A DNA stretch of 35,496 bases from positions 1 to 35,496 of IMG/VR virus record IMGVR_UViG_3300048924_000188; one strand, given 5' to 3'. Made by a program: the position numbers and the translations under genes. The notes under the pieces are model-generated. The model saw only the letters and a list, made by a program, of their open reading frames with translations, was not told where the DNA came from and did not search any database. Shown in pieces: positions 1 to 35,496 of this stretch. Positions within the stretch are counted from its first letter, which is position 1; each line of letters opens with the position of its first letter. Source of the stretch: a virus.

Positions 1-47
1 CTTTCACATAACGTAACTGACACTTTTACCGGTTAAGGAGCTTCGCC

Positions 48-344
48 GTGTTTTACGTGATTTACTCTGAAGATGTTGCTGATTCGCTCGAAAAACGCCA
101 GGCCGTGCGCCCTGCGCATCTGGCACGCTTGCAGCTGCTCCAGGATGAAGGCCGTTTACTGACCGCCGGCCCAATGCCTGCAGTAGACAGCAACGATCCG
201 GGCGCCGCCGGTTTTGCCGGTTCCACCGTGATTGCTGAGTTTGAATCTCAGGAAACCGCTCAGGCATGGGCTGACGCAGATCCGTATGTTGCAGCAGGTG
301 TGTATGCGAAAGTGACGGTTCGACCGTATAAGAAAGTGTTCTGA
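48..344 (+). CDS. yciI: YciI family protein
   Basis: A 98-residue protein that matches E. coli YciI nearly end to end from memory ([14 protein letters not shown], the [17 protein letters not shown] stretch, then SNDPGAAGF). YciI-like proteins are small ferredoxin-like-fold dimers with a conserved His/Asp pair. Their reaction in enterobacteria is not firmly established. I place the start at the GTG at 48 because TAAGGAG lies 7 nt upstream and no in-frame ATG gives the known N-terminus. A strong terminator follows directly, so the gene ends its own transcript. It is host DNA outside the prophage. In E. coli the neighbour is tonB, which cannot be checked because the window starts here. Confidence 0.93.
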
Positions 345-353
345 TACCAAAGC

Positions 354-375
354 GGCTCCGAAAGGAGCCTTTTTT
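354..375 (+). terminator. Rho-independent terminator of yciI
   Basis: GGCTCC, a GAAA loop, GGAGCC and a run of six T immediately after the yciI stop. The hairpin arms are the same GGCTCC/GGAGCC as in the prophage attachment core, but the loop differs. Confidence 0.9.
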
Positions 376-385
376 ATCGCGGCGG

Positions 386-1339
386 TTAGGCGTCTTTATA
401 CCGGGTAAACTGCTGCTCTGTAATCAGGCTTCCCCACTGGTCGCCTTCCCACTCTTTGACGAGCGTAAATCCAAACGATTCGTATAAACGTCGTGCGGCG
501 GTCAGCTTGTTGAATGTCCAGAGATGCACGGCAGAGAAACCAAGGCTGTCGCAAAAGCGCATCGCTTCGGTCAACAGTTTTTTCCCCACCCCGTGTCCCC
601 GACAGCCATCATCAAGAATAAACCAGCGAAGATGGGCTTCACCCGGCGCTAAATCCTCGCCGTCTATCGCCACCGACCCCACTATCCTGTCGTTCATCAC
701 CGCCAGCCAGATCTGGTTGCATGGCTTATCCAGGCGGTCACTAAATTCTGCAACACCTGTAGCCACTTTGGCCTCAAAAAAGCGGCCAAAATGGTGCTCA
801 CGCGCGTAATAAACCCCGTGCATCTCCGCGATACGGCCAATCATGCCGGGAATATACCCCTTAACTATCGTAAGCTCGTCGGGGCGCGTGTCATTGCCCT
901 TTTCACGGCACGCCAGCAGCGCGTTGGCATAAAGGGAGAGTCCCTCAGAAATGGTCTGCTGCTGGGCAGGAGCAAGACGCTTTATTGCTGAGACCACGCG
1001 CTCATTGCTAAAGGTATTAATTTTACTGACCGTCTCATGACCTTTCGCGGTCAGCCTGAGACTCTTCGCTCTCGCATCTTCAGGTGAAGTCACCTCCTCA
1101 AGTTCGCCCGCGGCAATCAGACGAGCCAGCATCCGACTGACGCTGGACTTTTCCAGGCCCAGTAGCTGCACCAGCTGACTCGCCGTCATCTCTTTGCGTA
1201 AGGCGATTTCGACCAGGGTATGGACGGCTGAAGGAGAGTAATTTGTTAAGGCCAGGGTAGACCCCATAAAACCTAACTCTCGCACCATCAGGCGCGAGGA
1301 ACGTCGAATAACACTGACTACCGGGGTTTCGCTGTGCAT
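386..1339 (-). CDS. MarR-type regulator fused to GNAT acetyltransferase
   Basis: A 317-residue two-domain protein. Residues 1-150 form a MarR-type winged helix (TASQLVQLLGLEKSSVSRML is the recognition-helix region, followed by a wing with SPEDARAKSLRLTAKG). Residues 155-317 form a GNAT N-acetyltransferase domain with the acetyl-CoA loop CRGHGVGKK near residue 245 and the C-terminal AARRLYESFGF motif. This fusion architecture is known in bacteria; its substrate is not. A long perfect palindrome overlaps its own promoter, so it is probably autoregulated and responsive to a small ligand. It is host DNA, and its promoter lies only a few bases from the left attachment core. Confidence 0.88.
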   Translation of the reverse strand: MHSETPVVSVIRRSSRLMVRELGFMGSTLALTNYSPSAVHTLVEIALRKEMTASQLVQLLGLEKSSVSRMLARLIAAGELEEVTSPEDARAKSLRLTAKGHETVSKINTFSNERVVSAIKRLAPAQQQTISEGLSLYANALLACREKGNDTRPDELTIVKGYIPGMIGRIAEMHGVYYAREHHFGRFFEAKVATGVAEFSDRLDKPCNQIWLAVMNDRIVGSVAIDGEDLAPGEAHLRWFILDDGCRGHGVGKKLLTEAMRFCDSLGFSAVHLWTFNKLTAARRLYESFGFTLVKEWEGDQWGSLITEQQFTRYKDA

Positions 1340-1346
1340 GTTCTGT

Positions 1347-1394
1347 CCTCATCATTTAGTTGTACTATACAACTAAATGATGAGGGGTTGTCAA
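1347..1394 (-). promoter_or_regulatory. Promoter and MarR operator of the MarR/GNAT gene
   Basis: Positions 1347-1385 form a perfect inverted repeat with 18-bp arms (including CATCATTTAGTTGTA) and a 3-nt CTA spacer. The palindrome ends about 7 nt before the start codon. On the minus strand TTGACA (1389-1394) lies just upstream, and -10-like sequences TGTATA/TATAGT sit in the centre of the palindrome, so bound protein would occlude the promoter. The TAGTTGTA half-site is a typical MarR-type sequence. Autorepression is inference. Confidence 0.8.
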
Positions 1395-1400
1395 ACATAA

Positions 1401-1421
1401 TAAAAAGGCTCCCTCAGGAGC
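1401..1421. repeat. attL core (left attachment-site repeat)
   Basis: This is a 21-bp perfect copy of 34780-34800; it includes AAAAAGGCTCCCTCAGGAGC. The core contains a GCTCC-CTCA-GGAGC hairpin that originates from a host terminator. It lies 7 bp beyond the -35 element of the host MarR/GNAT gene, so integration leaves that promoter intact. Confidence 0.9.
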
Positions 1422-1496
1422 TTTATTGTAACGATCTAACCAAATGAAATAAAAGGATTTATTTCTTGCCACGTCCACGTATTGACCACATCGGTG

Positions 1497-1527
1497 AAAC
1501 AAACCCGCTTCAGCGGGTTTGTTTTTA
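1497..1527 (+). terminator. Strong Rho-independent hairpin at the left prophage end
   Basis: A 12-bp perfect stem (AAACAAACCCGC with GCGGGTTTGTTT), a TTCA loop and a T tract. It lies between attL and the HNH gene and could terminate transcription entering from the host side. The rest of the 1422-1680 interval shows no gene. A pair of CCAC-containing motifs near 1469-1488 could be integrase arm sites. Confidence 0.75.
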
Positions 1528-1680
1528 ATCTGCTCATCAGTACATAAAGTGTGCAAATGGTCTTCCAATAGTGGTTAACAGCGGCTCTACATCTTTAAAA
1601 CTCAGTCCCGAATAAGCAGATATGCTCGAGTAACTGAAAAATAGCTCGTAGCATTAATGACTATAACCTACTAATGAGAC

Positions 1681-2241
1681 TTAAATGTATCTTTCAATGA
1701 TAGGTAGTCCTTGTGCAAGATCAAAATCTTGGCATTCGAAATCGAACAACCTAAAAAACCTGTAAGTATAAAAACCTTTTTGACTATTATTTTTAACAAC
1801 GTATTTTGTTATAGATAGATTTTCTAGCTCTATATTTATTCTGGTTATGTGTTTGTTATATGCATCTAGATTTGGATGAATGAATTTATAGGTTGACTTA
1901 TTGAAAATTCTTTTTTTATGATAACCATCAACTATAAATTTCACACTCGCTTTTTTTATTTTCATATTGCAGCGCTTGCAAGCGATGCTTAAATTTTTCG
2001 GGGAAAACATGTATTTAGCGTAAAGTGACTGAGGGAGTATATGCTCTACATCAATAACAAGATCGAACTCCCCCTTAAAAGAACGTTGGCAATAACAGCA
2101 TCTCAGACATTTATCTTTAAAATGTTTTTTTATATTTTTTTTTACACCCGCAAGCTTCTTGTTATACCATACATCACCACCTTCAGCAATCGAACGGCGT
2201 ATTGCTGACACATCGCCAACTGTATATTTAAGTTTAGCCAT
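1681..2241 (-). CDS. ptuB: HNH endonuclease, PtuB-like
   Basis: A 186-residue protein with an HNH nuclease core: zinc cysteines around C45-C51 (KCLRCCYC), DVEHILP at 64-70 with the catalytic His67, N83, and a second cysteine pair C88/C91 followed by N92. This is the compact HNH type paired with ABC ATPases in Septu defence systems and with some retrons. Its start overlaps the end of the ATPase gene by a few bases, so the two are translationally coupled. The DNA is visibly more AT-rich than the phage core, which suggests late acquisition. The ATPase is expected to sense phage and the HNH protein to cleave DNA or another nucleic acid. Substrate and trigger cannot be read from sequence. Confidence 0.8.
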   Translation of the reverse strand: MAKLKYTVGDVSAIRRSIAEGGDVWYNKKLAGVKKNIKKHFKDKCLRCCYCQRSFKGEFDLVIDVEHILPQSLYAKYMFSPKNLSIACKRCNMKIKKASVKFIVDGYHKKRIFNKSTYKFIHPNLDAYNKHITRINIELENLSITKYVVKNNSQKGFYTYRFFRLFDFECQDFDLAQGLPIIERYI

Positions 2242-3412
2242 TCTTTCTAATCTCTTTGATTATACTTGGCACCGAATTAATTATATCAATATGCTTAGGG
2301 TCATCAGTGATTATTTTAAATTCATTCAATTGATGATAAAGCCCAGCCTCATCAATATTATTACTTAGTGTATCGTTTATTAATTTATTAATTAGATAGC
2401 TAAAATATCGACTTTCAGGCGTTATTATTTGAAAAACATTTGTGAGTATCTCTTCAATGTTTTTTGAATGGTGATCCGCAAGCTTTTTTATATTCCCGTT
2501 TATGGTTCTATAAATGCTTACGTTAGATTCTGAACTATGAGCACCTGAAATGACTATCGGTGCATGAGTAGCACATATAACATTTGGTTTATATTGATAA
2601 AATAAATCATTTATATTTTTAAAGTATTCACGTTGCCACTTAGGATGAAGACTATTTTCCGGTTCATCAATAAGTATATATGCCCTTTTATCAATATGCA
2701 TTGAGATCCATGATAACGATGTTAAAAGTGTTAGCTCACCAGAACTAGCGTCATTTAAATTTATTTTATCGCCGTTTTTGAAAAGTGATATTTTTACATC
2801 ACTTAGAATTTTTAATTTCATTAAATGATATTTCAGTCTTAAAACAGAAAGTAAATACTCTGTTTCTAAATCAAGACCAAGGTTTTCAAAATCTATTACC
2901 ATCTCGACTTTTGGATTTTTTTCGATACTAGACCACATTCCTGGTATGGTTTTGCTTTCTGGTAGCTTTGATATAAACGCCCTTACTCTTGATATATCAT
3001 ATATATTTAGGGATTTCGTATACTCTAAAGAGTTTATTTTATTAAAAGAGTCAGAGCTATTTAATAGCTTAAATGATACTTCGATCTTACTATCGAAGCC
3101 AATATAAGCTAATACCCGTCGTAGAGTTTCAAATGATTTTCCATTATCAAGTTGTGATTTTTTTGATGATAAAGCATCTATCATAACATCACTTACGTGA
3201 TTTATTTTATTTGATGGAAGTCTAAAGTAATTTTTGATACGCAAAGTTGGGAATTTGTTATGAATAGTGTTTGCAATCGTTATGATGCTTGCATAAGGCT
3301 CGGAGTAAGCTATTTCTTGTGCTAATGCAGCCATGAGCCTGCTTTTTCCTGCGCCATTCTCACCAATTAAGAGATGATTATTTGATTGTTTGCTTAGTTT
3401 TGGCAGAAACAT
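2234..3412 (-). CDS. ptuA: ABC-type ATPase, PtuA-like
   Basis: A 392-residue ATPase with Walker A GENGAGKS (17-24), an ABC signature SSGE (223-226), Walker B ILIDEPEN (246-253) and H-loop ATHAP (281-285). This is the SMC/OLD-type ABC fold of defence ATPases such as PtuA. The start at 3412 has AAGGGG just upstream, and an in-frame stop (TAA) lies nine codons upstream, so the unusually short N-terminus before Walker A is real. It overlaps the HNH gene downstream in a two-gene operon. No Toprim nuclease domain is visible, so it is not an OLD nuclease and needs the HNH partner. It lies between ogr and attL, where lysogenic-conversion cargo is tolerated. Confidence 0.82.
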   Translation of the reverse strand: MFLPKLSKQSNNHLLIGENGAGKSRLMAALAQEIAYSEPYASIITIANTIHNKFPTLRIKNYFRLPSNKINHVSDVMIDALSSKKSQLDNGKSFETLRRVLAYIGFDSKIEVSFKLLNSSDSFNKINSLEYTKSLNIYDISRVRAFISKLPESKTIPGMWSSIEKNPKVEMVIDFENLGLDLETEYLLSVLRLKYHLMKLKILSDVKISLFKNGDKINLNDASSGELTLLTSLSWISMHIDKRAYILIDEPENSLHPKWQREYFKNINDLFYQYKPNVICATHAPIVISGAHSSESNVSIYRTINGNIKKLADHHSKNIEEILTNVFQIITPESRYFSYLINKLINDTLSNNIDEAGLYHQLNEFKIITDDPKHIDIINSVPSIIKEIRKNG

Positions 3413-3449
3413 ATATCCCCTTGTAAGGAATAGGGTTTAATAAACATAC

Positions 3450-3478
3450 TTTATACTAAAAATAATGTGAATTGCCAT
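3450..3478 (-). promoter_or_regulatory. Candidate promoter of the ptuAB-like operon
   Basis: On the minus strand ATGGCA (3473-3478) and TATAAA (3450-3455) are separated by 17 nt, upstream of the ATPase gene. The -10 is good and the -35 is weak. It implies expression in the lysogen independent of Ogr. Confidence 0.45.
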
Positions 3479-3593
3479 CTAGCTGTATGCTTTTTATGTG
3501 AAATTTTTATCGTTTTTCCTAAATAATTCCATTCACAGCATCTTCAACTATATCCATTGTAATGCACTTGTACCATAAATTATGCAGTCATTG

Positions 3594-3617
3594 AAGTCCC
3601 CGCAAATCCGGGGACTT
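3594..3617. terminator. GC-rich hairpin downstream of ogr
   Basis: AAGTCCCC and GGGGACTT form an 8-bp perfect stem 9 bp beyond the ogr stop. No T tract follows on either strand, so intrinsic termination would be weak. It separates late-operon transcription from the ptuAB-like cargo. Confidence 0.45.
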
Positions 3618-3625
3618 GACCCTAG

Positions 3626-3847
3626 TCACATCCAATGAATCTGGTGCTGACCAGATGTAGTCGGGTGCGGCGGCGCTGGCTCGACTTCACCCGGCGATAC
3701 GATAAAGCGCTCGACCGTTTCGGTGGTCACAAACGTCGCGCTGCAGTTGATGTTCGTGCACTGGTGATACCGCTCTTTGGTCGTGTCAGTAAAATAGCGA
3801 CTTGTGCGGGCGTGAGCGGCAAAATGGCATTTTGGACAGTGAAACAT
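3626..3847 (-). CDS. ogr: Ogr/Delta zinc-finger late transcription activator
   Basis: A 73-residue protein beginning MFHCPKCHFAAHARTSRY and continuing through TDTTKERYHQC, close to P2 Ogr. The zinc cysteines are the CPKC pair and the CTNINC pair. Ogr activates P2 late promoters by contacting the alpha subunit of RNA polymerase at sites about 55 bp upstream of transcription starts. I chose the ATG at 3847 over the GTG nine bases upstream because it gives the P2 N-terminus and has GAGGTG correctly spaced. It is the last gene of the late tail operon and is followed by acquired cargo rather than directly by attP. Confidence 0.95.
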   Translation of the reverse strand: MFHCPKCHFAAHARTSRYFTDTTKERYHQCTNINCSATFVTTETVERFIVSPGEVEPAPPHPTTSGQHQIHWM

Positions 3848-3923
3848 GGCGAGCACCTCATTTAATTTCCGATGCGTTAATTTTACTCACTTTATCTTTA
3901 TATAACAAACACTTAAAAACAAA

Positions 3924-5093
3924 TCACTGCGTTAATTCTTCGCTTTCGTACTCCACGTCCGCAACCTTAACCTCAAGCTCTAAGCCCGTCGTGTAGCCGC
4001 TCCCGTTAAGGTTATGCACCACCCGGCTGATTATCCAAGCCTGCTCGTCTATGACGCGCTTAAACCCTTTCACCGCGATTGGCGTTTCAGGAAATAAATC
4101 TGCCCGGCCAATCGCCAGCGAGATTGAAAACTCCGCGACGCCTCGCTGCAGCTTGTCCCACTTAGCCTGAGCGGCGCGCATGGCCTGCGCCTTTGTCGCG
4201 TAGATGGTTGTCAGCTCCAGCACGTTGTCAGCCTCACCGGCCATGTACTCGCCCTCGCGCGCTTCCTGCTCTTTTTTGGCTTTAGTCTTTGCCGGGGCTT
4301 TGGTCGCTTTCGGATGCTGCAGCGCTCGGAGGTGCTTCTCTTTGGGCTTACGCTTGAGCTTAACCTTTTGCTTTTGCGGCTTCGGGTCTTTGGTGTGCAG
4401 CCACTTTGCCGTCACGCCGGTGTAGGCTTCCCGGTCAGCAATGGCAAACTGATGACGATCGCCGTCGCCGCGCTCAAGCGTCATCTGCTGAATAGGCTTA
4501 CCGCTGGCCGTCTTACCGCTCCCCGCTTTCAGGAATAACAGTTTCCCCGCTTTTACCGAAACCGCCGCCCCGTTCCGGTCAGCCAGGCGGGACAGAAACA
4601 CCGCGTCGGATTCCTGCGACTGGTCAATGTGAGGCACGGCGACGGCTTTCAGGGTGTCGGCCACGCTGGCCGTCAGCTTATTGCGTGCCGCAATCGTCTC
4701 GACAATTTGCCCGAGCGTGGTGTCATGCCATGACTGCTCCCGGCGCGAGTTCAGCGACCCGCGAAAATCAGCGCTTCGCCCCCTGATGGTCAGCGTATCA
4801 GGCGCGCCCCTGTGCTCGATTTCGTCGACCGTGAACGTCCCTTTTTTTATCAGCGCGGATCCCTGCCAGCCTAACCACAGCGTCAACGTTGCGCCGCGCG
4901 GTGGCAAAGCTATCTGACCGTCAGTGTCATCGAGCTCGATATCGAGCTGGTCGGCCTCGAATCCGCGATTGTCGGTCATGGTCAGGCTGATTAGGCGGTC
5001 ACTAAAATCCTGCGTGATATCGTCGTTATCGAGCTTGAGCATAAACGCCGGGGCAATCTTCGCCCCGGCCTGAATATCCATTCCTGTAATCAT
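3924..5093 (-). CDS. D: Tail hub protein gpD (late control protein D)
   Basis: A 389-residue homologue of P2 gpD, the gp27-like hub at the baseplate end of the tail tube. The N-terminal beta-rich half carries SDRLISLTMTDNRGFEADQL, typical of the family. A Lys/Glu-rich linker near residues 237-285 separates it from the C-terminal domain ending in the ELEVKVADVEYESEE region. Length is close to the P2 protein (387). Its start overlaps the gpU stop by 4 bases, indicating translational coupling in the tail operon. Confidence 0.93.
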   Translation of the reverse strand: MITGMDIQAGAKIAPAFMLKLDNDDITQDFSDRLISLTMTDNRGFEADQLDIELDDTDGQIALPPRGATLTLWLGWQGSALIKKGTFTVDEIEHRGAPDTLTIRGRSADFRGSLNSRREQSWHDTTLGQIVETIAARNKLTASVADTLKAVAVPHIDQSQESDAVFLSRLADRNGAAVSVKAGKLLFLKAGSGKTASGKPIQQMTLERGDGDRHQFAIADREAYTGVTAKWLHTKDPKPQKQKVKLKRKPKEKHLRALQHPKATKAPAKTKAKKEQEAREGEYMAGEADNVLELTTIYATKAQAMRAAQAKWDKLQRGVAEFSISLAIGRADLFPETPIAVKGFKRVIDEQAWIISRVVHNLNGSGYTTGLELEVKVADVEYESEELTQ

Positions 5094-5554
5094 CCTGCCA
5101 GCCCTCCCAGCCAGTCACCGGCAGACGTGACCAGATTGTCAGCCTGCGTTTTCAGGTCGCCGTAAATGGCCGCCAGCGATTTATCGACCCGCTTAAGCGA
5201 AAGGCTAAACTCGATTTTTCTCGCCGCTCCGTCGCTGAATAGCTCGGTGTGCGTGTGCGTCACTTTGTCGATGACATACATGCCGTGGATCATGCCCGTT
5301 CCGTCAATCAGCGGCCACGCTCGCCCCTCGTCTGCCATCAGTTCGATGGCGGTCAGTGACAGACGTCCGCCGGTAATTTCGGGATAGAGGACACCCGACA
5401 GCGTGCGCGTGGTTTCCCCCTCCCCGAGATACTGATAAGCCGGTGGCTTGCCGATACGGTCGTTTGACGCCCAGCGGTAATCCTTCGAATACTGCATAGA
5501 CTGATAGGGCAGCGTGCGGCGCTCAAACACAAACAAACCTAAAACCATTAACAT
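5090..5554 (-). CDS. U: Tail protein gpU
   Basis: A 154-residue homologue of P2 gpU. The N-terminal MLMVLGLFVFERRTLPYQSM and SNDRIGKPPAY plus the mid-region GRAWPLIDGTGMIHGMYVI match the family. gpU is a tail-tip/baseplate-associated component needed for tail assembly. It lies between the tape-measure gene T and the hub gene D exactly as in P2, ending in a 4-base overlap with D. Confidence 0.92.
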   Translation of the reverse strand: MLMVLGLFVFERRTLPYQSMQYSKDYRWASNDRIGKPPAYQYLGEGETTRTLSGVLYPEITGGRLSLTAIELMADEGRAWPLIDGTGMIHGMYVIDKVTHTHTELFSDGAARKIEFSLSLKRVDKSLAAIYGDLKTQADNLVTSAGDWLGGLAG

Positions 5555-5566
5555 GCTTTATCCCCC

Positions 5567-8014
5567 TCAGTCATGACGCATACTTGAGCGCTGACGCGCA
5601 CGGTTTTCACGGTCGAGTTTATCGACAGCCTCACGCAGCCGACGGTCGAGGTCGCTGCCCGGCGCGATGCCACCATTCAGGTTGATGTTATATTCTGGCT
5701 TGCTCTGGTCGACGTAAGTCTTACCAGTGGGCACGGTAACTGGCTGATATGCCTGATAGCCGCCATATGTTGAGGTTGTCGGAATATAAGATTCATTTTT
5801 TGAGCCGGTGGCGGCATTGGCTTTTGCGGCCTTCTGGTCGAGGTCGCTAGATTCTTTATTGATAACCCCGAGCTTTTCCAGTAACCAGTTAACGCCGGTG
5901 CGCAGTGTATTAAAGCTTTTGAGCGGCAACATCAGCGCTTCGGCCAGCAACTTACCGAACATCACACCCGCATTTTTGCAGCTGTCGAGCGTCTCCTGCG
6001 TCGACTTAACCGGTGCGATCAGGTCTTTGAACCACTGCCAGACCCCGCGTAACTTCTCCATGAAAGAATCAAACACCGGCGCAAGCGGTGCGAAAATTTC
6101 CGCCACCGGCGCAAAGGCCGCTTTAAGTCCCTCAACCACGCCTGAGAAAAATGCGCTTATTGGCTCCCAGTATTTGCGAATAAGCAGCGCACCGGCGACG
6201 ATGGCAACCCCAATAGCGACAATCGGCCAGGTAAGCGCCCCGAGCACCGAAACAATGGCCGTTCCCATTGCGGCCAGATTTGTACCGAGAAAACCGGCAG
6301 CGGCGATAATCACGTTGATGCCCGTTACCACAGGCCACGCTATCAGGCCAATCCCGCCCAGCACGCCAATCAGCGCCAGTCCGCCCCCAACAATCACCCC
6401 GATAGTGGTCGCCAGACCCTTATTTTTCTGGATCCAGCCGTCGAGCTGTAATACATATTTCGTGGCGGTCTGCGTGAGCTTACGCAGTGAGCCCTCCTGC
6501 TGGTCAAACAGGTCAGTACCAACGGCCTCATAAGCTGACTGGAATTCTTTGAAATCGCCGCCGAGGTTGTCCTGCATGATTTTGACCAGCTCAGCGGTTT
6601 TGCCGTCCGAGGCTTTAAACGCCGCCGTGAGCTGGTCGAGCTTGCCGCTTGAGGCAGCGGTCATCAGTACCGCCGCCGCCGAACTGGCTTCCTCGCCAAA
6701 GATGGTTTTCATGTATTCGCCGCGCTGGCTTGTTCCGAGTTTATTTTTCTCAAAACTGCGCTGCATTTCTTTCAGAATGGCAAATATCGGGCGCGTGTTG
6801 CCCTTGCTGTCAGACGTTTTAACGCCGAGCTCTTTGATGGCCTCGAATGCCTTACCGGTCGGAGCCTGTAGGCGACTCAGGACGGCACGGCTGCCCGTCC
6901 CCGCCATCGAGCCAGTGATTTTGGCATCATGTAGCGCGCCGACCATTGCGGCGGTCTGCTCGATACTGACCCCGGCATTTTTTGCCACCGGCGCAGCATA
7001 CGTCAGCGCGTCGCTCAGCCCGTCAAAGTCAGCGGCCGTTTTATTCATCGTCATCGACAGCACGTCGCCGATGTGTGCGATCTGGTCATTTGACATCTGA
7101 AACGCGGATTTCATCCCCGTCAGCAGCGCGGCGTTTTCTTCCATCGAGCGACGGTTAGACAGCGCCATATTCAGCGTGACCGGCGTCGCCGCCTGAATCG
7201 CTGCGGCATCCCCGCCGCTTTTCGCAATGATAATCTGCGCGCTCGCCGCATCATCTGCAGACGCTGCAGTATTGTCCCCGAGCTGTCGCGCCTGTTTGCG
7301 CAGCGCCTCCATTTCGGGTGATTGTTTCTCTACCCCGAGCACGGCCTGCAGCTCAGAGTTTTTCTGTGCAAACGAATAGCCAGGCATCAGCAGTTTCACC
7401 CCGGCCATCGTTCCCGCTGTGGCAATACCTACACCCGCCGCGCCTGCCGCTGCAGCGCCTCCGGCAAGAGACTTACCGGCCTGATAACGATCTTTTACCC
7501 GACTCAGTCGCGCCTGCTGTTGACTGACCCGCGCCAGTGCCTCGCGCTGTCGGTTGAGCTGTGCAGTTGATTCACTGATGCTGGTTTTCAGGCGGCGCTC
7601 ATCCGCCGACAGGGTGCGGGTATTAATACCGGCCTGCGCGAGCTCGGTGCGCTGGCGCTGCACCGACTGCCTGAGGCTGTTGTATTTGAGCTGCAGGTCA
7701 GCAGCGGATTTCTTTGCCGCTTCCATCGCCCGCGCCTGCGCGGTTGTGGGGTTCTGCGTGTTTTTAAACTGCACGGCCAGCGCGGCGGCTTCCTGTTTCG
7801 CCTTGTTAAGCGACTGACCTGTCACGGCAAGCTGTGCGCTTGCTTTCCTGAATCCGTCAATTCGGGACGCCTGCGCATTCAGATCGCGCAGGCTGTTTTG
7901 AGAAGTGCGGATATCGCCAGCAAGGGTCTTGCTGGCATTCTGGATAGCTTTAAGCGGTCGGCTTGCCCGGTCTACTGCGTTCAGCCGTACCTCAATCCTG
8001 ACGTTATTGCTCAT
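5567..8014 (-). CDS. T: Tail tape-measure protein gpT
   Basis: An 815-residue protein, the same length as the P2 tape measure, which sets tail length and is ejected with DNA. The N-terminal 200 residues are coiled-coil rich (ALAVQFKNTQNPTTAQARAM region). A TP901-like tape-measure domain follows at about 215-440. Around 530-610 there are two to three long hydrophobic segments (GVIVGGGLALIGVLGGIGLI and neighbours) likely to act in membrane penetration. The start codon overlaps the end of the small E' reading frame. Confidence 0.94.
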   Translation of the reverse strand: MSNNVRIEVRLNAVDRASRPLKAIQNASKTLAGDIRTSQNSLRDLNAQASRIDGFRKASAQLAVTGQSLNKAKQEAAALAVQFKNTQNPTTAQARAMEAAKKSAADLQLKYNSLRQSVQRQRTELAQAGINTRTLSADERRLKTSISESTAQLNRQREALARVSQQQARLSRVKDRYQAGKSLAGGAAAAGAAGVGIATAGTMAGVKLLMPGYSFAQKNSELQAVLGVEKQSPEMEALRKQARQLGDNTAASADDAASAQIIIAKSGGDAAAIQAATPVTLNMALSNRRSMEENAALLTGMKSAFQMSNDQIAHIGDVLSMTMNKTAADFDGLSDALTYAAPVAKNAGVSIEQTAAMVGALHDAKITGSMAGTGSRAVLSRLQAPTGKAFEAIKELGVKTSDSKGNTRPIFAILKEMQRSFEKNKLGTSQRGEYMKTIFGEEASSAAAVLMTAASSGKLDQLTAAFKASDGKTAELVKIMQDNLGGDFKEFQSAYEAVGTDLFDQQEGSLRKLTQTATKYVLQLDGWIQKNKGLATTIGVIVGGGLALIGVLGGIGLIAWPVVTGINVIIAAAGFLGTNLAAMGTAIVSVLGALTWPIVAIGVAIVAGALLIRKYWEPISAFFSGVVEGLKAAFAPVAEIFAPLAPVFDSFMEKLRGVWQWFKDLIAPVKSTQETLDSCKNAGVMFGKLLAEALMLPLKSFNTLRTGVNWLLEKLGVINKESSDLDQKAAKANAATGSKNESYIPTTSTYGGYQAYQPVTVPTGKTYVDQSKPEYNINLNGGIAPGSDLDRRLREAVDKLDRENRARQRSSMRHD

Positions 8015-8467
8015 GGTGGTGTCCGCTTCGCTGCAGCGCCTTTTCGCGCCATGTGATGAGCTCGGTCACGCTCAGGGAATTCAGCTCTGATGGCGGCCAG
8101 TGAAATATCACCGCGATATCCGCCATCAGGTCATCGACCGAAAGGTTATCCGGGAAGGTCAGCGAGCCGAAGATGGCGACAAAAAACCGACCACCTTACC
8201 GGCGAACAAAATCAGGTCTGACGCTTCCAGACGCATGACCTCGTGCTCGGTCAACGCCGGGTACGTCATGCGCGGCAGCACCTTAATCAGCGCATCGACG
8301 TCAGAGTTAGCCAGCGAGGCCAGACTCACGCCGCGCAGAGTCCCGGCGTTGGGTTTGGTCACGGTCACCTGTTCGATTTTTTGCTCACCGCGCATGACGG
8401 GATTATCGAGGATCACAATGTTCTGGTTTTCGGTTTCGGTGGTGGCGGTTTCGTTGATGTTTTCCAT
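8004..8467 (-). CDS. E': Tail assembly fusion E+E' made by -1 frameshift
   Basis: Ribosomes shifting -1 at the heptamer T TTT TTG (8180-8186, minus strand) leave the gpE frame after residue 96 and read VAIFGSLTFPDNLSVDDL followed by the 40-residue GpE-type tail. The fusion would be about 154 residues. P2 makes the same kind of E+E' product, analogous to lambda G/GT, as a tail-assembly chaperone pair. The downstream frame is open without interruption from the slip site to its stop at 8004 and overlaps the start of T. A separate start at 8126 (MADIAVIFHWPPSELN) also exists in this frame. Confidence 0.88.
8159..8467 (-). CDS. E: Tail assembly protein gpE
   Basis: A 102-residue P2 gpE-like protein: an acidic/polar N-terminus, then VTVTKPNAGTLRGVSLASLA and PRMTYPALTEHEVMRLEASD, characteristic of the family. 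It is the zero-frame product upstream of the E+E' frameshift and is expected to chaperone the tape measure with it. It lies between FII and T as in P2. Confidence 0.93.
   Translation of the reverse strand: MENINETATTETENQNIVILDNPVMRGEQKIEQVTVTKPNAGTLRGVSLASLANSDVDALIKVLPRMTYPALTEHEVMRLEASDLILFAGKVVGFLSPSSAR
8180..8186 (-). promoter_or_regulatory. Programmed -1 ribosomal frameshift site
   Basis: The minus strand reads GGT TTT TTG TCG in the E frame, so the slippery heptamer is T TTT TTG, the same heptamer as reported for P2 E/E'. The -1 frame is open downstream to 8004, as required. Confidence 0.88.
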
Positions 8468-8527
8468 GATGTAGCTCTCTCTGAAATTTAGTAAGTGACC
8501 GGCCAGTCAGGCTGACCGGTTAACGGG

Positions 8528-9046
8528 TTACAGGCCAATCGCCCGGCGATGCTCAGCAAGACGGTCGACGCCGTCGACTTTCATCACCATGTTGATGACG
8601 TCAATCTCGATGACCTCTTTGCCGTCGATCGTGAGCTGGTAGTACGAGCACTCGGTCGCGATTTTGGTCGTGCCGCTTTCGCCCTGTTTGTTCTCGCCGC
8701 CGTCGTACTCCTTGTGACGGCCACGCATGACCACCTCAACGGCGGAAATTGCGCCGGTGTCATCGCGCTGGAATGAGCCGGTGAAGCGCAGCGGCACGCT
8801 GTCGGCACCCGGTGACGCGTACTGCGCCCACAGCTCGACGTCAGGCAGGCCGCCCAGCGTCCACTCAAGCGACAGCGCGTCGTCGTCGAGGCCGAGGTCA
8901 ATCGACACCGAGCCCGGCATCCCGCCGCCGCGATATTTCTCAAGCTTGCGGGTCAGCTTTGGCAGGGTGACGGATTCAACGACGCCCATGTAGCTGAGAC
9001 CGTCGTTAAACATGTTCAGGTATTTCAGTTTGCGTGGTAACGCCAT
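8528..9046 (-). CDS. FII: Major tail tube protein gpFII
   Basis: A 172-residue homologue of P2 FII, which polymerises as the inner tube of the contractile tail. The N-terminal MALPRKLKYLNMFNDGLSY and LPKLTRKLEKYRGGGMPGSV, and the C-terminal EIDVINMVMKVDGVDRLAEHR, are family hallmarks. Length equals that of P2 FII (172). It follows the sheath gene with a 12-bp gap. Confidence 0.95.
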   Translation of the reverse strand: MALPRKLKYLNMFNDGLSYMGVVESVTLPKLTRKLEKYRGGGMPGSVSIDLGLDDDALSLEWTLGGLPDVELWAQYASPGADSVPLRFTGSFQRDDTGAISAVEVVMRGRHKEYDGGENKQGESGTTKIATECSYYQLTIDGKEVIEIDVINMVMKVDGVDRLAEHRRAIGL

Positions 9047-9058
9047 GCTCTGAGCTCC

Positions 9059-10252
9059 TTAGCTGTTGACCGAGTCTGACAGGTCTGCCAGATAGGTATC
9101 GGTGATGCGCTGGCGCAGGGTCAGGTTTTCCAGCGGCGGGACGGGGGTGTAGTCGTAATCGATATACAGCTTCCCGGCTTTCAGGGTTTCCACGGTGTTT
9201 GACTCCGGGTCGTACCAGCAGGAGCCGTCAACGATATAGCCGTTGTTTTTCAGCTCGCGGAATTTGGCATTGATACCGGCGACGATGTCGCGGATGAGCG
9301 TTGCGGAAACGGGCTTATCCATCGCCCACGCGTGCGCCTCCGCCATCGTGTCGGCCAGCACCTGCGCCGTGCGGGTGTAGTTTTCAAACACGAATAAAGG
9401 ATCGTCAGAGCAGGTGCGGTTGCCCCAGAATTTAAAGCCGTCGTTGCGGATGAGCGTTGTCACCCCGGCCTGATTAAGCAGGTTGGCGTCGGTGGCCTGC
9501 TCCTGCAAATCCCATGAGACCGAGGCACTGACGCCGGTGACGCCATTCACGCCGACGTTGGACAGCGTTTTGTGCCAGCCGATTGTCTGGTCGATTTTGG
9601 CGCGCAGGCCGAGCGCGCGGGCGGTCGCCCATGCAATATCGGTTTCGTTCGCCGTGGTGTCCCATGCCAGAAAATCAGGGTGAATGACCATCAGCTCGCG
9701 CTGGCTGAAGTTCTCACGGTATTTGATGGCGTCGGAAATGGTCTTGCAGCCCCACGCGCTCACATAGCCGAACGCGCGCAGACTCTGGCAGGTCGACGCA
9801 AGCGCGGTCGCCACTTCCTGAGAATCCAGCCCCGGCACGCCGAGAATGCGCGGCTTAACGCCGGTGACGGTTTTCGCCGTTAACAGCGCTTTCAGCCCGG
9901 TGTATTTGCCGTTTTCGTCGGTCGTGCCGATGATGTTGGAAATGGTTTCTTTCTGCGCCGCTTCCGGGTCTTCCGGGTCTTCGGTGCCTTCGGGAACGCG
10001 CACCACCACAATGACAGGCTTGCACTGGTCGGCGATGGCCTGCAGGGATTTTGACAGCGTGCCTTTTTTACCGGCTTTCCCGATCGCCGTTTGCACGCTG
10101 GTAATCAATACGGGCTCGTTTAAGGGGAATGTCTTTGCGTCAGCATCGCTGGCCGTGCAGACCATGCCGATGATGGCCGTTGAGACGGTGGAAATGGTGC
10201 GCGTGCCATCGTTAATCTCGATGACCTCGACGCCGTGATGATAGTCGCCCAT
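9059..10252 (-). CDS. FI: Tail sheath protein gpFI
   Basis: A 397-residue P2 FI-type contractile sheath. I start at 10252 (MGDYHHGVEVIEINDGTRTI) because this is the P2 N-terminus and GGAG sits about 8 nt upstream; the frame stays open another 49 codons upstream but that extension looks non-coding. Family marks include the central NEPVLITS..GKKGTLSKSLQAIADQ region and the C-terminal GSCWYDPESNT and DYDYTPVPPLENLT stretches. It is the first gene of the FI-FII-E-T-U-D-ogr late operon. Confidence 0.95.
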   Translation of the reverse strand: MGDYHHGVEVIEINDGTRTISTVSTAIIGMVCTASDADAKTFPLNEPVLITSVQTAIGKAGKKGTLSKSLQAIADQCKPVIVVVRVPEGTEDPEDPEAAQKETISNIIGTTDENGKYTGLKALLTAKTVTGVKPRILGVPGLDSQEVATALASTCQSLRAFGYVSAWGCKTISDAIKYRENFSQRELMVIHPDFLAWDTTANETDIAWATARALGLRAKIDQTIGWHKTLSNVGVNGVTGVSASVSWDLQEQATDANLLNQAGVTTLIRNDGFKFWGNRTCSDDPLFVFENYTRTAQVLADTMAEAHAWAMDKPVSATLIRDIVAGINAKFRELKNNGYIVDGSCWYDPESNTVETLKAGKLYIDYDYTPVPPLENLTLRQRITDTYLADLSDSVNS

Positions 10253-10390
10253 CTGTTTAACTCCGTGGTTAAGGGGTGCGACTATTTTCTGTTGTGTGTG
10301 AGAAGCGAGAAACGTAACGCCGTTGGAATGGGGACTGCACAACGCGCAGTGAGTGGTTGAGGTGAACGGGAAAGGTGATTGATCGTTTTG

Positions 10391-10432
10391 AGCGATCAAT
10401 TGTGAGTAATTGATCGCTGATAACCATTATCA
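10391..10432 (+). promoter_or_regulatory. Nested palindromes, including a Fur-box-like site
   Basis: AGCGATCAATT (10391-10401) and AATTGATCGCT (10408-10418) form an 11-bp perfect inverted repeat. A further half-copy ATTGATCG lies at 10378-10385. TGATAACCATTATCA (10418-10432) fits the 7-1-7 Fur consensus TGATAAT-n-ATTATCA at all but one of its 14 defined positions. The block lies about 50 bp upstream of the 40-codon gene and in the expected control region of the opposing FI operon. A clear sigma70 promoter was not identified. Confidence 0.5.
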
Positions 10433-10480
10433 ATGAAGGGCTATTATCGCTATCGTTGCGCCATTAGCGAGGTGACAACG

Positions 10481-10603
10481 ATGACGATTTTACTCTGGAT
10501 AACAGGCGGTCTGGCAGCATGGGGGATTTTCGGTTTTTGCTGGCTCAAATTCTTTGTCGGTGATGAAACCGAACAAGACTATGAAGAATGCCCCTACGAT
10601 TAA
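10481..10603 (+). CDS. 40-residue single-pass membrane peptide
   Basis: ATG at 10481 with GAGGTG 7-8 nt upstream, stop TAA at 10601-10603. The peptide starts MTILLWITGGLAAWGIFGF, a single membrane helix of about 20 residues, followed by an acidic tail (DETEQDYEECPYD). It runs against all neighbouring late genes, has its own RBS, and is followed at once by a terminator, so it looks like an independent moron at the Z/fun position of P2. I do not recognise a family. The upstream Fur-box-like site suggests expression in the lysogen under iron control, which is inference. Confidence 0.68.
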   Translation: MTILLWITGGLAAWGIFGFCWLKFFVGDETEQDYEECPYD

Positions 10604-10626
10604 ACCCGCTTAACGCGGGTTTTTTA
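10604..10626. terminator. Terminator between membrane-peptide gene and gene G
   Basis: ACCCGC, TTAAC loop, GCGGGT, then T5. It ends the rightward membrane-peptide transcript. On the minus strand a shorter T3 follows, so it may also weakly end the fibre operon. Confidence 0.85.
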
Positions 10627-11142
10627 TTATCGGTTTTCCGGTGGCTCAGGCCAGACAATTTTTGCGGCATCACTGACAGTTATCCGGTTCAGGCTGACCC
10701 TGTATTTTTTCCACTCATTTAACAGCGCCCTCTCTTCGTCAGTTTCAATCCCTAAATCTGACGCATCCTGCAAGGGTGCCATTGCAATTTTGGCCTCCTC
10801 GAGGAGCTCCTTCCTTTTTTGCTCAGCAAGCTCGACCGCATCAGGACGAATATCGGTAAATACCCCATCCTGAAACGTGTAGTTTCCTATGACATTGTCC
10901 GGGATGTTCTCGGGGTCAACCTCATAAACGTTTCGCCCCTCCATCATTCCCATAAGGGTGACATCGGTCTCGCAGGCAATCACAATCCCTGCGGCATCAA
11001 CAGCAATAGCGCCTTTCCAGTCGCGGAGGGTTTCGTACCAGTCACGACCGTGGATATCCTGAAAATAAAGCCCCGTACGCATGACGCCGTTAATTTCGAC
11101 ATGTTCATATTTATAAATTAAAGGAGCGATGAATTTATCCAT
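10627..11142 (-). CDS. G: Tail fibre assembly protein (gpG-like)
   Basis: A 171-residue tail-fibre assembly chaperone. Start at 11142 (MDKFIAPLIYKYEHVEINGV) because GGGGA lies 7 nt upstream and the gene then begins directly after the fibre stop; a longer frame from 11166 would overlap the fibre. The C-terminus ELLNEWKKYRVSLNRI is typical of the caudoviral tail-fibre-assembly family (WKKYR, LNRI), with the usual final P-rich tail. It pairs with the fibre tip encoded just upstream and is usually exchanged together with it. Confidence 0.87.
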   Translation of the reverse strand: MDKFIAPLIYKYEHVEINGVMRTGLYFQDIHGRDWYETLRDWKGAIAVDAAGIVIACETDVTLMGMMEGRNVYEVDPENIPDNVIGNYTFQDGVFTDIRPDAVELAEQKRKELLEEAKIAMAPLQDASDLGIETDEERALLNEWKKYRVSLNRITVSDAAKIVWPEPPENR

Positions 11143-11144
11143 GA

Positions 11145-13184
11145 TTAATCCCCAATATTTACCCATGCATTGGCTTGTATATTAAAATATTGCATCTGTC
11201 GGTAATAAACGCCCAGCTTTCGCCCGTCGCTTCGGCCTTCCATCGTTATTCCGGTAACTACGCACCCGGCTGGCGATTCCCAGTTGCCAAACCATGCATC
11301 AGTCGGGTTCTGAAGCTGCTGCCCGCCGCGTCTGATGCCGTTGACCATGCCGAAATTAGCAATAACCCATGTCATAGTGGCATAAGGGCTTAAATTCTGC
11401 TGTGGTGGCGGGTTATTGGGTGAGTAAACCCGCACCGCTCCACCTGATTCATACAGCCCCTGACCTGCGACAATATTTCCACCGCTACCAATCTGGCCGG
11501 GGGCATTGAAGTCACCATTAGCATTAAACGTATATACGACAGCCTTACCACTATCGCCAATAATATTGATTGCTGCGGAACCAAAGTCCCCATTACCAGA
11601 ACGCAATATTCCAAAGCTTACTGCAGAGCCGTAACCCCAATAATCTGTTTGTGATAACCCTTTAATCATTGGCAGATATACAGACGCATCCTTTGGCGTC
11701 GAATATCGCAAAGGAATAAGGAAAGGTGCTGCATTTGCATACTGACTGGCGAACATCCCGGCACCATGCCACCCGGATGAGCCTGAAGGGTTTGTCTGAT
11801 AGTAGCTCGCATCAACTACAGGCCCCGGCAATCTGACAACCCCGTCTGAGCCAATATTTACTGTTGGACCTTCCCCCGCCCGCAGGTGCAGCACTTTATC
11901 ATCTGAGGCGTAAACCAGCCCCATTTCTTTGCCGTTCTGGTCATGAAACCAGAGGTGTTTATTACCCGCCCCGCGAATAGTAACAGCATTCTGGCTTAAC
12001 TGAATCCCGCCATTAACAGCATTTACAGCACCCGGAAGACTGACGGTCTGGTTATCATTATCAAATTGTACTGCCCGGAAATAACGCCAGCCTGTGGTCG
12101 TACCGTCATCTTCACGAATGGCGAGGATCTGAGTTGAGTTTGTGTAACTGACGAATTGTATCAGCGGCCTGTTTACCCTCCCGCCCTGAGCCGGGCTAGT
12201 GGCACACACGACATTTATGTAATAAAAATCTTGCGTCAAAAAAGGCGGGTTATTCGTACAGCCCCGTGAATCAACGAATAATGATTCTCCGACAACAAAA
12301 GGGTATGTCGCAAAGTCGATCGCTACATGGTTACATTCGGATTTAAAATTACCTTTATACCCTACCGGAATTAATTCTCCTGAAGCATTATCAGCGACGC
12401 CTCTGTGTGCGGCTTCGCCCAGGCTGTTTTTCAGTTTTGTGACATCATCGCTGACGTTCTTCACGGCCTTTGGCGTGGCCGCGAGCGTCTCAGACTCGCT
12501 GCTGGTCTCGCTACTGAGCTGGACTATACCCTTTTGCGCCGTGGTCGCGTCCTGAGCCGTATATTTCCCATCCGCAAGGTCATACGCCGCCTTGACCGCT
12601 TTCGGCGTCGCGGCGAACGTCTCAGACGTGCTGTCGGTGGCGCTGCTGAGCTGGGTAAACCCTTTTTCCTTAAGTGTGGCGTCAGGATGACGACGGGACT
12701 GCTCATGCTCCGCGAGTTTATCGTCAACATAGTCCTGCGTTGCCATCACCGTTGAGGTGTCAATCGTCAGCTCGACTGACTCGATGTCGCTTACCATGAT
12801 GACCATACGCACGGTCTGCGCGCGACCTGACCCCTCCGCCAGTTCCGGCTTGTAGCTTTCAGCCATGTTGCCGACAGCAATCAGCGTGCCCGTGTCGTCA
12901 TAGAGCCCCATTTCGCGCATCCAGAAACCGCCGGTTTCAGGCGGGATGAGCAGCTCCGCGATCACATAGTTTTGATGTTTGTTGTCCTGGCTGATTTTGT
13001 TCAGCGTATGGCGCCAGACTTCATTGACGAGCTTTGTCTGGCTGGCATCAGGCACCGGCAATGTGCCGCCACCGTCACCGATGGCCATCGCCGTAAAATT
13101 CACTTTTTTCCCGTTCGGGACGGTCGCTGCAGCAAGCTTAATCGCACCGGCTTTGGTGATGACCGTTTTATATTTTACTGTCAT
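11145..13184 (-). CDS. H: Tail fibre protein gpH
   Basis: A 679-residue fibre starting at MTVKYKTVITKAGAIKLAAA (ATG at 13184), the P2 gpH N-terminus; the frame extends 15 codons further but without support. Residues 1-165 are the conserved baseplate-binding domain. About 170-260 hold two collar-type repeats with SATDSTSETFAATPKAVKAA and a diverged second copy. The remaining 400 residues are unlike P2 and should form the receptor-binding shaft and tip. Base composition drops toward AT in the distal half, a sign of module exchange that changes host range. Confidence 0.92.
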   Translation of the reverse strand: MTVKYKTVITKAGAIKLAAATVPNGKKVNFTAMAIGDGGGTLPVPDASQTKLVNEVWRHTLNKISQDNKHQNYVIAELLIPPETGGFWMREMGLYDDTGTLIAVGNMAESYKPELAEGSGRAQTVRMVIMVSDIESVELTIDTSTVMATQDYVDDKLAEHEQSRRHPDATLKEKGFTQLSSATDSTSETFAATPKAVKAAYDLADGKYTAQDATTAQKGIVQLSSETSSESETLAATPKAVKNVSDDVTKLKNSLGEAAHRGVADNASGELIPVGYKGNFKSECNHVAIDFATYPFVVGESLFVDSRGCTNNPPFLTQDFYYINVVCATSPAQGGRVNRPLIQFVSYTNSTQILAIREDDGTTTGWRYFRAVQFDNDNQTVSLPGAVNAVNGGIQLSQNAVTIRGAGNKHLWFHDQNGKEMGLVYASDDKVLHLRAGEGPTVNIGSDGVVRLPGPVVDASYYQTNPSGSSGWHGAGMFASQYANAAPFLIPLRYSTPKDASVYLPMIKGLSQTDYWGYGSAVSFGILRSGNGDFGSAAINIIGDSGKAVVYTFNANGDFNAPGQIGSGGNIVAGQGLYESGGAVRVYSPNNPPPQQNLSPYATMTWVIANFGMVNGIRRGGQQLQNPTDAWFGNWESPAGCVVTGITMEGRSDGRKLGVYYRQMQYFNIQANAWVNIGD

Positions 13185-13191
13185 GGTGTTC

Positions 13192-13725
13192 TCACTTATC
13201 CGGGTAAACCGTGATGATGTCGCCGTCATACGTCAGCGCGCCGGTGTAGAGATAGCCCGGCACATCCTGAATAATGTTGAGGCCGATAAGATGGCGGCTG
13301 GCTGGCTTTGCATCCGCAATGAGCCGCTCCATCTCGTAATACATTTCCTCGGTGATGCCGGTCTCTAACACACCAATATCGAGGCGAAACGTGCCGGGCG
13401 GGTCGTTCGTTTCCCACCACTCGGACACGTTAATCAGATAGCCGAGCGGCTCGACCACGCGACGCACCGCCCCAATCGTCCCTTTGTGCGCGTGGATGTA
13501 CCACGCCGCGCGGATCACATCCCGCTTTGTGGCCTCCGGCCAGCTCTCATCCCAGCGGTCAACGGAAAACGCCCACGCCAGCCACGGCAGCAGGTTTGCC
13601 GGGCAGTCGTCAGGACTCCAGAGGCGACGCAGCGGAACGGGGGTATTTTCAATCTCAGCGCAGGCGCGCGCCGCCGCCACCTCAAGCGGTGACGAACCCA
13701 CCGGCAGCAGGCGGGTATTATTCAT
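13192..13725 (-). CDS. I: Baseplate wedge/tail protein gpI
   Basis: A 177-residue P2 gpI homologue (MNNTRLLPVGSSPLEVAAAR; LWSPDDCPANLLPWLAWAFS; RAAWYIHAHKGTIGAVRRVV). gpI is the phage tail protein that joins the baseplate wedge and fibre. It overlaps the end of gene J by 8 bases and precedes H by 7, as in P2. Confidence 0.94.
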   Translation of the reverse strand: MNNTRLLPVGSSPLEVAAARACAEIENTPVPLRRLWSPDDCPANLLPWLAWAFSVDRWDESWPEATKRDVIRAAWYIHAHKGTIGAVRRVVEPLGYLINVSEWWETNDPPGTFRLDIGVLETGITEEMYYEMERLIADAKPASRHLIGLNIIQDVPGYLYTGALTYDGDIITVYPDK

Positions 13726-14626
13726 CGTTGCCCCCGATCGTCACGCTGTAATCGCTGCACCATGACGCCTGCGTGTCATCGAGCACGATGTCGGCCACCG
13801 GTTCGGCCAGCTCGACACGCTGCACGCCCTCGACGTGGAGCGCGGCATAAATTGCTGATTTGCGGATGTCTCGCCCGAGCCGGTGCTGCGCGGTGATGTA
13901 CGCCTGCAGCTTTGCTTGCGCCGCACTGAGCACCGGCTCGCTTTCGGGGCCGGGGTAAAGGTAAAGCGACGCGGTGATTTTATAGTCGACAATGTTTGCC
14001 GACTGCACGGTCACGCGGTCAGCGACCGGCCTGACGTCCTCATCGTTCAGCGCGGTGCGCACGATGGCGAGCAGCTCGTCAGAAGCTATCCCGTTATTTT
14101 CGCGTGACAGCACCGTGACCGTGACACACGCAGGCTCTGGACTGATGACCGAAATATCGGCGACCCGCCCGTCAGCGCTGCGACCGTGAAACTGATAGGA
14201 GCCGGTAGAGCCTGCGGTACTCAGCCCCTCAAATGCCTGCTGAATGCGCAGACGGTAGTCGGTGTCCGACTCCATCACGGCAGGCGTCGGCGGTAACGTC
14301 GTGTCGTCTGCAGGGGTGATGACAAGGCGCTCAACGTTGTAATTTCCGCCTATCTGATCGAGGTCTGCGCCGGTGGCGTAGGCCAGCATGACCGCACGCG
14401 CGGCCTCGTTGACGCGCTGTCGCCAGATGACTTCCCGGTAGGCGTTTTCCTGCAGCAGCTTTACCAGCGGCTCAGACTCAAGCGAGAGCGTGCGCGCGAC
14501 GGCGTCCTGCTGGTCTTCCGGGTACAGCGAGACGAGCGTCGCCTTTCGTTCGCTGAGGATGGTTTCATAGTCCAGTTCTTCCACGACGTCAGGCGCGGCG
14601 AGCTGGTTAAGGTCAACAATTGCCAT
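13718..14626 (-). CDS. J: Baseplate assembly protein gpJ
   Basis: A 302-residue P2 gpJ homologue, the gp6-like baseplate wedge protein. It starts MAIVDLNQLAAPDVVEELDY and contains the family core AYATGADLDQIGGNYNVERL and RIQQAFEGLSTAGSTGSYQF. Length matches P2 J (302). It lies between W and I in the V-W-J-I operon with minimal spacing. Confidence 0.95.
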   Translation of the reverse strand: MAIVDLNQLAAPDVVEELDYETILSERKATLVSLYPEDQQDAVARTLSLESEPLVKLLQENAYREVIWRQRVNEAARAVMLAYATGADLDQIGGNYNVERLVITPADDTTLPPTPAVMESDTDYRLRIQQAFEGLSTAGSTGSYQFHGRSADGRVADISVISPEPACVTVTVLSRENNGIASDELLAIVRTALNDEDVRPVADRVTVQSANIVDYKITASLYLYPGPESEPVLSAAQAKLQAYITAQHRLGRDIRKSAIYAALHVEGVQRVELAEPVADIVLDDTQASWCSDYSVTIGGNDE

Positions 14627-14631
14627 AGCGT

Positions 14632-14982
14632 TTAACTCAGTGGAATGGTGAGTGAAAAAGGCTGGCCGCCGGTGGAGCGGGTGCCGGTGATGTCGACATA
14701 CAGCCCGCCGTCGGTTTCAGACCGTTCAAAGGTGATGGTCGTAAGATTTACGCGGGGCTCCCACTTCTGGATCGCGGAATAGCACGCGGCCATAATCTGC
14801 AGGCGCAGCGCCGGGGTCTGCGGTTGGTCAATCATCTGCGACAGGAGCGAGCCATATTCACGGCGCATGACACGTGAGCCAACCGGCGTGACCAGAATGT
14901 CGCGCACGCTTTGCCGGATATGCTCAACCTCAGTGATACTGAGCCCGGTCTGGCCGTTCATTCCCAGATAACGCACCGTCAT
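14632..14982 (-). CDS. W: Baseplate protein gpW (gp25-like)
   Basis: A 116-residue P2 gpW homologue of the T4 gp25 lysozyme-like baseplate fold. It begins MTVRYLGMNGQTGLSITEVE and has the conserved LVTPVGSRVMRREYGS-type segment (ILVTPVGSRVMRREYGSLLS). Length is that of P2 W (115). It overlaps the V stop by 4 bases. Confidence 0.94.
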   Translation of the reverse strand: MTVRYLGMNGQTGLSITEVEHIRQSVRDILVTPVGSRVMRREYGSLLSQMIDQPQTPALRLQIMAACYSAIQKWEPRVNLTTITFERSETDGGLYVDITGTRSTGGQPFSLTIPLS

Positions 14983-15620
14983 TGCGTCCCCTTAGTCCAG
15001 CTTCCGCCGCTCTGTACGTTGCCGTGCGCGTGGTTATCCACCTGCACGCCGTTTGATTTCAGTGTCCCGCCGGTGTGCTCGATGTTCCCGCGCATGGTGC
15101 CGCCTTTCTGCACTTCGAGCGTGCCGGTCGTCAGCTTGTTGGTGCAAACCACCTCCGGCGTATCGAGCGTGATGCGGCTCGACGCTTTCACCAGCACCAC
15201 CGGCACGGTGGCCGTAATGGAGTCCAACGCGGTGACGTCTGCGGTTTTGATACCTGACACGGTTAGCGCGCCGTTTTCTGGCTCATACTCGATAACCGCC
15301 CCGTCAGGAAAGGAAACGTGAAGCGCATCGGGTGAGGCCGAGGGCGCGGGATGGTCATCAGAGAAAATGCCCGGCAGCACAAAAGCGGTATCGAGCTCGC
15401 CGCCGATGGCCAGCAATAACACCTGCTCACCGACGGAGGGAGCCCACCACACGCGAGAGCGACCGGCGCGACTGGTAAGCCAGTTAAGCCAGGTGGTTTC
15501 GATGCCGCCGGTCTGGACGCGACAAAGTCCCTCGTCGAGGTCGACGTCGGTCACGATACCGGTGCGGATAAGGTTGCGGATCGCGCGTGCGATTTCCTGC
15601 AGAGAATTTATATTATTCAT
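14979..15620 (-). CDS. V: Baseplate spike protein gpV
   Basis: A 213-residue P2 gpV homologue, the membrane-piercing spike at the tail tip. The N-terminal OB-fold part contains GLCRVQTGGIETTWLNWLTS and VWWAPSVGEQVLLLAIGGEL, and the C-terminal beta-helix ends in DNHAHGNVQSGGSW, consistent with the metal-binding HxH apex (HAH) of these spikes. I start at 15620 (MNNINSLQEIARAIRNLI) as in P2. The frame is open 18 codons further upstream, and no good Shine-Dalgarno precedes either start. The sequence around this start is duplicated 1.7 kb away at 17328-17386. Confidence 0.94.
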   Translation of the reverse strand: MNNINSLQEIARAIRNLIRTGIVTDVDLDEGLCRVQTGGIETTWLNWLTSRAGRSRVWWAPSVGEQVLLLAIGGELDTAFVLPGIFSDDHPAPSASPDALHVSFPDGAVIEYEPENGALTVSGIKTADVTALDSITATVPVVLVKASSRITLDTPEVVCTNKLTTGTLEVQKGGTMRGNIEHTGGTLKSNGVQVDNHAHGNVQSGGSWTKGTQ

Positions 15621-15670
15621 GGGGAAAGGATGCCGCCGGTCAAGGCCAGAGGCAATTAAATAGCGTTTTG
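15612..15670. repeat. Direct repeat, copy 1 (V start region)
   Basis: A 59-bp segment spanning the V start codon. It matches 17328-17386 at most positions, including ATTATTCATGG and AAAGGATGCCGCCGG. The two copies bracket the AT-rich accessory insertion between S and V. Confidence 0.82.
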
Positions 15671-15854
15671 CCATGAATAGTACAACTGACGATTTTTAAT
15701 TTCTTTCAAATACTCACTTTAATAACAAATATTTCACACCTTTAACCTGGGGGTTATTTTCTAAAATTTAACACATTCATAGTTTTAACTTTAAAAAAAA
15801 CAAAACTTAGGGATAATAGCCGATGTAGTAATAATAAGAATGTGCATGAGGTTT

Positions 15855-16316
15855 TTAGCGGGGTGGTAAGATGATGTCGCCCTCCCCGCTTTTTTTAATT
15901 TCACAAACTCTCATCACCCATTCAACAATCACTGATAAATCTTCATCTAGCCTATAACCACACCTCTTTGATAGCTCAAAACAGTAACAAAAAACAACAT
16001 CCTTCAAAACAAAAAACCTAGCTTTTCGACCAGACCCTAATGCAATTTCGCTCGTCATTTTTTTTGCTTGACACAAGGTTTTATCTGCTCGACCGACAAA
16101 ATCAACCTCATTTAATTTTCCTTCAGTTAATGAGTAGATACCCATACTCACAGTGACAGGTTCGTTAACACCACCTTTTTTCTTAACTCGCAAATCATAG
16201 TCAATTCTGTGTTTAATGCGATTAGCAATAACCAGGGCATTTTGCTGAGATTGGCCGGATAATAATATGGAAAATTCCTCCCCTCCCAGGGATAAGAAAC
16301 ATACCTTTTCTGTCAC
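15855..16316 (-). pseudogene. GGDEF-domain remnant (C-terminal half)
   Basis: The 153-codon frame carries the active-site loop LGGEEFSILLSG and later VTVSMGIYS and ADKTLCQAKK, the order seen in the C-terminal half of diguanylate cyclase domains. The N-terminal half, with the metal-binding Asp of the DxDxFK region and the GHxxGD segment, is absent. The frame has an in-frame TGA a few codons above its possible GTG start. As it stands it should not make cyclic-di-GMP. Upstream, in other frames, lies a hydrophobic membrane-protein coding stretch, so it may be the relic of a membrane cyclase that lost a segment and its frame. Very AT-rich. Confidence 0.6.
15857..15897 (+). terminator. Orphan rightward terminator-like hairpin
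   Basis: AGCGGGG (15857-15863) and CCCCGCT (15884-15890) followed by seven T on the plus strand only. No rightward gene is visible upstream, so it either ends an unseen rightward RNA or is a remnant. It overlaps the 3' end of the GGDEF remnant on the other strand. Confidence 0.5.
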
Positions 16317-16354
16317 AGATAAACTTCAAAACCAATGTGATTACAATTAAACAA

Positions 16355-16522
16355 TTAAAAATCATCAATATTACCAAAGCACCATAAAAAATAACTGGAG
16401 TACCCCCCATTAACATTATCAACATATAGCCCATAAACTTTAAACAGCATCAACATTAAACCACACATCAACAACAAAAAACACATAAGACCAATGGGTT
16501 TATATTTTATTCTTCTTAACAT
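16355..16522 (-). CDS. Small hydrophobic ORF, possibly frameshifted
   Basis: ATG at 16522 with AAAGG about 8 nt upstream. The 55-residue product MLRRIKYKPIGLMCFLLLMC continues with a second hydrophobic patch, then stops. A run of six G (16403-16408, minus strand) falls in codons 38-40. Dropping one G would continue into a further hydrophobic segment (GALVILMIFNCLIVITLVLK), giving a two-helix membrane protein of about 80 residues. Either a truncated gene, a sequencing error or a slippage-controlled gene would explain this. It lies downstream of the structured RNA and its promoter in the same orientation. Function unknown. Confidence 0.4.
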   Translation of the reverse strand: MLRRIKYKPIGLMCFLLLMCGLMLMLFKVYGLYVDNVNGGYSSYFLWCFGNIDDF

Positions 16523-16799
16523 GCGAATGACCTTTAACTGTCAAATAAAATTAACTTTTAAAAAGTTAGAGTTAATCAAAGCTAACTCACACGCATAAAC
16601 TTTAGTTATGCCAAAAATGCCATAAAATTCAAAAAAACCTTTAGATGCTAAAATATAAGTTTAAATAAATTAATTTACTTTCAAAGAAATAACCGGGGTG
16701 GCGAAAGCGTACATTTAAACCGTATCGTATTGAATAAATTGCATTGCAACCTTAAAACAAAAACCTCATACCTTTTCAAAGGTAAGGGTTAAGAAATCA

Positions 16800-16944
16800 T
16801 CAAGCCAGTACGGTTAAGAATTACCAGTGATGAATTGTGGCGCCGGGTGCCTCCCGGTAATTCTTTGCCAGTCCAAAGAACTGCGAGCATACTGCAAGTT
16901 TGTATGACTGGTTCGCCCCTCCGCTTAGGGGGATTCACCACACT
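16800..16944 (-). ncRNA. Structured leader or antisense RNA (C4/CI-like candidate)
   Basis: Reading the minus strand from about 16944 there are successive hairpins: CCCCT/AGGGG (16916-16931), TTCTTTG/CAAAGAA (16861-16880) with a loop that reads GACTGG, and CCGGG/CCCGG (16843-16857). The loop GACTGG is complementary to CCAGTC at 16906-16911, which would form a pseudoknot. AAGAATTACC (16856-16865, minus) can instead pair with GGTAATTCTT (16816-16825, minus), excluding the second hairpin. Such mutually exclusive pairing after a good promoter suggests an attenuator or a self-targeting antisense RNA. It recalls the C4 RNA of P1 and the CI RNA of P4, but I assign that family only tentatively. Confidence 0.45.
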
Positions 16945-16947
16945 GAT

Positions 16948-16976
16948 AAGATATAAAAGAACATTACACCAGTCAA
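16948..16976 (-). promoter_or_regulatory. Sigma70 promoter of the S-V accessory unit
   Basis: On the minus strand TTGACT (16971-16976), a 17-nt spacer and TATCTT (16948-16953). A start near 16944-16941 puts the structured RNA at the 5' end. It makes the accessory unit independent of Ogr. Confidence 0.7.
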
Positions 16977-17327
16977 GAAAGAGGGGAGATGAGCACATTA
17001 ATAGCTTTATGACTCATCAATTATAAACAAACAACAATCCAAACCATTTAACGAGAACCACCCAAACAAAGAAGATATTCAAAAACCTTATTGGGAACTT
17101 TTAATTCATAAAAAAAAAGCCTAACAACACATTGTGATAGGCTTAAAAAATTAGGTTGCTTACCAGACATGAACTTCTGATGAAGCACTCTAAGCATAGC
17201 ATCATTTATCAGAATCATAACAATTTATCAGTGTGATTTTTTTTTGCCAAATCGAACTTTGAAAGCAGACTTCGCTTTACCCCAAATCATCCAGTGAAAA
17301 AATGTACTATCTGCCTGAAAAATCTAG
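16977..17327. other. Non-coding AT-rich part of the S-V insertion
   Basis: No credible gene is visible on either strand. The segment contains the S-operon terminator and the upstream region of the small-RNA promoter. The overall accessory insertion runs from about 15671 to 17327. The stretch 16523-16800 between the small RNA and the hydrophobic ORF also shows no gene and would be leader if the RNA reads through. Confidence 0.55.
17109..17150 (-). terminator. Terminator downstream of gene S
   Basis: AAGCCTA (17117-17123) and TAGGCTT (17138-17144) form a stem whose minus-strand side is followed by a long T run (A tract 17111-17118 on plus). It ends leftward late transcription from the O-S operon before the accessory unit begins. 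Confidence 0.8.
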
Positions 17328-17386
17328 ATTATTCATGGAAAAAGGATGCCGCCGGGCGAGGCCAGCGGCAATGGAACGGTGTTTTG
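17328..17386. repeat. Direct repeat, copy 2 (ancestral V start region)
   Basis: Imperfect 59-bp copy of 15612-15670, sharing ATTATTCATGG and AAAGGATGCCGCCGG. On the minus strand it still reads ATGAATAAT, the first codons of V, then departs into the insertion (stop after nine codons). This is the S-proximal side of the original S-V junction. Confidence 0.82.
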
Positions 17387-17404
17387 TGGTCGTTGTGACA
17401 ACGA

Positions 17405-17854
17405 TCAGCGAGTGAGGTGTTTAATTATCAGCGTCTCGACGAGCTGTTTAACCTCCCGGCTGAATCCGAGTAACTGGCGTTCTGGATATTGCACGTCCTT
17501 TGCATGCGTGTTTGGCCGGTCTTTTAGCCCGTACTGGTGAACGCGAGCGATGCGCTGCACTTTGCCGGTAAATTCCACCACTGCACTGTTTTCACGGCCA
17601 GTGGCTTTCATGTAACGGCTCGCGCGCAGCTTCTGAAACATCGCCCTTTTTATTCGCCCGGTCTTTGCCCTGAGCGGCTGGCGCTTTCGCGCCTGATACG
17701 GTGAGCCGTCCGGGGCTTTTTGCTGTTTGATGCGTTGCTGTTGCGACTTGCGCAGCTCCTTTGCAATCTCCCCGGCCAGCTTCCGACGTCCTGCCGGTGA
17801 CAGGGAAGCAAGTAACCCGGCGAGCTTGTCGTCAAAAGGCTTAAAGTCACTCAT
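17405..17854 (-). CDS. S: Tail completion protein gpS
   Basis: A 149-residue P2 gpS homologue of the phage virion morphogenesis family. It starts MSDFKPFDDKLAGLLASLSP and is basic in the middle (KELRKSQQQRIKQQKAPDGS, PYQARKRQPLRAKTGRIKRA). gpS with gpR completes the head-proximal end of the tail. It overlaps R by 8 bases and is the last gene of the O-S late operon. Confidence 0.94.
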   Translation of the reverse strand: MSDFKPFDDKLAGLLASLSPAGRRKLAGEIAKELRKSQQQRIKQQKAPDGSPYQARKRQPLRAKTGRIKRAMFQKLRASRYMKATGRENSAVVEFTGKVQRIARVHQYGLKDRPNTHAKDVQYPERQLLGFSREVKQLVETLIIKHLTR

Positions 17855-18314
17855 CCCACTTACTCACCAGTTCGCCGTTGATATAGAGCTCTTTTGGCCG
17901 GGTGACAGGCTCAGGCGGTGGCGGCTCCGGGGCATAGCTGACATGCAGCGCGCCGTTTTCCTCTTTGATGATGGTGCGCTCGGTGAGCTGCAGGCTGATG
18001 CTGATATCAACACTGTCCCCGTCGTTTAAATCCATCTGGAAACGGTAGCCCTTTTTGCGACCGTCATCGAGCGTGCAGATATCCGGCTGATTCTCACGCA
18101 GCCATGCGGCCACCGGCACGAATATCAAATCGGGGTCGCCCACAAAGTCACACACGATCACATTCAGTGTGTAAATCTTTTCGTGTGACAGCGTGGCCGC
18201 GAGCCGCGCATCGATATTGCCCTCATCGGCAAAGATACGCATCATTTCGGGGTTTGTTTCCAGTTGCGGTACGGCTTTAATCAGCGCTTCGCGCAGGCTG
18301 CGTGCTTTCTTCAT
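17847..18314 (-). CDS. R: Tail completion protein gpR
   Basis: A 155-residue P2 gpR homologue. I start at 18314 (MKKARSLREALIKAVPQLET) because it corresponds to the P2 N-terminus and AGGA lies about 9 nt upstream; the frame extends 11 codons further without a good start. It overlaps the lysC reading frame at its 5' end. Together with S it forms the tail terminator that joins the head. Confidence 0.91.
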   Translation of the reverse strand: MKKARSLREALIKAVPQLETNPEMMRIFADEGNIDARLAATLSHEKIYTLNVIVCDFVGDPDLIFVPVAAWLRENQPDICTLDDGRKKGYRFQMDLNDGDSVDISISLQLTERTIIKEENGALHVSYAPEPPPPEPVTRPKELYINGELVSKWDE

Positions 18315-18567
18315 CGAGTTTGTCCTGACAGTCTTTGACGGTTTCAACCTGCAGCGCGCAGGCGGCTAGCGCGTGCTCAAGCCTGCGAATATCGGCGCTC
18401 AGGTCGCCATTAGTGGCCGGGTCGCTTCCCGGCATCGGGCAATAGCTCACCTTCGGGCAGGCGCTGTAAACAATGACCGGCGGAGGCGCAACCGGCGCGG
18501 GTGTGCAGCCGACGCACAACATCAGGCAGCTCAGTGCTGTACCAGCGGCGTAAGGTTTCATTCTCAT
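18277..18567 (-). CDS. lysC: Outer-membrane spanin lipoprotein LysC (Rz1-like)
   Basis: A 96-residue lipoprotein whose first part lies inside lysB in another frame, the nested arrangement of P2 spanins. N-terminal MRMKPYAAGTALSCLMLCVG is a type II signal peptide with the lipobox cysteine at 21, followed by a proline-rich segment (TPAPVAPPPV) as in Rz1 proteins. Start at 18567 is backed by GAGG 7-8 nt upstream. The C-terminal part extends past lysB and overlaps the start of R. Bound to LysB it fuses the two membranes in the last step of lysis. Confidence 0.87.
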   Translation of the reverse strand: MRMKPYAAGTALSCLMLCVGCTPAPVAPPPVIVYSACPKVSYCPMPGSDPATNGDLSADIRRLEHALAACALQVETVKDCQDKLDEESTQPARSAD

Positions 18568-18835
18568 TTATCAGCCTCGTAATGGTTTCTTCACGCCGCA
18601 CGGCCATCGCACCGGCGGACAGCAGTTCGCCGCGTAAACTGACCTGCGCGGCTTCATTTCGCCTGGCAATGCCCTGCGAAACGGAAAGCTGATTTTTCAG
18701 CATTCCGATCGCGGTTTTTTGTTCGGTGGCGACCCTGTTTGCCCGTTCAAACGAGCGCGTCAGGTTGCCGTTTTCATGACGCAGCCAGAGCACAACAGCC
18801 ATAAGCGCGGCCAGTAAAAACAACATCACTTTCAT
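18410..18835 (-). CDS. lysB: Inner-membrane spanin LysB (Rz-like)
   Basis: A 141-residue protein with an N-terminal membrane anchor (VMLFLLAALMAVVLWL, residues 3-18) and a long helical, charged periplasmic segment (about 20-110), the layout of Rz-type i-spanins. Its start overlaps the endolysin stop by four bases. The lysC gene is nested within its 3' half. No separate lysA-like antiholin gene stands between the endolysin and lysB, unlike P2. Confidence 0.88.
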   Translation of the reverse strand: MKVMLFLLAALMAVVLWLRHENGNLTRSFERANRVATEQKTAIGMLKNQLSVSQGIARRNEAAQVSLRGELLSAGAMAVRREETITRLINENETLRRWYSTELPDVVRRLHTRAGCASAGHCLQRLPEGELLPDAGKRPGH

Positions 18836-19341
18836 TGAATCCCCCTGAGGCAGTAGGCACGCTCACGCGCGCGGCGATTTTCCAGCCCTTTGTTAATTTC
18901 ACCGTTCACGTAAACCCAGCGGGTAAGCTGGTCGCACGCCTGCGGCCATTGCTGGCGTTTGATAAACGAGACCAGCGTCGACCGGCAGGCCGCGCCGGTT
19001 CCCACGTTGAATGAGAAGCTGACCAGCGCGTCGTAAACCTGCGGCGGCATTTTCATCGGCGCGCATACGGCCAGACGTTTCTCGACGTTCAGCACATCCG
19101 CGACGAGGTTCGCCGCCGCCTGCCGCTCGGTGATTTCCCCCTTTGGCACGACGCCTGCAGTGTGGCCGATGCCCGACGTCCACACTCCCGCGCTGCACTG
19201 GTAAGGCGTCAGGCGACAACCTTCGAGGTCGGCAATCAGCGCCAGCCCCCCGGGCGAGGTGTTAAGCAGACGAAAGTCAGGCATCAGCGCTGCCAGCGCC
19301 AGCACGGCGGCCACACTGCATTTTTTAACGATTGATTTCAC
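18832..19341 (-). CDS. lyz: SAR endolysin, P1 Lyz-type lysozyme
   Basis: A 169-residue GH24 lysozyme. The catalytic residues fit E-x8-C-x5-T: E40, C49 and T55 in LEGCRLTPYQCSAGVWTSGI. The N-terminus has a weakly hydrophobic segment (SVAAVLALAALM, residues 9-20) after KK, without a clear cleavage site, typical of a signal-arrest-release anchor. Cysteines C8, C42 and C49 correspond in spacing to C13, C44 and C51 of P1 Lyz, where a C44-C51 disulfide cages the active site until the SAR cysteine isomerises it. It replaces the cytoplasmic gpK of P2 in the lysis slot. Its start overlaps the holin stop. Confidence 0.9.
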   Translation of the reverse strand: MKSIVKKCSVAAVLALAALMPDFRLLNTSPGGLALIADLEGCRLTPYQCSAGVWTSGIGHTAGVVPKGEITERQAAANLVADVLNVEKRLAVCAPMKMPPQVYDALVSFSFNVGTGAACRSTLVSFIKRQQWPQACDQLTRWVYVNGEINKGLENRRARERAYCLRGIQ

Positions 19342-19534
19342 GAATAGCCCCTTTATCGAGTCCGAGCGATGTCAGATAGAGGTACGTCTTGCGCTTAAAC
19401 CAGTAGTTCGTCAGCGCGGTAAAAATGGCGCATCCGCCGCCCACGTAAAGCGCCATCTTTTCGGGGGACATTGCCCCGACATACGCCAGCCCCACGGCCA
19501 GCCAGTAGGCGATAAACGTGGTGATTTTTTCCAT
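19325..19534 (-). CDS. Y: Holin, two-helix class II
   Basis: A 69-residue protein starting at 19534 (MEKITTFIAYWLAVGLAYVG), 2 bp after the X stop with GGGAC/TGAG as RBS. Two membrane helices (about 6-22 and 29-47) and a charged C-terminus (KRKTYLYLTSLGLDKGAIRE) indicate a class II holin. It differs from P2 gpY (three helices). With a SAR endolysin downstream it could act as a pinholin that only depolarises the membrane. That is inference. Confidence 0.82.
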   Translation of the reverse strand: MEKITTFIAYWLAVGLAYVGAMSPEKMALYVGGGCAIFTALTNYWFKRKTYLYLTSLGLDKGAIREINR

Positions 19535-19536
19535 AC

Positions 19537-19740
19537 TCAGTCCCATAGATTCACCGTTTCGGTTCTGGCCGCGCTCTCGGTCTCGGGCAGCTCTACTGCC
19601 GTGCCGTGCGGCAGGATCACTCCGAGCTCAGACAGGCCTGGATTAGCCTCTAGGACGGTTTCGACCACTCCCTCAGTGCGCCCGTAGTACCGGGCGCAAA
19701 TCGCGTCGAGGGTGTCGCCCTGCAGCGCATACGCTTTCAT
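19537..19740 (-). CDS. X: Tail protein gpX
   Basis: A 67-residue P2 gpX homologue, starting at 19740 with MKAYALQGDTLDAICARYYG and ending AARTETVNLWD, near identical in plan to the P2 protein. The LysM-like fold is implied in tail assembly. The frame is open 23 codons further upstream inside L, but the P2 start is chosen. It overlaps the L stop. Confidence 0.94.
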   Translation of the reverse strand: MKAYALQGDTLDAICARYYGRTEGVVETVLEANPGLSELGVILPHGTAVELPETESAARTETVNLWD

Positions 19741-20246
19741 CAGATTTGTCCCACAATGCAGCGCGCTTTGTCCTGGATGCGCGCCACAGACCAACGCATA
19801 TCCCGCCACATTTCATCGATAGTGCTGTCGATGCTGTCGGCTTTTTTGTCCCCTTTGGCGGTCGCATCCACGCCGCGAAAACGCTCATACAGCGTGGCCG
19901 TCGTCATCGAACACACGGCGTTGAAGTAGTGGAAAACGCGCACGCTCTCGCCGTCGAGCTTGTCCGTCGGGACATCCGCCAGCGTGGCGTAACCGGCATC
20001 GAGCTGACTTTTGCGCCAGTCGCTCAGCTCCGCGTTAGTCTCCGCGATCGCGGTCTTAATCGCCCGGCGCAGGCGAACGGGGGAAACGGTCTGCTCCAGT
20101 CGCATTTCTTCCCGCACGCGCTTCGGATCCACGTCAGGAAAAAACGGGGTGTTTTTGATTACCGGCTCGCTCACGCCCGGTGGCGGTATCACCACGCCCG
20201 GCACATCCTGCGGCTCTTTTTTTGGCTCAATAATCAGCGTCGTCAT
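19740..20246 (-). CDS. L: Head completion protein gpL
   Basis: A 168-residue P2 gpL homologue. The N-terminal third is proline-rich (VPGVVIPPPGVSEPVI), followed by FFPDVDPKRVREEMRLEQTV and a helical C-terminal domain (YERFRGVDATAKGDKKADSI). gpL completes the head and joins it to the tail. It lies between M and X as in P2. Confidence 0.94.
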   Translation of the reverse strand: MTTLIIEPKKEPQDVPGVVIPPPGVSEPVIKNTPFFPDVDPKRVREEMRLEQTVSPVRLRRAIKTAIAETNAELSDWRKSQLDAGYATLADVPTDKLDGESVRVFHYFNAVCSMTTATLYERFRGVDATAKGDKKADSIDSTIDEMWRDMRWSVARIQDKARCIVGQI

Positions 20247-20345
20247 GACAACCTCGGGTAATGGGTGGGCGGTGGACGCCGGTCGCAGTCAGGGCAATTA
20301 ATACCCGCATTGACCGGCGTGCCGCCCGGCTCGGGGAGCGCTCGG

Positions 20346-21101
20346 TTAACCAGCGGCTTTTGCCGCCTTTGGTGGACGCCCGCGCCGTGCCGCCGGTTTA
20401 GCGGCAGGCTTGCGCGTGCGCGGTTGAGTCGTTTTGGTTTTCGGTGCCGGTTCGGGTTTTGGCCTGAGCTGGCGCTCTAGCTGCTCAATGTCTTTTCGAA
20501 CGCCGATGGTGCTCTCTAACTGGATCGCACGCTGCAGGTGCGCCAGCGCCTCCGGTAGTTGCTCCGCATCACGCAGCACGTAGCCGGTGATTTTGTGCAG
20601 CTTCGCGCGCACGATGTCGGGCATATCCGCGCGCTCGGTCAGCGCGAGGGTGTCGAGCAGGTTCGACAGTTCGACCGGCTGTTTCGCACCGCGCAGGCGT
20701 TGCGCGGCCAGTGCCACTTCTTCGGCCAGCAGGCACGGCGTCGGACGGCGACCGACCGGCATGGTGAGGCCGTAGGTCATGGCGTAACGGGCGATTTCCA
20801 GCGCCCCGGCGATATCGTCAGCATCGAGACGCCAGAGCATCACCGTCATGACGATGTCATCCTGTGCGCCTTTGCCGTTTTCGAGGACGCCAGCGACCCA
20901 CGGCAGATAGAACGGCAACAGCTCGCGCTTTTTCGCGGCTTTGCGCTCTTTGGAGCTGATTTGTTTTAGCGTGCGGTTGTCTGCGGCCAGCTTAACGAGC
21001 ATCTGCTCATAGGCAGTTGCATTGCGCAGCGGGACAGCAGCCCGCCGCGCTGTTTCAGAGGCCGAGACCCGCATCATGTGACGCTCTGCGGGACTCGTCA
21101 T
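20346..21101 (-). CDS. M: Terminase small subunit gpM
   Basis: A 251-residue P2 gpM homologue, the cos-recognising endonuclease/small terminase subunit. It begins MTSPAERHMMRVSASETARR and contains FYLPWVAGVLENGKGAQDDI and the ALEIARYAMTYGLTMPVGRR segment. The Ala/Lys/Arg-rich tail (RTRKPAAKPAARRGRPPKAA) resembles an AT-hook and is of low complexity. It follows N with a 3-bp gap. Its DNA target is the cos region at about 28.2 kb. Confidence 0.94.
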   Translation of the reverse strand: MTSPAERHMMRVSASETARRAAVPLRNATAYEQMLVKLAADNRTLKQISSKERKAAKKRELLPFYLPWVAGVLENGKGAQDDIVMTVMLWRLDADDIAGALEIARYAMTYGLTMPVGRRPTPCLLAEEVALAAQRLRGAKQPVELSNLLDTLALTERADMPDIVRAKLHKITGYVLRDAEQLPEALAHLQRAIQLESTIGVRKDIEQLERQLRPKPEPAPKTKTTQPRTRKPAAKPAARRGRPPKAAKAAG

Positions 21102-21104
21102 GGC

Positions 21105-22172
21105 TTACTCTCCGCTTTCCGGTGCTGCAGGTGCGGTGAAGTCACCGAGCTTGATGTTTTCAATCAGGCAACCGGCGGCGTAAGCCTCGACCACATAGTC
21201 AACATTCATTGACTCGTAGTTTTCGATGCGGTCTTTCTTCGGGTTTTCGATGATGCTGCGACGGTGCGCGTCATCCATGAAGTAGACAGACAGGTTGTCG
21301 AGACGCGTCACCATCAGCGCATCTGCCGGGAAGTAAGGCACGCGCACGGCTGGCAGGTTGCCGATTCGCTTCTGGCTGATGATGATGTCAGCGGCCAGCG
21401 ACTCGGTGTTTGCCTGCTCTTTGTTGACGATCGGGAAATATTTATCCGCCATCAGCTTACGGCCAGTGATGACAACCAGCTCCGGGTCATCCTGATAAAT
21501 CTCGTCAATCAGGTTGCCGGTGGCATCCATGACCAGCGCATCGAGGTTCGCATAGTCGCCGTTTTTACCCACTCGGATCACTTCAGAAATCACCGCACCT
21601 TCTTCGTCAGTGATTTTTGACATCACGCGCGCTGGCGCTTCATTGCGGTACTTCTGCAGCCAGCCGATCGCCACGTCCTGCAGCATCGGATTCTTTTTGC
21701 GGTCGGACGTTGCCGCGCGCTCGATGCCGTTGAAACCGGCCATGATGAAATCGAGGGACTGACGTTTGATGATGGCGTCACGGATACGGGTCTGGAAGTC
21801 CTGGAATCGCGCCCACAGGTCGAGCTGTTTGTAGCGGATATGGAAGTCAAAGTTAATCTGGTCGCACTCGTATTTATTGGACTCCAGCGCGGTAAAGTCA
21901 GCGGTCTTACGCTCATCATCACCGGCGGTGTCGGCGGTGCTCGCAATCGTACCGTTAACGCCGACGCCGACTTTCTCGCCTTTCAGCTCGTCAACCGGCA
22001 CGATGTTGATTTTGGTCAGAAACGCGGATGACATCTGCAGGGTAGTCATCAGGGTTTGCGTGACCGACGGCTCGACAGTGAATTTCTTCGCCACGTCATC
22101 GGTGGAAATACCGTTCAGCTCCGCGACGCGGGACAGGTAGGCATTAAATTTGAAACGGGTATCTTTACGCAT
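21105..22172 (-). CDS. N: Major capsid protein gpN
   Basis: A 355-residue P2 gpN homologue with HK97 fold. I start at 22172 (MRKDTRFKFNAYLSRVAELN), the P2 start, not 13 codons upstream. Strongly conserved stretches include KFTVEPSVTQTLMTTLQMSS and QINFDFHIRYKQLDLWARFQ, and GNLPAVRVPYFPADALMVTR near residue 280. The prohead protease encoded by O removes N-terminal residues during maturation in P2. Confidence 0.96.
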   Translation of the reverse strand: MRKDTRFKFNAYLSRVAELNGISTDDVAKKFTVEPSVTQTLMTTLQMSSAFLTKINIVPVDELKGEKVGVGVNGTIASTADTAGDDERKTADFTALESNKYECDQINFDFHIRYKQLDLWARFQDFQTRIRDAIIKRQSLDFIMAGFNGIERAATSDRKKNPMLQDVAIGWLQKYRNEAPARVMSKITDEEGAVISEVIRVGKNGDYANLDALVMDATGNLIDEIYQDDPELVVITGRKLMADKYFPIVNKEQANTESLAADIIISQKRIGNLPAVRVPYFPADALMVTRLDNLSVYFMDDAHRRSIIENPKKDRIENYESMNVDYVVEAYAAGCLIENIKLGDFTAPAAPESGE

Positions 22173-22227
22173 GGTTATTCCTGTTCGGGTAAAAGAGTTC
22201 AGGCCGGGCAACGCGCCCGGCTCGTTA

Positions 22228-23082
22228 TCAGCAGTTGGTCAGCAGCTCGTCGCCCGTACCGCCTTTTGAAAGTTCGCGGCGCGGCTGGCGCTGGCTTTCG
22301 GTGCTGTCGAGGGAGCTTTTCAGGGAGTTATACGCCTGCGCGTTTTCATCGACTTTGCTGGTCACGTCCTGCTTAAACTGCGCAAAAGCGGTCTCCAGCT
22401 CGGTGACGCGCTGGTCGGTGGCGCTGAAATTGGTTTGCACCTGCTCGGTAACGGTGGTCACCGCCTCATGCACATCGGCGAAACGGGCGTCATCGCTGGC
22501 CTGCTTACGGCCAAAAATGGCTTTAACCTTATCGGTCAGGTTGTTGAACATGGTGTCGGGAACGTCCTCAAACTCCAGCTCAGCCAGTGAGGCCACAGAA
22601 AAAACGTCGTCCGGCTGGTCTTTTTTACCGGCGAGCGGGTTTTGCGCGGCGCGGCTGCAGAATTCGAGGTATTCCGTACCGAGGCTAGCCGGGTCATCGG
22701 TGACGGCCAGGCCAACGAGGTAACATTTACCGCTGTTGGCAAAGTTCGGGCGGATCTCCATGGAGGTGTAAACCTTCTGCCCGGCCTTAACCATGCTGAC
22801 CAGCTCGTCGAGCGGCTGGATTTTGCCAAACAGCGCTTTTTTGCCATCGAGCGCAGAGCCATCGCTGATAATCTCCGCCTTAAGCTCGGTTACATCGCCA
22901 TAACGTTTAAACTGGCTGTCGGGCATCAGCCCTCGGATATGTTCGAGGTTAATTCGGCAGCCGTAGACGCGCGGGTCGAACGTATCGGCCATATCCTGAA
23001 TATCATCGCCGCTGATGACGCGGCCATCGCAGGTGTCACCCTCGACGCCGATACGAAACCATTTAGAAACTTTCTTTGCCAT
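22228..23082 (-). CDS. O: Capsid scaffold and protease gpO
   Basis: A 284-residue P2 gpO homologue: an N-terminal serine protease (about 1-140, with INLEHIRGLMPDS containing the catalytic His) and a C-terminal helical scaffold (about 195-280). SKWFRIGVEGDTCDGRVISG and YTSMEIRPNFANSGKCYLVG are family marks. Length equals that of P2 O (284). It is the first gene of the leftward O-S operon, facing P across a shared control region. Confidence 0.95.
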   Translation of the reverse strand: MAKKVSKWFRIGVEGDTCDGRVISGDDIQDMADTFDPRVYGCRINLEHIRGLMPDSQFKRYGDVTELKAEIISDGSALDGKKALFGKIQPLDELVSMVKAGQKVYTSMEIRPNFANSGKCYLVGLAVTDDPASLGTEYLEFCSRAAQNPLAGKKDQPDDVFSVASLAELEFEDVPDTMFNNLTDKVKAIFGRKQASDDARFADVHEAVTTVTEQVQTNFSATDQRVTELETAFAQFKQDVTSKVDENAQAYNSLKSSLDSTESQRQPRRELSKGGTGDELLTNC

Positions 23083-23161
23083 TGTTCAGGTGTCCTGATG
23101 TTGGGTTTTCGGGTCGGGTTTAGTTTCCCGACTCTGACCCGTATCAGCCACCGCTTGCGCT

Positions 23162-23184
23162 CCTGTTAGATCTGATACAACAGG
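23162..23184. promoter_or_regulatory. Candidate Ogr site between divergent late genes O and P
   Basis: CCTGTT and AACAGG form dyad symmetry around an 11-bp centre in the 166-bp O-P interval. The P2 Ogr target is described as a TGT/ACA dyad about 55 bp upstream of late promoters, and here the gap between the TGT and ACA elements is 13 bp (12 in P2). Spacing and symmetry are close, but I did not identify the -10 elements. Confidence 0.4.
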
Positions 23185-23248
23185 CACTTAGCGCGAATAA
23201 CACCCCATTTCCTTAGCCTTGCCACGTAATACCAAAAACGAGGCAAGC

Positions 23249-25018
23249 ATGACCATTTCAACTGACCTTTCTCTGTTAAATGACCCGCGACGACAGGCGC
23301 GGCTGTTGTACTGGCAGGGGTTCGCCGTCCCGCAAATCTGCGAGATGCTGCAGCTCAAGCGCCCGACCGTTCAGAGCTGGAAACAGCGCGATGGATGGGA
23401 AGAAACCGCGCCGATTAACCGCGTTGAATCGACGTTAGAGGCGCGGCTTATCCAGCTCTACGCAAAGCCAGACCTGACCGCGCATGACTTCAAAGTCGCG
23501 GATTTTCTGTCGCGCCAGATGGAGCGGCTCGCGCGCGTTAACCGCTACGGCCAGACCGGAAACGAGGTGGATTTAAACCCCAATATCGCCAGCCGCAACA
23601 AAGGGGATCGCAAAAAGCCGAAACGCAATTTCTTCAGTGATGAAGCGATAGAAAAGCTGGAAGAGATTTTCTTCGACCAGTCGTTTGAGTATCAGCTCCG
23701 CTGGCATAAAGCGGGGTTAGAGCACCGCATCCGCCACATCCTGAAATCGCGACAGATTGGCGCGACGTTCTATTTTGCGCGCGAGTCCCTCCTGCGTGCG
23801 CTTAAGACCGGGCAAAACCAGATATTTTTGTCGGCCAGTAAAACGCAGGCTTACGTTTTCCGTAAGTACATCATCGCCTTTGCCCGTCTGGTTGACGTTG
23901 ACCTGTCAGGCGACCCGATCGTCATCGGCAACAATGGCGCTGAGCTGATTTTTCTCGGGACCAATTCCAACACCGCGCAGAGCCACAACGGCGACCTGTA
24001 CGTCGATGAAATTTTCTGGATCCCCAATTTCCAGAAGCTGCGCAAAGTCGCCTCCGGTATGGCCTCGCAGTCACACCTCCGCACAACCTATTTTTCGACG
24101 CCGTCGACGCTGGCTCATGGCGCTTACCCGTTCTGGTCAGGCGAGTTGTTTAACCGTGGCCGCAGCAACCGCGACGAACGTGTCGACATTGATATCAGTC
24201 ATCAGGCGCTTGCCGGTGGCGTGCTGTGCGGAGACGGCCAGTGGCGGCAGATTGTCACCATTGAGGACGCGCTCGCCGGTGGCTGCACCCTGTTTAACCT
24301 CGACCAGCTTAAACAGGAAAACAGCGCGGATGACTTCCGTAACCTGTTTATGTGCGAGTTCGTCGACGATAAGGCGTCCGTATTCCCGTTCGAGGAGCTG
24401 CAGCGCTGCATGGTCGATACGATGGAAGAATGGGAGGACTTCGAGCCGTTCGCCGACCGTCCGTTTAACTGGCGTCCGGTCTGGATTGGCTATGACCCGT
24501 CACACACCGGCGACAGCGCCGGATGCGCGGTACTGGCTCCGCCGCTGGTTGCCGGTGGCAAGTTCCGCATCCTTGAGCGTCACCAGTGGAAAGGCATGGA
24601 CTTTGCCGCACAGGCCGAGGCCATCCGGGCGCTGACCGAGAAATACACCGTCGACTATATCGGCATCGATGCGACCGGCATCGGCCAGGGTGTTTACCAG
24701 CTCGTGCGCTCATTCTTCCCGGCAGCGCGCGCCATCCGCTACACGCCGGAAATGAAAACCGCAATGGTTCTGAAAGCAAAAGACACCATTCGACGCGGGT
24801 GTCTGGAATATGACGCCGGTGCGACCGACATCACTCAGTCATTTATGGCTATCCGCAAAACCATGACCAGCAGTGGCCGCAGCGCCACCTATGAAGCCAG
24901 CCGCAGTGAGGAAGCCAGCCACGCAGATATCGCGTGGGCGACCATGCACGCCCTGTTAAACGAGCCGCTTTCCGCAGGTAGCGGTATGCAATCAAGCTCA
25001 ATTCTGGACATTAACTAA
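23249..25018 (+). CDS. P: Terminase large (ATPase) subunit gpP
   Basis: A 589-residue P2 gpP homologue. Start at 23249 (MTISTDLSLLNDPRRQARLL) with GAGG upstream; a longer frame from 23219 lacks support. Residues 1-60 form a helix-turn-helix (PTVQSWKQRDGW). The ATPase motor has a Walker A-like SRQIGATF (about 167-174) and Walker B DLYVDEIFW (about 249-257). The C-terminal nuclease-like half includes VWIGYDPSHTGDSAG and YIGIDATGIG. It drives DNA packaging from cos. It is rightward and divergent from O. Confidence 0.96.
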   Translation: MTISTDLSLLNDPRRQARLLYWQGFAVPQICEMLQLKRPTVQSWKQRDGWEETAPINRVESTLEARLIQLYAKPDLTAHDFKVADFLSRQMERLARVNRYGQTGNEVDLNPNIASRNKGDRKKPKRNFFSDEAIEKLEEIFFDQSFEYQLRWHKAGLEHRIRHILKSRQIGATFYFARESLLRALKTGQNQIFLSASKTQAYVFRKYIIAFARLVDVDLSGDPIVIGNNGAELIFLGTNSNTAQSHNGDLYVDEIFWIPNFQKLRKVASGMASQSHLRTTYFSTPSTLAHGAYPFWSGELFNRGRSNRDERVDIDISHQALAGGVLCGDGQWRQIVTIEDALAGGCTLFNLDQLKQENSADDFRNLFMCEFVDDKASVFPFEELQRCMVDTMEEWEDFEPFADRPFNWRPVWIGYDPSHTGDSAGCAVLAPPLVAGGKFRILERHQWKGMDFAAQAEAIRALTEKYTVDYIGIDATGIGQGVYQLVRSFFPAARAIRYTPEMKTAMVLKAKDTIRRGCLEYDAGATDITQSFMAIRKTMTSSGRSATYEASRSEEASHADIAWATMHALLNEPLSAGSGMQSSSILDIN

Positions 25019-25019
25019 G

Positions 25020-26045
25020 ATGAAAAAACGCCAAAATAAACAGCCAAAACAGACCAACATGACCGCCAGCGCACCGCAGAAAATGGAGGCATTCACCTTT
25101 GGCGAGCCGTCACCCGTTCTGGATCGCCGCGACATTCTCGACTATGTCGAATGCATCAATAATGGCAAATGGTACGAGCCGCCGGTCAACTTTTCCGGGC
25201 TGGCAAAAAGCCTGCGCGCAGCCGTACACCACAGCTCCCCGATTTACGTAAAGCGCAACATTCTGACCAGCACCTTTATCCCGCACCCGTTGCTGTCTCG
25301 TCAGGACTTCAGCCGCCTTGTGCTTGATTATCTGGTGTTTGCCAACGGCTATCTCGAAAAGCGCATGAGCGTGACCGGCCAGCTCATGAAGCTGGAAACC
25401 TCCCCGGCCAAATATACCCGTCGGGGTGTCGAAGAAGGGGTTTACTGGTACGTGTCAAGCTATACCCATCCGCACCAGTTCGCCCCCGGTTCGGTGTTTC
25501 ACCTGCTTGAGCCTGATATCAATCAGGAGCTCTACGGGATGCCGGAATACCTGAGCGCGCTCAATTCCGCCTGGCTGAATGAATCCGCCACGTTGTTTCG
25601 TCGAAAGTATTACCAGAACGGTGCGCACGCGGGTTACATCATGTACGTGACCGACGCGGCGCAAAGCAGCACCGACGTCGAGGCGCTGCGCTCCGCGATG
25701 CGTGACTCGAAAGGGCTCGGGAATTTTAAAAACCTGTTTTTCTACGCCCCGAACGGGAAACCGGACGGCATTAAGATCGTGCCGTTGAGTGAAGTCGCCA
25801 CGAAGGATGATTTTTTTAACATCAAGAAGGTAAGCGCCGCTGACCTGCTCGATGCGCACCGCGTGCCGTTCCAGCTCATGGGCGGCAAGCCTGAAAATAT
25901 CGGCTCAATGGGGGATATCGAGAAGGTGGCGCGGGTGTTTGTGCGTAACGAGCTGACGCCGCTGCAGGAGCGTTTCAAAGAGATAAACGACTGGCTCGGG
26001 ATGGAGGTGATCCGCTTTAAGGATTACAGCATAGATTGTGAGTGA
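25020..26045 (+). CDS. Q: Portal protein gpQ
   Basis: A 341-residue P2 gpQ homologue of the phage portal family. It carries EAFTFGEPSPVLDRRDILDY, WYEPPVNFSGLAKSLRAAVH and PFQLMGGKPENIGSMGDIEK. The stop of P is separated by a single base from this ATG, so the two are co-translated. The dodecamer forms the DNA entry vertex. A terminator follows. Confidence 0.96.
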   Translation: MKKRQNKQPKQTNMTASAPQKMEAFTFGEPSPVLDRRDILDYVECINNGKWYEPPVNFSGLAKSLRAAVHHSSPIYVKRNILTSTFIPHPLLSRQDFSRLVLDYLVFANGYLEKRMSVTGQLMKLETSPAKYTRRGVEEGVYWYVSSYTHPHQFAPGSVFHLLEPDINQELYGMPEYLSALNSAWLNESATLFRRKYYQNGAHAGYIMYVTDAAQSSTDVEALRSAMRDSKGLGNFKNLFFYAPNGKPDGIKIVPLSEVATKDDFFNIKKVSAADLLDAHRVPFQLMGGKPENIGSMGDIEKVARVFVRNELTPLQERFKEINDWLGMEVIRFKDYSIDCE

Positions 26046-26053
26046 AACTAAAA

Positions 26054-26082
26054 AAAATGCCGTCTTGTGACGGCATACTAAA
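26054..26082. terminator. Terminator after Q
   Basis: ATGCCGTC, TTGT, GACGGCAT: a perfect 8-bp stem right after the Q stop, preceded by an A tract on plus (T tract for leftward transcripts). It separates Q from the opposing accessory pair, and by strand would best end the accessory transcript. Confidence 0.75.
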
Positions 26083-26143
26083 CCGTTATTGCGACCAAAA
26101 ATGGCTTAAGTCACGAAAACCAACCTTTCTTAAAAGAACTAAT

Positions 26144-26839
26144 TTAATCTTTAACCTCAACATATGATGAAGAAAACCAAATTGATTTCTTACCGTTAAT
26201 AACTTTAGATATAGGATTACCTTTTTCATCCATCGCATTAGCACTAAAAGTCACGTAGTAAATCCCCGGAATTTTTGTAGAAACAAGATAGCTCAGACTT
26301 CTTTCAGCAGAGATAGGAACCGAAATATCATACATGGGTACATTTTCAGTCTCCTTTCCATTGGCATCTTTAGAGTGTAAAAGGGCTAACTCTTCATAGT
26401 AATTCGGATGATATATTTCCATCGCAACTTGTTTTGCCCCCTCAGATGCCACACGACTAACAGTGAGTGATTCCTTGCTTAATCTTACATAGATCCTTTG
26501 ATTACTACTATTCTTTATGGTTACGACAGGTTTGATGTAAAATACACCTTCAATTTTAACAACCTTCACATCTACATTGAAAAAGGTCGCTTCTGTGTTT
26601 TTTATTCTGTTCGTAAGTTCTGTGAGGTCAGCCTCAGCTTTATCCCTCTGATGCAAGGCATCAAATGTATACCCTCCCCATAAAATGGTGAATATTGCAC
26701 ACAATGAAATGACAACATTATTGAATTGATCATGGGTCCTATATATATCTTTAAATTTGAAAATAAAGAACAGACTCACTAATAAAAGCAAGCTTAATAT
26801 AAACCAATGTTCTGAGATAAATTTAATCACCATGGTCAT
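26144..26839 (-). CDS. Two-helix membrane protein of the Q-cos accessory pair
   Basis: A 231-residue protein I do not recognise. Two hydrophobic helices lie near the N-terminus (about 12-28, FILSLLLLVSLFFIFKF; and about 41-58, VVISLCAIFTILWGGYTF). A charged coiled-coil-like segment (about 60-85) follows, then a beta-rich domain (about 90-231) containing VFYIKPVVTIKNSSNQRIYV and PGIYYVTFSANAMDE, which looks like an immunoglobulin-type sandwich. Its first ATG overlaps the stop of the upstream gene (ATGA), so the pair is co-translated. AT-rich relative to phage genes. A membrane effector or anchor for its partner is the simplest reading, but unproven. Confidence 0.72.
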   Translation of the reverse strand: MTMVIKFISEHWFILSLLLLVSLFFIFKFKDIYRTHDQFNNVVISLCAIFTILWGGYTFDALHQRDKAEADLTELTNRIKNTEATFFNVDVKVVKIEGVFYIKPVVTIKNSSNQRIYVRLSKESLTVSRVASEGAKQVAMEIYHPNYYEELALLHSKDANGKETENVPMYDISVPISAERSLSYLVSTKIPGIYYVTFSANAMDEKGNPISKVINGKKSIWFSSSYVEVKD

Positions 26840-27903
26840 TCACCAGAATGTCTAGCATCTCCATCTTCAGGGAAGTTTATACCTGAATCAGGTTCTCGGC
26901 TTGTAGGATTTGCATCGACAAAACTCCTGTTTTGTCTTTTTACATGTAATGCAAGGCTTTGGGATACTCTTTCAAAATTCAGCCCGCTTTTTGCAACTTC
27001 ACTTTTACCAGCTATGAAAGGTAAAACTTCCTCTCTGATTTGGTTATCTTCAACGGATGCAAAGGCAACGTTTTGATTGAAAATAGCCCCCATGATCATC
27101 AGGAAAGCAATCCCCGCTATTCGATTTCGGGTTTTGAATTGCAGCCAAACATCTCCAGGAGACATTAGCATCTGTTGTGCTGTTAATGATAACTGGCCAT
27201 CCTCGTAGAACCTTTCCATATGCGATTGGACAACATCATTTGAAAACTCACCCTCAAAACCCTCGCCAATCAATAATGCTATGACCTGAACCCGGTCAAC
27301 AAGCTCAGACAATTGTTTTAAGGTATGATGCTTAATTGCATCATGCTGTTCAATTCTCAAACTTGTGCAGAAAGTCTCATCCGTAATGAAAAAAGACATC
27401 AACCAGTGAAGAACTTCGTCAGACTTCTCTCCCAAAGAAAAAACAGCCTGATATGCGTTAAATGATTTCTGGAGGGCTAATGGCACATCCCTTCTGCGAA
27501 TATGTTCACCCCATGTAACACTTCGCCTTACATGAAACCCATCATTACCGCGTTCATTAGAAATTTGTTCTCGTTCAAAATAAGGTAGTGATGTAATTAC
27601 TCCAGGAACAACAACATCACCAGATAGAGTGAAAACCACATCGCCGACACGCATATCAGCAATAAAACTCTCAATTTGGGTATAAATATTCCTTGAAGCA
27701 ATGTTATCAAGCCCATCAATCCTATCTGAAATATCTTCTCTAGTTATTTCAGTTTCGAAATCGATTTGTCCTGGGGATAAACCATCTAAGTGAGCAGTTG
27801 CAATTACATTGTTTTCAAGGAAGTAAGAAAAATGCTTGTACCTAACACCCGGTCTAACGACCCAACATTTTGCTGTCAAATCAACACGCTGGACAGTAAT
27901 CAT
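26836..27903 (-). CDS. PUA/EVE-like domain protein with membrane segment
   Basis: A 355-residue protein. Residues about 11-150 follow the pattern of the PUA/EVE-like domain found at the N-terminus of Mrr-type restriction proteins: WVVRPGVRYKHFSYFLENN, then FIADMRVGDVVFTLSGD, VVPGVITSLPYF, and FHVRRSVTWGEHIRRRDVPL. Such domains bind modified bases or nucleic-acid ends in several defence systems. No nuclease motif follows. Instead there is a helical region (160-245), a hydrophobic stretch RIAGIAFLMIMGAIFNQNVA (261-280) and a polar tail. Start at 27903 has GAGAGA upstream. It leads a two-gene operon, is AT-rich, and lies between Q and cos, a cargo position in P2-like phages. Family assignment is from pattern memory only. 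Confidence 0.72.
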   Translation of the reverse strand: MITVQRVDLTAKCWVVRPGVRYKHFSYFLENNVIATAHLDGLSPGQIDFETEITREDISDRIDGLDNIASRNIYTQIESFIADMRVGDVVFTLSGDVVVPGVITSLPYFEREQISNERGNDGFHVRRSVTWGEHIRRRDVPLALQKSFNAYQAVFSLGEKSDEVLHWLMSFFITDETFCTSLRIEQHDAIKHHTLKQLSELVDRVQVIALLIGEGFEGEFSNDVVQSHMERFYEDGQLSLTAQQMLMSPGDVWLQFKTRNRIAGIAFLMIMGAIFNQNVAFASVEDNQIREEVLPFIAGKSEVAKSGLNFERVSQSLALHVKRQNRSFVDANPTSREPDSGINFPEDGDARHSGE

Positions 27904-27980
27904 CGCTGTATCTCTCGTAAGTTAATTATTTTTCTTTAGGACTTTTTATGTCGAATTGTAGTGCATTTTACATACTTTTA

Positions 27981-28005
27981 GTGATAACTCTATAATCTTT
28001 ATCAC
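27981..28005. promoter_or_regulatory. Inverted repeat upstream of the accessory pair
   Basis: GTGATAA (27981-27987) and TTATCAC (27999-28005), 7-bp perfect arms with an 11-bp AT-rich centre, 78-102 bp upstream of the first gene. It could be an operator. No unambiguous promoter was resolved in this AT-rich stretch. Confidence 0.4.
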
Positions 28006-28167
28006 AATTCCTAAACCTTATCTATAGCTCCTGTTTTGATTTCCAGTGCTAATACATATACTTACGGCTTGCGAGCTTAAGATTGGTGTTAAATAGATAA
28101 ATGACTGGAATCTAAAAAATTCTAAGTGAAATTAATTCTAGTGATGAGTTATAACCATTCGCGCGCA

Positions 28168-28186
28168 GTGCTATCCCCACCTCGCC
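28168..28186 (-). other. cos: cos site (19-nt cohesive-end sequence)
   Basis: The minus strand reads GGCGAGGTGGGGATAGCAC followed by TGCGCGC. P2 cos is GGCGAGGCGGGGAAAGCAC followed by TGCGCGC: two differences in 19. Staggered cutting here would give P2-type cohesive ends. In the 28200-28312 flank, GCAGGTGCATCAG-like and TGCACCTGATGC repeats and a CGCTGGCGCTGG run resemble terminase-binding cosB repeats. The 27904-28313 interval has no gene beyond this and the inverted repeat. Confidence 0.88.
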
Positions 28187-28313
28187 TGCCCGCTTAAGGG
28201 GTCGCTTTTCATGCAGGTGCATCAGAAGCCCCGAGCCGCGCCTGCGCTGGCGCTGGCTCGCAAACGCTGGAATCAAAAATGAATGCAAACTCATGCACCT
28301 GATGCGTGCACCA

Positions 28314-28427
28314 CTAGAAAAGTGAAAAGTTTGGGTCAAATTCCTCGCTTTTTGCCTCTACTTTCTTCATTGAGGCCAGAAAATTCATACCATCATTTAG
28401 CGATACCGGTCGCTCGTACTCAATCAT
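28314..28427 (-). CDS. Short ORF downstream of the SOS promoter (second part)
   Basis: A 37-codon frame, MIEYERPVSLNDGMNFLASM then a Lys/Glu-rich tail ending DPNFSLF. It is in the same frame as the 33-codon ORF upstream, separated only by a TGA (28470-28472) and 14 codons of protein-like sequence (GGGYWLGRTFDGVF). It may be an independent short gene or the C-terminal half of one gene interrupted by TGA. I recognise no family. Confidence 0.45.
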   Translation of the reverse strand: MIEYERPVSLNDGMNFLASMKKVEAKSEEFDPNFSLF

Positions 28428-28469
28428 AAAAACACCATCAAAAGTGCGCCCCAGCCAGTACCCGCCGCC

Positions 28470-28571
28470 TCACTCTTTAGGTCGCTGAAAGAAAACCCAC
28501 CCTCCTGGACAGTAATGCTCTAAGGTCTCACCCCGATAGACCACCTGAAAATCCAAGTCATGACCCGCCAT
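28470..28571 (-). CDS. Short SOS-regulated ORF (first part)
   Basis: A 33-codon ORF starting MAGHDLDFQVVYRGETLEHY and ending PKE, 17 bp downstream of a LexA box on the same strand. A G-rich stretch just before the ATG could serve as the RBS. In phage 186 and Fels-2 the corresponding interval carries a LexA-repressed antirepressor (Tum), so position and regulation fit a prophage-induction gene. The peptide is far shorter than Tum (about 146 residues) and I cannot claim homology. Readthrough of the TGA would join it to the following ORF, giving about 85 residues. Confidence 0.5.
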   Translation of the reverse strand: MAGHDLDFQVVYRGETLEHYCPGGWVFFQRPKE

Positions 28572-28587
28572 AGCCCCCCCGCATAAA

Positions 28588-28607
28588 TACTGTATACACA
28601 TACAGCA
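28588..28607 (-). promoter_or_regulatory. LexA box / SOS promoter
   Basis: TACTGTATACACATACAGCA contains CTGTATACACATACAG, a full CTG-N10-CAG LexA operator with the preferred alternating TA core. On the minus strand a TTGCTA -35 lies 17 nt before TACAGT, inside the operator, so LexA would block the promoter. It is upstream of the short ORFs toward cos and downstream of gene A. Confidence 0.87.
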
Positions 28608-28792
28608 TTTATAGCAAGTATGCAGGCGAAATGCTAACGCCTCGCCGGGCTCGTTGTTCAATACCACAGGCACTGAAAGAGAGTTTCAACACCGGTGCTG
28701 TTCTTACAGTCACCGTGGTGGCCGCCATGTTTACCGATGTGATCGCATATGATTTCGGATTACTGATGTAGCTACATCGGCGATGGTTGTTT

Positions 28793-31087
28793 CTAACTAC
28801 TCTCCTCTTGCATTGAAAATCCCGGCCACCCATCAGCAGCCGCGTATTTGAATTTTTTATCGCCATAAATCACTGTTGCCCCACGCGTCAGCGCGTCGAG
28901 CTCCCACCGTTCCGTGGTAATGCCCTCCAGAGCTAAATCGAAACGAATTTTTGCGACGCGATCCCTTTCGGGTTTTGTCATCCTGGCTGATGGCGCTTGC
29001 TCGCTGGTTCTGAGCGGCGCATTGCTTCTTTGCTGCCGATGTTTGCGCGGTGCACCAGCCTTTAACGCCTCGTTAAGCACCTTCACGACGTCCGGCTCAT
29101 TCCAGCCGATAACCTCGCGCTCAATCAGATTTAACACCGCTGCGGCTTGCTCAGACGGTGTGGGGGTCATAACTGGATCGCCACCGCCGGTGAGCTTTCC
29201 ACAGTTATTGACAGGACTCCGAGGCGCGGCAGAGCCGCTTTTTAAGGTCAAAGGCTCAACGGCCAAAACCTTTGGAACGATGCGCCATTCGGCTGTACGG
29301 GTTACATGGACACGATGAGCCCCGAGATGAGGGGCATAAATCCCGACAACCCTCTCGATATCTTCCTCGTATTCGTTGACCTCATCAGTCACCTTACGGG
29401 CGACCCTGACGGCCTGAGCATCACGCGGCATGTTTGCCCCACCCTGCGCGATGATGTACCGCTCAAAGTCCCCCTCATCTGCAGCGACTCGCGCGGCCTC
29501 GACCCTGTCGTCAAACTCGCAGGCAATACTCACCCCACGCGGCAGTTTGCGCAGTTCGCGGTAAGCTCCCATCGTCGGGAGACCAATCGGTTTAAACTGA
29601 GGGATACGCCATGTTGACGCCCATGCGGTGACGGCTGCGGCCGTATCTTTCAGAGGCTTGCCGGTGTCGTGATCGAGCTGACCGTCGAGCGCGTAACCGT
29701 CGATATTTTTTGCAATGTATTTAGCGATATAACCCGCCGCTCCGCCCTGATTAAGATGGCGTGACTCAAAGCGCTGTTTTGACGCGCCCTTTTCGTGTCC
29801 GTCCTCTTTGAGGGCATAACGACGCATAATTTCGTTAATGGCTTTACGCTGACCGGGTTTGCAAAAAAGCATCATGTGCCAGTGTGGCGTGCCGTCGTGG
29901 TGCGGTTCGACAACGCGCATCCCGTAAACCTCTAAATCGTTATCTTTGAAAGCTGTACGCATCAGGCTCCAGATTCGGCACAGATAGCGCTGGCCGTCTT
30001 TGGGTGTAAATGCTGTTTCGTTCCAGCCGTGATTGAGCTGCACAGTTTTGCTTTCACCTTTGCCAACCTGACGGGTCGGGTGATACTTCGATGGCGTGGT
30101 CAGCGTGATAAACATCCCCACGTCACCAACGCTGGTCGCGTAGCGTTCAATCCCGGCGATAGTGTTCATCAGCTCCATGCGGCGTATTTCAGGGTTAGAA
30201 ATACTCCCCATGACCTTACTGATGAGGTCGATACGTTCGCCGGTGACTTTGTTTTCCAGTTCGCATGATTTGAGGTATTCAAGATTAGCCAGGCGGCGCG
30301 CGTGAACATCGCGGATCGCCCTTTTGCTTGCGTAAGGTGAGCGGTCTTTATTGACCTCACCGGCAGCGATGAGCAGCGCCTCGCGCCAGCGCATCCGCTG
30401 TGCCTTAAGCTGATTAACCCACCATTCATCTTTAATCAGTCGTGAAATAGAGGAAAATGCCTGTCGGATCGTTATCTGACCCTTACGGTATTTTTTCCAG
30501 TACATCGGGGTGATGTTAAATGCGCGAGCAACACCGGCCACTTGCCCGTATAGGTGCGACTGAGCTTCATCGGTGAAAAGTGTCTCTTTCCCGCCGTGAG
30601 CATCCGCCCAGGCGTCGCTTAACTCCTCGTATTTGCTCCAGAGCTGAGAGGCAATTCTGGCCGCAAATTTCCTGAGCTCTTTGTCATTCATATCTGGTAA
30701 GCGCGCATACTGGTCGCGCTCGGACAGAAAACCAATCGAGGCGGATTCATTCATCCCGCACAGATCATTAACACGCTCAAGACGCGGCAGCAGCTTGCGC
30801 TCAAACGTGTTTTTGAGGAAATACAGCCCACCCAAAGGGCTCTTTTTACGGCGGATGAAGTTATAACGCGATGTAAACAGCGTTTGCAGGAAAAACGGCA
30901 GACGGTCAATCCGGTTTAAAACCCCTTGCACCTGACGGAGTTCGGCACGTGTAAGGGGTCTGTCGCGGCCAATGGCCTCTTTAGTGACGTTATTCCAGGG
31001 ATAAGCACCAACGAATGAATCACTGGTTCCCTTCAAAAATGGTGGTGGTGGCGAGGGGGCAACACGCCCCCGAGGTTCGTTGGACAT
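28793..31087 (-). CDS. A: Rolling-circle replication initiator gpA
   Basis: A 764-residue P2 gpA homologue. Start at 31087 (MSNEPRGRVAPSPPPPF), directly after the preceding gene's stop. HUH motif TPHWHMML with histidines near 402-404. The twin active-site tyrosines are in GYIAKYIAKNIDGYAL (about Y453 and Y457; Y450/Y454 in P2), which nick the origin and rejoin strands. The phage origin lies inside the A gene in P2. Acting with gpB and host Rep/DnaB it starts unidirectional replication. GC-rich, typical of the phage core. The 14-bp palindrome GATGTAGCTACATC at 28765-28778 follows its stop. Confidence 0.96.
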   Translation of the reverse strand: MSNEPRGRVAPSPPPPFLKGTSDSFVGAYPWNNVTKEAIGRDRPLTRAELRQVQGVLNRIDRLPFFLQTLFTSRYNFIRRKKSPLGGLYFLKNTFERKLLPRLERVNDLCGMNESASIGFLSERDQYARLPDMNDKELRKFAARIASQLWSKYEELSDAWADAHGGKETLFTDEAQSHLYGQVAGVARAFNITPMYWKKYRKGQITIRQAFSSISRLIKDEWWVNQLKAQRMRWREALLIAAGEVNKDRSPYASKRAIRDVHARRLANLEYLKSCELENKVTGERIDLISKVMGSISNPEIRRMELMNTIAGIERYATSVGDVGMFITLTTPSKYHPTRQVGKGESKTVQLNHGWNETAFTPKDGQRYLCRIWSLMRTAFKDNDLEVYGMRVVEPHHDGTPHWHMMLFCKPGQRKAINEIMRRYALKEDGHEKGASKQRFESRHLNQGGAAGYIAKYIAKNIDGYALDGQLDHDTGKPLKDTAAAVTAWASTWRIPQFKPIGLPTMGAYRELRKLPRGVSIACEFDDRVEAARVAADEGDFERYIIAQGGANMPRDAQAVRVARKVTDEVNEYEEDIERVVGIYAPHLGAHRVHVTRTAEWRIVPKVLAVEPLTLKSGSAAPRSPVNNCGKLTGGGDPVMTPTPSEQAAAVLNLIEREVIGWNEPDVVKVLNEALKAGAPRKHRQQRSNAPLRTSEQAPSARMTKPERDRVAKIRFDLALEGITTERWELDALTRGATVIYGDKKFKYAAADGWPGFSMQEESS

Positions 31088-31088
31088 A

Positions 31089-31352
31089 TTATTTAAAAGC
31101 GTCCAGACATAGCTTCCCCAAGCGTTCAATCCGAGCTTCCAGAGCTGAGAAGCCAGTAAGATCGCTGGTCAAAAGATCATGCAATACCAAGCCTGAGACA
31201 AGCTTAGGGATAGTTGGGTAGTAACCCACAACGTCTAACCATTCCTTACCTTCATTCTTCCCGGATGTAGCGGTCTTTTTTTCCTGCAAAATGAATTGAT
31301 AGCGGTCACTGGTGATGACGTATTGGTTATTAATCTCGATGCGTATGCTCAT
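31089..31352 (-). CDS. Small early protein, DUF5405-like
   Basis: An 87-residue protein, MSIRIEINNQYVITSDRYQF then a Lys-rich stretch and PTIPKLVSGLVLHDLLTSDL. This small early gene is usually found directly upstream of A in P2-like phages; I recall it as DUF5405. Its stop lies one base from the A start, so it is co-translated. No known role. Confidence 0.78.
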   Translation of the reverse strand: MSIRIEINNQYVITSDRYQFILQEKKTATSGKNEGKEWLDVVGYYPTIPKLVSGLVLHDLLTSDLTGFSALEARIERLGKLCLDAFK

Positions 31353-31374
31353 TTATGCTTCCTGTTAACTGTGG

Positions 31375-31593
31375 TTAACCAGCTCTACCGAAAATTGAGT
31401 TGTGTAACTTTTCCGACTCCTGGCCTAATAACTCGATAATCTCGGTGCGATTAAGTTCTGACTTACTGATGTACGCGATAAGCCCATCAAACTGAGAAGA
31501 GTAACGGGTCGCCAAGTCGCGCTGTGCCTCGCTTACTGCCTGCGCCAGATGTGCCGAACACATCCCCCGCTGCGCTGTATTTTGTTTTTGCAT
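31375..31593 (-). CDS. Small early protein, DUF2732-like
   Basis: A 72-residue protein starting at 31593 (MQKQNTAQRGMCSAHLAQAV), with GGAG about 9 nt upstream; a longer frame from 31611 includes that RBS and is rejected. Helical throughout. The family occurs in this slot between B and A in P2-like phages. Function unknown. Confidence 0.78.
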   Translation of the reverse strand: MQKQNTAQRGMCSAHLAQAVSEAQRDLATRYSSQFDGLIAYISKSELNRTEIIELLGQESEKLHNSIFGRAG

Positions 31594-31659
31594 TTGCCTA
31601 TCTCCAGACAAAAGGAGTCCCCACGCTGTAAGGCGCGTAATAAAACGAATCCAGATTAA

Positions 31660-32160
31660 TTAATGTAAATACTGCTCAGGTTTTACCGAGGTTAAAATAG
31701 TTGGTGCGTACTCAAAAAGGCTGAACAGCTCTCGCAGCGCGCGGAAAAGTTTGTCGCGCCAATAACAGCCCTCTTCGTTCAAACGCCAGTGCGGCATCAT
31801 AAATTCCTGCTCTGTCAGCCCCGCATGAAGAAACAGTGATCGCCTTTGGCTAACGGTCAGGCGGCTGATGAAAGTTGCTTTCGACACGCCAAGTTGGCGG
31901 TGCCGGGCGAATGCATTTCTCAATTCATCAAGCGCGCAAACAAGACGCTCACGATCGGCTTCGGTCATTTCCTCTAAGCGCATGACAGAGTGGCGCTGTT
32001 TTAATTGAGCGTGGAAACAAACCGTAAGACGCTCCCGCTCCATCATCTGATTGTAAAAATCGCAAGTGTCCTGCCAGCGAGGCTGAGCCAAATACTTGCA
32101 GACCAGACCGCGAAGCGCTGTTGGTTGTTTCTGGATCACTTCCAGTGTCATTACCGTCAT
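31660..32160 (-). CDS. B: Replication protein gpB (DnaB loader)
   Basis: A 166-residue P2 gpB homologue, the same length as in P2. It keeps WQDTCDFYNQMMERERLTVC and ends with FEYAPTILTSVKPEQYLH, identical to P2 from memory. gpB interacts with host DnaB to allow lagging-strand synthesis. Start at 32160 (MTVMTLEVIQKQP) rather than the GTG two codons upstream, because the GTG lies too close to AGGA. The ATG overlaps the stop of the gene above. Confidence 0.94.
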   Translation of the reverse strand: MTVMTLEVIQKQPTALRGLVCKYLAQPRWQDTCDFYNQMMERERLTVCFHAQLKQRHSVMRLEEMTEADRERLVCALDELRNAFARHRQLGVSKATFISRLTVSQRRSLFLHAGLTEQEFMMPHWRLNEEGCYWRDKLFRALRELFSLFEYAPTILTSVKPEQYLH

Positions 32161-32327
32161 AACCACAGTCCTCTCTTTTTGACCAGACGGCGAATCTTCT
32201 CGATAACGCCCGGCTTACGGGTTCGGATGATTATGCCCTTGCGGCCGCGACCGTGAGTGATGGTGAAGTTGATCGGATTAGGGTTTTCTCTTCGAAGCAA
32301 CTGTGCAATACAGCGAGGCTCTTTCAT
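32157..32327 (-). CDS. Small basic early protein, DUF2724-like
   Basis: A 56-residue ORF, MKEPRCIAQLLRRENPNPIN then FTITHGRGRKGIIIRTRKPG and a basic tail. GGAG lies 5 nt upstream of the ATG at 32327. TTATGA couples it to B. It matches the small basic protein family of P2-like phages I know as DUF2724. Probably nucleic-acid binding by charge. No role established. Confidence 0.82.
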   Translation of the reverse strand: MKEPRCIAQLLRRENPNPINFTITHGRGRKGIIIRTRKPGVIEKIRRLVKKRGLWL

Positions 32328-32377
32328 AAATTCTCCTTAGGGAGTCGGGTTTTAACCATGCCCGACACATGGCCTTG

Positions 32378-32386
32378 TGATAGGAT
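32378..32386 (+). promoter_or_regulatory. Possible extended -10 promoter of the rightward ORF
   Basis: TGATAGGAT has the TGn-TAnnnT form of an extended -10 element 39 bp before the rightward 62-codon gene. No good -35 is visible. Low confidence. Confidence 0.3.
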
Positions 32387-32424
32387 CGAATCGCCAAAAA
32401 CAAGCCAATCACATGAGGTATTTC

Positions 32425-32613
32425 ATGACTAATCAACAAAATGATGAATTAATTGCCACTCTAAAATCAGCCATTGCATTGGTTAATTCTTCCTCTGATG
32501 CGATCTCTAATCGTGAGAAGGCTGAGGAAATCAACAAACTGTCAATCCAGTTGAGAGAGGCAGTTCAATCTAAAATGCCTGTCACGCATAAAAGCTTTTT
32601 AGATATCAACTAA
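32425..32613 (+). CDS. Rightward 62-residue ORF in the early region
   Basis: ATG at 32425 with GAGG 6 nt upstream. The product MTNQQNDELIATLKSAIALV is followed by a helical charged stretch (SNREKAEEINKLSIQLREAV). It is soluble, acidic/helical and unrelated to anything I recognise. It runs opposite to the leftward early operon and converges on the 79-residue gene, with a hairpin between. Own RBS and hairpin suggest an independent moron expressed in the lysogen. Confidence 0.6.
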   Translation: MTNQQNDELIATLKSAIALVNSSSDAISNREKAEEINKLSIQLREAVQSKMPVTHKSFLDIN

Positions 32614-32615
32614 GC

Positions 32616-32855
32616 TCAAATACTGGTGGGGTTTGCCATAACCCCACGTTCTTTTGCTAAAAATTCTAGATACAGACCTGCAATCTCCTCATAGGCAACA
32701 TCAAGTTCAAAAACTTCTCCCGACGTCAGATGCACCTCAACTTTGTCGGCTGTTTCAGTGCGCTCACGGATAGCGGCCACGCTTTTTAAGTCGATCAGCA
32801 CCCGCATACCATTAGTGATATGACGAATGCAGCCATGCTTTATTGGTTTTGACAT
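32616..32855 (-). CDS. Early 79-residue protein (P2 orf78 position)
   Basis: MSKPIKHGCIRHITNGMRVL is followed by a beta-rich middle with KVEVHLTSGEVFELDVAYEE and a final helix. GAGAA lies about 6 nt before the ATG at 32855; the longer frame from 32936 overlaps cox. It occupies the orf78 slot after cox. Function unknown. Confidence 0.72.
   Translation of the reverse strand: MSKPIKHGCIRHITNGMRVLIDLKSVAAIRERTETADKVEVHLTSGEVFELDVAYEEIAGLYLEFLAKERGVMANPTSI
32626..32652 (+). terminator. Hairpin at the convergent gene ends
   Basis: GTGGGGTT (32626-32633), a 6-nt loop and AACCCCAC (32640-32647), then a T-rich stretch on plus. It lies just after the rightward ORF stop and inside the last codons of the leftward gene. 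It would end rightward transcription. Confidence 0.6.
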
Positions 32856-32896
32856 GCAATTTCTCGATTGAATTTGAATGAAATAGATGAATCTAA

Positions 32897-33175
32897 TTAC
32901 CGTGAAGGTTGCCCTAAGCCGAGCCACATCAACCAACCATCGCGAATCTCTCTAGGACGGCTTTCATATGCCATCTTCATACCGTTGTTCCATGCCGGAA
33001 GGTAGACCCAATACTCCCCAGCTCTTCCAGTAGCAGATTGTGGGTCGGTCATTTCAATGATTGGTAATTTGCCTTTCTCAATCATCCCTTTTACGGCCGC
33101 CGGGGTTTTACCTATCAGGCGTGCAAACTCCTGATATGGAACTGCGTCAGTTGCGCTCTCTAACGTCTTCTTCAT
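32897..33175 (-). CDS. cox: Cox, excisionase and early-promoter regulator
   Basis: A 92-residue P2 Cox homologue: TDAVPYQEFARLIGKTPAAV and MTDPQSATGRAGEYWVYLPA with RPREIRDGWLMWLGLGQPSR at the end. Cox represses the lysogenic promoter and directs excision by binding attP arms. Start at 33175 (MKKTLESATDAV) with a GAGAAG upstream; the GTG at 33184 is too close to the RBS. It faces C across the switch region. Confidence 0.95.
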   Translation of the reverse strand: MKKTLESATDAVPYQEFARLIGKTPAAVKGMIEKGKLPIIEMTDPQSATGRAGEYWVYLPAWNNGMKMAYESRPREIRDGWLMWLGLGQPSR

Positions 33176-33200
33176 CTGGTACACTTCTCCGTTAGCGTTT

Positions 33201-33230
33201 TAATTGCTCTTAATGGCTTATAATTGCCTT
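33201..33230. promoter_or_regulatory. C/Cox switch operator, triple 10-bp repeat
   Basis: Three consecutive 10-bp units: TAATTGCTCT, TAATGGCTTA, TAATTGCCTT. One unit per helical turn in the interval between the cox and C starts is typical of a cooperative operator. In P2, C binds short direct repeats and Cox binds several tandem boxes in this region. Which protein binds here cannot be told from sequence. Confidence 0.55.
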
Positions 33231-33294
33231 TAGTGTAACTACGAATGCAAAACAATGGATACCATGAACACAAAATTACGCAATAGGAGTAACT

Positions 33295-33594
33295 ATGTCA
33301 ATACACGTTTCAGAGAAGCTAAAACTCATGCGGGAGTCAGAGAGGCTAAACCGTAGGGAAGTCAGTGACTTGACTGGCGTTCCTTATAGTTCACTTTCGA
33401 GCTATGAAAGCCGCTCCAAAAATGCAGGTGTGGAATCCATAATGAAAATTCTCCAGCACCCTCGTTTCACGAAATACACGATGTGGTTTATGACTGATCA
33501 AATAGCACCTGAAGCTGGGCAAATTGCACCGGCTCTCGCGCACTTTGGGCAGCAGACAACAACGTCACCCCACTCAGACCAGAAAACTGGCTAA
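33295..33594 (+). CDS. C: Immunity repressor C
   Basis: A 99-residue P2 C homologue, the same length as P2 C. A helix-turn-helix lies at about 18-40 (REVSDLTGVPYSSLSSYESR). The C-terminal half FTKYTMWFMTDQIAPEAGQI and the final HSDQKTG are near identical to P2. It represses the early cox promoter. GGAG lies 8 nt before the ATG. The DNA-contact helix differs from P2 as I recall it, as expected for a different immunity. Confidence 0.94.
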   Translation: MSIHVSEKLKLMRESERLNRREVSDLTGVPYSSLSSYESRSKNAGVESIMKILQHPRFTKYTMWFMTDQIAPEAGQIAPALAHFGQQTTTSPHSDQKTG

Positions 33595-33690
33595 CCATTT
33601 ACGGCGCTTTTTTGTGCAGCAAATGCACAGTGAGTTTTTGCTATTTAAATCAGGAAATTGAAGTACGCAGTAACATCATCGGGAGGCTTT

Positions 33691-34701
33691 ATGTCTGTTA
33701 AAAAGCTCGATGATGGTCGATATGAAGTGGACATTAGACCGAGCGGGCGTAACGGAAAACGCATCCGTCGGAAGTTCGACAAGAAAAGCGAGGCGATGGC
33801 TTTTGAAAAGCATACTCAATATAACCATCACTCAAAGGAATGGCTTTCAAAACCAACGGACAAACGCCAATTGTCGGAACTGAAAGAGTTATGGTGGAAG
33901 CTGAAAGGTAAACATGAGGAGCACGGTCAATCGTATCTCAGGAAAATTGAGCGTTTCGAAACGATGACCGGAAACCCGTGCGCTTTCCAGATTACCAAGA
34001 GCCTGATAACGCAATATTGTGCTCAACGCCGGGGTGAAGGTATTAAGCCAACAACCATCAACCGCGACCTGATCACACTAGGTGGGATGTTTACTACCCT
34101 GATTGAGTCAGAGCTCTATAACGGTGAACATCCATTCAGGGGATTCAAAAAACTGAAAGAGCAGACAGCCGAAACGGGCTATCTCACTCTTGAGGAAATT
34201 GACGCCTTACTAGCTGCGCTCTCAGGTGATAATCGTAAAATTGCGGTTTTGTGTTTGAGTACCGGGGCAAGATGGGGAGAAGCGGCACGGTTAAAGGCGG
34301 AGAACGTGATTCATAACCGGGTGTCTTTCGTTAAGACGAAAACCAACACACCGCGCACGGTCCCGATCTCTGATGACGTTGCGTCTTACGTAGTCGGCAA
34401 AGCACGAGGATTTCTGTTTCCTGAGGCCAGTTATGCTGAATTCAGGCGAATCCTCAAAGAAGTTAAGCCCGACTTACCGGCGGGGCAAGCAACACATGCG
34501 CTACGACACTCTTTCGCCACGCACTTTATGATTAACGGGGGCAATATCATCACACTGCAGAGGATCTTAGGTCATACGAAAATTGCGCAGACAATGGTCT
34601 ATGCGCACTTCGCTCCTCAGTACCTGCAGGATGCGATTTCGCTTAACCCGCTGAAGGGTGCTAATGGTGGTAAGAGTGTCCACAATGTGTCCACACCCTA
34701 G
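33691..34701 (+). CDS. int: P2-type tyrosine recombinase integrase
   Basis: A 336-residue integrase close to P2 Int. Start at 33691 (MSVKKLDDGRYEVDIRPSGR) with GGGAGG upstream; the open frame begins 11 codons earlier without an RBS. Catalytic residues: R194 in STGARWGEA, H269 and R272 in HALRHSF, H295 in ILGHT, Y304 in MVYAHF. The last codons contain tandem GTGTCCACA motifs that are probably its own arm-type sites. It is expressed with C and lies 79 bp from attR. Confidence 0.96.
   Translation: MSVKKLDDGRYEVDIRPSGRNGKRIRRKFDKKSEAMAFEKHTQYNHHSKEWLSKPTDKRQLSELKELWWKLKGKHEEHGQSYLRKIERFETMTGNPCAFQITKSLITQYCAQRRGEGIKPTTINRDLITLGGMFTTLIESELYNGEHPFRGFKKLKEQTAETGYLTLEEIDALLAALSGDNRKIAVLCLSTGARWGEAARLKAENVIHNRVSFVKTKTNTPRTVPISDDVASYVVGKARGFLFPEASYAEFRRILKEVKPDLPAGQATHALRHSFATHFMINGGNIITLQRILGHTKIAQTMVYAHFAPQYLQDAISLNPLKGANGGKSVHNVSTP
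34676..34695. repeat. Tandem integrase arm-site motifs
   Basis: GTGTCCACA twice (34676-34684 and 34687-34695), 11 bp apart, in the last codons of int. Similar tandem motifs end P2 int, where they belong to an attP arm bound by the integrase. Confidence 0.6.
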
Positions 34702-34746
34702 CCGCTTTTTATGGCTTTTGGCTGCTAGTAGTAAAACGTGAAGCCT

Positions 34747-34778
34747 TGTCTGGCGCGGCTTTCCAGCTACGCCAGACA
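34747..34778. repeat. Inverted repeat beside attR
   Basis: TGTCTGGCG and CGCCAGACA, 9-bp perfect arms with a 14-nt centre, ending 1 bp before the attachment core. No T tract on either strand. It may be part of the attP architecture or an int-end hairpin. Confidence 0.5.
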
Positions 34779-34779
34779 T

Positions 34780-34800
34780 TAAAAAGGCTCCCTCAGGAGC
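34780..34800. repeat. attR core (right attachment-site repeat)
   Basis: Perfect copy of 1401-1421. Here the hairpin is complete (GGCTCC/GGAGCC with the C at 34801), so this end keeps the intact leuE terminator. Confidence 0.9.
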
Positions 34801-34801
34801 C
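34781..34801 (-). terminator. leuE terminator within the attachment core
   Basis: Minus strand GGCTCC, TGAG loop, GGAGCC, then T5. It lies 10 bp after the leuE stop. The phage core sequence reproduces it, so termination survives integration. Confidence 0.85.
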
Positions 34802-34810
34802 TTTCATTCA

Positions 34811-35446
34811 TCAATGCAGCGACGCCAACCTCGCCGCAAATCCAACAAACAACAGCCCTATCAGACCGTTCCCGAGCTTTGCCAGTTTCTTTTTGGTTTT
34901 CAGGTAACGAGTGACAAACGCGCCGGAGAAGATCAGGAAGCTCATGTACATGAAGCTGATTAACTCCAGCGTCGTGGCGAGGATCAGGAAAGAAGTGCCG
35001 GTACTTTGTGCATTCACGTCAATGAACTGAACGAAGAACGATACGTAGAACAGAATCGCTTTGGGGTTGGTCAGGCTTAATACCAGTGAACGTTTCATGA
35101 TCATACTGGCAGGTTCAGGGCCGCTCTCATGCGCGCTTTTTTGACGATTCACCACCGACCAGAGCATTTTGCCCCCCAGCCAGAGCAGATAGAAGGCCCC
35201 GAGATAGCGCACGATATTAAACAGTACCGGCGTGGTCTGGATTAATGCCGCGACGCCCGCCCAGGCCAGAAACATCAGTACCGCATCACCGATAAATACG
35301 CCTGTCGCGGCGAGATACCCTTTTTTAACGCCGTGACCAATCCCGGTTTTGAGCACAAACAGGGTATTCGGCCCTGGCACCAGCACGATAAAAAACGCAC
35401 CAACAACATACGTCCAGAAATTCAGTACGCCAAACTCCGCAAACAC
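34811..35446 (-). CDS. leuE: LysE/RhtB-family leucine exporter LeuE
   Basis: A 211-residue inner-membrane exporter of the LysE/RhtB family with about six membrane helices. It begins [20 protein letters not shown] with [20 protein letters not shown] (the PGPN motif), and contains [17 protein letters not shown] and [20 protein letters not shown] (the NPKA motif). It matches E. coli LeuE closely. It exports leucine and related amino acids or analogues. Start is GTG at 35446 with GGAGGGAGAA upstream. Host DNA bordering the prophage. Confidence 0.93.
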
Positions 35447-35496
35447 TTCTCCCTCCTTTTGCTAAACACAGCAGGAACAACGCTGCAAATACGCTA

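Follow-up and report, generated by a model that had tools for sequence, protein, structure and literature searches.

A putative LexA-controlled gene of the phrog_2100 family, interrupted by a stop codon, downstream of gpA in a P2-like prophage

P2-class prophages are the textbook non-inducible phages. The finding of a LexA operator in one of them raises the question of which gene stands under its control, and of whether this gene could connect such a prophage to the SOS response. We have examined this in a viral record of 35,496 bases (here called the window, meaning the whole stretch of DNA that was analyzed), which has a P2-like architecture including an integrase. The initial annotation had assumed a C-type repressor for this phage, and a P2-type C/Cox immunity region is indeed present (Table 1). 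It had also recognized that this slot is the one that in 186-like phages encodes Tum. The phage 186 reference bears this out, tum being located there downstream of gpA under a LexA promoter, and the window gene likewise follows gpA under a LexA promoter. No remnant of Tum, TumA or DinI was detected in the window by tblastn.

Some other accessory genes of the window can be mentioned here. Between gpA and the capsid genes, which is the accessory-gene site of P2, there is a 355-aa protein (26836-27903, minus strand) that matches phrog_10226 and the PADLOC candidate defence model PDC-S02 (E = 5.7e-10), and adjoining it a 231-aa protein (26144-26839, minus strand) belonging to no family. A 392-aa protein that matches several phage families of unknown function (2234-3412, minus strand) is located beside a 186-aa HNH-endonuclease-like protein (1681-2241, minus strand), and this pair is possibly a two-gene defence cassette.

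Table 1. Location of the interrupted gene, its putative control elements and the main replication and immunity genes in the window.
Feature	Position	Strand	Evidence
phrog_2100 gene, 85 codons plus stop	28314..28571	-	profile match of the read-through protein; intact relatives 89-98% identical
5' part: 33-codon ORF, TGA included	28470..28571	-	
In-frame TGA, codon 34	28470..28472	-	sense codon in relatives, variable position
3' part: 37-codon ORF from an internal ATG	28314..28427	-	
LexA operator (SOS box)	28588..28607	-	17/20 matches to the palindromic consensus, CTG-N10-CAG core intact, 0 expected by chance
Candidate extended -10, TGcTATAAA	28608..28616	-	inspection; TTAGCA (28632-28637) as candidate -35
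gpA replication endonuclease	28793..31129	-	Pfam Phage_GPA, E = 1e-111; phrog_91; immediately upstream of the phrog_2100 gene
Cox, P2 type	32897..33184	-	Pfam Phage_Cox, E = 3e-42
P2 C-type immunity repressor, 99 aa	33295..33594	+	phrog_147, E = 2e-41; HTH_3

The operator reads TACTGTATACACATACAGCA on the plus strand and 5'-TGCTGTATGTGTATACAGTA-3' on the minus strand. The whole 35.5-kb record has no second strong LexA box, and the number expected by chance is 0.00 for the long pattern (up to three mismatches) and 0.17 for the core pattern, so that the operator of the initial annotation holds. An automatic scan gave no sigma-70 promoter at this place. By eye, an extended -10-like sequence directly adjoins the operator, with a weak candidate -35 located 18 nt upstream of it, and the -10-like sequence is kept in the close relatives L029-L031. 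An overlap between the LexA operator and a promoter is therefore plausible from inspection of the sequence. Farther upstream, the spacer GTTGAACAACGAG...GCGAGGCGTTAGC (28638-28680) is found ahead of the gene, here and in L011 and L015, in loci of the tumA-dinI type as well as in those under direct LexA control; it may be an exchange junction or a terminator. Another ORF of 85 codons (28609-28866) was considered and discarded as probably not a gene, having no family match, overlapping the 3' end of gpA and lying upstream of the operator.

What follows the operator had been described as a 33-codon ORF, one of a group of micro-ORFs encoding peptides much too short to be Tum. The ORF exists and starts 16 nt downstream of the LexA box, but the separate peptides do not stand, since this ORF and a 37-codon ORF share a common frame and are the two ends of a single 85-codon gene with an in-frame TGA at codon 34. 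The shortness that had been noticed is that of a gene with a stop codon inside, and the window illustrates how one such codon makes an ordinary gene resemble a micro-ORF pair. When read through, the 85-aa protein matches PHROG family 2100 (PHROGs v4) over positions 1-85 of 85 (E = 9.2e-38), the frame of the window copy being broken at the TGA. Close relatives, 84-98% identical, were found in nine viral contigs and one Enterobacter genome. In those whose alignment covers the start, codon 34 is a sense codon. The residue at this place varies among relatives, with Cys in most and Tyr, Asn or Ser in the rest. Among ten relatives (44 pairs) the mean dN was 0.057 and the mean dS 0.537, and for this reason we consider, from the pattern of substitutions, that the protein is real and constrained and that its intact versions are under purifying selection.

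The comparison with L029 is informative about the age of the interruption. Codons 35-85 of the window gene had a dN of 0.0 and a dS of 0.098, without a single amino acid change, so the stop must have arisen recently, unless it is an artefact. A sequencing or assembly error, with the gene intact in the real phage, would agree with this intact-like 3' half and with the fact that, within the window lineage, the TGA appears in this record only. We consider it unlikely, given that the window gene also differs from its three nearest relatives by one missense change and in the ribosome-binding site. Besides, a degenerate search for TGA at codon 34 retrieved two contigs besides the window, L110 (to which L043 belongs) and L111, which form an independent and more decayed second lineage, with a second stop in L043 and a frameshift in L111, indicating that loss of the gene does occur. 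The presence of Cys at codon 34 in most relatives is what Sec/Cys pairs usually show and, together with the conserved 3' half, could point to a UGA recoded as selenocysteine or leaky enough to yield the full-length product. This is very unlikely, as the position is variable, the RNA fold after the UGA was no better than that of shuffled sequences (z 0.13) and the other UGA lineage has accumulated further stops or frameshifts. Even harder to accept is that the 33-residue peptide has a function of its own; its ORF sits under the LexA box, but a free peptide of this length is found in no relative apart from the visibly decayed second lineage. We favor that the gene in this record was probably broken recently and is probably non-functional in this prophage. 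In the model described below, the helix and two of the four strands come after the TGA, which should leave a 33-residue fragment devoid of most of the predicted fold.

Looking at the family as a whole, a LexA box was found upstream of 76 of 80 viral phrog_2100 loci, compared with only 2 of 78 control stretches taken downstream. With two further seeds included and duplicates merged, the set comprised 138 distinct loci. A box was present in 135 of them, between -33 and -42 relative to the ATG in 94 and at a more distal upstream position in 41. The box of the window gene is at the same close distance from the ATG as in those 94. Where the box is distal, tumA and/or dinI are in most cases located between it and the phrog_2100 gene, which in Cartapus and Dagavirus is the third gene of a p95-type SOS operon. 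The annotated genomes of Cartapus and ST13-OXA48phi12.1 illustrate the arrangement, with the order gpA, a 62-aa TumA-like gene, dinI and the phrog_2100 gene. The box also precedes the family in SSU5, the P22-like phage SI8 and the Serratia phage BZS1. The genomes carrying the family include P2-like, 186-like and P22-like phages, SSU5 phage-plasmids and others; 443 plasmid records contained it, many of them of about the size of SSU5. All this points to a family under SOS control. It seems to be widely conserved, uncharacterized and apparently undescribed, no paper on phrog_2100 having been found in the literature searched, which left most subscription journals out of reach.

Some observations concern the borders of these genes. 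In L040 and L009, which are on the same contig, the N-terminus of the phrog_2100 relative has been replaced by upstream sequence, so that the relative is fused to a dinI-like reading frame that is itself truncated. Downstream of the window gene, the segment 28112-28313 is GC-rich and contains a 12-nt inverted repeat. A search with window positions 28100-28870 matched many P2-like prophages of E. coli, in pieces, and the alignments suggest that the flank of the gene may be common to P2-like prophages even where the gene is absent.

The protein itself gives few hints about function. We found no match in Pfam, NCBIfam or PADLOC, no sequence match in PDB and no convincing fold match by Foldseek on PDB and BFVD, this last result being weak evidence with a model of only moderate quality. 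The AlphaFold model (pLDDT 80, pTM 0.67) shows four strands plus one helix, and its ends are of low confidence. The C-terminal tail (mean pLDDT 59-65 over the last 15 residues) is acidic and conserved, and in it the motif [FD]Dx[DN][FYL]xL appears near the end in 72 of 103 unique proteins and FDDDFxLx is terminal in 34. This tail recalls the C-terminal peptide of SSB, and a disordered acidic end might compete for SSB-binding repair proteins during SOS. The conservation of the tail despite its low-confidence prediction, the recurrent motif and the expected SOS timing would fit such mimicry. SSB tails, however, require a terminal Phe, and only 44 of the 103 unique members end in this residue, the others finishing in T, D, Q, I or V. 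An acidic tip closed by Phe is thus not the rule in the family, and we see the mimicry as improbable.

Could the intact protein be an antirepressor? In the initial annotation this was proposed for a short peptide, and the equivalent proposal for the full-length protein is that, by binding to the C repressor of P2 type, it makes an otherwise non-inducible prophage answer to SOS, which is the part played by Tum with the 186 CI. The location in the tum slot and the LexA control speak in its favor. So does the situation in the P2-C records examined, all of which are devoid of DinI and, in most, of any other gene with a strong LexA box; each has one strong box, with the exception of G007, adjoining the phrog_2100 gene wherever its position was followed, and Tum is absent there as well. 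This exception (L035 in G007), a P2-C relative without any LexA box, speaks against the proposal, and so does the distribution of the protein, whose grouping does not follow repressor type. The copies of L029 (P2-C) and L032 (186-CI) are 94% identical, and those of L045 (P2-C) and L046 (186-CI) 96%, whereas the identity of L045 to the other P2-C copies does not exceed 73%. A tblastn or profile search detected tumA and/or dinI in those 186-CI records that were examined, therefore these phages already own an antirepressor module. Relatives also co-occur with self-cleaving repressors of the Peptidase_S24 type (L105 in G033). Finally, the full read-through protein showed no similarity to Tum or TumA, with no BLASTP alignment and an hhalign probability of 0.5%, and against the Gifsy-1 gene beside dinI, whose identity as GfoA was deduced from the gene order in PMC3121763, the probability was 0.1%. 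Since near-identical copies (93-96%) are found both in P2-C phages and in phages that have their own Tum beside the unrelated 186 CI, a repressor-specific antirepressor appears unlikely from these comparisons, and the short peptide version lacks support for the additional reason that the gene has 85 codons and a stop. We would give a role in the induction of P2-C phages, and likewise direct binding to C, a small chance. Nor would a short antirepressor have been new in kind, as small LexA-controlled ones are already known, among them TumA (60 aa in PSP3), GfoA and GfhA (PMC3121763).

The explanation that we prefer, with a probability of roughly 0.7, is that phrog_2100 is an autonomous LexA-repressed accessory gene of 85 codons that works independently of the repressor, and that it is probably inactive in this record. 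RecA filaments would trigger the cleavage of LexA and the gene would be transcribed. The intact protein would then act, in the course of prophage induction or of the SOS state, on a general target in the host or in DNA metabolism, the prophage's own repressor not being its target. In 186-like phages the gene is the third of the p95-type SOS operon, after tumA and dinI, and in those of P2-C type it stands alone with its own LexA box, while here the TGA at codon 34 would leave just the fragment. There is a variant in which the intact protein is an SOS effector, indifferent to repressor type, that makes P2-C prophages responsive to damage through a shared host factor, e.g., a protein of repair or replication to which the acidic tail binds. 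We regard this as unlikely. Should it be true, phrog_2100 would be the only SOS-controlled gene of these P2-C prophages.

A group of P2-class prophages thus keeps a putatively LexA-controlled gene in common with 186-like and P22-like phages and with SSU5-type phage-plasmids. Its wide retention by phages whose immunity systems are unrelated suggests some general role in cells that have suffered damage, for which modulation of DNA repair, control of superinfection and evasion of defence are candidates.

Several known systems can be compared with this gene. With phrog_2100, a family of unknown function, it shares a match over the full length, although the window copy is interrupted. The p95 operon of phage 186 (p95-tum-orf97) is also located after gpA under a LexA-controlled promoter; in the window, however, Tum and DinI are missing, the protein is unrelated and the immunity is of P2-C and not 186-CI type. 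The known LexA-controlled small phage proteins include 186 Tum, PSP3 TumA/TumB, N15 AntC and the Gifsy antirepressors (PMC3121763). Like PSP3 TumA and the Gifsy proteins GfoA, GfhA and GftA, phrog_2100 is a small phage protein, but it has no detectable sequence similarity to TumA and, unlike these antirepressors, is not linked to one repressor type. As for the DinI family (PF06183), phrog_2100 does not match it and the P2-C records are devoid of it, yet both are small and under SOS control, and in many genomes they are encoded by neighboring genes.
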